From Deltaproteobacteria bacterium (GTDB taxonomy: Bacteria > Desulfobacterota > Desulfobulbia > Desulfobulbales > S012-135), in assembly GCA_015488275.1 (NCBI GenBank), contig WFOD01000090.1, positions 1 to 47,931 on the forward strand: a stretch of DNA of 47,931 nt. Direction: 5' to 3'. Shown here in pieces: positions 1 through 47,931 of this stretch; the first letter of the stretch is position 1, and each line of letters starts with the position of its first letter. The translations under genes and the position numbers were made by a program. The notes below the pieces were generated by a model. It was given only the letters and a program-made list of their open reading frames with translations, ran no database searches and was not told the origin of the DNA.

Positions 1-1
1 A

Positions 2-1189
2 GACAGCCCTCACCTCATGTCGGGCTACGTGGACGCCGCCGCGCGGGAGTTTGCCCTCCAACCCATCACACGGCCCTTTCCCACCGGGGACGTGGGATAC
101 AGGGACGAACACGGCAACCTGTTCATCACCGGCAGAAAAAAGGACGTCATTATTCGCGGCGGCGTCAACATCAGTCCGGCCGCGGTGGAGGATGTGTTAC
201 TGGAGCTCCCTGAGGTCAAGGAATGCGCCGTTGTCGGCATACCTCACGAGGTTTACGGCGAAGAGATCGTGGCCCTGGTCTGCTTGGAGCCCGGGCTGGG
301 TCTGGGGGATGTGGAGCCGGTCCTGCGTGAACGCTGCGCCGCCAAGCTGAGTTTCTACCAGCAGCCCCAGCAATTCTTCGAGATCGACCGGATGCCGCGC
401 AGCGTCAGCGGAAAAATCCAAAAAGAAAAGCTCCGGGCCATTCTCAAGCGAAAGCTCGGGCTGAAAGACCCGGAGAAAGAGCAAGCCAGGGATAAGGACA
501 TGCACATGTTCCGGCGCCGGAGGCGCATCGTAGACCTGACGCTGGCTCTGCATCCGGGTATGCCCAGCTACCCGACCCCCTATCATCCCGGCATGTCCGT
601 GACCTTGATGGCCACGCATGAAAAGGACGGCCGCGAGGTCCGTCAAATCGTGCTCGGATCGCACATGGGAACGCACGTGGACGCGCCGTTGCACATGCTG
701 CCGAGTGGCGCGTCCATTGATGCGGTTCCGCTGTCCAGATTCATGGGACCGGCAGGGATGGCGGATCTGCGCGACATTCCGCCGCGCCACGAGATCGGCG
801 CCGAGGAACTGCAACAGCGGCTCGGCGGACGGCCGCCCAAACGGCTTATCCTGCGCTACGGCTGGGACCAGCGGCTGGGAGACCAGAGCTATTTCACCGA
901 CCACCCGTATCTCTCCGAAGACGCCGCGCGATGGCTGGTGGAGGAAAAGGTAGTGCTGCTGGGCATGGATTGTCCACAACCGGACGCCCCGCATAACACC
1001 AACACGCCGGTCCATAAGATCCTGTTGGGCGGAGGCGTGGCCTTGTTGGAGTATTTGTGCAATCTGGATGAAATCCGCGCCGACCGGTTCGAACTCGTGG
1101 GCCTGCCGTTGAAAATCAGAGGCGCCGACGGTTCTCCGGTCCGGTGCGTGGCCGTGGTTGAGGACAACAAGGAAACAGAGGAAGCATGA
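2..1189 (+). CDS. AMP-dependent ligase (C-terminal part) fused to a kynurenine-formamidase-like cyclase domain; 5'-truncated by window edge
   Basis: A8-like TGDVGYRDEHGNLFITGRKKDVIIRGG and A10-like SGKIQKEKLR; then, with no intervening stop, a cyclase domain with HMGTHVDAPLH (HxGTHxDxPxH metal-binding motif). The reading frame is open to the left edge. Confidence 0.85.
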   Translation, partial: DSPHLMSGYVDAAAREFALQPITRPFPTGDVGYRDEHGNLFITGRKKDVIIRGGVNISPAAVEDVLLELPEVKECAVVGIPHEVYGEEIVALVCLEPGLGLGDVEPVLRERCAAKLSFYQQPQQFFEIDRMPRSVSGKIQKEKLRAILKRKLGLKDPEKEQARDKDMHMFRRRRRIVDLTLALHPGMPSYPTPYHPGMSVTLMATHEKDGREVRQIVLGSHMGTHVDAPLHMLPSGASIDAVPLSRFMGPAGMADLRDIPPRHEIGAEELQQRLGGRPPKRLILRYGWDQRLGDQSYFTDHPYLSEDAARWLVEEKVVLLGMDCPQPDAPHNTNTPVHKILLGGGVALLEYLCNLDEIRADRFELVGLPLKIRGADGSPVRCVAVVEDNKETEEA

Positions 1190-1446
1190 ACGACGTCAGG
1201 CGGTTCGTATATAACTGGTTCAAAAAAAAAGCTGAGAGAAAAAGGCTGGATGTAGAGTTCACCGATGACCTGGACTATTTCCAGGCGGGCCTGCTCGATT
1301 CCCTGGGCGTGGTGCTTTTGGTCCAGGAAATCGAAGCCGGACTCGGTGTGCGTTTCACGGAAGAGCACTTCTTGGACCGGCGTTTTGCCACGCTGGGTGG
1401 CCTGATTGCGATCGTCCAACATATCAGGGACGGCGAAAAGGATTAA
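1186..1446 (+). CDS. acyl carrier protein
   Basis: 86 aa, GLLDSLGVVLLVQEIE with a DSL phosphopantetheine attachment site; ATGA overlap with upstream gene. Confidence 0.85.
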   Translation: MNDVRRFVYNWFKKKAERKRLDVEFTDDLDYFQAGLLDSLGVVLLVQEIEAGLGVRFTEEHFLDRRFATLGGLIAIVQHIRDGEKD

Positions 1447-1449
1447 GCC

Positions 1450-2235
1450 ATGACCGCGCATTACAACCGGACCGAGTTCGCCGAAGCGCTGGCGAAAGTC
1501 GGGCTGCAAAAGGGCGACGTGGTCTTTTCTCACAGCAGTATTGGCTTTTTCGGCTACCCTGAGGAAGGCCGAGACAGGGATACGGTCTGTGAAGTCATCT
1601 TTCGGGCCTTCTTCGACGTCCTCGGCGACGAGGGGACTTTGGCCGTGCCCACCTTCACCTATTCCTTTTGCAAGGGCGAGCCTTTTCTGCCTGAACATAC
1701 GCCTTCCACATCCGGGGCCTTCACGGAGTGGCTGAGGCGGAGGGCCGACGCCAAGCGGTCTCTTGACCCCATCTTTTCCGTGGCCGCCGTGGGCGGACGG
1801 GCCGTCCGCATGACGAATGACGCGCCAAAAGAGTGCTTTGGCGAAAACAGCTTTTGGGACCGCCTGCACGCCGCGGGCGGACGCATCTGCAACCTCAACC
1901 TCAACGCCGGGTTCAACACCTTTTTGCATTACGCCGAGTGCAAGGCCGACGCGCACTACCGGATGCACAAACTGTTCACCGGAACCATCATCCAGGGCGG
2001 GCGAACATGGGAGTCCACGGTCGATTTTTTCTGCCAGTCGCCGGACCATCCCTATGCGGACTACGATCTATTCGCGGCCCTGGCCGAGGAGCAGGGGCTT
2101 GTGCGCAAGGCCAGGGTGGGCAGGGGGGTGATCGTATGCATTGACGCTGCAGACGCCTTGGATTTTTTCCTGACCCGATACGCTGGCGACAAACATTTTC
2201 TGCACCCAGAGGTTAAGGAGCGCGCATGTCCTTGA
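1450..2235 (+). CDS. AAC(3) family N-acyl/acetyltransferase
   Basis: GDVVFSHSSIGFFGYPEEG...GTLAVPTFTYSF...SLDPIFSVAAVG, typical of the AAC(3)/YokD fold. Confidence 0.85.
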   Translation: MTAHYNRTEFAEALAKVGLQKGDVVFSHSSIGFFGYPEEGRDRDTVCEVIFRAFFDVLGDEGTLAVPTFTYSFCKGEPFLPEHTPSTSGAFTEWLRRRADAKRSLDPIFSVAAVGGRAVRMTNDAPKECFGENSFWDRLHAAGGRICNLNLNAGFNTFLHYAECKADAHYRMHKLFTGTIIQGGRTWESTVDFFCQSPDHPYADYDLFAALAEEQGLVRKARVGRGVIVCIDAADALDFFLTRYAGDKHFLHPEVKERACP

Positions 2236-3569
2236 AAGCGTCTGTCGAGGAAGCCGTGCCGAAGGCCGAAAGCGCTTCGGCCATGCGGGAGCTTTTGACC
2301 GAACTGTTTCCCGTCCACCGGGCTCTGGTGGGCCCTGGGGCTGAGCGCACCCTGGAGATCATCTCCCGCCGCCTGGACCTGGAGGTGGAAGAAGTGCCCA
2401 GCGGAACCGAATGTTTCGACTGGATCGTGCCCAAGGCCTTCAAGGTCAACCAGGCCTGGGTCGAAGCTCCGGACGGGACGCGGATCATTGATTACGTTGA
2501 CTGCCATTACCACGTATGGAACTACAGCCGCCCCTTCGAGGGGGTGCTGGCCAGGGATGAGCTCAAGGCCAAAATCGCCACCCATCCTGAGCTGCCTGAT
2601 GCGGTGCCGTTCCGGTTCACGTATTACCGTGACGATTGGGGCCTGTCCGCCTCGGCCAGGCAGGTCGAGGCCCTGCCCCAGGGACCGTACAAGGTCTGTA
2701 TCGACACCGAGTTGTATGACGACTTCCTGCGCATCGGCCAGATAAAGTTGCCAGGAGAAAGCGACCGGGAAATCTTGTTCACGGGCTACATCTGCCATCC
2801 GCTGGGTGCCAACGACAGCCTGTCCGGCGTGGTCGTGCTCGTGGAGCTTTTCCGCCTGCTCTCCCGCCTGCCGCAGCGGCGCTACACCTACCGCCTGGCC
2901 TTGTGGCCCGAAGGTATCGGGGCCATAACCTATCTGTGGCGGTATCCCGAGCGGATCAAGCGCACCTTGGGAGGCTACGTGGTTACGTGTTGCGGAGATC
3001 CCGGACTGCTGACCTACAAAAAGAGTATCGCCGGGAACTCCATCTTCGACCGTGCCATGCTGCACGTTCTGGCCCACTCGGGGCAGCCTTACTCTACCAG
3101 AGAGTTCGGGTTCCACCGGGCCAGCGACGAGGCATACCTGAGCGCGCCCGGATTCAGGCTCCCTATGGGTTCGCTGATGCGCACGCCGTACGGGGAGTTC
3201 CCCGAATACCACTCATCCGCCGACAACCTGGACTTCGTTACGGACGAGGCCCTGCTGGAGACGCTGCAAACCTACTGGCGCGCGGTCATGGTTCTGGAGG
3301 CGAACCGTGTGTACCGGCCCAAATACGAGACATTACCGTTCTTGAGCCGTCACGGGGTCTACCCCTATCACGAGGGCGCGGGCGACGGCAGCCTCATGAC
3401 CCCGGCGGCCGACGCATACTACCATCTCATGGGATTCGCCGACGGGCGCGCCGACCTTCTGGCCATTGCCGAGCGGACCGGCACGCCCATGAAGTTGCTG
3501 ATCACGCCTGCCGAGGCCTTTCTCGAAAAAGGCTTGATCGAGGCTGTGGATGAGGAGGAGGACGGTTAG
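2226..3569 (+). CDS. DUF4910/M28 aminopeptidase-like protein of polysaccharide loci
   Basis: YICHPLGANDSLSGVVVLVELFRLL and the overall pattern resemble DUF4910/DUF2172 aminopeptidase-like proteins. Confidence 0.75.
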   Translation: MSLKASVEEAVPKAESASAMRELLTELFPVHRALVGPGAERTLEIISRRLDLEVEEVPSGTECFDWIVPKAFKVNQAWVEAPDGTRIIDYVDCHYHVWNYSRPFEGVLARDELKAKIATHPELPDAVPFRFTYYRDDWGLSASARQVEALPQGPYKVCIDTELYDDFLRIGQIKLPGESDREILFTGYICHPLGANDSLSGVVVLVELFRLLSRLPQRRYTYRLALWPEGIGAITYLWRYPERIKRTLGGYVVTCCGDPGLLTYKKSIAGNSIFDRAMLHVLAHSGQPYSTREFGFHRASDEAYLSAPGFRLPMGSLMRTPYGEFPEYHSSADNLDFVTDEALLETLQTYWRAVMVLEANRVYRPKYETLPFLSRHGVYPYHEGAGDGSLMTPAADAYYHLMGFADGRADLLAIAERTGTPMKLLITPAEAFLEKGLIEAVDEEEDG

Positions 3570-3570
3570 C

Positions 3571-5424
3571 ATGTGCGGGATCGCAGGCTATTTTGGACCT
3601 CGCGAGCTGCCCGAAGAACGGGTCGAAGCGTGTCTTCAGCTCATGCGCCGCCGCGGGCCTGACGCTCAAGGGGTGTGTCGGGCTTCCGCTCCGGGTGACC
3701 GCAGGCTCTACCTGCTGCACACGCGCCTGTCCATCATCGATATCGACCCGCGCGCCGATCAGCCTTTTTTCCGCAACGGCCTGTGCCTGGCATACAACGG
3801 GGAGCTATACAACTACCCGGAGTTGAGGGCCCGCCTGAAATCCGAAGGCGAATGTTTTTTCACGGACAGCGACACCGAGGTTTTATGCGCGCTGCTGGCC
3901 CGTTGGGGGCTGGACGGGCTGGACGCGTGTGAAGGCATGTGGGCCTTTGCGGCCTATGATGAACGGGAAGGACGGCTTCTGCTCTGCCGGGACCGCTTTG
4001 GGGAAAAGCCGTTGTACCTGTGCCGCGACCGCGAGGGCGGCCTGTATTTCGCCTCTGAGGTCAAGTTCCTGTTCGCCTTGCGCGGCAAGGGCTTCCCGGT
4101 CAACACCCGCCATCTGCTCCGCTACCTGATCAATGGGTACCGTGCTCTTTACAAGAGCGGCGAGCAGTTTTTCCTGGGCGTGGAAGAGCTTCCTGCGGCC
4201 ACGATCATGGAAATCGCCCCTGACGGGTCCCAAAAGAAGTGGCCCTATTGGACGCCCGGGGTCAACGTAGACAAGGGCATGGATTTTCCCGAGGCCGTGG
4301 AAGGGGTCAGGGAGGCGTTGATCAGGAGCGTGCGCCTCAGGCTTCGTTCTGACGCCCCCCTGGCGTTCTGCATGAGCGGAGGGGTGGACTCCAATAGTCT
4401 CATCTCCATCGCCGCCAGGGTCTTGAATCATGACGTCCACGGATTCACCATTGTCAACACGGACCAGAGGTACGACGAGCAGGGCATGATCGAGCGCTCG
4501 GTGGCCGAGCTGGGGATCAGGCATACGGCGATTCCGGTGCAGGCCAGGGAGTTCCTTCCCCTGCTGCGGAGCCTGGTCTGCGGCCACGACGCCCCGGTCT
4601 TCACCGTCTCCTCCTTTGCCCACTGGCTGTTGATGCAGGCCGTGGCTCTGCACGGCTACAAGGTGTGCGTAAGCGGCGTCGGCGCCGATGAACTGCTCGC
4701 CGGATATTACGACCACCACCTGATGTATCTGGCAGAGGTGCGTAACGACTCAGAGCTGTTCGAAAAGTCTTTGGAGAACTGGCGCAAGCACATCCGCCCC
4801 CTGGTGCGTAACCCCTTGTTGCGCGATCCCAACGCCTTTGTTGACAATCCGCGGTTAAGAGACCACCTGTATCTGAATGCGGATGAATTCCAAAAAAGGC
4901 TCAAGAGCGGATTCCATGAGCCTTTTGCGGAGCGCCGTTACCACCCCGGCCTGTTGCGAAACAGGATGCTCAACGAGCTGTTTCACGAGGTGGTCCCGGT
5001 CATCCTGCACGAGGACGACCTCAACGCCATGTACTTTTCCATCGAGAACCGTTCGCCGTTTCTGGACCGCGGGCTGTTCGAGCTTTGCTGTTCGGTTCCC
5101 GAACGGCACCTGATCCGCGACGGGTACAACAAGGCGGTGCTGAGGGAGGCTGTGCGGGGCATCGCCCCTGACGCCATCGTAGATGAGCGGCGCAAGGTCG
5201 GCTTCAACGCGCCCGTGCGTTCGTTCCTGGAGGTCAACGACCCTGGGGTTAGGCAGTGGCTCCTGGACGGCGGACCCATCTACGAGCATGTGCGCAAGGA
5301 GCCTGTGGAAGAGCTGCTCAACCGGGAGTTTTTACCCAACAGTGAAAGCAAGTTCTTGTTCTCCTTCATCAACGCGAAAATCTTCCTGGAGGAATACGAT
5401 TCGAAGAGCGGAGGGGGGATATGA
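3571..5424 (+). CDS. asnB: asparagine synthase (glutamine-hydrolyzing)
   Basis: Starts MCGIAGYFG (Cys2 nucleophile); synthetase PP-loop SGGVDSNS. Confidence 0.92.
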   Translation: MCGIAGYFGPRELPEERVEACLQLMRRRGPDAQGVCRASAPGDRRLYLLHTRLSIIDIDPRADQPFFRNGLCLAYNGELYNYPELRARLKSEGECFFTDSDTEVLCALLARWGLDGLDACEGMWAFAAYDEREGRLLLCRDRFGEKPLYLCRDREGGLYFASEVKFLFALRGKGFPVNTRHLLRYLINGYRALYKSGEQFFLGVEELPAATIMEIAPDGSQKKWPYWTPGVNVDKGMDFPEAVEGVREALIRSVRLRLRSDAPLAFCMSGGVDSNSLISIAARVLNHDVHGFTIVNTDQRYDEQGMIERSVAELGIRHTAIPVQAREFLPLLRSLVCGHDAPVFTVSSFAHWLLMQAVALHGYKVCVSGVGADELLAGYYDHHLMYLAEVRNDSELFEKSLENWRKHIRPLVRNPLLRDPNAFVDNPRLRDHLYLNADEFQKRLKSGFHEPFAERRYHPGLLRNRMLNELFHEVVPVILHEDDLNAMYFSIENRSPFLDRGLFELCCSVPERHLIRDGYNKAVLREAVRGIAPDAIVDERRKVGFNAPVRSFLEVNDPGVRQWLLDGGPIYEHVRKEPVEELLNREFLPNSESKFLFSFINAKIFLEEYDSKSGGGI

Positions 5425-7109
5425 CGGGGGCATCAATCGGCCGCCATAGAGTACACCCCTTTTCACCATGCGGCGGCCGGGAGGTCAGCGAACGCCTTGT
5501 GATATTCTTCCATGTGCCCAAGTGCGGCGGGGTCACGATGAGCGCGCTCTTTGACCGCATCTTTGGAAACGGCCACTATGGCCGCGTCAATTTTCCCCAC
5601 GAATGGCTCGCGGTAAAAAAAAGTGGCTTTGCCCGGCGCACGGGCGAGGATCTGGCCGTATCGGGCCATGCCTCCTGGGGAATCCACAGCATCTTCGCGC
5701 ACCCCAAAAACGTCTTCTACGTGACTACGTTGCGCGAACCGTTCAGGCTCTTTCTCTCCGACTACCGTTACGCCCGGATGAACTACACGCCGGCCAAATC
5801 TCCGGAGGAGTATCTGGAGAATCATTACGGCTGCAACATGATGACCGCCTACTTGGGCGATGGAGATCTGGATCTGGCCAAGAGGCGCCTGGCCGAGACC
5901 TACTTCCTCTTCGGGCTGGTGGAGCGGTACAGGGAAAGCGTGGCCTTGCTCGCCCACCATCTTGGCCTGCGCGTTTCATGCTTCAGCGTGCGCAACAAAT
6001 CACGTCCGTCGGGAGAGGAGCCGGAGACGGATTCCCGGCTGCAAAAGCGCTTCGCCGAGAAAAATCTGCTGGATATCGAACTGTATCAATACGCACTCAA
6101 CCTGTTCGAAGAACGGTTGAAAAGCGTGGACGGGCTGGCCGAGCCCTTGACCGCCCCGCCTCTTGAAAAGTTGGATGAGAACTCCTGGCACAAAAGTTCA
6201 AGCAAGGCTCGCGAGCAGATTGACAAAGGCCGCCATGACGAGGCGGCAAAGGTTCTGGAGGCCGGCGGGGCCAAGACAATGGCGGTCTACCGGGCCATCG
6301 CCCGAGCGTATCAATCCCAGGGCGACGAAGCGCAAGCAGAGCGCTGGCTGCGGGAAGGGGTGGAAAAGTATCCAAGCATGATCCGCGAGCTTTATTACTT
6401 CTATGAACAGCGCGGGAACTTGGAGCAGGCCACCCGATTGGCGGACGCAGCAGCCGCCGAACTGTTGCAACTGGATGTTGCCGAACCTCCAGATGCATCC
6501 TTCAATAGGTTCAAGAGGGACATCCTTTTCGACTTGGCCCGCTATCGTCTCATGGCTGGCGAGCGAGACGCAGCCTTGACTTGCTACCGCCAGGCATACC
6601 GGGCCGCACCGACGTCCTGGGATTCCTATCTGGGTAAGCGGCGACTTGAGAAGGGGCCATCCGTTATGGACACGCTTTCGCGCAAAGAGCGCGTCCTGGT
6701 GCTTCGTCTGGGACCGTTGTTGTGCCTGGATAGCTTTTTCGACACGCTGGCCGGATTACGATCACGGCCAAAAATCGAGCTGGTGATACAGGAGGACCTC
6801 GCAGATCATGTGGCCGGAAGCGACCTAGTCGCCGCAGTGCACCGCATCGCGCCGGGACGTTTTGACCTTGAGCGCGAAAGGCCGCGTCTGTCCGAGAGGT
6901 TGTGGCGCACACGTTACGACGCTGTGATCGTGGTCATCAACAGGGAAAATCTGAGTCGGTTCCAGCAAGCATACGCCTTGGCCGCAGAGCTCAACATGGA
7001 GGTCTGTCTCGTATACCCGATGATCAACGTATGCCTTGGGGCGCAGGAGAGGTTTTTCTGCGAGATATCGGTTGCCAACATACGGTTGGCGAGCGAGGCC
7101 CAAGCATGA
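5421..7109 (+). CDS. sulfotransferase-family protein with TPR-like and C-terminal extension
   Basis: VIFFHVPKCGGVTMSALFDRIFG resembles the PAPS-binding 5' loop; later helical repeats (EAAKVLEAGGAKTMAVYRAIARAYQSQGDEAQAERWL). Confidence 0.7.
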   Translation: MTGASIGRHRVHPFSPCGGREVSERLVIFFHVPKCGGVTMSALFDRIFGNGHYGRVNFPHEWLAVKKSGFARRTGEDLAVSGHASWGIHSIFAHPKNVFYVTTLREPFRLFLSDYRYARMNYTPAKSPEEYLENHYGCNMMTAYLGDGDLDLAKRRLAETYFLFGLVERYRESVALLAHHLGLRVSCFSVRNKSRPSGEEPETDSRLQKRFAEKNLLDIELYQYALNLFEERLKSVDGLAEPLTAPPLEKLDENSWHKSSSKAREQIDKGRHDEAAKVLEAGGAKTMAVYRAIARAYQSQGDEAQAERWLREGVEKYPSMIRELYYFYEQRGNLEQATRLADAAAAELLQLDVAEPPDASFNRFKRDILFDLARYRLMAGERDAALTCYRQAYRAAPTSWDSYLGKRRLEKGPSVMDTLSRKERVLVLRLGPLLCLDSFFDTLAGLRSRPKIELVIQEDLADHVAGSDLVAAVHRIAPGRFDLERERPRLSERLWRTRYDAVIVVINRENLSRFQQAYALAAELNMEVCLVYPMINVCLGAQERFFCEISVANIRLASEAQA

Positions 7110-7717
7110 TCGCGGTCATTGACTACGGGTTGGGTAACGTGCGCTCGGTGGCGGGCGCGGTGCAACGGGTGGGTTACGAGCCCGTTCTGACGCGCGACCC
7201 GCACACACTGGCCCGCGCCGACAAACTGATCCTGCCCGGCGTGGGCGCGTTTCCCGACGGCATGGCTCGGCTTAAGGCTCAGGGGCTGGACGAGGTCCTT
7301 GGCGAACTCGTCATCGGTCGCGGCAAGCCGATACTGGGCGTCTGCCTGGGGATGCAGCTTCTCGCCAAGGAAAGCCTCGAGTTTGGACGCCACCAGGGCC
7401 TGGGCTGGATCGACGCCACGGTGATAAAGCTGGAATGCGACGGGATGGAGCTGCGATTGCCCCACGTAGGGTGGAACGATCTGTTTCAGGTGGCGAGCTG
7501 TCCCCTGTTTAAAGAAATTCCGGAAGATGCCCTCTTCTATTATGTGCATTCCTATCACCTCGAGTGTCGTTCACGAGATCTGGTAAAGGGTGAATGCGAG
7601 TACGGCGGCCGCGTTACGGCGGTGGTGCAAAAGGACAATATTTTTGGAGTACAATTCCATCCGGAGAAGAGCCAACTTTACGGTCTGGTTGTGCTGAAAA
7701 ATTTTCTCGACCTGTAA
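7106..7717 (+). CDS. hisH: HisH-type glutamine amidotransferase (amidino-sugar pathway paralog)
   Basis: MIAVIDYGLGNVRSV, VCLGMQLL nucleophile, FGVQFHPEKS. Confidence 0.9.
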   Translation: MIAVIDYGLGNVRSVAGAVQRVGYEPVLTRDPHTLARADKLILPGVGAFPDGMARLKAQGLDEVLGELVIGRGKPILGVCLGMQLLAKESLEFGRHQGLGWIDATVIKLECDGMELRLPHVGWNDLFQVASCPLFKEIPEDALFYYVHSYHLECRSRDLVKGECEYGGRVTAVVQKDNIFGVQFHPEKSQLYGLVVLKNFLDL

Positions 7718-7727
7718 CGGCGAGTCA

Positions 7728-8471
7728 ATGGTACGCAAACGACTCATAACGGTGCTGACCTTTAACGACGGCGTTTTGTTTAGGACCCGAAACTTCTTCC
7801 CGGATTACCGTTACACGGCCAACTTCGTGGATACGTGGTCCGTTGACGAGATCGTGCTTTTGGACATCACCCGTCCGGGTGAAGGAGCGCGGGAAAATTT
7901 TTACGCCGTGCTGGAGGAATTCGCCGCCAAATGCTTTGTGCCCTTGACCGCAGGGGGCGGGGTGCGTGGCCTGGAGGATTTTCAAATCCTCTTGTCCCTG
8001 GGCGCTGACAAGATTCTGATCAACACCGCTGCGGTGGAGGAGCCGGACCTCATCCGGCGGGCGGCGTATCGGTACGGCAGCCAGTGCGTTATGGTGGGCA
8101 TTGATGCGCTGCGCAGGTCAGACGGGCGGTACGAAACACGCACGCATTTCGGGGCCAGGCCAACGGGTCTGGACCCGGCCGCCTGGGCCGCTCGCGCGGC
8201 TGCACTCGGGGCCGGAGAGATCCTCGTGCAGTCCATTGACAGGGACGGCACGCTGGAAGGCTACGACAACGAGCTCAACCGGTTCGTTTCTGAAGCCGTG
8301 GACATCCCGGTGCTGGTCTGCGGAGGCGCTGGTAAGTGGATGGATTTCGTAGACGGGTTCACCAAGGGCGGCGCTTCGGCGGTCTGTACGACGAACATCT
8401 ATCATTTCACGGAAAGCAGCATCTCGAGCGCCAAGAGATTTCTGAGAAACGCCAATATCAACGTTAGATAA
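7728..8471 (+). CDS. hisF: HisF-type cyclase/synthase subunit (amidino-sugar pathway paralog)
   Basis: MVRKRLITVLTFNDGVLFRTRNFFPDYRYTANFVDTWSVDEIVLLDITRP; directly after hisH and before the amidotransferase. Confidence 0.88.
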   Translation: MVRKRLITVLTFNDGVLFRTRNFFPDYRYTANFVDTWSVDEIVLLDITRPGEGARENFYAVLEEFAAKCFVPLTAGGGVRGLEDFQILLSLGADKILINTAAVEEPDLIRRAAYRYGSQCVMVGIDALRRSDGRYETRTHFGARPTGLDPAAWAARAAALGAGEILVQSIDRDGTLEGYDNELNRFVSEAVDIPVLVCGGAGKWMDFVDGFTKGGASAVCTTNIYHFTESSISSAKRFLRNANINVR

Positions 8472-8580
8472 TGCCTCGCCTTTCAAAAGAACCATGAGCG
8501 CACCCGACACTGTTACGTTCAGTTTTCTCAAGCCCGGCAACAGCCCCGGAACAGGCTGCGGAACGGGCGGAAGGCGGATT

Positions 8581-9738
8581 ATGTTCTGCCGCAAATGCTT
8601 GATGCCCAATACCCGGCCGCGCATCGTTTTCGACGAGGAAGGCGTGTGCAACGCCTGTCGCCACGCGGAGGCGAAAGCGGCCATCAACTGGCAGGCTAGA
8701 AAGGACGAGTTCCTGCGTATTCTGGATCGCTACCGGTCCAAGGACGGCTCGTGGGATTGCATCGTTCCATGGAGCGGCGGCAAGGATTCGTCGTCCATAG
8801 CCTACAAGCTGAAATACCATTTCGGCATGAACCCGCTGTTGGTGACCTTCTCGCCCATGATGCCCACCGAGATCGGCAACAAGAACAGGGAAGCGCTCTT
8901 GCGTCAGGGATTTGACCACCTCTTTTTCCGCCCCGATCAGAAAATACAGCGGCACCTGGCCCGGCGTTTTTTCATCGAACGCGGCAACCCCAAGGTCTGC
9001 TGGGACGCAGGCGTCAACTCCCTGCCCCTGCGCACGGCCGTGGAAAAAAACATTCCCCTGGTCTTTTTCGCCGAGCATGGCGAGAGCGAATACGGCGGCA
9101 AGGTGCTGAGCGAAAGACATCAAAAGATGCGCGACTTCACCGAAGTCATCGAGCACCAGGTGGGCGACGACCCGCGCAACTGGGTGGATGACGTGGTCTC
9201 GGAAAGGAACCTTGCCCCCTATGTTTACCCGGATGAGGAACTCCTGGCCAAGGTGGGCGTCAAGGCGCTCTACTTCGGGTATTTCTTCCGTTGGAGCATG
9301 GCCGAGAACTACCGTTTCATCAGGGATAAGTATGAGTTTTGCACGGATCCCAAGGGGCGCACCGAGGGTACCTTCACCAATTTCGACAGTATCGACGACA
9401 AGATTGACGGCCTTTACTACTATATGCAGTACATCAAGTTTGGATTTGGCCGGGCCGTGCGTGACGCATGCCGCATGATCCAAAACAACCAGCTCACCCG
9501 GGAAGAAGCCCTTGATCTCGCCGAAAAGTACGACGGCGAGTTTCCCCGCGAATACCATCAGGAGGTGCTGGAATACCTCGACCTGAGCGAAGACGAGTTT
9601 TGGGACGTGGTGAACAAACACCGCAACCGGGAGATCTGGAGCGGCGGCAACGGACGCTGGAAGCTGCGTTTTTCCCTGCGCGAGGCCTGTCTCGGCGGGG
9701 ATGCGGTCCGGGTGACAGAAGGAGGGAGGACGGCATGA
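8581..9738 (+). CDS. N-acetyl sugar amidotransferase (WbpG/PseA family)
   Basis: MFCRKCLMPNTRPRIVFDEEGVCNACRHAE and PP-loop VPWSGGKDSSSIAYKLK; adjacent hisH and hisF. Confidence 0.9.
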   Translation: MFCRKCLMPNTRPRIVFDEEGVCNACRHAEAKAAINWQARKDEFLRILDRYRSKDGSWDCIVPWSGGKDSSSIAYKLKYHFGMNPLLVTFSPMMPTEIGNKNREALLRQGFDHLFFRPDQKIQRHLARRFFIERGNPKVCWDAGVNSLPLRTAVEKNIPLVFFAEHGESEYGGKVLSERHQKMRDFTEVIEHQVGDDPRNWVDDVVSERNLAPYVYPDEELLAKVGVKALYFGYFFRWSMAENYRFIRDKYEFCTDPKGRTEGTFTNFDSIDDKIDGLYYYMQYIKFGFGRAVRDACRMIQNNQLTREEALDLAEKYDGEFPREYHQEVLEYLDLSEDEFWDVVNKHRNREIWSGGNGRWKLRFSLREACLGGDAVRVTEGGRTA

Positions 9739-10595
9739 GCGTGAAAGTATTTCCCTGCGACCTGTGCGGGCACGACGACCCGGTGGAAGTGCCCTATGTT
9801 CGCTTCTACACGAACAACCAACCCGTGCATATCTGCCGCAAGTGCGGCTTTGTCTATGTGCGCGAACGCCGCAGCGCAAAGGAAATCGCGGACACGTGGT
9901 CCAACGAGCTCTTCGGCGAGATCTACACCTCGGCCTGGCCTGCGGTGAAGGCCAGATTGCTGTACGTGGCCGAGTTCGTCGACTCGACCGTGGGCCTCAA
10001 AGGCAAACGGGTCACGGAAATAGGCGGAGGCGAAGGGGCGTTCCTTGAGTTGATCAGCCGGCACTACGGGGCGGAAGTCTTTGGTGTCGAGCCGTCGGGC
10101 CAAAATTGCCGGGCCATGAACGCCAAAGGCCTGGAATGTTTTCAGGGCACCATCGAGGAGTACGCTGCTTCTGGGAATCCAGCCGATTTCGACCTGGCGG
10201 CCATACTCTGGACGCTCGAAAATTGCATGTCTTGCCGGGACATGCTTGCCGCCGCGCACGGACTCCTGAAAGACGACGGGCATATCGTGGTCGCCACGGG
10301 CAGCCGGATTCTGGTTCCCTTCAAAAAACCACTGGACTATTACTTTAGCGCTAATCCGGCCGACACGCACGCCTTCCGCTTCAGCGCCAACACCCTCAGG
10401 GCCATGCTGGCCGTGTGCGGTTTTGCGCCCCTGCACATAAACCGCTATATCGACACCGACTACCTCGTTGTTGTGGCGGGCAAAAGGCCTGAGGGCGTAG
10501 AGATCGAGTGGAAGGGCGATGATTATCTCGCGGTCTACGATTTTTTTGAGCGCTGGCACAAGGAATCGCTTCACTACCGGACGGGGGAGACATGA
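9735..10595 (+). CDS. class I SAM-dependent methyltransferase with N-terminal zinc-ribbon-like motif
   Basis: CDLCGHDDPVEVPYVRFYTNNQPVHICRKCGFVYVRERR and ITEIGGGEGAFLELI-type SAM motif (VTEIGGGEGAFLELI). Confidence 0.82.
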   Translation: MSVKVFPCDLCGHDDPVEVPYVRFYTNNQPVHICRKCGFVYVRERRSAKEIADTWSNELFGEIYTSAWPAVKARLLYVAEFVDSTVGLKGKRVTEIGGGEGAFLELISRHYGAEVFGVEPSGQNCRAMNAKGLECFQGTIEEYAASGNPADFDLAAILWTLENCMSCRDMLAAAHGLLKDDGHIVVATGSRILVPFKKPLDYYFSANPADTHAFRFSANTLRAMLAVCGFAPLHINRYIDTDYLVVVAGKRPEGVEIEWKGDDYLAVYDFFERWHKESLHYRTGET

Positions 10596-11464
10596 GCAAG
10601 GCTCCCGCGCTGCGAGAAGTAGAAATAGAAACGCATACCACGTGCAATGCGCGGTGTGTGTACTGCGCCTATCCCTTCATTGCGGCCGAGAAGCCGCCCG
10701 CGAGAATGGACCAGGGGGTGTTCGCGCGGGTCGTGTCCGAGCTCGACTTCGCCCGCGGCGAGCTTGAACGCGTGCATCTGCACCACGTCAACGAGCCGCT
10801 GCTCAACCCCCGGCTCGCCGAGCACATCCGGTTCGTGCGCCGGACCCTTCCAGGCATCGAGGTGGGATTCTCCACCAACGCCATCCTCTTGACTCCCGGC
10901 AAAACTGAAAAACTCCTGGATGCGGGGTTGAACCTGATCTACATTACCATCCCCAGCTCAGACCCGGACGAGTACGCGCGGATCATGGGGATCAAGGCCG
11001 ACGTGAACAGGGTATTGGAGAACACGGCCTATTTTATTGACTCGGCCAGGGCGGGGACGCGCATCGTGATCCGCAGTCCCGTGGGTTTTGACAAAAAGCT
11101 GCGGCAATTCCTGGAGCGCTTTGATGACAACATCGTCATCGAGGAAATGGAGCTCATGGGCCGCCTGGGCGAGACCAGGCTGGCACAACGCGGCAGCGGG
11201 ACGTTGAGCGGACGTCCTGCGCCGTGCCGACTGCCCTGGGTCAAGCATACGCTCATCGTTGCGGCCGACGGCAGGGTGCCTCTGTGCTGCAACGACCAAA
11301 AACATTTGTGCATTGTCGAGACCGTTGCCGATAAAAGCGTTCAGCAGGCCTGGACTTCAGCGGATTACGCCAGGGCGAGGGATGCCACGCAGAACCGGAA
11401 CAGGCCAGAAGACTTTATCTGCAATAGATGCGAGTTCGGGGTCCAGGAAGGATGGAACGAATGA
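10592..11464 (+). CDS. radical SAM protein with SPASM-like C-terminus
   Basis: EIETHTTCNARCVYCAYPF (CxxxCxxC) and C-terminal PCRLPWVKHTLIVAADGRVPLCCND...CNRCEF. Confidence 0.9.
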   Translation: MSKAPALREVEIETHTTCNARCVYCAYPFIAAEKPPARMDQGVFARVVSELDFARGELERVHLHHVNEPLLNPRLAEHIRFVRRTLPGIEVGFSTNAILLTPGKTEKLLDAGLNLIYITIPSSDPDEYARIMGIKADVNRVLENTAYFIDSARAGTRIVIRSPVGFDKKLRQFLERFDDNIVIEEMELMGRLGETRLAQRGSGTLSGRPAPCRLPWVKHTLIVAADGRVPLCCNDQKHLCIVETVADKSVQQAWTSADYARARDATQNRNRPEDFICNRCEFGVQEGWNE

Positions 11465-12384
11465 TCCAAACCCGAACGGCGAAGAACACTCCGTCAACAC
11501 GGCTTCTGCAGGGGCTTTTGCAGGATTTTCCGTGGCGGTTCTATCAACGGGTGGGGATCAGCAATCTCGTGACCAACGTGATGGTGGGCCCGGTGGATTC
11601 GGTCCCGCCAGAGTTGAACGTGGGCGAAGACATACTCAACATCCGCCGGGACGAATATCAAGATTTCCTGCGTCTTGAGAGCATGGCCCGTTTCAGGGAA
11701 TACGATTTCGCTTTCGACAAGGTTCTCGAATATATCACCTCTCTGCGCCTGTTGCAGCCCAGCAAAACAGGGACCCACTTGGACGCGGCCGGAGGTTGGG
11801 GGGAATTCGCCGCCGCTCTTAAGGAATTGCGCGTCCGGGCCACGGTCTATTGCCTCGACGCCTTGCCCCATAAGGATAAAAGCGATGGGGTGGTAAGGCT
11901 CGTGGGAAGCGCCGCGGCCATGCCTTTGCCGGATGAAAGCGTGGACACAGTCAGTTGCCATCATTCCTTTGAGCATTTCCGGGGAGATGAGGACGTGGGG
12001 TTCCTTAAGGAGCTGCTTCGGGTTCTGCGGCCGGGCGGCCGGGCTTGCATCGTGCCGTTTTTTTTGTGCGACGCTTACGCCGAGATATGGAACTCCCGCC
12101 CTGCCGGCAAATACGCCGCCAGGGCCAAAAAGATCTATGATCCCTTCGGCACCTTTCCCGGCTGGGGACGTTGCGAACGGTTCGCCAGGGTCTACGACGT
12201 CGAAGCAGTCCAACAAAGGCTTATGCCCATGCTCGCAGGGAGAGCCACCGTACGGATCGTCCACGTGGCTTTCGAGGGGAGGCCTGCGCCGGACATGCGC
12301 CGCAACCGCCACCAGCCGCGGTTGAACAGTCACATGAAGGCCCTCTACATTGAAAGGCGCGCTCCAAAGAGGGGGCGAAAATGA
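11461..12384 (+). CDS. class I SAM-dependent methyltransferase
   Basis: THLDAAGGWGEFAAALKEL SAM-binding motif and VSCHHSFEHFRGDEDVGFLKELLRVLRPGGRACIVPF. Confidence 0.83.
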   Translation: MIQTRTAKNTPSTRLLQGLLQDFPWRFYQRVGISNLVTNVMVGPVDSVPPELNVGEDILNIRRDEYQDFLRLESMARFREYDFAFDKVLEYITSLRLLQPSKTGTHLDAAGGWGEFAAALKELRVRATVYCLDALPHKDKSDGVVRLVGSAAAMPLPDESVDTVSCHHSFEHFRGDEDVGFLKELLRVLRPGGRACIVPFFLCDAYAEIWNSRPAGKYAARAKKIYDPFGTFPGWGRCERFARVYDVEAVQQRLMPMLAGRATVRIVHVAFEGRPAPDMRRNRHQPRLNSHMKALYIERRAPKRGRK

Positions 12385-13178
12385 AGCTTCCCGAACATAC
12401 CTATGGGTTGAGCGTCATCATTGTGACCATCGACTCCCTGAGATGGGACGTCTCCCAAGAGGCTTTTACCCCCAACCTGAACGCCATGTTCGATCAACAC
12501 GACGCACGTTGGGTGCGGGCCTACGCCCAAGGCACTTACACCCTGCCGGCGCACGTGGCCTTGTTTCAGGGGGGACATATTCCTCTCAACGTCCTCGACA
12601 ACGACGCCCCGCCAGTGCTTCGCTACGACGAAGACAAAACCATGTTCCGCGTAACCCTCAACTGGACGAGAAACAAACAGAGCCATTTCCCTCTTCCGGA
12701 AGCGGCCAACATGGTCAAGGCCTTTGAAAGGTTGGGGTACCGCACGGTTGGCGTGGGCGGGGTGCACTGGTTCGACCTGCGGTTTGAGACCTCGCGCAGT
12801 CTCTGGTCCAATTACTTCTCCGAGTTCTACTGGCAGCCGAACTTTTCTGAGGAAAATCCGGACGGATTCAAGGAGCAGATCGCCTTTGTCGCCGGGTTGG
12901 GCTTGCGACGGGAAATCCGTCCCTTGTTCTTTTTCCTCAATATTTCCACCACCCACACGCCTTGCCGGGGAGAAGCCACGGTCCAGGGGCAACGCAAGGC
13001 CCTGGAGTGGGTGGACCGGTTGATGCCGAGTCTGTTTGCTCACCTGCCGGAACGGGCCTTTGTGCTTTTGCTTTCGGATCACGGCACCCTGTTCGGCGAT
13101 GACGGGCTTCGCCACCACGGCTTTTATCACCCCAAGGTCATGGAAGTGCCCATCGCCTGGTTCACTATGGGAATCTGA
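12381..13178 (+). CDS. sulfatase-like/alkaline phosphatase superfamily protein
   Basis: VIIVTIDSLRWDV, GTYTLPAHVALFQGGHIP, LLSDHGTLFGDDGLRHHGFYHPKVMEVPIAWF. Confidence 0.8.
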   Translation: MKLPEHTYGLSVIIVTIDSLRWDVSQEAFTPNLNAMFDQHDARWVRAYAQGTYTLPAHVALFQGGHIPLNVLDNDAPPVLRYDEDKTMFRVTLNWTRNKQSHFPLPEAANMVKAFERLGYRTVGVGGVHWFDLRFETSRSLWSNYFSEFYWQPNFSEENPDGFKEQIAFVAGLGLRREIRPLFFFLNISTTHTPCRGEATVQGQRKALEWVDRLMPSLFAHLPERAFVLLLSDHGTLFGDDGLRHHGFYHPKVMEVPIAWFTMGI

Positions 13179-13203
13179 CGAAACAGCCGACTGGAGCCAG
13201 GGG

Positions 13204-14274
13204 ATGCAAGCGCTTTGTATCGGCATATCCTACCCCCACTGGGGCAAAAGATCCGGCTATGCCCGCTTCCTCGACTATCTTGACCCGCAAGAATACCAGG
13301 TCACGCGAATCAGCATCCCTTTGGGGAGCGACCTGTTTTGGCCGGCGTTTGCGCGAGGTTGGAGCAAAAAATTCTTCCGCCGCCGGGGCAGACGGGCATT
13401 CATGCCCAACGACCTCGTAGCCGAGCTCAAGGCTATTAATTCACTGATTTTCAAGCCTCCGGACGTCATTCATTTCCTGGACGGCGAACATGCCGCCATG
13501 ATCCTTCCCTCCCTCTCCCGATGGCTGCGGCCCAGACGTCGTCGGCCGGCCATAGTCGCCAGCTTTCACCAACCTCCACATATTTTGGAGGAATTGCTGG
13601 GCCCTGAGCCGCTTGCCAGGGTGGACCTGGCCGTTACGGTGTCAGAGTCGCAAAACGAATGGCTGGCTGGCGTTCTGGGCACATCGCGGGTGATGACCGT
13701 GCCCCACGGTATTGACACGGTTTTTTTTCGCCCCGATTCCGGCCGCCGGAGCAATACCTTCCGGCTGATTACCGTGGGGAGCTGGCTGCGGGATCTCGAT
13801 GCCGCGGCCGCCACAGCTAGGCTGCTTGAGGAGTCGCCGGTGGGCTTCGATCTCGTTTCACCGGGCGAACATCTGCCCGCCTTGCCCTCGAATGTGAACG
13901 TGCACACCGGGCTGAGCGACGAAAAACTACGTGACTTCTATCGCCGGGCCGGGGCCTTATTTTTACCCCTGACCGCTTCCACGGCGAACAACGCCTTGCT
14001 CGAGGGCATGGCCTGCGGGCTACCGGTCATTTCTACGGATTTGCCCTCGGTGCGCGAGTATGCTCCCCCGGAGGCCGTGCTGGTAAAGGGAAACCAGCCG
14101 GAAGCGTTCGCCCAAAGCATTCTCGATCTCCTGGCCGATCCTCAACAGCAGATGGACATGGCGAAATCGTCTGAGAGGCGGGCGAAAGAACTCGCCTGGG
14201 AGAAAGTGGCCCCAGAATATGTCCGGGCGTGGCGGCGGGCTTTGGATAGCGTTGTCCCACGGAGGCGTCAATGA
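13204..14274 (+). CDS. glycosyltransferase (GT4-like)
   Basis: VPHGIDTVFFRPDSGRR, GALFLPLTASTANNALLEGMACGLPVISTDLPSVREY. Confidence 0.85.
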   Translation: MQALCIGISYPHWGKRSGYARFLDYLDPQEYQVTRISIPLGSDLFWPAFARGWSKKFFRRRGRRAFMPNDLVAELKAINSLIFKPPDVIHFLDGEHAAMILPSLSRWLRPRRRRPAIVASFHQPPHILEELLGPEPLARVDLAVTVSESQNEWLAGVLGTSRVMTVPHGIDTVFFRPDSGRRSNTFRLITVGSWLRDLDAAAATARLLEESPVGFDLVSPGEHLPALPSNVNVHTGLSDEKLRDFYRRAGALFLPLTASTANNALLEGMACGLPVISTDLPSVREYAPPEAVLVKGNQPEAFAQSILDLLADPQQQMDMAKSSERRAKELAWEKVAPEYVRAWRRALDSVVPRRRQ

Positions 14275-15491
14275 GGATCGTGTTTTTGTCGGACACCGAG
14301 ACCCAGGGCGGCGCGGGGAAAGCGGCCTCTCGCCTGGCCCACGGCCTGTCCGCCTTGGGGCACGAAATAATCCGCATCGTTCTTTACCCCGACCCGGATA
14401 TCTCGGGGAGTTGGAAACGGCTTGTGTTGCGGCCGGCGGGTGTAGCCGAGGTTGGCTGGGACGAGACGCCCAACCGGAGCGCCGAGCCCTTGGTGCTCGA
14501 CGAGCTGGACAAGATGCTGGCGGACTTGGCGCCCGACGTTATCAACATCCACAATCTCCATGGGGGCATCAAGGCCGGGTGGTCCGCGGCCATGGCGGGG
14601 GTTTGCGCCGACCACGCCCCGACAGCCTGGACCCTGCACGACATGTGGTCCTTTACCGGTGCTTGCGCCTACAGCGGCGAGTGCCGCGCCTTTGTCGCCG
14701 AGTGCGGATCTGATTGCCCGACCGCCTCCGAGTATCCTTCCCTGCGGCCGCAGGCGCTAGGCGAGGCGTTCCGCAGCAAGGCGCGGATTCTCGACAGCAA
14801 GCCCCTGACCGCGATTTGTCCGTCGGTCTGGCTGGCCAGGCTGGCCCGGCGTGGACTCTGGCGCAGACGTCGAATCGAGGTCATCGCCAACGGCCTGGAC
14901 CTATCAAGGTATCGGCCTATGGATAGGCGAAAGGCCCGACGCATGCTCGGCTTGAAAGAAGATGGCATGGTCGTTCTGCTGGCAGCGGCGAACCTGGCCG
15001 ACCCGCGTAAGGGCTTCAATCGCGCCGTCAAGGCGCTCTCTCTGCTTGGCAGCGCCAAACCGGCGCTCATAACCATCGGCCGGAATGACGGGTGCGCTCT
15101 TGCCAATGATGCGTGCTGCGTCCACCTCGGCTTTTTGGAGGGCCGTGACAAGATCGCCGCCTATTGCGCCGCTGATGTATATGTGCATGCGGCAATTGAG
15201 GACAACCTGCCGAACACCGTTATGGAGGCGTTGGCCTGCGGCACGCCGGTGGCCGGGTTTGCGCGGGGAGGGGTGGTCGAAATGGTCGATCCGGCGATGA
15301 CGGGACAACTTGCCGGTCTGACCGCTGAGGATCTCGCCCATGCGATCTCCGCCACGCTGACGCTTGCGCGGGAGCCCCCTCATGTCCGGCGGATGTGTCG
15401 AGAGGCCGCTGAAAAACGCTTTGATCTCCTCACCCAGGCCAAGCGTTATGCGAGGCTTTTCGAGGAGCTTGTCGAAGGATCGGCTCAGTAA
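14271..15491 (+). CDS. glycosyltransferase family 4
   Basis: MRIVFLSDTETQGGAGKAASRLAHGL, VIANGLDLSRYRPMDRR, DNLPNTVMEALACGTPVAGFARGGV. Confidence 0.9.
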   Translation: MRIVFLSDTETQGGAGKAASRLAHGLSALGHEIIRIVLYPDPDISGSWKRLVLRPAGVAEVGWDETPNRSAEPLVLDELDKMLADLAPDVINIHNLHGGIKAGWSAAMAGVCADHAPTAWTLHDMWSFTGACAYSGECRAFVAECGSDCPTASEYPSLRPQALGEAFRSKARILDSKPLTAICPSVWLARLARRGLWRRRRIEVIANGLDLSRYRPMDRRKARRMLGLKEDGMVVLLAAANLADPRKGFNRAVKALSLLGSAKPALITIGRNDGCALANDACCVHLGFLEGRDKIAAYCAADVYVHAAIEDNLPNTVMEALACGTPVAGFARGGVVEMVDPAMTGQLAGLTAEDLAHAISATLTLAREPPHVRRMCREAAEKRFDLLTQAKRYARLFEELVEGSAQ

Positions 15492-15517
15492 ATTTTTTAA
15501 ACGAATGGCGTGAGTTA

Positions 15518-16540
15518 ATGGAACCGTTAAGGTATAGCTCTGAAACCGAGTCCGCTGGGCAATCCTTGTGTATCAACATACCCGTAGCCGCCTATGATGC
15601 GATCAACACCAAGGGCCATCTGCCGCCCCAACTCTGCCGGGCGGTTGCATCCTATGTGGCAGCCCACGGATTCTCCCGTCTTCTGCTTTTTGGCGGCAGC
15701 CGGACCGGTCAGGCTATAATGCCTTGCCTTGGTGAACGTTTCCGCGGTTTTGTCGATACGGCCTCCCTGGCCCACGCAGATCCGGATCAGGCGGACGGAG
15801 TTCTGATCACCACCGCTCCGATCCACACCAAACAGGTCAGGGAAGCCCTGCGAAAGTCCCCCCTGGCCGGCCTGCCGGTGATCACCCTGTTTGCCTCCGA
15901 AAAAAAGAACATCCGGCTCATACTGGAGAGCCAGCCTCGCAGCGGCACCGACTATACCATCAACAACCTGCGCAGGACCCTGAACCTGGGCTACGCCTCA
16001 ACCTATGCTTTTCCCGAAGGGCGGCTTTCCGAAGATGGGCGCCTGGCCTACGGGCCGGAGCCAGGTAACGGCTACATCGTCAAATCCCACTTTACCAAGC
16101 CGTTACACTATCCCCAATACCGGTACGTTCCGATACTTTTTCTGATCGGTTTTTTCCCGGACACCTACTATAAGTGGGCCAGGATGCTGGCCCCGCAGGC
16201 AGACCGCCCTGGTTTCCGGTTGACCAGAAAGAGGCCGGAATGGCACATTGTCCGCAGTTACATCCCCCAGCACCTTCAGTGGCTCCACTATATTGCCGAC
16301 AAGACCTTTATCCGCTTCGAAGACTTCCATCTCGACTTTAACGGCGTGCTAGGCACCCTGGAATCGCTCCTTGGCGAACGGCCCGAGGGATTTATCCCTC
16401 CTGGCCCCCCTGCCAGAAGGCTGTACTGGAGTGATGATTTTTCCAGGTGTCTGGAACCCGCTCTGCAGGCGGAACTCCTGGAACGTTTTGCTGAACCCAT
16501 CCGGATATTTTACCCTGAAAAAACGTATCTTCTTCCCTGA
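15518..16540 (+). CDS. sulfotransferase-domain protein
   Basis: ILESQPRSGTDYTINNLRRTLNLGYAS resembles the PAPS-binding loop; C-terminal IRFEDFHLDFNGVLGTLESLLGE. Confidence 0.65.
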   Translation: MEPLRYSSETESAGQSLCINIPVAAYDAINTKGHLPPQLCRAVASYVAAHGFSRLLLFGGSRTGQAIMPCLGERFRGFVDTASLAHADPDQADGVLITTAPIHTKQVREALRKSPLAGLPVITLFASEKKNIRLILESQPRSGTDYTINNLRRTLNLGYASTYAFPEGRLSEDGRLAYGPEPGNGYIVKSHFTKPLHYPQYRYVPILFLIGFFPDTYYKWARMLAPQADRPGFRLTRKRPEWHIVRSYIPQHLQWLHYIADKTFIRFEDFHLDFNGVLGTLESLLGERPEGFIPPGPPARRLYWSDDFSRCLEPALQAELLERFAEPIRIFYPEKTYLLP

Positions 16541-16556
16541 AATACCGGCAAACGAC

Positions 16557-17390
16557 ATGGCCGCTGAGTCTCCCCTCGTAACCATCGTGATCCCAACGTT
16601 CAATCAAGGGCAGTACCTCCCCGCCTGTGTGGATCACTGCCTGTTCCAGACCTATCCCAATATCGAACTGATCATCATCGACGGTGGCTCAACGGACGGC
16701 ACCAGGGACTATCTCGCGCGTCTGCCGAAAAAAATCAAAGAAACCACCATGAAGCCGGTGGTGGCAATGGATGGTGCAGGTGAAATCATCCGCGAAACCA
16801 CAACTGTCTATCCGCAGGACCGTAAGATCTCCACCATTGTTTTTGACCATGACATCGGCCCTACCCGCACCATCAACGAAGGGTTGCGGCGCGCGCGCGG
16901 CAAGTATTGCACATACATTGTGGGGGACGACCTGCCCCACCCGCATATGATCGAGGAGATGGTGGAGGTGCTCGAGAACCAGCCGGTTGATTTTGTGTAT
17001 TCGGATATGAATCTGGTGGATGACCGCGGCTGTATCGTCCGGCAGATACGCTTGCCGGACTATGATTTCGAGCGCTGCCTGGCGCGCTGGTTTCATCTGG
17101 GGGTGAGCCGTCTGTACCGTCGCAGCCTGCACGATACGGTTGGTTTGATGGACCAGGCATTCACCGCTGCCAACGATTACGATCACTACCTGCGGTTCGC
17201 CATGGCTGGATGCCGTTTTCACCATCTGCCCAAAATCCTCTATTCCGTCCGCTGGCATGGCCCGAAGCGGAAAACCGGCCAGCATACACCGGACCGGTAC
17301 GAAATCTTGCTGGAGGAGTCACGCCGCTGCGCCCGCAGGGCCCGGGCCTTTCTGGGGGCGCCGTCGCTGGCCACAACTGGTGAGCCGTGA
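16557..17390 (+). CDS. glycosyltransferase family 2
   Basis: PLVTIVIPTFNQGQYLPACVDHCLFQTYPNIELIIIDGGSTDGTRDYL. Confidence 0.93.
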   Translation: MAAESPLVTIVIPTFNQGQYLPACVDHCLFQTYPNIELIIIDGGSTDGTRDYLARLPKKIKETTMKPVVAMDGAGEIIRETTTVYPQDRKISTIVFDHDIGPTRTINEGLRRARGKYCTYIVGDDLPHPHMIEEMVEVLENQPVDFVYSDMNLVDDRGCIVRQIRLPDYDFERCLARWFHLGVSRLYRRSLHDTVGLMDQAFTAANDYDHYLRFAMAGCRFHHLPKILYSVRWHGPKRKTGQHTPDRYEILLEESRRCARRARAFLGAPSLATTGEP

Positions 17391-18739
17391 TGACCAGACC
17401 TGTGCCCTTTTTCGTCCTCGGCCATCCCCGTTCCGGCACCACGGCCCTGGCCCGCCTGCTCAACGGGGTCGACGCCATCGCCTGCCTTCATTATGAAGGC
17501 AACCTGCTCTACCGTCTCTGTCAGACGTTGCAGCGGGTCGCGGTGCTGGATGAGCCGGTGGAGGATCTCCTCGCAGACTTCGAGGTCACGGCCCGCCACA
17601 ACCTCATCCACCGCGCCAGACAGGCGGGGGAAGGCTCGATTATCTTCTCCGAAGATGGGATAACTGGCCTTGTGTGGGCCTTTCAGAACGCTTTGCAGTC
17701 ATTGCGCGATCCGGTGGCGATATATGCTCGGGTGTCGCAGGAGTTTTTCGGCCTGTTCCGCGAGGTCACCAACCGCAAAATCGTTGGCGACAAGGTTCCT
17801 GACTTCATGTTTGTGCCAGACCGGATAACTGCCCCCCATCCCGAATGCCGGGTCATCGTCATCACCCGTGATCCCCGGGCAGTCGTGCATTCGGCCTTAC
17901 GGTTCGGCCGACAGACCCTCCATCTCTTTGCCGTGGACAACGCGTTTGCCCTGGCGCTCATGTGCTGCCTACGCCATCAGGTACTGCAAGCTTTTCTTCG
18001 CAGCTTCCCCCACCAGCACGTTTTGAAGGTGGCCCAAGAAGAACTGCGCAGGGCGCCCGAGGTGATCGGAGAAAGGGCTCGCCGTTTTTTCGGCCTGCGC
18101 CGGGATCGCCAGAATGGCGAGTCTGTATTTTCTGGACGCATCAGTCAGAGGCCCACGTGGCGGACGGCGATGGCGCCGGAAGACCGGGCTGCCGTCGAGG
18201 CCGTTTGCGCGGTCTTCGGCGCCACAGGCCTCTCAGGGATAAAAAAACTCGCCAGGTCCTGGCAGGAAAAGGCGGCTGGGGTGCTGCCGCTGCGGGACTG
18301 TGATACCGTGGACATTCCAGCGCTCGTCCGGTATGCGCTGCCCCTTTTCCCCACTACAAAAGACAAGCGGACGCTGGGACTTGCATTGGCCCAGTTCGCC
18401 GACCTGGCACATAAACGGTCGCACTTCTCCCGCGCTGGAGAATTTTTTGCCCAGGCAGCCGTATTCCTGTCCCAAGACCCGATATTCTGGTATAAGTACG
18501 CCTCGCTGTGCTACGACATGAAGCTCCTCGCCGAAGCACGCCGTTGTATGGCTCGATTCGATGCCTGTTGCCCCAAGACGCCTTACTATAACTTCCTCCG
18601 GGCAAAAAAAGCGTATCTCATGGCCATGACGGAAAGAATAGGCGGGAGTACGGCCAGGGCCAGGGCCTGCTTGAACGCGGCGCTGGCCCTCAAACCCGAT
18701 TTTCTGTTGCCGAAAGCGCTCCTCGCTGTGCTCGCCTGA
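17387..18739 (+). CDS. sulfotransferase with C-terminal helical/TPR-like region
   Basis: FFVLGHPRSGTTALARLLNG (5'-PSB) and VIVITRDPRAVVHSALRFGR (3'-PB). Confidence 0.82.
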   Translation: MMTRPVPFFVLGHPRSGTTALARLLNGVDAIACLHYEGNLLYRLCQTLQRVAVLDEPVEDLLADFEVTARHNLIHRARQAGEGSIIFSEDGITGLVWAFQNALQSLRDPVAIYARVSQEFFGLFREVTNRKIVGDKVPDFMFVPDRITAPHPECRVIVITRDPRAVVHSALRFGRQTLHLFAVDNAFALALMCCLRHQVLQAFLRSFPHQHVLKVAQEELRRAPEVIGERARRFFGLRRDRQNGESVFSGRISQRPTWRTAMAPEDRAAVEAVCAVFGATGLSGIKKLARSWQEKAAGVLPLRDCDTVDIPALVRYALPLFPTTKDKRTLGLALAQFADLAHKRSHFSRAGEFFAQAAVFLSQDPIFWYKYASLCYDMKLLAEARRCMARFDACCPKTPYYNFLRAKKAYLMAMTERIGGSTARARACLNAALALKPDFLLPKALLAVLA

Positions 18740-18796
18740 TCTCTGGTCGGGGTGGAGACTTGGGGGGCTTTTGGGTGCCCTTTTGCCTCGGAAGAT

Positions 18797-18813
18797 GCTT
18801 GGCGCCGCCAAGC
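18797..18813. promoter_or_regulatory. 17-bp near-perfect palindrome upstream of the Maf gene
   Basis: GCTTGGCG-C-CGCCAAGC, 17 nt before ATG at 18831. Confidence 0.45.
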
Positions 18814-18830
18814 GATAGGGGGATGAGTCT

Positions 18831-20699
18831 ATGTTGCCTGACGCCTGTGGTGACGTTTTCTCGCGGAATATCGCACTCCTCCAGCGGCGCAAGCCAGATC
18901 TCCTTCCGGTGGCCCAGGGAGAATCCCACTCATTGCTTGATCTGCCGCCGATGGATGGGACTTTTGCCGCGTTCGCCCAGTCCTTACCCCAGAAGGAGGA
19001 GGCGTTGGTCTTTCTGGTCGGTTTGGGCTCTGGCCATGAGGCCAGGGAGCTTTGCGCGCGTTCCGGCCAGGAGATCCGGCTCGTGGTGATCGAGCCGCAG
19101 GCCGCCGTGTTCCGTGCCGCCCTGCACCATACGGATCTTGCGCCGCTTTTGCAAAGCGACGACGTGCGGTTCTTCATCGGTCCGGACGCCGAGGTAGGGC
19201 GGATCTTCCAGCGGGAGGAGGACAGTTTGCGGGCCCTTTCTCCCCATCTTTTTTGCAACACGGTGCTGCGCGACCGTTTCCCGGCCGTGTACGGCCCGCT
19301 TTGCCGGCAGATGGAGGAGCGGCTGCGCCGGTTCAGGGCCCAGGTCGGGACCATCGAGCGGCGTGGCCCGCGTCTCTTTGCCAATACCGTGCACAACTGT
19401 TCGCGGCTGGGCATGGCCGCGCACGTTGCCGCCTTGGCCGACATGGCCCGCGGCCGGCCCGCCGTCTGCGTGGCGGCCGGCCCCTCGCTCACCAAAAACG
19501 TCGGTCTGCTGCGGGAGGGGCGGGATCAGGCCCTGATCCTTGCGGTGGACAGCGCGGCCAAGGTCCTTCTGGATCACGGTATCCGGCCCCATTGCGTGCT
19601 CACCATCGATCCCATTCCAGCGAGCCTGCGGAAACTCGGCGAGGTCGCGGCGGTCTGGGCCGATCTCCCCCTGGTCTGGACCCCGGACGCCTATCATGAG
19701 ACCGTGGCCCGGTTCTCAGGCGGGCCGCAGTTCGTGATGCCGGGCGTCAACGACTTTTTCCGCCTGTTTTTGGGCGATCTGTTCGGCGAGACGCAGACGT
19801 TTGCGCATCTGGAGTCGGTGACCAACGCCGCCATTCAGCTCGCCATCCTGGCCGGCGCCGACCCTGTGGTGTGTATCGGGCTCGACCTTGCCCTCACCGG
19901 GGGCAGGGATCACGCCGACGGCTGCCCGGTCCGGTGGAAGAACGAGATCGAGCGGCTTCCCGTGCCCGCCTGGAACGGTGGCGAGGTGGAGACGGTGCCC
20001 GTATTGCTGCACCAGATCCGCTCCATCGGGACCCTGGTGGCCCGCCATCCGGAGCGTGTCTTTGTCGATGCCACCGAAGGGGGAGCCAGGATCCACGGCA
20101 TGACGGTGGCCTCCCTTGCCGAGGTGCTGGCCGGACTGCCGGCCACGGGTGAGGACTGGGAGGCGCGGATCCTCGATCGGTTCCGGGCCGCACGCCGGCC
20201 CCGGCTCGAGGGTGTGGCCCAGCGCCTGGAACGGCTGCGGACCGCGGTCCAAGGATCGCGCAGGCTTGCGCAGCGGGGGCTGCGGGCGGGCAAGGAGGCG
20301 CGGCAGCAGTGGCGGCTTGCCAAGATGCCCGCCAAGCGCGGCCGGGCCATGCCACGGTTCAAGAAGGCGGTCATCGCTGCGGGCAATGCCATGGACCAGT
20401 TGCGGGCGGCCCAGGAACTCACCAATGCGCTTTTCCCCCTCCGGGCCCGCGAGCACCACCGCCTCATCTATGCGCGGGAGAAGTTTCTGCGCCGCGCTGG
20501 TTCGAGCACGCCGGAACGGCGTATCTTCGATGAACTGGCGATCAATCTCGACTATTTTGCCTCCTGGCTTGCCACCCTTGACGACGCGGAACGCCTGCTG
20601 TGTCCGGCCATCGCCGCCCTCAAGACCGGCCGCCCCTTTGTCGGTCCGCCGCAGGCGGCCGGTGGCGGACAAAAGGGAGGCAGGGGCAAGAACCAATGA
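18831..20699 (+). CDS. motility accessory factor (Maf)/DUF115, 6-hydroxymethylpterin pyrophosphokinase MptE-like protein
   Basis: RPAVCVAAGPSLTKNVGLLREGRDQALILAVDSAAKVLLDHGIRPHCVLTIDP is the DUF115 hallmark. Confidence 0.88.
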   Translation: MLPDACGDVFSRNIALLQRRKPDLLPVAQGESHSLLDLPPMDGTFAAFAQSLPQKEEALVFLVGLGSGHEARELCARSGQEIRLVVIEPQAAVFRAALHHTDLAPLLQSDDVRFFIGPDAEVGRIFQREEDSLRALSPHLFCNTVLRDRFPAVYGPLCRQMEERLRRFRAQVGTIERRGPRLFANTVHNCSRLGMAAHVAALADMARGRPAVCVAAGPSLTKNVGLLREGRDQALILAVDSAAKVLLDHGIRPHCVLTIDPIPASLRKLGEVAAVWADLPLVWTPDAYHETVARFSGGPQFVMPGVNDFFRLFLGDLFGETQTFAHLESVTNAAIQLAILAGADPVVCIGLDLALTGGRDHADGCPVRWKNEIERLPVPAWNGGEVETVPVLLHQIRSIGTLVARHPERVFVDATEGGARIHGMTVASLAEVLAGLPATGEDWEARILDRFRAARRPRLEGVAQRLERLRTAVQGSRRLAQRGLRAGKEARQQWRLAKMPAKRGRAMPRFKKAVIAAGNAMDQLRAAQELTNALFPLRAREHHRLIYAREKFLRRAGSSTPERRIFDELAINLDYFASWLATLDDAERLLCPAIAALKTGRPFVGPPQAAGGGQKGGRGKNQ

Positions 20700-21688
20700 C
20701 CACGTGCTCGCAGCCCCCAAGGCGGGCCCTCATCACCGGCATCACCGGTCAGGACGGAAGTTACCTGGCCGAGCTCCTCCTGGAAAAGGGGTATCAGGTC
20801 TTTGGCCTCGTGCGCCGGGTCGCCTTTGAGGACGAGACCCACCGTCTCCACCGGATCGGCCATTTGCTCGACCGCATCGAGTTGGTGCCCGGCGCGGTGG
20901 AAAGCTTTCCCAGTATCTATGGCGCGGTCCGGCAGGTGCGGCCCCACGAGGTCTATCACCTTGCGGCCCAGAGTTATGTGAGCGCCAGTTTCGACGACGA
21001 GTTCTCCACCCTGCACGTCAATATCAACGGTACCCACGCCCTGTTGGCCGCGTGCCGGGATCTGGCGCCGGCGTGCCGGTTCTACTTCGCGGGATCGAGC
21101 GAGATGTTCGGCCGGCCGGCCGAGACGCCGCAGCGCGAGACCACGCCGTTTGAGCCGCGTTCGGCCTACGGCATCTCCAAGGTGGCCGGCTTCCATTTGA
21201 CCCGCAACTACCGGGAACAGTACGGCCTGTTCGCCTGTAGCGGCATCCTGTACAACCACGAGTCGCCCCGCCGGGGGTTCGAGTTCGTGACCCGCAAGAT
21301 CACCTCGCACGTGGCCATGATCAAGCACGGCCGCAAGAACCGGTTGGAACTCGGCAACCTCGACGCCCGCCGCGACTGGGGGCACGCGCGGGAATACATG
21401 GAGGCGGTCTGGCGCATGCTGCAGCAGGAGCGGCCCAGGGATTACGTCATTTGCACCGGCGTTCTCCATTCGGTGCGCGAGTTTTGCGAGATCGCCTTTG
21501 CGCACGTCGGCCTGGATTATCGTGACTACGTGGTCAGTAACAAACGCTTCTTCCGGCCCGATGCGGAGCTGTTGGTGGGGGATCCCCGGCTGGCGCGGGA
21601 ACGACTCGGCTGGCGGAGCCGGGTCAGCTTCGCCGATCTCGTGCGGGAGATGGTCGAGCACGATCTTGCCCTTTTTGGCGGGGCCTGA
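20696..21688 (+). CDS. gmd: GDP-mannose 4,6-dehydratase
   Basis: RALITGITGQDGSYLAELLLEKGYQVFGLVRR, YHLAAQSYVSASFDDE, AYGISKVAGFHLTRNYREQY. Confidence 0.9.
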   Translation: MTTCSQPPRRALITGITGQDGSYLAELLLEKGYQVFGLVRRVAFEDETHRLHRIGHLLDRIELVPGAVESFPSIYGAVRQVRPHEVYHLAAQSYVSASFDDEFSTLHVNINGTHALLAACRDLAPACRFYFAGSSEMFGRPAETPQRETTPFEPRSAYGISKVAGFHLTRNYREQYGLFACSGILYNHESPRRGFEFVTRKITSHVAMIKHGRKNRLELGNLDARRDWGHAREYMEAVWRMLQQERPRDYVICTGVLHSVREFCEIAFAHVGLDYRDYVVSNKRFFRPDAELLVGDPRLARERLGWRSRVSFADLVREMVEHDLALFGGA

Positions 21689-21695
21689 GAGTGAG

Positions 21696-21766
21696 GGTGG
21701 CCGAAACGTTGTTTTGGCCAACCGTGGCCGAGAAAGTCAGGGATGACTTTTTCGCCGGACTGTTAG
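21696..21766. repeat. partial copy of the element (two hairpins)
   Basis: ggtggccgaaacgttgttttggccaacc hairpin followed by gaaagtcagggatgactttttc and terminus cggactgttag. Confidence 0.7.
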
Positions 21767-21869
21767 GCCCCGCCGGGCATGGCGCCGACGGCCATCGGCC
21801 TCCGCTCCTCGCGACCAATGACGAGAGACTGCTCCTTGCCTGGAGTTATTCAGCCCCCTGAAGGTGCCT

Positions 21870-22592
21870 TTATCGCTGTTGCCGCCGCAAGCGTCTGCCT
21901 GCGGACAAGAGGCCAAGACCGCCGCCAAGCAGGAGCAAGGTCCCAGGTTCGGGTACCGGATTGGCGGTGGGAGTGGCAGTGACGTACAGGGTCCTGGAGA
22001 TATCTATGGGGAGGGGATGGGCGTACTTGCCGTCTCCTTTGGAGAGGAAGTACCAGGAAAAGGGGTTGGGGGTATTCCAGTTATCAGGAACAAGGTTGTC
22101 AAAATACCACGAGATGGTCCAGGAGGCGTCCTCCAGGCCGGTGATCACGCCGCCATCGGTGTACGCCGCCACCCACGTCCACGTGGCAAGACTGGAGTCC
22201 GGCATATCGCTGAAGGCGTCAGTGGGGTCGTCCTGCACCGCCCATGACCACCCGCTGGGAAGGCCGTAAATGCTGACGTCCACCTGGCCGTCGCTGCCGC
22301 CGCTACCGGCCTGGTTGATGATGAATCCCATGCTCAGCGCGTTGGTGGTGGTCTCCCGGTACAGCCAGAAGAACGCCTTGTTGTTCTCCGGCCCGAATGC
22401 GGGATGCCCGGCAGAGGTATAATAATCGTAATACGTCTTGGCGTCCTGCGGGCCGTCGAGGGGCACAACCGGGGTCGGCGCGTCGCCATCCATGTAAAAG
22501 GTGTAGTCATATGCCGTGGCCGCCGCCAGGCCGGGGAACGCGGCCGCTGCCACGCCGAGGGCCAGAGATGCGAAAAGAGCTTGTCGGATCAT
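21870..22592 (-). CDS. PEP-CTERM sorting domain protein
   Basis: N-terminal signal peptide; C-terminal NPVPEPGTLLLLGGGLGLLSAGRRLRRQQR; GGAGG Shine-Dalgarno just upstream of ATG at 22592. Confidence 0.9.
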   Translation of the reverse strand: MIRQALFASLALGVAAAAFPGLAAATAYDYTFYMDGDAPTPVVPLDGPQDAKTYYDYYTSAGHPAFGPENNKAFFWLYRETTTNALSMGFIINQAGSGGSDGQVDVSIYGLPSGWSWAVQDDPTDAFSDMPDSSLATWTWVAAYTDGGVITGLEDASWTISWYFDNLVPDNWNTPNPFSWYFLSKGDGKYAHPLPIDISRTLYVTATPTANPVPEPGTLLLLGGGLGLLSAGRRLRRQQR

Positions 22593-22847
22593 CAGTTCCG
22601 CCTCCTGTGACATGGGGTGTCGCGAAATGCAAGCTTTACATTTTTCGGTAAAGCAAGTTTTGTGCCGAAGGAAATGGCCTTATCCGACCCGCGCCCACGC
22701 CTTCTGTCACAAGGGGATACGCCTGGAGCGCATGTCAGGCTTCTCTCCCGGGGTTTGGTTTTCCGGAAATAGAACACGGCATTGCGGAAAAATCGCGCTA
22801 TCGTGTTGTCCGGATTCTCATCCGCAAGAGCAGCCCTGACCCCATCT

Positions 22848-24455
22848 TCACCGGTCTGGCGCGCCCCAGCCGCCGCCGCCTGGGGTGTGGAGCACCAGGC
22901 GGTCGCCGCGGTTGACCTCTACCGTGGTCTTGCCCGGCAACCTTCGCGTTTGGCCTGAGTGGCTGCTGTTCCGCACGAGGATGTTTTTGCCCGGCCGGCC
23001 GGCCGCGCCGCCGGCCAGGCCGTAGGGCGCGGTGCGCCGCCGTTCGGTGAGTAAAGACACGGTGGCCGGGCAAAGGAAGCGGTAGCCGCGCACAATGCCG
23101 TCGCCGCCCGGATGCAGGCCCTGGCCGCCTGAATTGCGCCGCAAACGGTAGTGGGTGATCTGGAAGGGAAAGGCGTGCTCCAGGGCCTCCACCGGTGTGT
23201 TCATCGTGTTGGTCATGTGGGTGTGGACGCCAGAGAGCCCTGGGCCGTTGGGCCGGCCGCCCATGCCGCCGCCAATGGTCTCGTAGTAGGTGAACTCCGC
23301 GCCGTCATCTGTGCGGCCGCCGATGGCGATATTGTTCATCGAGCCGCAACTGGCGGCCGGTATCCGCTCTGGGATGGCCTGGGCCAGGGCGCCGAGGAGC
23401 GCGTCCACGATACGCTGGCTGGTCTCCACGTTGCCGGCCGCCACGGCCGCCGGTGGCGCGGCATCGACAATGGAGCCCGGCCGGGTGCGGACCGTGATCG
23501 GCCGCTGGCTGCCGCCGTTGATCGGGTAGTCTCCGGCCGTCCCCGGGCCCCTGGCGGCAAGTCCCAGCAAGCACTGGAACACGTACATCACGGCCGAGAC
23601 GGTGACCGGCCGCACCGCGTTGAGCGGGCTTGCCACCTGATCGGCCGATCGGCTAAAGTCCACCACCGCCATGTCGCCGGTAACGGTGCACTCCACGCTG
23701 ATCGGCACCGGCTGAGCGCTGCGGCCGTCGTCGTCCAGAAAGTCGGTAAACCCATAGGTGCCGTCTGGGATGGCCCGGATGGCGGCCCGCATCAGCCGTT
23801 CCCCGTAGTCGAGCAGGCCGGTGACCAGCGGTGTGGGATCGCCCAGCCGCCGGGCCAGTTCCAGCAGCCGTTTTTCCCCCCGAGCCAGGGCCGCCTGCTG
23901 GGCCCGCAGATCGCCGAGCCGTTCGGCCGGGGTGCGTACCTGGCCGAGAAAGTTGTTGAGAAACGCCTGGTTGGTCTCTCCCTTTGCGACGAGCAGGGTA
24001 GGGGGGATGCGTACGCCTTCTTCATCAATGGTGCGGCAGAGCCCCATAGAGCCGGGCGACCGACCGCCGACATCGGCGTGGTGCGCCCGGTTGACCACGT
24101 AGAAGAGCGGTGTGTCGGCGCCAGGGGGAAAGACGCCGCGGACCAAGGTGATGTCCGGCAGGTGGCTGCCGCCGCCAAAGGGATCGTTGGTCACCACCAC
24201 CTCGTCCGGTCCGGGCGGCAGGGTGGCGAGCACGTGCGCCAGGGTGGCGGGCATGGCGCCCAGGTGGACCGGAATATGCGACGCCTGGGCCACCAGTTGG
24301 CCGCGGCCGTCGAACACCGCGCAGGAAAAGTCGCGCCGCTCCTTGATGTTGGCGGAAAAAGCGGCCCGGGCGAGGACGATGCCCATCTCTTCGGCCACCG
24401 AGGCAAAGAGTTTGTTGGCCACCTGGATATCGATTACGCTCGGTGGTGCCGGCAT
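22848..24455 (-). CDS. hydantoinase B/oxoprolinase family protein
   Basis: SAN(I)KERRDFSCAVFDGRGQLVAQASHIPVHLGAMPATL, NDPFGGGSHLPDITLV, GGGMGGRPNGPGLSGVHTHMTNTMNTPVEALE. Confidence 0.9.
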   Translation of the reverse strand: MPAPPSVIDIQVANKLFASVAEEMGIVLARAAFSANIKERRDFSCAVFDGRGQLVAQASHIPVHLGAMPATLAHVLATLPPGPDEVVVTNDPFGGGSHLPDITLVRGVFPPGADTPLFYVVNRAHHADVGGRSPGSMGLCRTIDEEGVRIPPTLLVAKGETNQAFLNNFLGQVRTPAERLGDLRAQQAALARGEKRLLELARRLGDPTPLVTGLLDYGERLMRAAIRAIPDGTYGFTDFLDDDGRSAQPVPISVECTVTGDMAVVDFSRSADQVASPLNAVRPVTVSAVMYVFQCLLGLAARGPGTAGDYPINGGSQRPITVRTRPGSIVDAAPPAAVAAGNVETSQRIVDALLGALAQAIPERIPAASCGSMNNIAIGGRTDDGAEFTYYETIGGGMGGRPNGPGLSGVHTHMTNTMNTPVEALEHAFPFQITHYRLRRNSGGQGLHPGGDGIVRGYRFLCPATVSLLTERRRTAPYGLAGGAAGRPGKNILVRNSSHSGQTRRLPGKTTVEVNRGDRLVLHTPGGGGWGAPDR

Positions 24456-24463
24456 GGCCGCTG

Positions 24464-26260
24464 TCACCTGTCGTCCGACTTGAGCACCGCCAGGAAGGCC
24501 CGTTGGGGAATATCCACGTTGCCCACGGTCTTCATCCGTTTCTTGCCCGCCTTTTGTTTTTCGAGCAGCTTGCGCTTGCGGGTGATGTCGCCGCCGTAAC
24601 ACTTGGCGGTCACGTCCTTGCGCAGCGCGGCGATGTTGGTGCGGGCGATAATCGTGTTGCCGATCGCCGCCTGGATGGCGATCTTGAACAGGTGGCGGGG
24701 AATCTCCTCTTTCAGCCGTTTGCAGGCGGCTAGGCCCCGCTCCCTGGCCCGCGAGCGGTGCACCAGTTGCGCCAGGGCGTCCACCCGCTCGCCGTTGACC
24801 AGGATGTCGAGTTTGACGAGATCGCTCTCGCGGTAGTCGAGGAGTTCGTAGTCAAAGGAGCCGTATCCTTGGGTCACGGACTTGAGCCGGTCGTAGAAGT
24901 CGTAGATCACCTCGGCGAGCGGCAGCTCACAGGTCAGCTCGATCCGGCCCGGAATCGGATAGTGGTAGGAGACGTTCTCGCCCCGCCGGTCCATGCACAA
25001 CTGCATGACCGCGCCCATGTACCGGTCCGGGATGAGAATAGTGGCCTTGATGAACGGTTCCTCCACGTGGTCGATGGAGCCGGGGTCTGGATAGTAGGCC
25101 GGGTTGTCCACCTCCACCATCGTGCCATTGGTCAGGTGCACGTGGTAGTTGACCGACGGCACGGTGAGGAGCAGCGGGATGCCGAATTCGCGCTCTAGCC
25201 GCTCCTGCACCACCTCGAGGTGGAGCAGGCCGAGGAAACCGCAACGGAAGCCGAACCCAAGGGCGGCGGAGGAGTCTTTTTGGAAAGTGAGGGCCGCGTC
25301 GTTGAGCTTGAGCTTTTCCAGGGCCGCGGCCAGGTCTTCGTAATCGTCGGTGGAGATCGGATAGATGGAGGAGAAGACCACCTGCTTGATCTCCTGAAAG
25401 CCGGGCAGGGGCTCGGCCGCCGGCTGTTCCTTGAGGGTGATGGTGTCGCCCACCCGGGTGTCGGACACCGTCTTGACGCCGGCGATCACGTATCCCACCT
25501 CGCCGGCGGTGAGTTGCTTGGTTGGCTGGCGCGTCAGGCCGAAGTAGCCCACCTCCTCCACCTTGTAGCTCGCGCCGTTGGACATGAAGACGATGGTGTC
25601 GCCGGGCCGCAGGGTGCCTTCGACGATGCGGCAGGAGATGATCGTTCCCCGGTAGGGATCGTAGTTGGCGTCGAAGATCAGGGCCCGCAGAGGGGCGCCG
25701 GCGTCGCCCACGGGTGGGGGCACGAAGCGGACGATGGCCTCGAGCAACTCGTCCACGCCCTCGCCGGTCTTGGCCGAACAACGCTGGATCATGGCGGCGT
25801 CGAGGCCGAGATCGTTTTCGATCTGATCGGCAATGGCCTCAGGATCGGCGGCCGGCAGGTCGATTTTGTTGATGACCGGGATGATGACCAGGTCGTTCTC
25901 CATGGCCAGGTAGAGGTTGGCGAGCGTCTGCGCTTCCACGCCCTGGGAGGCGTCCACCAGCAGGAGGGCGCCCTCGCAGGAGGACAGGGCGCGGGAGACC
26001 TCGTAGCTGAAGTCCACGTGGCCCGGCGTGTCCACCAGATTGAGGGTATAGGTGCGGCCGTCGGCCGCGGTGTACGGCAGGCGGATGGTCTGGCTCTTGA
26101 TCGTGATGCCCCGCTCCCGTTCGATCTCCATGGTGTCGAGGATCTGGTCGCGGAACTCGCGGTCGGTCACCATGCCGCACCGCTGGATCATGCGGTCAGA
26201 GAGGGTGGACTTGCCGTGGTCGATATGGGCGATGATGCTGAAGTTACGTATGGCGTCCAT
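24464..26260 (-). CDS. lepA: elongation factor 4
   Basis: IRNFSIIAHIDHGKSTLSDRMIQ, LNLVDTPGHVDFSYEVSRALSSCEGALLLVDA, full-length GTPase. Confidence 0.97.
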   Translation of the reverse strand: MDAIRNFSIIAHIDHGKSTLSDRMIQRCGMVTDREFRDQILDTMEIERERGITIKSQTIRLPYTAADGRTYTLNLVDTPGHVDFSYEVSRALSSCEGALLLVDASQGVEAQTLANLYLAMENDLVIIPVINKIDLPAADPEAIADQIENDLGLDAAMIQRCSAKTGEGVDELLEAIVRFVPPPVGDAGAPLRALIFDANYDPYRGTIISCRIVEGTLRPGDTIVFMSNGASYKVEEVGYFGLTRQPTKQLTAGEVGYVIAGVKTVSDTRVGDTITLKEQPAAEPLPGFQEIKQVVFSSIYPISTDDYEDLAAALEKLKLNDAALTFQKDSSAALGFGFRCGFLGLLHLEVVQERLEREFGIPLLLTVPSVNYHVHLTNGTMVEVDNPAYYPDPGSIDHVEEPFIKATILIPDRYMGAVMQLCMDRRGENVSYHYPIPGRIELTCELPLAEVIYDFYDRLKSVTQGYGSFDYELLDYRESDLVKLDILVNGERVDALAQLVHRSRARERGLAACKRLKEEIPRHLFKIAIQAAIGNTIIARTNIAALRKDVTAKCYGGDITRKRKLLEKQKAGKKRMKTVGNVDIPQRAFLAVLKSDDR

Positions 26261-26451
26261 GAGATAAGGGGCGCTGTCGGGTTTCTGGCCGCAGGGCGCT
26301 CCATCTGCGGCGGCACCGGCGCGCTGGCGTAGCGCCAATGACCAGTTACCCGTTACGTTGGGGTTGGCTGCCGAATCCCGTTACTTAGCATAAAATGGCC
26401 CGCTTGCAAAGGCGAGTTGACGGGGGCAGCGCATTCCAGCATAATGACGCC

Positions 26452-27462
26452 ATGAAAAAGGATACCGACATCGACGCCGCCCGGCAGGCGCGGCCCGGTT
26501 CGGCCGCTGGCCGCGACACCGGGGCGGACCGGGCCGGAAGCGAGTTCCACCCCCTGGTTTCTTTGCCAGACAACGACAACCTGCCCGCGGTCGTCCATCC
26601 CGGGCTGCACCGTTACCTGAAGGAAATCAGCCAGTACAAGCTGCTCTCCCGCGAGGAGACCGAAGAGTTGGCCATCCGCTATCACCGGGACAAGGATCCC
26701 GAGGCCGCCTACAAACTGGTGACATCCAACCTGCGGCTGGTGGTCAAGGTGGCGATGGATTTTCAGAAGTACTGGATGCAAAACTTTCTCGATCTCGTGC
26801 AGGAGGGCAATATTGGTCTGGTGCAGGCGGTCAAGAAGTTCGATCCCTACCGGGGCGTCAAGTTCTCCTATTATGCCGCCTATTGGATCCGCGCCTATAT
26901 CCTGAAGTTCATCATGGATAACTGGCGGCTGGTCAAGATCGGCACCACCCAGGCGCAGCGCAAACTCTTCTTCAGCCTGAACAAAGAGCGCAAGCTTCTG
27001 GAGGCGCAGGGGTTCAAGCCGGACGTCAAGCTCCTCGCCCAGCGGCTCGACGTTAAGGAAAGCGAGGTGATCGAGATGAGCCAGCGGCTCGGGGCCACCG
27101 ACCTTTCGTTGGAGAGTCCGCTGCGGGACGATTCGGACGACGAGCGCAAAAGCTTTCTCGCCGCCGACGGCGCCTCGGTGGAGGAGCAGGTGGCCGAAAG
27201 CGAGTTGCACGAGCGGCTGGAAGAGTTGCTGGGCAAGTTCCGCGCCACCTGCAATCCCAAGGAGCAGGCCATTCTCGACGACCGCCTCTTGTCCGACGAG
27301 CCGGCCACCTTGCAGGAGATCGCCGACCGGTTTGGCATCTCGCGCGAGCGGGTGCGGCAGATCGAGGCGAACCTGCTGAAAAAGTTGCGCCGGTACTTTG
27401 AAGAAGAGATGCCGGACATCCGGGCCTATCTCGATGCAATGGTTGAGTCCTGGCAGCAGTGA
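26452..27462 (+). CDS. rpoH: RNA polymerase sigma-32 factor
   Basis: NLRLVVKVAMDFQKYWMQNFLDLVQEGNIGLVQAV, RpoH box-like QRKLFFSLNKER, sigma4 GISRERVRQIEANLLKKLR. Confidence 0.93.
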   Translation: MKKDTDIDAARQARPGSAAGRDTGADRAGSEFHPLVSLPDNDNLPAVVHPGLHRYLKEISQYKLLSREETEELAIRYHRDKDPEAAYKLVTSNLRLVVKVAMDFQKYWMQNFLDLVQEGNIGLVQAVKKFDPYRGVKFSYYAAYWIRAYILKFIMDNWRLVKIGTTQAQRKLFFSLNKERKLLEAQGFKPDVKLLAQRLDVKESEVIEMSQRLGATDLSLESPLRDDSDDERKSFLAADGASVEEQVAESELHERLEELLGKFRATCNPKEQAILDDRLLSDEPATLQEIADRFGISRERVRQIEANLLKKLRRYFEEEMPDIRAYLDAMVESWQQ

Positions 27463-30400
27463 CCAGAGGCGGCACGCTTGCGTAGCGCCAAGTACGCGTC
27501 TTGCTCTGGTGGGCTTGCTTGTCTGCGCCTCTCTTTTTTCCGGCAACATGGCCGGCGAGCCGGCAACCGCGGCCCCGCCGCCGGAAATGGTAGGGGGAAG
27601 GGCGGTGGTGCCAGAGCGCCAGGTGCTGCCCGAGGGCCAACAGCCGGCCTGGAAGGGGCGGTGGGACCTGGCCCGCGCCTTGGTGCGGCAAAAGCGGTAC
27701 GTTGACGCGGTGGCCATCTATCGGGAGCTTCTCGCCCTGCGGCCCGATGTTCTTCTCGCCCGGCGGGAGCTGGCCTTTGTTCTGCTCGCTACCGGCGACT
27801 ACGCCGGGGCTGTGTCACTTTTTGAGTCGCTGGAACGCGAAGGGAGGGCGGACGCCGAACTGCTCGCCGGGCTCGCCCGGGCGCGCGTCGGCGCGGGCGA
27901 CTGTCTGCGGGCCGTGCCTTTGCTGGAGCGGCTGTCCGCTTCTGGCGTATTGGATGACAGCCTTGTGCGGCAAACCGGCGTTTGCCTGCTCGACGCCAAG
28001 GTGTACGATCAGGCGGTCGCCCTTCTCGATCCGTACCTGGCCCGCCATCCAGACGATGTTCCTCTCCGGGGCCGCTTGGCCCGCCTCGCCGCCGCGCGCC
28101 AGGACGATGAGCTGGCCCGCCGACTGCTCCAGCCGTTGGTGGCGCGTGACGATGTAGCCACCGACCTGCTTGTGCTGGCGGCCCGTATTCACGTTCGCTT
28201 GGGCCTGGACAACCTGGCCGCTGAACTCTGGCGGCGCATCTTGGCCCGTGACCCTTCCTTTGCCGAAGGACACCGCTTCCTTGCCGCTTACGCCGCCGCG
28301 CGGCATGACGACCAGGCGGCCTTTCGTCACCGCCTCTGGCTTTGGCGGGCGGGTGAGGGCCGGGACGCGGCCGCCGCCCTGGAGCTTGGCCGTTTGGCCG
28401 AACGCCTTGGCCGCCGTCAGGAGGCGGTGCGTTTCTATGAGGAGGCCCGCGCCCGCCGGCAGGACGATCTGGCGGCGATTGAGGGGTTGGTGCGGATGTA
28501 CGCCGCGCTCGGCGACAAGGCCAAGACCCTGGCCATGCTGGAGCAATACCTGGCGATCGAGAGCCGGCCGGCGAGCGACAAGGTGCGCCAGGCGGCCCGT
28601 CTCTACGCAGACCGGGGCCTGCTCGCCCGGGCGGTGCGTTTGTATCAAGCGCTCCTGGCGGAAGACCCTGATGATCCTGAACTGCTCCGTATCCTTGCCC
28701 ACGATCTCCTTGCCCTCGGCCGGCCGGACGAGGCCCTGGCCATGTGGCGTCACCTGGCCGCAGTGCGGCCCGACCGGCTGGAAAACTATACGGCAATGGC
28801 CGATCTCCTGGAGCGGCTCGGCCGTGTCAGCGAACTCGCTCCCGTGCTTGAGCGGATCGTGGCGCTCGATCCGGGTAACGTGGGCGCGGCCCTGCGCTTG
28901 GCCGAACTACGCCTTGCGGCCGGCGATCGCGCCGCCGCCTTGGCGCTGTACCAGAGGATGGCCGACGCGGTAAGGGTAGCTCCTGCGGACCGTTTGCGCC
29001 GGGCGCGGCTGGCCGAGAGTTTTGCCTTGGCCGGTCGGGCCTTTGACGATTACCTGGCCCTGTGGCGTGGCGGTGAGCACACGCCCGCTGTGCTTGCCGC
29101 CTGCCTGCGGACCGGCGGCGCGGCCGGCGAGCTGGCAACGGTGCGCGATCTCGTGGCCCGGATCGAGGGCGCGGCGCAACTGCCGCTTCGGCGGGCAGCG
29201 GTTCGGGCCCTGCTTTCCTTGTCGTTGCTCGATGAAGCCGGCCGGTTGGCGGCAGAGGTGTACGCGCAAAGTGGCGAGGGCGAAGATCGTGCACTGTACG
29301 TGGAAACCCTTGTCCAGCGCCGGCTGTTTGCCGAGGCGGAAGAGGTGTTGCGGCTGGCGTTGCTCCAGCGGCCCGACGATGTTGGCCTTCTCCTTGCCTT
29401 GACCCGGGTGGCCCTGGCGGCCGGCGAGGCGGAAAAGGCCGAACGCTGGCTCGATCAGGCGGAGTCGGCCGATGGCGAACGGGCTGTGATCTCTGCGCGG
29501 TACGGTGCTGTGCCGGCCGAGTTGCTCATTGCCATTAGGCGCATCGAGTGGGATGCGCTTCGCGGCAAGAAGTGGCGGGTGGGGGATGGCATTGCCGCGT
29601 TGCTGCGCGAAGCGCCGGTCCCGCTTGCCCCCGTCCTGGCGGTGGACCTGGCAAGCCTGGCCTTTTCTGCCGGCCGGCCAGATCTTGTGCAGCGCCTTGC
29701 CGCGGCTGCCGGCAAGGAACCTTTTGCCCGGCTTACCCGCGACGCGCTTCTCCTGGCGGCGGACGACGCCACCGGCCTGCCGGCCTTGGCCGAACGGGCG
29801 GCCGGCGGGGATCGTTCCTTTGTTTTCCGTCTGGCCGATACCCTTCTCCGCCTCGGCCGCCCGGAACTAGTCGAGCGCTTGGCGGCCTTGTGCCGTTGCC
29901 AAGGGCGGTGGCCCATGACCGTTGTGTTGGCCAGGGCGGAAGCCGCGCAGGGCAAGCAAGGCGCGGCCGCAGACCGTCTCATGGCGTCGGCTGCGGTCAG
30001 CAGCCTTTCCTGGCCGCAGGCCCTGGCCGCCTCTTGGTCTTACGCCGCCGGCCGGTTCGCCAACGCCGCGATTGCGGCAAGGGCGCTTTGCGCCGCTCAG
30101 CCCAACCGCCCCGATTATCGGCTCCTGTACGCCCGGGCCCTGTGGGCGGCCGGCCAGCGGTCCCAGGCCCTGGAGGCGTACCGCAGCTTTCTGGCCGGGG
30201 GAGAGAAGAAGAAGCAGGCAGGGGAAATGGCGAACAACGGCGAAGGTCCTCTATGGAGCTGGGCCTGGCTGCGGCCGCGGCCGGCTTCTCCCCTGGAAGA
30301 GGCCCTGCTGGCCCAGGAAGAAGGCGACCCGCCGGCCAATATGGTTGGGTTGCTCAAGGGATTTGCCGCCGGTTGGTGGCAACGCCGTTTTGCCCTGGAA

Positions 30401-31543
30401 TACGGGGCGCGCCATGCCCTGGAGCGGGGCGACCTGCACCGGGCGGCGCGGTCGCTCCGGCGGCTGGTTGTGCTTGCGCCGGACGACGACAGCTTTGTCT
30501 TTGACCTTGCCCGTACCTATGACCGGCTGGACCGGCGGCAAGAGGCGGCAGGCCTGTACGGCGAACTGCGCCGCCGCCAGCCCGACTATCCGGGCCTGGC
30601 CGAGGCGCTGGCCGCCCACCGCCGCGCCCGCCGTCCACGGACAGGCCTGGCCGTGGAGTGGGGCCGCCTTCAGGGATGGGACGACCATCAAGCGGTCTCC
30701 TGGTGGAAGGGAGGAATGGTGGCGTCCTTCTCGCCCAGCCTCCAACATGCGTTTACCTTGGATCTCGCTCGGGTGCGCTACCGCGCCAGCACCGATGATC
30801 ATCAGATCGCCAGGGCCGGCCGGCTGATGGCGCGCTACAGCACCAATCTGCGAGGCGTGTTGGCCCTCACCGCCGCGGTCGGCCGGCAAAAACTCGACCT
30901 GCGCCGCGCGGGCACCACCCTGCTCGCCGCCCGCGTGGACGGTGAGTTCGGCGATCGCCTGGCCGGCTATCTCGCCTTTGACCGGGACGCGGTGGCCGAT
31001 ACCTTGACGAGCCTGGCGCAAGGCATCGTCCGGGAGGAAGTCCTTGCCGGTGTGCGGTTCGAGCCCACGGAACGCCTGCGTTTGGATGGCGATTACCGGT
31101 TCGCGGACTTTTCCGACGGCAATGTGACCGAAGAGATCCGTCTCGGCGCCGTGCTCACCCTGCGCCGCCGGAGCCCCTGGCTGGCGCTGGGATATCATTA
31201 CCGGTTGTTCGACTCCCGCGATACCTCCTTGCCCGGCGTGGTCCTCGCCGGTTCGAGCGGCGGCCGGGACCACCCCTACTGGACGCCCCGCAATTATTGG
31301 TTGAACAATTTCACCGTGTATTATAAACAAGGACTCTTGCCAGAACACCGGGCCGGCGGCCCGTTCGTGGACGCCCGTTGGTCCCTGGGGCACGACGCCG
31401 AGGGCCACGCCCGTCAGCGGCTGCAGTTGGACCTCGGCTGGGACCTGCCCGCCCGCCTGAGCTGCCGCGTCGGCATCGACGTGGTGACCGCGCCACGGGA
31501 GCACGGGCGTCGCTTCGCCTTTTCCCTCGAATATCGCTGGTAA
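27434..31543 (+). CDS. large TPR protein with predicted C-terminal outer-membrane beta-barrel (NfrA/PelB/PgaA-like architecture); start uncertain
   Basis: Hydrophobic signal-like LALVGLLVCASLFSG; many degenerate TPRs; C-terminal alternating strands ending with aromatic residue (FSLEYRW). Confidence 0.75.
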   Translation: MQWLSPGSSDQRRHACVAPSTRLALVGLLVCASLFSGNMAGEPATAAPPPEMVGGRAVVPERQVLPEGQQPAWKGRWDLARALVRQKRYVDAVAIYRELLALRPDVLLARRELAFVLLATGDYAGAVSLFESLEREGRADAELLAGLARARVGAGDCLRAVPLLERLSASGVLDDSLVRQTGVCLLDAKVYDQAVALLDPYLARHPDDVPLRGRLARLAAARQDDELARRLLQPLVARDDVATDLLVLAARIHVRLGLDNLAAELWRRILARDPSFAEGHRFLAAYAAARHDDQAAFRHRLWLWRAGEGRDAAAALELGRLAERLGRRQEAVRFYEEARARRQDDLAAIEGLVRMYAALGDKAKTLAMLEQYLAIESRPASDKVRQAARLYADRGLLARAVRLYQALLAEDPDDPELLRILAHDLLALGRPDEALAMWRHLAAVRPDRLENYTAMADLLERLGRVSELAPVLERIVALDPGNVGAALRLAELRLAAGDRAAALALYQRMADAVRVAPADRLRRARLAESFALAGRAFDDYLALWRGGEHTPAVLAACLRTGGAAGELATVRDLVARIEGAAQLPLRRAAVRALLSLSLLDEAGRLAAEVYAQSGEGEDRALYVETLVQRRLFAEAEEVLRLALLQRPDDVGLLLALTRVALAAGEAEKAERWLDQAESADGERAVISARYGAVPAELLIAIRRIEWDALRGKKWRVGDGIAALLREAPVPLAPVLAVDLASLAFSAGRPDLVQRLAAAAGKEPFARLTRDALLLAADDATGLPALAERAAGGDRSFVFRLADTLLRLGRPELVERLAALCRCQGRWPMTVVLARAEAAQGKQGAAADRLMASAAVSSLSWPQALAASWSYAAGRFANAAIAARALCAAQPNRPDYRLLYARALWAAGQRSQALEAYRSFLAGGEKKKQAGEMANNGEGPLWSWAWLRPRPASPLEEALLAQEEGDPPANMVGLLKGFAAGWWQRRFALEYGARHALERGDLHRAARSLRRLVVLAPDDDSFVFDLARTYDRLDRRQEAAGLYGELRRRQPDYPGLAEALAAHRRARRPRTGLAVEWGRLQGWDDHQAVSWWKGGMVASFSPSLQHAFTLDLARVRYRASTDDHQIARAGRLMARYSTNLRGVLALTAAVGRQKLDLRRAGTTLLAARVDGEFGDRLAGYLAFDRDAVADTLTSLAQGIVREEVLAGVRFEPTERLRLDGDYRFADFSDGNVTEEIRLGAVLTLRRRSPWLALGYHYRLFDSRDTSLPGVVLAGSSGGRDHPYWTPRNYWLNNFTVYYKQGLLPEHRAGGPFVDARWSLGHDAEGHARQRLQLDLGWDLPARLSCRVGIDVVTAPREHGRRFAFSLEYRW

Positions 31544-31658
31544 GTTGGTTAAAGTTGCCGCCCCGCTGCGTCCGTTGTCAGCGGGCCGACATGGCCTGGT
31601 TGGCCTGCGCCGGGGCTGGATCGTGCTACGTTGTTTCGCCCGATGGAGGACTCGTTTT

Positions 31659-32144
31659 ATGGTTACCCGAATCCCTATGTCCAAGACCGGTCATCGGCGG
31701 TTGCAAGAAGAGTTGCAGCGCCTGGAGCGTGTCGAACGGATCGAGGTCATCAAGGCCATCGAGACGGCCCGCGGTCACGGCGACCTGCGGGAGAACGCCG
31801 AGTATCACGCGGCCAAGGAGCGCCAGGGCCACGTTGAGGGGCGGATCATGGAACTCAAGGACAAGCTGAGCCGCGCCGAGGTGATCGACTGTACCCAAGT
31901 GGACAGCGAGCGCGTGGTCTTTGGCACCGTGGTCACCTTGCTCGACCTCGACACGGATGAGGAGTTCACCTATCAACTCCTCGGCCCTGAGGAGGCGGAC
32001 GTGGACAACGGTAAGATTTCCGTGTTGTCGCCCCTCGGCCGGGCGATGCTTGGTAAAGAAATAGGAGATGAGGTAACGGTGAAAACGCCGGGCGGCGTGC
32101 GTCACCTGGAAGTGCTCGATATCGGCGCCGGCGTTGACCCCTGA
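31659..32144 (+). CDS. greA: transcription elongation factor GreA
   Basis: ARGHGDLRENAEYHAAKERQGHVEGRIMELKDKLSRAEVID and ISVLSPLGRAMLGKEIGDEVTVKTPGG. Confidence 0.96.
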   Translation: MVTRIPMSKTGHRRLQEELQRLERVERIEVIKAIETARGHGDLRENAEYHAAKERQGHVEGRIMELKDKLSRAEVIDCTQVDSERVVFGTVVTLLDLDTDEEFTYQLLGPEEADVDNGKISVLSPLGRAMLGKEIGDEVTVKTPGGVRHLEVLDIGAGVDP

Positions 32145-32166
32145 GGCAAAGGGGGGGGAGCAGCTT

Positions 32167-32232
32167 GCCGAAAAAGCCGGGGATGGCTTTTTCGGCGGAC
32201 TGTTCACCGCCTGTTTTTCAACGGGTTGCTAG
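32167..32232. repeat. reduced copy of the element
   Basis: gccgaaaaagcc-ggggat-ggctttttcggc perfect 12-bp stem, then tgtttttcaacgggttgctag terminus. Confidence 0.75.
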
Positions 32233-32840
32233 GAAAGAGCCCCTTTCCGCGCCTCATCGGTGCAGATGCCGTGCAAAAAGATCTCGCAGATGTGCTTGGC
32301 GGTCTCCTCAATGGAGTAGGGCGGGTTGGGGGTGAGGATCCACAGGCGGGACATCTCGTCCAAGGCGCCGAAGTAGGCCCGTTTGACCACGCCGGGCATG
32401 ACATCGCTGCGGAACATGCCCATTTCCTGACCCTTGTGGACGATGACCGAGATGATGTCCACGTATTCGACGAAGCGGGTGTTGCGGTACTCCTTCATAA
32501 ACTTGTTGCTTTGCCGCAACTCCATTTGCAACACCTCGGCCAGCTCCTCGTTCTTTTCCACCAGCTTCAGGTGATGCAAGGCAAAGGTCTCCAGCATCTT
32601 GCGGGGATCGGTTTCTTTTTCGATCGCCTGCTTGACCTGGACGATGATCTTGCTGATCTCTTCTTCGAACAGCGATAGCAGAATATCGTATTTGTTGTTG
32701 AAGTACAGATAGATAGTGCCGTCCGCCACTTTCGCCTCTTTGGCGATGTCCGAGATGCGGGCGTTGAAGAAGCCCGTCCGGGCGAACACCTTGATGGCGG
32801 CCTGGATGATCTTGCTGTGTTTGTCCGATGTTCTTCTCAT
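32229..32840 (-). CDS. TetR/AcrR family regulator resembling B. subtilis FadR (YsiA)
   Basis: IIQAAIKVFARTGFFNARISDIAKEAKVADGTIYLYFNNKYDILLSLFEEEI; ELRQSNKF and GALDEMSRLWIL segments. Confidence 0.88.
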   Translation of the reverse strand: MRRTSDKHSKIIQAAIKVFARTGFFNARISDIAKEAKVADGTIYLYFNNKYDILLSLFEEEISKIIVQVKQAIEKETDPRKMLETFALHHLKLVEKNEELAEVLQMELRQSNKFMKEYRNTRFVEYVDIISVIVHKGQEMGMFRSDVMPGVVKRAYFGALDEMSRLWILTPNPPYSIEETAKHICEIFLHGICTDEARKGALS

Positions 32841-33052
32841 GCCGTCAGCAGATGAACCTGGAGAGGAGAGCGTTGGGCGTCCCCGGCGGTGGAGCGGTGA
32901 ACGGTGGCCGTGCCAACCCAGGGCGTATCTTCTGGCGTCGGGGAAACGTTGGGAGGTTTTTCTAATAGGGTGATTTCACGGAACAACCAAAGTACTGCCG
33001 TCCCCCCTGAGACAGTGGAAACGCCAAGGTGTGCACTCTTGCGTTTCGATCA

Positions 33053-33070
33053 TGAATGAACGTTCATTTT
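33053..33070. promoter_or_regulatory. candidate FadR/TetR-type operator TGAATGA-ACGT-TCATTTT
   Basis: Contains perfect 14-bp palindrome AATGAACGTTCATT (33055-33068) in the TetR/purDE divergent intergenic region. Confidence 0.6.
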
Positions 33071-33280
33071 TTACAGGGGCCGGGCCGTCCTGTCAAGCAA
33101 GAAAACGATCTCGCCTATCGTTCCTTCGTTTTATCTGTGTCTTGCCTGGCGGGAAGATTGGTGTCTGCTCTTGCCCGAAACGGCCGGGTCGGGTAAATAG
33201 GCGGAGGTTCCATCGCCTGTCGTGTGGCCAGGCGCCAGTATTGGCGAAGATCGTTATTAGGTGAATATACGGAGGAACGT

Positions 33281-35050
33281 ATGAAGGTTCTCGTCGTCGG
33301 TTCAGGGGGCAGGGAGCACGCCTTGGTGTGGAAGCTGCGGCAGAGCCCGCGGGTGACAAAGGTCTATTGCGCGCCGGGCAATGCCGGCGTCGCGGCCTTG
33401 GCCGAATGCGTGGCCATTGGCGCCGAGGACATCGACGGCCTGCTGGCCTTTGCCCAGGAAAACGGCGTCGGCTGCACAGTGGTCGGTCCCGAGGCCCCGC
33501 TCGTGGCCGGCATCGTGGACCGCTTCCAAGAGGCTGGCCAGCGGATTTTTGGCCCAGTGGCCGCCGCGGCCCGCCTCGAGGGGTCCAAGGCGTTCAGCAA
33601 ACAGATCATGCAACAATACGGTATCCCCACTGGCGGCTTTGCGGTCTTTCAAGACGTGGACACAGCCCTCGCCCATCTCGACACCGTGGGCGCGCCGGTG
33701 GTGGTCAAGGCCGATGGCCTGGCGGCGGGCAAGGGGGTGATTGTCTGCCAGACCATTGACGAGGCGCGCAAGGCGGTGGATGCCATCGGCCGGGAGCGGG
33801 CCTTTGGCGCGGCCGGCGACCGCATCGTGATCGAGGAGTTCCTCGAAGGGGAAGAGGCCTCGTTCCTGGCCTTTGTTGATGGCGAGACCGTGCTGCCCTT
33901 GCCCACCTCGCAGGACCACAAGGCGGTCTATGACGGCGACCGCGGGCCGAACACCGGCGGCATGGGGGCCTACTCGCCGGCGCCGGTGGTGACGCCTGAG
34001 CTTCACCGCCAGGTGATGGAAGAGATCATGGTACCCACGGTGCGGGCGATGGCGGCTGAAGGCCATCCCTACAAGGGGATGTTGTACGCTGGCCTGATGA
34101 TCAAGGACGGCCGGGCCAAGGTGTTGGAGTTCAACTGCCGGTTTGGCGATCCTGAGTGCCAGCCGCTCCTTATGCGTTTGCGTTCCGATCTTATGGATGT
34201 GATCGACGCGGTGATCGACGGCTCCCTCGACCGCTTGGAGCTCGATATTGATCCGCGGCCCACGGTCTGTGTGGTCATGGCCTCGGGCGGCTATCCCGGC
34301 TCCTACGCCAAAGGACATGCCATCACCGGGCTGGAAGAGGCGGCGGCCTTGGACGATGTGGTGGTCTTTCACGCCGGTACGGCCAGTGAGGACGGCAAGG
34401 TGGTGACCGCCGGCGGCCGCGTGCTCGGGGTTACGGCCATTGGTTCCGATCTGCCAGCCGCCATTGACCGGGCCTATGAGGCGGTGGCCAAGATCTCCTG
34501 GCAGGATTGCTACTACCGCAAGGATATTGGCCAGAAGGCCCTGCGCCGCCTGGCCCGGAAAAAGGTGCGCATTCTCATGGGGAGCGACTCCGACCTGCCG
34601 GTCATGCGGGAGGCGGCGGCGATTCTTGAGGACTTTGGTATTGAATACGATATGACCGTGGCCTCGGCCCACCGCACGCCCGAAAGGGCCGCCCGCTTGG
34701 CGCGCGCCGCCCGGGCGGAGAACGTGGGGGTGATCATTGCTGGCGCCGGCATGGCCGCGCACCTGGCTGGCGTGCTGGCGGCCCATACCACCTTGCCGGT
34801 GATCGGCGTGCCCCTCGACGCCTCCTCGCTCAACGGCCTCGACGCCCTGCTCGCCACGGTGCAGATGCCGCCCGGCGTGCCGGTGGCCACTATGGCCGTG
34901 GGCAAGGCCGGGGCGCGCAACGCCGCCATCCTGGCCGCCCAGATCCTCTCCCTTGCCAACGCTGATCTTGCCCGCAAGCTCGACGACCACAAGGCCAAGA
35001 TGGCCCGGCAGGTGGAGGAAAAGGCGGCCCGGCTCGCCCAGGAGGGCTGA
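33281..35050 (+). CDS. purD: fused phosphoribosylamine-glycine ligase / N5-carboxyaminoimidazole ribonucleotide mutase (PurD-PurE)
   Basis: PurD: MKVLVVGSGGREHALVWKL...HKAVYDGDRGPNTGGMGAYSPAP; continuing in frame to PurE: KKVRILMGSDSDLPVMREAA...SAHRTPERA...IIAGAGMAAHLAGVLA. Confidence 0.93.
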   Translation: MKVLVVGSGGREHALVWKLRQSPRVTKVYCAPGNAGVAALAECVAIGAEDIDGLLAFAQENGVGCTVVGPEAPLVAGIVDRFQEAGQRIFGPVAAAARLEGSKAFSKQIMQQYGIPTGGFAVFQDVDTALAHLDTVGAPVVVKADGLAAGKGVIVCQTIDEARKAVDAIGRERAFGAAGDRIVIEEFLEGEEASFLAFVDGETVLPLPTSQDHKAVYDGDRGPNTGGMGAYSPAPVVTPELHRQVMEEIMVPTVRAMAAEGHPYKGMLYAGLMIKDGRAKVLEFNCRFGDPECQPLLMRLRSDLMDVIDAVIDGSLDRLELDIDPRPTVCVVMASGGYPGSYAKGHAITGLEEAAALDDVVVFHAGTASEDGKVVTAGGRVLGVTAIGSDLPAAIDRAYEAVAKISWQDCYYRKDIGQKALRRLARKKVRILMGSDSDLPVMREAAAILEDFGIEYDMTVASAHRTPERAARLARAARAENVGVIIAGAGMAAHLAGVLAAHTTLPVIGVPLDASSLNGLDALLATVQMPPGVPVATMAVGKAGARNAAILAAQILSLANADLARKLDDHKAKMARQVEEKAARLAQEG

Positions 35051-35059
35051 AACAGGATC

Positions 35060-35695
35060 ATGGCGGCCGCCGCCCTTCCCCGTTGCACCGTGCCTGCGGC
35101 CGCCCGCCTGGTGCGCCAGGGCAAGGTGATCGCCTTTCCCACTGAGACCGCCTACGGGCTGGCCGTTGATCCTCTGGACAGGTCTGCCCTCGCCCGTTTG
35201 TTCGCCGCCAAAGGCCGGCCGCCGGACAAGCCGGTGCTCGTGCTGGTGGCCTCCGAGACCATGCTGGCCGGTCTCGTGCGCGAAATCCCGGCCCCCTACC
35301 GCCCTCTCATGACCCTGGCCTGGCCCGGGCCGCTCACCCTGGTTTTTCCAGCCCGGCCAGGCTTGCCGTCTCTTCTCACCGGCGGCACCGACACGATTGG
35401 CGTGCGGATCTCTTCCCATCCCTTGGCCCAACAACTGGTGGCGGCCGTGGGTGGTCCGGTAACCGCCACCAGCGCCAACCGTAGCGGGGAGGAGCCGGCC
35501 CGGTCGGCCGCCGAGGTAGAGGCCCAACTCGTCGGCCGCATCCACGGCCTGGTTGACGGGGGGGCCACCGCGGCCACGGGCGTCTCCACCATTGTCGGGC
35601 TCGATCGGCGCGGCCGCTTGCGCTGTGTGCGGCCAGGAGCCATACCCTTTGCCGCGGTGCGCGAGATAGCCCGCAGCCGCTCGGCCGCGCGTTGA
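35060..35695 (+). CDS. tsaC: L-threonylcarbamoyladenylate synthase (Sua5/YciO/YrdC family)
   Basis: VIAFPTETAYGLAVDPLD, KGRPPDKPVLVLV, WPGPLTLVFP, VTATSANRSGEEPA. Confidence 0.9.
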   Translation: MAAAALPRCTVPAAARLVRQGKVIAFPTETAYGLAVDPLDRSALARLFAAKGRPPDKPVLVLVASETMLAGLVREIPAPYRPLMTLAWPGPLTLVFPARPGLPSLLTGGTDTIGVRISSHPLAQQLVAAVGGPVTATSANRSGEEPARSAAEVEAQLVGRIHGLVDGGATAATGVSTIVGLDRRGRLRCVRPGAIPFAAVREIARSRSAAR

Positions 35696-35777
35696 GGGAC
35701 GGACCGGCGGATGCGGCCGCACCGGGCAGGGCCATTTTTCAATGGGCTGTCACCAACGATCGTGCTACTCTGGCAGT

Positions 35778-36797
35778 ATGCTTCCTCCCCTGCAAACGGG
35801 CCAGCGTCATTGCTACGATGAACGCGGCGTGCGCGTCGCCTGCGCGGGAACGGGACAAGACGGCGAGTTCCAGGCCGGGCGTCCCTGGCCCCAGGGAGAG
35901 CGCTTCGAGCCCTTGCCCGGCGGCGCGGTGCGCGATCGGCTCACCGGCCTTGTGTGGTCTGGCGACGCCAATCCTTTTGACTTTCCCTTGCCCTGGCAGG
36001 AGGCCCTGGACCGCATCGCCTGCCTGAACGCCGAAGGATACCTCGGCCATCACGACTGGCGGCTTCCCAACCGGCGGGAGTTGCGTTCGCTCATGGATTA
36101 TGGGGCGCGCCGGCCCGCCCTCCCTGCAGGACACCCTTTTCGCAACGTCTTTCTCGGTTGGTACTGGACCTCGACCACCGCGGCCATCCATCCCGCCTAC
36201 GCCTGGTACGTCCATCTGGACGGCGCCCGCATGTTTTATGGCCGTAAGGACCAAGAGTATCTCGCCTGGCCGGTGCGGGGCCGGAGCCAGGTGTTGGCCG
36301 CCACCGGCCAGCGGGACTGTTTCAGCGCCCAAGGGCGGCGCGTGCCATGCAAAGGTACTGGCCAGGATGGCGAACTGCGGCAGGGCGTTGGCTGGTCGGC
36401 GGCGGGGCGGTTCGCGGTAAAGGGAGATGTCGTCTGGGACCAGTGCACCGGCCTTTGTTGGCTGCGGCGCGGCGATCTCGCTTCCGATCCGCTCTCTTGG
36501 CGGCAGGCCCTCGATCGGGTGGCCGCGTTGAACAAACTACGGCACGCGGGCCGCGGTGACTGGCGGCTACCTAATATCAACGAACTTGCATCGCTGGTGG
36601 ATTGTTCGCAACACTCGCCAGCCCTGCCTCGGGAACATCCGTTTCTTCACCTGCAAGACGTTTACTGGTCGTCCACCACCAGCTTTTTTGAGCCGGACTG
36701 GGCCTGGGCCCTTTACCTGGAGAAGGGCGCCCTTGGCGTGGGCCATAAGCCAGGCCGTACCTTTTTCGTCTGGCCAGTGGCGGGCGGCCTGGACTAG
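35778..36797 (+). CDS. DUF1566 (Lcl) domain protein with two repeats
   Basis: Two homologous blocks: DRLTGLVWSGDANPFDFPLPWQEALDRIACLN...DWRLPNRRELRSLMDYG and DQCTGLCWLRRGDLASDPLSWRQALDRVAALN...DWRLPNINELASLVDC. Confidence 0.88.
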   Translation: MLPPLQTGQRHCYDERGVRVACAGTGQDGEFQAGRPWPQGERFEPLPGGAVRDRLTGLVWSGDANPFDFPLPWQEALDRIACLNAEGYLGHHDWRLPNRRELRSLMDYGARRPALPAGHPFRNVFLGWYWTSTTAAIHPAYAWYVHLDGARMFYGRKDQEYLAWPVRGRSQVLAATGQRDCFSAQGRRVPCKGTGQDGELRQGVGWSAAGRFAVKGDVVWDQCTGLCWLRRGDLASDPLSWRQALDRVAALNKLRHAGRGDWRLPNINELASLVDCSQHSPALPREHPFLHLQDVYWSSTTSFFEPDWAWALYLEKGALGVGHKPGRTFFVWPVAGGLD

Positions 36798-36953
36798 CAG
36801 TCCGTCGAAAAAGCCATCCCTGGCTTTTTCGACCACGGTTGGCCAGAACCGAGTTCCGTCCAACCTCGCGAATTCCTTAGCTCTTTCAGAGCTGGCGGAA
36901 TTCGGCGGCACATCCCTGTGCCGCACCCAGCCCGTTTTTCAACGGGCTGCTAG
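36794..36953. repeat. five-hairpin intergenic repeat element, full copy, bounded by CTAG
   Basis: Ends CTAGCAGTCCGTCGAAAAA / inverted CTAGCAGCCCGTTGAAAAA; hairpins at 36804-36833, 36837-36865, 36870-36903, 36905-36924, 36929-36948. Confidence 0.85.
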
Positions 36954-38233
36954 AATGTCCGCCGGTTGAAGGGGCTGTAATCGGTCTGGTTCACACCGCC
37001 GCTGCCGGTAATGGCGCCGTGATAGTGGCAGCGGCTGCAATCCTGGGGATAGCCGCCGTGGCAGGTGCTACATGCCCGTCTGGCGTAGGCGCTGTCGTTG
37101 GTGAAGTGATGGATGTCCTGCCAGGTATTGGTGGTGTTGTCATGGCACCGTTCGCAAAGATAGCTGAAGGTGGAGCCGGTGGTGGTGGTGATCGCGCCGG
37201 CCAGCGCGCCGCCGTTGACTTCCTGCCGCAGGAGATAGGGATTGGATGAGCCGTGCGGCTCGTGGCAGTCAAGGCAGGAGAGCACGTAGCCGAGGCTGCC
37301 GCTGCCCGCGGTATAGGGAGGCAGCATATCGATATATTCGTCGGCGCTGCCCAGGCCGTGTTTCTCGTTCGCCCAGTCGATCTGCCGCAGATTGCGGCCC
37401 AGGTTGGTGCTGTAGATCGTGTTGGTCGCGTTGTGGCAATCCGTGCAGAAGGTGACGAAATCGGTGAGGTTGGCGCCGTCTTGGGTGGTGGAGCCGTCCG
37501 GCTCGTAGGTGGAGGTCGAGCCGAAACGGTAGGGCGCCTGATAGGCGGAGGTGTAGCTGTTCATCCGCTCGCTCGCGTCGTCGCCCCACAGGGGCCAGGG
37601 ATTGCCTCCGTGTTGCCTGGGGCGGGAGATGAGCCAGCCGCGGGTGGTGGAGGACTTGGTCGCATTGGGTGCGTTTTCTGGATCGCCCTGCGCTGCGTGC
37701 GGGTTGTGGCAGGCGACGCATGGATTGGCGTCCGCGGCGTAGCCCCATGACTGGCTGGCGATAAAGGTCTGGATGTCGCTGAGGTTGTGCGAACTGCCGG
37801 GAGAGGTGAAGGCAAACGACTCCTGGACGTCGTTGAGGGTGTCCGAGGTCCAGCCGCCGGCCCGGTAGGCGTAGCTCCGATTGGTGATCGCGCCACCTGT
37901 TTGGCGGCTGCCGGTGTCCACATGGCAGTCGAAACAAAGCGATGTGCTTTGATTGGTGAACGGCGTGGTGAACAGGAGAAACGAGGAAGGCGAGCCATCC
38001 GCAGGAGCTGGTTCGCTTCCCTGGATACTGGCGTGGGGTTCGTGGCAGTGAGCGCAGTTGCCCTGGGCGTAGCCAAGGGCGGCGGTGGATGTGCGGCTGA
38101 CGCCGTTGGCGCTGTCGCCATGCGCGGACAGAAGATAGGATCCGGCCTGGACGGGGCTGGCAGGGATGAGAATGACAAGGATAGGGAAAGCGGCGGCAGG
38201 TAAGACGGAGAGGTTGCGCTGTGATAGGCTCAT
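36950..38233 (-). CDS. secreted multiheme c-type cytochrome with eight CXXCH motifs
   Basis: Signal peptide; CAHCH, CFDCH, CVACH, CTDCH, CLDCH, CERCH, CSTCH, CSRCH. Confidence 0.9.
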   Translation of the reverse strand: MSLSQRNLSVLPAAAFPILVILIPASPVQAGSYLLSAHGDSANGVSRTSTAALGYAQGNCAHCHEPHASIQGSEPAPADGSPSSFLLFTTPFTNQSTSLCFDCHVDTGSRQTGGAITNRSYAYRAGGWTSDTLNDVQESFAFTSPGSSHNLSDIQTFIASQSWGYAADANPCVACHNPHAAQGDPENAPNATKSSTTRGWLISRPRQHGGNPWPLWGDDASERMNSYTSAYQAPYRFGSTSTYEPDGSTTQDGANLTDFVTFCTDCHNATNTIYSTNLGRNLRQIDWANEKHGLGSADEYIDMLPPYTAGSGSLGYVLSCLDCHEPHGSSNPYLLRQEVNGGALAGAITTTTGSTFSYLCERCHDNTTNTWQDIHHFTNDSAYARRACSTCHGGYPQDCSRCHYHGAITGSGGVNQTDYSPFNRRTF

Positions 38234-38413
38234 CGTAAAAAACGTGCTCAATGAAGGGTGCCCCTCTCCTCTTTCCACTGCTCCCGTCAACAGTGGCCAA
38301 CTATAAATATAGCTGATTTTTTCAAGTGATGGAATGGGAAAAGGCCGCCCGCTGGGGCCTTGTCCGTGCTTTGGCCGGTCCCGCCGCGCCGATCTCTCGC
38401 CCCCCGGCGGTTA

Positions 38414-38629
38414 TCAGCGGTGCAGGCCGTAACGCGCCAGCTTGAGCAGGAGAAGGAGCCACGGCGCGCCGTGCAGCGCCAAGTCGAACCAGTCGATGGG
38501 GCGCAGGGGCCTGTGCTGGGCCAGCATCTGAAGCTTCTCCCACAGGTGGGGTGGATGGAAGGGCGCGAGGCCCAGGGTGAGGCAGAGGAGCACGGCAAGA
38601 GGCCAGGAAATGGAGTCGAGCAAGCTCAT
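38414..38629 (-). CDS. small (71 aa) hydrophobic protein
   Basis: ATG at 38629 right after the DUF445 stop; two hydrophobic segments (SISWPLAVLLCLTLGLAPF, APWLLLLLKLARY). Confidence 0.6.
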   Translation of the reverse strand: MSLLDSISWPLAVLLCLTLGLAPFHPPHLWEKLQMLAQHRPLRPIDWFDLALHGAPWLLLLLKLARYGLHR

Positions 38630-38631
38630 GG

Positions 38632-40218
38632 TTACAGCAGCAGCAGCAGCAGCAGCAGGTTGACAAGCCCGATGAGAAAGCCGAGTAACCCGCCAAACAG
38701 GTTGATATACGTAAACTGTTCCCGCATGATGCCCATGAGGAGTTCTTCAAGGCGCAGCAAGTCGAGCTTGTTGACCTTGCGGGCGATGAGCGTTTTGATG
38801 TCGAGCCCGTCCACCAGGTGGGGTACCTCGCGGACCAACAGCGCGCTGGCCCGTTGTTGCAACCAGCCGCTGATCCCTTCCCGCACCGTGCGGGGCAAGA
38901 AATCCCGCAGGCGGCCGACAGGCCGGGCGAGGAGAGCGCGTTCCAGCAGAGATGCGGCCATCTCGTCCAGAAAGCGGCGAAAGGTCGAGGTGCCGAGCGC
39001 GGCCTGGAGTTCGTCGGCCAGCCAGGTCTGGGCGGCGGAGAGCCGGTCGTCGCCGAACACAGCGCCGCATACCCGGCCAAACGGTTCTTTTGCCACGTCG
39101 GTGAGGTGCTGCTGGAGGAGATCGGCGATACGCTTGGCCGTGGCCGGCTTGGCCAGCCAACTGGCGGCAAGGGCGGCCACATGGTTGGTGAGGCCGGTGA
39201 GCCGTTCTTCTCCCAGTCGGTCGAGGTGGCGGCCGATGGGCTGCTGGAGCGCTTCGTCGGTCTTGTCTTTCGCTAAGTCGGCCAGCCGCCGGACGGTGGC
39301 CGGATCTTTGAGCCAGGCGGCGATTTCTTCGCCGTGCTCGGCCAGATAGCGCTCCACTTGGCCGGCGAGGGTGGCCGTGTCCAAAAAGCCGCCCAGCAGG
39401 GCGGCCACAGGGCCGAGGGAGTCGAGAAAACTGCTCACCGCGGCCACAAGACGCTCCGCGATCCGTTGGCGGACCACCGGATCGGCGAGCAGACCGCCGA
39501 GATGATCGAGAAGCGCGGGAACCTCGGCGGCGACGGCCGCCAGGATCGCCTGCCGGGTCGCATCGGGTAGCAGATCGGCGAGAGAGCGGCCGTCTTGCCG
39601 CAAGGTGTGGCAGAGTCGGCGCAACTCGCCGGCCAGCCATTTTTCCGTCCGTTCTGCGGCCAGGAGCCGGTGCATCGCCTGTTCGACAAACCGCAACAGG
39701 CCCTCGGTGGCCTCGGCGTCGAGCACCGAACGCCACGGCCGGTTGCACAGACCGCTGCCGCCTTGCGCCAACAGGTCGTCCAACCGCGAGCGGAAGTCGG
39801 GGCCGCAGAGATATTCTTGCAGGAGCCTGACCCCGCGCCGCCGCAGGATCTTGACTCCGGCGTCGAACGCTGGCCGAAAGCGGTCCGGCATTAGGGAGGG
39901 CAACGGGCCAAGATCGCGGTCCAGCAGTTCGGCGGTCCAGCCGTCGATCACCCGGTGCAGCTCGGCTTGGAACTTGGGCGCTTCCACGGCCCGCTGGATG
40001 TCGCCTGGGGTGAGCAGGTGGCCGCCCACCATGCTCCCGATGTTCTCGGCCAGTTGTCGCCGTCGGCTGGGGATCACCCCTGGAGTCAACGGCACCCGCA
40101 GACCAAAGACGCGCCACGGCCGCAAGGGGCGAAAGAGCATGCGGATGGCAATGGTGTTTGTCAGGTAGCCGATGGCCGCGCCGACGAGTGGCGGGGCAAG
40201 GAGATCCAGCGGCAACAT
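38632..40218 (-). CDS. DUF445 family membrane protein
   Basis: LVGAAIGYLTNTIAIRMLFRPLRPWRVFGLRVPLTPGVIPSRRRQLAENIG and C-terminal FTYINLFGGLLGFLIGLVN. Confidence 0.9.
   Translation of the reverse strand: MLPLDLLAPPLVGAAIGYLTNTIAIRMLFRPLRPWRVFGLRVPLTPGVIPSRRRQLAENIGSMVGGHLLTPGDIQRAVEAPKFQAELHRVIDGWTAELLDRDLGPLPSLMPDRFRPAFDAGVKILRRRGVRLLQEYLCGPDFRSRLDDLLAQGGSGLCNRPWRSVLDAEATEGLLRFVEQAMHRLLAAERTEKWLAGELRRLCHTLRQDGRSLADLLPDATRQAILAAVAAEVPALLDHLGGLLADPVVRQRIAERLVAAVSSFLDSLGPVAALLGGFLDTATLAGQVERYLAEHGEEIAAWLKDPATVRRLADLAKDKTDEALQQPIGRHLDRLGEERLTGLTNHVAALAASWLAKPATAKRIADLLQQHLTDVAKEPFGRVCGAVFGDDRLSAAQTWLADELQAALGTSTFRRFLDEMAASLLERALLARPVGRLRDFLPRTVREGISGWLQQRASALLVREVPHLVDGLDIKTLIARKVNKLDLLRLEELLMGIMREQFTYINLFGGLLGFLIGLVNLLLLLLLL
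38635..38658. repeat. (CAG)8 / (CTG)8 trinucleotide repeat at 3' end of DUF445 gene
   Basis: cagcagcagcagcagcagcagcag, encoding eight terminal Leu residues on the minus strand. Confidence 0.95.
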
Positions 40219-40221
40219 GGG

Positions 40222-41901
40222 CTAGGGGCGCAGGGTGCGGGCAAGGGTTTCGTCCACCGCCAGGGCGAGACGCATGTTGCGGCGGATAAACGTTTCAGAA
40301 AGATAGTCGCGGTTGCTGTCGATCACGGCCCGCAGCGCATCGAGATCGCCCTGTTCGGCCATGTGCTGGAGGCGGCCTAACTCGGTGATGAAGTCGCGCA
40401 CCACGTCCATGCCGCAGCCCGGTGCGGCCAGGATCTCGGCATAGGTCCGGTCGTTCTGGGCATGGATACGGGCCAGGGCCAGGAGGGTGTAGAGCGAGGT
40501 GAGGGTGGCGTGGTCGCCGGTGGCCGTTGCCGTGAGTCCGTGAGCCGCCAGGGTGCGGGCCAGGGCCACGGAGATGAGGGTGGGCAGTTTTTGCACCACG
40601 CCCATGAACCGGTCGTGCTCCTCTGCCGAGTCCACCAGGATGTCGGCCCCGTGCTTGTAGAGGAACCCTTCGAATTCGCTACAGAACGCGCCGCTGCGCG
40701 CGGTGCGCACCACCACGGCGGTCTTGTTCTTCATCGCCACCGCCTTGGGGCCCCAGAGGTTGTGCACCAGCATGAGTTCCACCCCGGGCCGGGTATGGGC
40801 CAGGGCGGTGTCCACGATCTCCGCCGCCGCGCCGGCGAGCAGGATCAGGGCCTGGCCCTCCCGCAGCCGGGGGCCGTACCGCTGGATCGTTGCCGGCGTG
40901 GCGCTGATCGGCACGCAGATCACCACCACATCCACCTGGTCGATCATCTCTTCCGGCGTCAGAGGCGAGGTACGGCCGGAGAGCAGGGTGCGGTAGCCTT
41001 CGCTGGCCAGCCGATCGGCAAACCATTGGCTCATGGCGCCGGTGCCGATGAAGCCGAACGACTCGATGAGTTTGCTCCGCATGTCCACCCGCGGAAAGCT
41101 GCCGAGCACCGTGATCGCTCCTGGGACCTGGATCACCTCCTGTTCGATGCGGGCCAAGGCCGTCTGCACCGTTTCATCCTCCATATGGCCCTCAACCTCT
41201 ACATAGATCCGTAATTCCTGTGTCTTGACGTCCGCGTCGGAGCGCAGATCCAGGATGTTGATCCCCCGGCGGGTGAACTCGCCCAGGATATCGAACAACA
41301 GGCCCACGCGGTCCTTGAGCGGCGCGGTGAGCATGGCTGTGGCGTCGTAGCCGGTGCGGGCCGCCGGCCGCCGGCCGATGACCGCGTATCGGGTCCGGTT
41401 GTGACTGACGATCTCCCGGTCGCGGATCACGAGGTTGCGGGCCTTGAGCACCTCTTCCGCCTCGATCACTCCCCAGGAGCGTCGGTCCTCCCGCCGCACC
41501 GCCCGGATGGCTGCATCGATATCCTGGACCGTGACGAGATCGCTTGAGGGAAAGCGTTCGGCGATGTACTCCTCGGCTTGACGGAGCGCTGATCCGGTGC
41601 CCACCAAGGTGGAGAGCGGGGTCCTGTCGTCCACCGCGCCCAGGGAAAGATGGATGGGCAGCACCACGTTGCCGCACCAGGCAAGGCCGTTGAGCGCGGC
41701 CATGCGGCGGAAAAAACCGCGATGTTCGCCTTCGCGGGTGTTGTACACCGGCAAAAGAAGGAAATCGGCCCTGCCGTCGCGCACCGCCGCCAGGGCTGCG
41801 GCGGGTGAAGCACAGGGCAGGATGTCGGCGTCGCTGTCGTGGAGCTGGGCCGCTTGCCAGGGATGGGCGCCGGGCGGGCCGGTGATGGCGATGGTGCTCA
41901 T
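40222..41901 (-). CDS. fused prephenate dehydratase-like/ACT/prephenate dehydrogenase protein
   Basis: N-term ITGPPGAHPWQAAQL, LLPVYNTREGEHRG, HNRTRYAVIGRR; ACT segment DRVGLLFDILGEFTRRGINILDLRSD; C-term NAD-binding IESFGFIGTGAMSQWFADRLASEGYRTLLSGR. Confidence 0.85.
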   Translation of the reverse strand: MSTIAITGPPGAHPWQAAQLHDSDADILPCASPAAALAAVRDGRADFLLLPVYNTREGEHRGFFRRMAALNGLAWCGNVVLPIHLSLGAVDDRTPLSTLVGTGSALRQAEEYIAERFPSSDLVTVQDIDAAIRAVRREDRRSWGVIEAEEVLKARNLVIRDREIVSHNRTRYAVIGRRPAARTGYDATAMLTAPLKDRVGLLFDILGEFTRRGINILDLRSDADVKTQELRIYVEVEGHMEDETVQTALARIEQEVIQVPGAITVLGSFPRVDMRSKLIESFGFIGTGAMSQWFADRLASEGYRTLLSGRTSPLTPEEMIDQVDVVVICVPISATPATIQRYGPRLREGQALILLAGAAAEIVDTALAHTRPGVELMLVHNLWGPKAVAMKNKTAVVVRTARSGAFCSEFEGFLYKHGADILVDSAEEHDRFMGVVQKLPTLISVALARTLAAHGLTATATGDHATLTSLYTLLALARIHAQNDRTYAEILAAPGCGMDVVRDFITELGRLQHMAEQGDLDALRAVIDSNRDYLSETFIRRNMRLALAVDETLARTLRP

Positions 41902-42022
41902 GGCCTGATTCGCTTGCAGAGGTTCAGGTTGAGGGAGTGGCCGGGAGGCGGTATCCTACCACGGCCGATTTTCCCTTGGCAACCGGTTTCCGGCCGGTCG
42001 CCGCCAGAGCCGCGAGAACCGT

Positions 42023-45004
42023 ATGTCCCGTGTCGCAGAGTATATCGCCGCCCTCAAGGAATCGCCACGCTATGGACCGCAAGTGGCGCACCACCGGGTA
42101 TTGCCAGAGCGGCCGGCCGAGTACGCCGATCCCGCTGTTCCTTTCCCCCCGGAGCTGACCGGCCTTCTCGCCCAACGGGGCATCGAGCGGCTGTACCGGC
42201 ATCAGGCGGAAAGTCTTGATCTTGTGCGGGCTGGCCGGCATCTCATGGCGGCCACGCCCACGGCCAGCGGCAAGTCCTTGATCTACAACCTGCCGGTGCT
42301 CGAGGCCTGCCTGGCCGACTCCCGCACCGCCGCCCTCTACCTCTTTCCGCTCAAGGCCTTGGCCCAAGATCAACTCCGCGCCTTGGAAGAGTTGTCCGCC
42401 GGTCTGCCGGCAGGGCAACGGCCGCGGGCCGCCATTGTGGACGGCGACACCTCGGACTACCAGCGGCGGAAGCTGCGGGCTGATCCGCCCAACATCCTGT
42501 TGACCAACCCGGATATGCTCCATCTGTCGCTGCTGGGCTATCACGACCGTTGGGCCCTTTTCTGGCCGCGGCTGCGGTATGTGATCGTGGATGAGGTGCA
42601 TACCTGCCGGGGGGTGTTCGGCTCCCACATGGCCTGGCTGCTGCGCCGCCTCTGGCGGATCTGCCGGGCGTATGGCGCACAAGCCCAGTGTGTCATGTCG
42701 TCGGCCACGGTTGGTAATCCCGCTGCCCTGGCGCGGGATCTGCTCGGGCAGGAGGTGGCGGTGGTCACGGGGAGCGGCGCGCCCCGGGGGCCCCAACACT
42801 TTGTGTTCATCGATCCGCTCGAGGGCGCGCCGGCTGCGGCCTGCGAGCTGCTGATCGCCGCCGTCCACCGCGGCCTGCGGACCATCGTCTACACCGGTTC
42901 GCGCAAGGTGGCCGAACTGGTGTCGATGTGGGCCCGCCGGCGTTTGGCCCGTCACCGCCTGACGGCCAAGGTGTCGCCGTACCGGGCCGGCTACCTGCCC
43001 GAGGAGCGGCGGGAGATCGAGGCGCAGCTCGCCCGGGGCGACCTGCTCGCCGTGGTGTCCACCAGCGCCTTGGAATTGGGGATCGATATCGGCGACCTTG
43101 ACTGCTGCCTGCTCGTGGGCTATCCAGGCACGGTGATGACCACCTGGCAGCGGAGCGGCCGGGTCGGCCGGCGGTTGCAACCGAGCCTCACCGTGCTGAT
43201 TGGCCAGGAAGACGCGCTCGACGCCTACTTCATGCGCCATCCTGAGGCCTTTTTCTCGCGGCCAGTGGAGGATGCGGTGGTCAATCCCGCCAATCCGGTG
43301 ATCATGGCCGATCACCTGACGTGCGCCGCCGCCGAATTGCCGTTGGCCGAAGAAGAGCCCCTGTTGGCCGACGCCGATGTGCGCCGGGCCGTGGCCGGGC
43401 TGGAGCAATGCGGCCGGTTGTTGCCCGCTGCCGCCGGCAGCCGCTGGCATGCGGCGCGGCGTTATCCGCACCGGGAGGTCAGTCTCCGGGGGACGGGGAC
43501 CGCCTACCGGATCTATGCCGAACCAGAACGCCGCTTGCTGGGCGAGGTGGACGGCTACCGGTGTCTGCGGGAATGTCATCCAGGGGCGGTGTACCTCCAC
43601 CGTGGCGAGACCTGGGTGGTGACCTCCCTGGATGTAGAGGGGCGCGAGGTGAACGTGGCCCCGGCCAAGGTCCACTACTACACGCGGCCGCTGAGCGAGA
43701 AGACGACGGAGATCTTGGGGGTGGAGGGATGGCGCGCCGTGGGACGGGCGCGCGTCTCGTTCGGCCGGCTGCGGGTCACTGACCGCGTCGTCGCCTTCCA
43801 GCGGCGGCTGGTCCGCGGCGGCCGCCTGCTCGCCACCCACCCCCTCGATCTGCCGCCGCATGTCTTTGAAACCGAAGGGATCTGGATCGAGATCCCCGAT
43901 GATCTCCAGCAGGAGATCGTCTTGCGCCGGCTCCACTTCATGGGCGGCATCCATGCCCTGGAGCATGCGGCCATCGGCATCCTGCCGCTCATCGTGTTGT
44001 GCGACCGCAACGATGTCGGCGGCATCTCGCAGCCAGACCATCCCCAGCTCGACCAGGCAGCGGTCTTTGTGTACGACGGTCATCCTGGGGGGATGGGGCT
44101 TTGCCGCCAGGTCTTTCGCCGCGCCGAGGAGCTACTCGTCCATGCCCGCGAGGTGATCAACTCCTGCGCCTGTGAAAACGGTTGCCCGTCTTGTGTCCAT
44201 TCTCCAAAGTGCGGCTCTGGAAACCGGCCGATCGACAAGGCCGCTGCTGGATTTTTGCTCGAGGGCCTGCTCGCCCCTGGACCGGAACCAGAGGCCAGGA
44301 CCGGGCCGGATGCAGGCGTTGGCCTTTTTGCGGTGCAGGTGGAGGACAACGCCCCTGCCCCTGCATCCTGGGAGAGCCGGCGCGCGGGGCCTTTGGCGGC
44401 GGGAGGCAAGGAGGGAGCGGTGCGCCCGGTTCCGCCGGCCATCATCTGTCACTACTGCGTTTTTGACGTGGAGACCCGCCGTTCGGCCCAGGAAGTGGGC
44501 GGTTGGGGCCGCGCCGAGCGCATGGGCGTGAGTGTCGCCGTGCTCTACGATTCGCGCTTGGACGATTTTTTGGTGTTCGAAGAGCATCAGGTGGCCGGGA
44601 TGATCGATCACCTGGCCCGTTGCGACCTTGTGGTGGGATTCAACAACCGGCGGTTCGACAACCGGGTGCTCTTACCTTACGGCGGGGAGCGCCTCGCGCG
44701 GCTGCCAACCCTTGACTTGCTCGAGGAGGTGCAACGGCGGCTCAACTACCGCCTGTCCCTCGACCATCTGGCCGAATGCACCCTGGGGGCGAAGAAAAGC
44801 GGCTCAGGACTGGACGCCCTGCGCTGGTTCAAGGAGGGGAACATGGCGGCCATCGTGGAGTACTGCAAAAAAGACGTGGCCATCACCCGCGACCTCTTTC
44901 TCTTTGGCCTGGCCAACGGCTATTGGTTGTTCCGTAACAAGGCCGGGCACCTGGTGCGCTGCCCGGTGGACTACGGCGCGAGGATCACGCGGGGCGGCCG
45001 TTAA
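42023..45004 (+). CDS. DEAD/DEAH helicase with DUF1998 (MrfA/YprA-like) fused to a DEDD exonuclease domain (MrfB/YprB-like)
   Basis: ATPTASGKSLIYNLPVLEA Walker A, VIVDEVHT DEVH, CACENGCPSCVHSPKCGSGN; then CVFDVETRRSAQEVGGW, VGFNNRRFDNRVL, IVEYCKKDVAITRDLF. Confidence 0.88.
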   Translation: MSRVAEYIAALKESPRYGPQVAHHRVLPERPAEYADPAVPFPPELTGLLAQRGIERLYRHQAESLDLVRAGRHLMAATPTASGKSLIYNLPVLEACLADSRTAALYLFPLKALAQDQLRALEELSAGLPAGQRPRAAIVDGDTSDYQRRKLRADPPNILLTNPDMLHLSLLGYHDRWALFWPRLRYVIVDEVHTCRGVFGSHMAWLLRRLWRICRAYGAQAQCVMSSATVGNPAALARDLLGQEVAVVTGSGAPRGPQHFVFIDPLEGAPAAACELLIAAVHRGLRTIVYTGSRKVAELVSMWARRRLARHRLTAKVSPYRAGYLPEERREIEAQLARGDLLAVVSTSALELGIDIGDLDCCLLVGYPGTVMTTWQRSGRVGRRLQPSLTVLIGQEDALDAYFMRHPEAFFSRPVEDAVVNPANPVIMADHLTCAAAELPLAEEEPLLADADVRRAVAGLEQCGRLLPAAAGSRWHAARRYPHREVSLRGTGTAYRIYAEPERRLLGEVDGYRCLRECHPGAVYLHRGETWVVTSLDVEGREVNVAPAKVHYYTRPLSEKTTEILGVEGWRAVGRARVSFGRLRVTDRVVAFQRRLVRGGRLLATHPLDLPPHVFETEGIWIEIPDDLQQEIVLRRLHFMGGIHALEHAAIGILPLIVLCDRNDVGGISQPDHPQLDQAAVFVYDGHPGGMGLCRQVFRRAEELLVHAREVINSCACENGCPSCVHSPKCGSGNRPIDKAAAGFLLEGLLAPGPEPEARTGPDAGVGLFAVQVEDNAPAPASWESRRAGPLAAGGKEGAVRPVPPAIICHYCVFDVETRRSAQEVGGWGRAERMGVSVAVLYDSRLDDFLVFEEHQVAGMIDHLARCDLVVGFNNRRFDNRVLLPYGGERLARLPTLDLLEEVQRRLNYRLSLDHLAECTLGAKKSGSGLDALRWFKEGNMAAIVEYCKKDVAITRDLFLFGLANGYWLFRNKAGHLVRCPVDYGARITRGGR

Positions 45005-45049
45005 CAGCCCGGTGAAAAAGCCAGGGAAGGCTTTTTTCGACGAACTGTT
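45001..45049. repeat. reduced (single-hairpin) copy of the element after the helicase gene
   Basis: TTAACAGCCCGGTGAAAAAGCC agggaa GGCTTTTTTCGACGAACTGTT. Confidence 0.65.
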
Positions 45050-45059
45050 GGGGAAGGGG

Positions 45060-45509
45060 TCAGTCAGAGGGCCAGAGCAAGTTCTTGTGGATCCAGCCCG
45101 TGGTGCCGTCGGCATGGCGCACCTTCACCCAGTCGCCCTCGCGGTCCACGGGGGTGAAGACCACGCCGTACTTGACCGTGGCCACCACTTCATAGGCCTT
45201 GCCCGGTCCGATGCGCATGTTGGCCGTGCCCACCTTGACGATCACCGTCTTCTTGTTGGCGAGCAGCGGCCGGTAGATCCAGCCCTTATCACCTTCAAAA
45301 TCCACGGTGTGGGCCCACTTGCCTTTGGTTTCAAGGACCTTGAGCGGAAAGCCCTTGAACAGCTCCCAGAGGATCTCGCTCTCCGTGCTCGGCTTGGCGC
45401 GGAGATTCACCCCGTCTTTCTTGACCGATACGTACTGGGCAGCCAAGGCCGCAGTGGTGAACAGCAGGGCGGCAGCGGCAACGGTACAGGCGGTAACGAC
45501 GAAGCGCAT
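45060..45509 (-). CDS. secreted SH3-domain protein
   Basis: Signal peptide MRFVVTACTVAAAALLFTTAALA; VNLRAKPSTESEILWELFKGFPLKVLETKGKW and ANMRIGPGKAYEVVATVKYG repeats. Confidence 0.85.
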   Translation of the reverse strand: MRFVVTACTVAAAALLFTTAALAAQYVSVKKDGVNLRAKPSTESEILWELFKGFPLKVLETKGKWAHTVDFEGDKGWIYRPLLANKKTVIVKVGTANMRIGPGKAYEVVATVKYGVVFTPVDREGDWVKVRHADGTTGWIHKNLLWPSD

Positions 45510-45560
45510 GGCGGTCTCGTCCTCGATTGTCTTCAGGTTTACAGGGGCCTGACGCCTTTG

Positions 45561-45793
45561 TAACAGCCCGTTGAGAAACGGGCTGTGCGCGGCACAGGGA
45601 GGTGCCGCCGGATTCCGCCGGCTCTTTTTTTGGGTTTTTCCAGCCGACTGCCGTGCCGAAGGCTCTAGGGACGCGGACCGAACCAGGCCGTGCCCAAGGA
45701 ATATCCGAAAAAGAGCCAGGGAATCCGTGAGGTTGGCCGGAACTCGGTTCTGGCCAACCGTGGTTGAAAAAGCCAGGGATGGCTTTTTCAACG
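45561..45793. repeat. five-hairpin repeat element, inverted copy with about 78-nt apical insertion
   Basis: Same hairpins in reverse orientation: 45563-45586, 45589-45608, 45610-45726 (expanded), 45731-45759, 45763-45792. Confidence 0.82.
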
Positions 45794-46042
45794 GATTGGA
45801 AAAGGCCGGTCTTGGATCCGGCCCTACCTTACAGACTCGGCTGGGGATTGTCAATTCAGAGGATCGGTGACGGAGGGGAAAAAGTTTCTTTTTTGCCGTG
45901 TTATCGCGCTATACTGGAGCTAGTTGCTGTGGTGGCGCCAGGCGCTCTGAGGCTGTGTGCGAACCGTGCGGTTTCTTTTGGAGCGCTGTTGGGGCCGGAG
46001 GGCCGTTTTTTTCACGTGAGCTCTGGACAGGGGGAAGGAACA

Positions 46043-47608
46043 ATGGCAGGGCAGCTCAAACCCATTGGCGAACTGTTTTCTGCGACATGGGAGCGGTACA
46101 AGCGGCGGGCCTTGCCGATTCTCGCCGTCATCCTGTTGAGCAGTCTGGTGGCCTTTGCCGTGGCGCTGGGAGTGGGATTCGGTCTGGTGCAGGCCTTTGG
46201 CGGTCTCCAGGCCTTTGCCCCGATGTTCCAGCAGGGCGGTGGTCTGCCGCCGTCACCATCGGCCATTTTTGCCGTGTTGGCGGGCCTCGTGCTGGTGGGA
46301 ACGCTGTTTGGCCTGTGGAGTCAGAGCGCGATCATGGCCGCGGCCGTGCTCGACGAGGTGGGGGTGATCGAGGCCATGCGCGTGGGCTACCGCCGGATGT
46401 GGTCTGTCGCCTGGGTTCTGTTCCTGGTGTCCGCCATCTTAATGGCTGGGACGGTGGCGTTGGTCTTTCCCGCTATCCTTTTCGGCGTCTGGTTCGCCTT
46501 TGGGGTGGTGGTGCTGTTTGCCGAGGAGCGGCGTGGGTTGGACGCGCTTTTCGCAAGCCGCGCCTATGTGCGCGGCCACTGGTGGGCGGTATTCGGCCGT
46601 CTCCTTCTGATCGGTTTGCTCTCCGGCGCCCTGGGCCTCGTGCCCGTTGTCGGTCAGTTGCTTTCCCTGCTGTTCACCCCTTTCTTTCTCCTTTTTCTTG
46701 TTGTTTTGTATGAAAATTTGCAAGAGGCCGCGGGCGGCGCGGCGGAGCCCGAAGGCCGGCGGTTGGTGTGGGGCGGCATCGCCGCGGCCGGAGCCCTGCT
46801 GCCGCTTGCCGGCATGGCGGCGGCCGTTGCGCCGCAGTGGCCGATGATCATGCAGGGGCTTCAGGGCAAGGCGGTCTGTTCCCTTCCCACTCGGCGGCCA
46901 GCGCCACGGCCCCCCGCTGTTTCCCGGCCAGGGGCGACGGAGAGGAAGGCGGCTGGCCAGGAGGCGTCGAGAGCCGCTGCTGGCGGTGGGAGCCCCGACG
47001 CAGTACGAAAAAAGGACGAAGAGGGCGCCGACCGTCCGCAGGCCAAAGCGGCGGCCGCTGCGGCCCAGCCCGCTACATCGGTTCAGTGGGCGGATCCAGC
47101 CGGTGACGTATTGGTGGCGGGGAAGCGGCCGGCCCTGGATGTGACGGCCGTGGGTATTGCCGCAGGTAGGGACCGGCTGTCAATGGCCGTGCAACTCGCC
47201 ACACCGGTGGAGGGCTTTTTGCGGCCCTCCACTGGCGATAATAGGGCGGCCTTCGCCCATCTTTTGACCTTGCTCGTGGACACCGACAACGACCCGGCCA
47301 CTGGCAGCGTTCCAGATGGCCGGCTGCCGCGCGGCGGTTACGAGCGGGCCGTGGCCCTTGCCGTGGAGCGCGGCGGGCCGGACAGAGGGCGGGTCCACTT
47401 CAGTGTCTACCGCCTGGAAAAAACGCGGTGGACCGCTGTCAGGGCATTGGCCCAGCCCCTGCAGCAAGAGGGCAAGATGCTCACCTTTGGCCTGCCGTAC
47501 GAGGCGGCGGGGATCACGGCCGGTAGCCGGGTGCGGCTGTGCTTTTTGGAAGGAGCGCAACAGGAAGGCAACGCCCTGTCGGACGATGCTGTGCTCGTGG
47601 CGCCCTAG
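46043..47608 (+). CDS. multi-pass membrane protein with C-terminal soluble (DOMON/CBM9-like) domain
   Basis: Several N-terminal hydrophobic helices; Ala/Arg/Lys-rich linker; C-term AVQLATPVEGFLRPSTGDNRAAFAHLLTLLVDTDNDPATGSV. Confidence 0.7.
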   Translation: MAGQLKPIGELFSATWERYKRRALPILAVILLSSLVAFAVALGVGFGLVQAFGGLQAFAPMFQQGGGLPPSPSAIFAVLAGLVLVGTLFGLWSQSAIMAAAVLDEVGVIEAMRVGYRRMWSVAWVLFLVSAILMAGTVALVFPAILFGVWFAFGVVVLFAEERRGLDALFASRAYVRGHWWAVFGRLLLIGLLSGALGLVPVVGQLLSLLFTPFFLLFLVVLYENLQEAAGGAAEPEGRRLVWGGIAAAGALLPLAGMAAAVAPQWPMIMQGLQGKAVCSLPTRRPAPRPPAVSRPGATERKAAGQEASRAAAGGGSPDAVRKKDEEGADRPQAKAAAAAAQPATSVQWADPAGDVLVAGKRPALDVTAVGIAAGRDRLSMAVQLATPVEGFLRPSTGDNRAAFAHLLTLLVDTDNDPATGSVPDGRLPRGGYERAVALAVERGGPDRGRVHFSVYRLEKTRWTAVRALAQPLQQEGKMLTFGLPYEAAGITAGSRVRLCFLEGAQQEGNALSDDAVLVAP

Positions 47609-47640
47609 CGCCCGTCGAAAAAGCCGTCCTGGCTTTTTCG
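47605..47640. repeat. reduced (single-hairpin) copy of the element after the membrane-protein gene
   Basis: CTAGCGCCCGTCGAAAAAGCCGTCCTGGCTTTTTCG; 10-bp perfect stem 47616-47640. Confidence 0.65.
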
Positions 47641-47780
47641 GCCAATGGATACTGTTGGAACAAAAGCCGCGCCACAGGTCTTTCCCCGCGTAAACCCCTG
47701 CGTTGGCGTCCTGAAACCGTGGTTTCCCGGCGCCCGAGATCACCCTTGACACCGCACGGGGATCCAGGCAGGATGATGGC

Positions 47781-47931
47781 ATGACAGCATTGACGCGCAA
47801 ACTCCCCATCGGCATCCAGACGTTCGGCAAGATCAGGGAGGGCGGCTATCTCTACGTCGATAAGACGGACATGGCGCTGGACCTGGTGGAGCGGGGAAGC
47901 TACTACTTTCTCTCCCGGCCGCGGCGGTTCG
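47781..47931 (+). CDS. AAA-ATPase-like/DUF1703 (PD-(D/E)XK nuclease family) protein, truncated by right edge
   Basis: [50 protein letters not shown] is the conserved N-terminus of the family. Confidence 0.82.

Follow-up and report, generated by a model that had tools for sequence, protein, structure and literature searches.

A Predicted Ligase/Cyclase/Carrier Protein Cassette for N-Acylation of Nonulosonic Acids in a Candidate Flagellin-glycosylation Locus

RESULTS

Genes at the Start of the Locus

The window, by which we mean the whole 47,931-nucleotide stretch of DNA analyzed here, is the start of contig C90 in a 2.83-Mb draft genome, and it opens with a run of closely packed genes (Table 1). 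A single open frame without a stop (2–1189, plus strand, 395 residues) joins an adenylation C-subdomain to a cyclase domain in one polypeptide, as a preliminary description of this DNA had claimed. Because the window starts at the contig edge, only the last ~150 residues of the acyl-adenylating enzyme are visible. A profile search gave 58 bits for AMP-binding_C (residues 62–138 of the frame; cut-off 24.5) and 106 bits for Cyclase (PF04199; residues 177–329; cut-off 23.1). The ligase part has intact TGD, GRKKDVIIRGG and C-terminal lysine (SVSGKIQKEK) motifs, and the GRKKD hinge together with the catalytic lysine of SGKIQKEK places it with the C-terminal subdomain of the ANL adenylating enzymes. 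A search of the other contigs of the genome did not find the missing N-terminal half and returned only distant ligases (25–29% identity). Complete ligases are present in relatives; that of genome G019 is about 44–46% identical to the window ligase over the aligned part and has the P-loop motif FTSGTTSQPKG, and that of G301 has FTSGTTGRPKG.

Table 1. Features of the cassette and its surroundings, and fused AAC(3)-DUF4910 genes in other genomes
Feature	Location	Coordinates	Strand	Evidence
Acyl-adenylating (ANL-type) ligase, C-terminal part	Window	2–439	+	AMP-binding_C match; 5' end cut by contig edge
In-frame linker between ligase and cyclase, 22 codons	Window	440–505	+	Codon-use score and sequence
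Cyclase (PF04199) domain, kynurenine-formamidase/isatin-hydrolase family	Window	506–1189	+	Profile, homology, tree
Acyl carrier protein (ACP)	Window	1186–1446	+	PP-binding (PF00550), 26.5 bits (cut-off 20.8)
AAC(3)-fold N-acyltransferase	Window	1450–2235	+	Antibiotic_NAT (PF02522), 120 bits (cut-off 25)
DUF4910 + DUF2172 + winged-helix protein, homologue of Clostridium acetobutylicum CA_C2195	Window	2226–3569	+	Profiles; PDB 3k9t
AsnB-like glutamine amidotransferase	Window	3550–5424	+	TIGR01536, 355 bits (cut-off 267)
HisH - WbuZ/HisF2 - WbuX acetamidino set	Window	6902–9738	+	TIGR01855 and TIGR03573 over cut-offs
MptE-like/motility-accessory-factor (MAF) protein	Window	18831–20699	+	PF01973, 98.7 bits (cut-off 34.6)
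AAC(3)-DUF2172/DUF4910 fusion, one polypeptide	G301, L123	10951–12819
AAC(3)-DUF2172/DUF4910 fusion, one polypeptide	G267, L141	5389–7173
AAC(3)-DUF2172/DUF4910 fusion, one polypeptide	G376, L143	5186–7375

The cyclase domain belongs to PF04199, with an intact metal motif (HMGTHVDAPLH, pattern HxGTHxDxPxH) that is kept in the relatives, and it is 49% identical to the G019 cyclase. Its score for the KynB arylformamidase equivalog TIGR03035 is 103 bits against a cut-off of 223. Plasmid records yielded no close relatives of this cyclase, only distant ones with 36–38% identity.

The ACP and AAC(3) genes had been described as coupled behind the cyclase, and the spacing bears this out, with a 4-base overlap between cyclase and ACP (1186–1189) and a gap of 3 bases between ACP and AAC(3). 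The ACP carries its phosphopantetheine serine in LLDSLG, and residues Gly-35, Asp-38 and Ser-39 are invariant across six homologues; AmcB is its best family match, at a sub-threshold 26 of 80 bits. The protein encoded at 1450–2235 is a member of the Antibiotic_NAT fold family in which His-160 and Glu-163 are invariant across six homologues, and it scores 91.7 bits against the 270 set for the resistance-enzyme equivalog (NCBIfam AAC_3).

The preliminary description ended the module with the AAC(3) gene at 2235, a boundary that does not hold, as the DUF4910 gene that it left out overlaps AAC(3) by 10 bases (2226–2235) and belongs to the module. The encoded protein is of the DUF4910/CA_C2195 type and aligns with 3k9t over almost its whole length (E=1.5e-85); HTH_47 scored 26.9 bits, just under its cut-off of 27.1. 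In the alignment to 3k9t the single-zinc ligands H-D-H are kept as His-191, Asp-197 and His-329, and the active-site aspartate and glutamate of the M28 family are not kept. DUF4910 has been described as lacking two catalytic residues of M28 peptidases (PMC4000134), and a deacylase role is uncertain because these two residues are missing. The AsnB-like gene that follows is probably also a member of the cassette operon.

Conservation of the Gene Order

Ligase and ACP genes accompany related cyclases in distant bacteria. A scan of species genomes, from which 80 cyclase loci were fetched, showed that the five most similar loci (Phaeovulum vinaykumarii, Rhizobium altiplani, a Rhodobacteraceae MAG, a myxococcal MAG and an elusimicrobial MAG) all have a ligase and an ACP beside the cyclase, and this arrangement was detected in none of the remaining 75 at the sensitivity used. 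Two more examples are G019, found in a search of 58 relatives, and G301, which belongs to the phylum of the window. The order ligase-(VOC-like)-cyclase-ACP-AAC(3)-DUF4910 is seen in G019, Phaeovulum, R. altiplani and the Rhodobacteraceae MAG, the order ligase-cyclase-ACP-(methyltransferase)-AAC(3) in G301 and the myxococcal MAG, and ligase-cyclase-ACP on the elusimicrobial contig. Alphaproteobacteria have the cassette with its genes separate, and it recurs in part in Myxococcota, in Elusimicrobiota and in two genomes from the order or phylum of the window. A 4-hydroxy-2-oxovalerate-aldolase-like gene usually stands in front of the cassette in these relatives; in the window this position lies beyond the contig edge.

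In G019 the cassette copy lies inside a pseudaminic-acid cluster, between pseB and pseG/pseI. The locus starts with pseB, pseC-like, pseF-like, methyltransferase, 4-hydroxy-2-oxovalerate-aldolase-like, ligase, VOC-like, cyclase and ACP genes and continues with methyltransferase, AAC(3), DUF4910, pseG, formyltransferase-like and pseI genes; PseB, PseG, PseI and the aldolase were called by NCBIfam, and pseC, pseF and VOC by reading of the sequence. The formyltransferase-like gene between pseG and pseI (L012, 4182–4829) occupies the position expected for pseH. The G301 locus reads aldolase, ligase, cyclase, ACP, methyltransferase, AAC(3)-DUF4910 fusion, methyltransferase and DUF4910.

AAC(3) and DUF2172/DUF4910 are joined in one polypeptide in three genomes, all in the window's phylum (Table 1). 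The G376 fusion adjoins pseB- and pseG-like genes. That of G267 adjoins an ACP and FkbH and lies near a frame read as flagellin-like, and it may represent the AAC(3)/DUF4910 transfer pair with another acyl source. Because the fusions occur with such differing neighbors, the AAC(3)/DUF4910 pair appears to be the fixed core, to which interchangeable acyl suppliers would be added.

The cyclase itself sits between the ligase (or the VOC-like gene) and the ACP in eight loci, including that of the window, from several phyla. Of the 106 cyclases placed in a tree, all eight carrier-linked ones fall in a single branch (support 99/83) together with one other, from G605, which lies beside ABC-transporter-like genes with no ACP or ligase nearby. 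The ACP label requires two changes on this tree compared with 7.8 in shuffles, none of 500 being as low. We judge it very improbable that this cyclase is a formamidase-type hydrolase with no relation to the locus and lies there by chance; PF04199 members are indeed common and occur in many other contexts, but the place of this one is kept across eight loci of several phyla that all fall in one supported branch of nine, and it remains below the arylformamidase cut-off.

The Ligase-Cyclase Fusion

The preliminary description had called the fusion of ligase and cyclase unusual. It is real in the assembled sequence and found only here, but as ligase and cyclase are separate genes in seven of seven relatives it is not a defining feature. 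The separate genes overlap, by 7 bases in G301 and by 31 on the elusimicrobial contig, or have a VOC-like gene between them. No further ligase-cyclase fusion was found among the other cyclase loci, where long upstream frames coincide with no ligase match. Most plausibly, two partner genes that adjoin elsewhere have been joined locally here.

Codon use in the linker disfavors a frameshift origin. The score is 0.26 for the frame of the fusion, inside the range of the ligase/cyclase reference (mean 0.33, s.d. 0.11, range 0.07–0.58), compared with −0.47 and −0.55 for the two alternative frames. As the linker fits the coding frame and fits the other two poorly, a base gained or lost within it is unlikely. 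Possible internal starts remain at the junction with the cyclase, namely ATG codons at 500 and 506 with AAGGA upstream, so that the cyclase may also be translated separately. These starts, the separate state of the two genes in all seven relatives and a stop within the linker in both other frames would fit an assembly or sequencing error in what are really two genes, for instance through erroneous loss of a stop codon. Linker codon use within the reference range argues against gain or loss of a base, and we consider such an error unlikely. Structure prediction for the fused protein from its single sequence reached a mean confidence of 39.9 and was set aside. A joint alignment of ligase fragments and cyclases misaligned both domains and was left out for the ligase part.

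The Rest of the Window and the Host Genome

Downstream of the AsnB-like gene, the frame at 5421–7109 begins like a sulfotransferase (FFHVPKCGGVTM) and continues with TPR-like repeats, and its first half matches no confident Pfam family. HisH starts inside the first frame of the acetamidino set, in which TIGR03572 reached 225 of 299.7 bits. The set would make acetamidino groups on sugars, a separate function in the same locus. The host has two HisH/HisF2/WbuX-type sets, this one and another on contig C163 (L133, 9897–12674), in a legionaminic-acid cluster. The MptE-like MAF protein is likely to be a flagellin glycosyltransferase; its PseD domain match is weak (44.9 of 670 bits). Two fused metabolic enzymes also lie in the window (33224–35050 and 40222–41901, minus strand); one combines PurD and a PurE-type AIR carboxylase, the other a prephenate dehydratase-ACT and a prephenate dehydrogenase.

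The host genome contains flagellins. Contig C163 carries LegB, LegC, a NeuB-type synthase, the second WbuX and a flagellin gene, and contig C282 carries PseG, PseH and PseI. A short gene between pseH and pseI on C282 (L132, 2232–2696) reads like a MaoC-type dehydratase. The acceptor of the acyl group is likely to be a flagellin-type nonulosonic acid, which, as the pse genes are on another contig, may be either pseudaminic or legionaminic acid.

DISCUSSION

A Possible Pathway and Its Alternatives

We think it probable that the genes described here form a cassette supplying the acyl donor with which a nonulosonic acid, of pseudaminic or legionaminic type, is N-acylated in a locus for flagellin glycosylation. 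In this scheme the ligase would adenylate a small carboxylic acid and load it onto the neighboring ACP, and the cyclase domain, whose family is one of metal hydrolases, would alter the acid before or after loading, the likeliest step for this family being the opening or closing of a ring, amide or lactone. DUF4910 would remove the acetyl group of the sugar to leave one free amino group, the AAC(3)-fold enzyme would move the acyl group from the ACP to that amino group, and the MAF protein would attach the modified sugar to flagellin. All of these enzymatic steps are inferred; what was observed are the genes, their conserved order, the intact motifs, the cyclase group and the pseudaminic, legionaminic and flagellin genes of the host. 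Activation of an acid, loading of the ACP and N-acylation of an amino sugar had been proposed in the preliminary description, and that part gains support from comparison. The ordered genes reappear in distant phyla, in one case within a pseudaminic-acid cluster, and mutants link a DUF4910-type protein of Campylobacter to N-acyl exchange on pseudaminic acid; the DUF4910 partner was missing from the proposal.

The identity of the acid can be guessed from the aldolase and VOC-like genes of the relatives, which would suit a short, 3-hydroxybutanoyl-like hydroxy acid. A further reading, which we hold less likely than not, is that the N-acyl group is one new to nonulosonic acids, in which case the aldolase would yield a hydroxy-keto acid, the VOC-like and PF04199 proteins would reshape it, and the AAC(3)/DUF4910 pair would swap it for acetyl. 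The PF04199 step would then possibly take place on the carrier protein itself, and such a carrier-bound reaction, if true, would be of a new kind for this hydrolase family.

Two other assignments of the transfer step deserve consideration. Acetyl-CoA is the donor for the AAC(3) enzymes whose function is known, and the AAC(3)-fold enzyme of the cassette might likewise take acetyl-CoA or another acyl-CoA directly, leaving the ligase, cyclase and ACP to serve another modification in the locus. The G376 fusion, beside which no homologue of the cassette ACP or ligase was detected, would agree with this, but the ACP gene adjoins AAC(3), or stands one methyltransferase gene away, wherever both occur, and an FkbH/ACP pair fills the same place in G267; we judge direct use of acyl-CoA to be unlikely. 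We hold it equally improbable that DUF4910 itself acts as the transacylase and carries an acyl group derived from a peptide or from glutamine to the amino sugar, the amide being made by the AsnB-like enzyme. Such an activity was proposed by Das et al. (PMC4000134), pseudaminic acid bearing N-acetylglutamine has been reported in Campylobacter (PMC3068675), and an AsnB-like gene follows DUF4910 here and is matched by a 57% identical one in the G301 locus. Yet no AsnB homologue was detected in the stretch of G019 that was read, and the AAC(3)-fold acyltransferase that regularly accompanies DUF4910, nearby or as a fusion, leaves no need for a second transferase.

Transfer from the ACP by the AAC(3)-fold enzyme, our preferred reading, points to a modular design in which a DUF4910 and AAC(3)-fold pair exchanges the N-acyl group of a sialic acid-like sugar and the suppliers, FkbH/ACP or ligase/cyclase/ACP, are interchangeable. 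It gives DUF4910, the AAC(3) proteins of glycan loci and the carrier-linked PF04199 enzyme functions that can be tested jointly, and it cautions against taking every AAC(3)-like gene of a glycan locus for a resistance gene.

Comparison with Known Systems

The cyclase shares the family profile and metal-binding motif of the kynurenine formamidase/isatin hydrolase family (PF04199), from whose named members it differs in scoring under the arylformamidase cut-off, in falling in a separate carrier-linked tree group and in being fused to a ligase. For the ligase and ACP, the closest proven precedent among the systems compared is AmcH/AmcB of cispentacin biosynthesis, in which an ANL ligase loads a free-standing ACP (PMC10698177). 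The acid there is 2-oxoglutarate and the pathway yields a free amino acid, whereas the window cassette would serve sugar decoration and its ACP scores far below the AmcB cut-off. The cispentacin paper assigns no role to a PF04199 enzyme, as its only mention of a cyclase concerns general polyketide chemistry (PMC10698177).

A close functional parallel for the transfer pair is Cj1295 - Cj1296/7 of Campylobacter jejuni, where the genes for a DUF4910-type protein and an N-acetyltransferase adjoin in a locus for flagellin glycosylation and pseudaminic acid undergoes acyl exchange. Cj1295 has an aminopeptidase-like domain. Pseudaminic acid does not acquire its di-O-methylglyceroyl form without this protein, for which removal of the C5 acetyl group has been proposed, and its listed neighbor Cj1296/7 is a putative N-acetyltransferase (PMC3068675). 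Across 16,130 surveyed C. jejuni genomes the presence of Cj1295 correlates with the pse genes (PMC13130089). The Campylobacter product is di-O-methylglyceroyl (PMC3068675), and the acid of the cassette may well differ, given the ligase, cyclase and ACP here and the aldolase and VOC-like protein added in relatives.

An ACP is part of the comparison in Clostridium. Das et al. described a locus with DUF4910, a MAF protein, an aminosugar N-acetyltransferase, an ACP and an N-acetyltransferase/HAD-phosphatase protein together, and mentioned fusions (PMC4000134); in C. acetobutylicum (CA_C2186-CA_C2199; Das et al. 2014, PMC4000134) DUF4910 (CA_C2195), MAF, aminosugar N-acetyltransferase, ACP, glyoxylase and a NeuB-type synthase recall the genes discussed here. 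The neighbor of the clostridial ACP is the N-acetyltransferase plus HAD phosphatase protein, whereas in the window it is the AMP ligase with the cyclase. Because earlier work already indicates carrier-borne N-acylation in flagellar glycan loci, the cassette is a variant and not a new scheme; what would be new to a scheme already glimpsed in Campylobacter and Clostridium is the ligase/cyclase as acyl source in place of FkbH, in several phyla.
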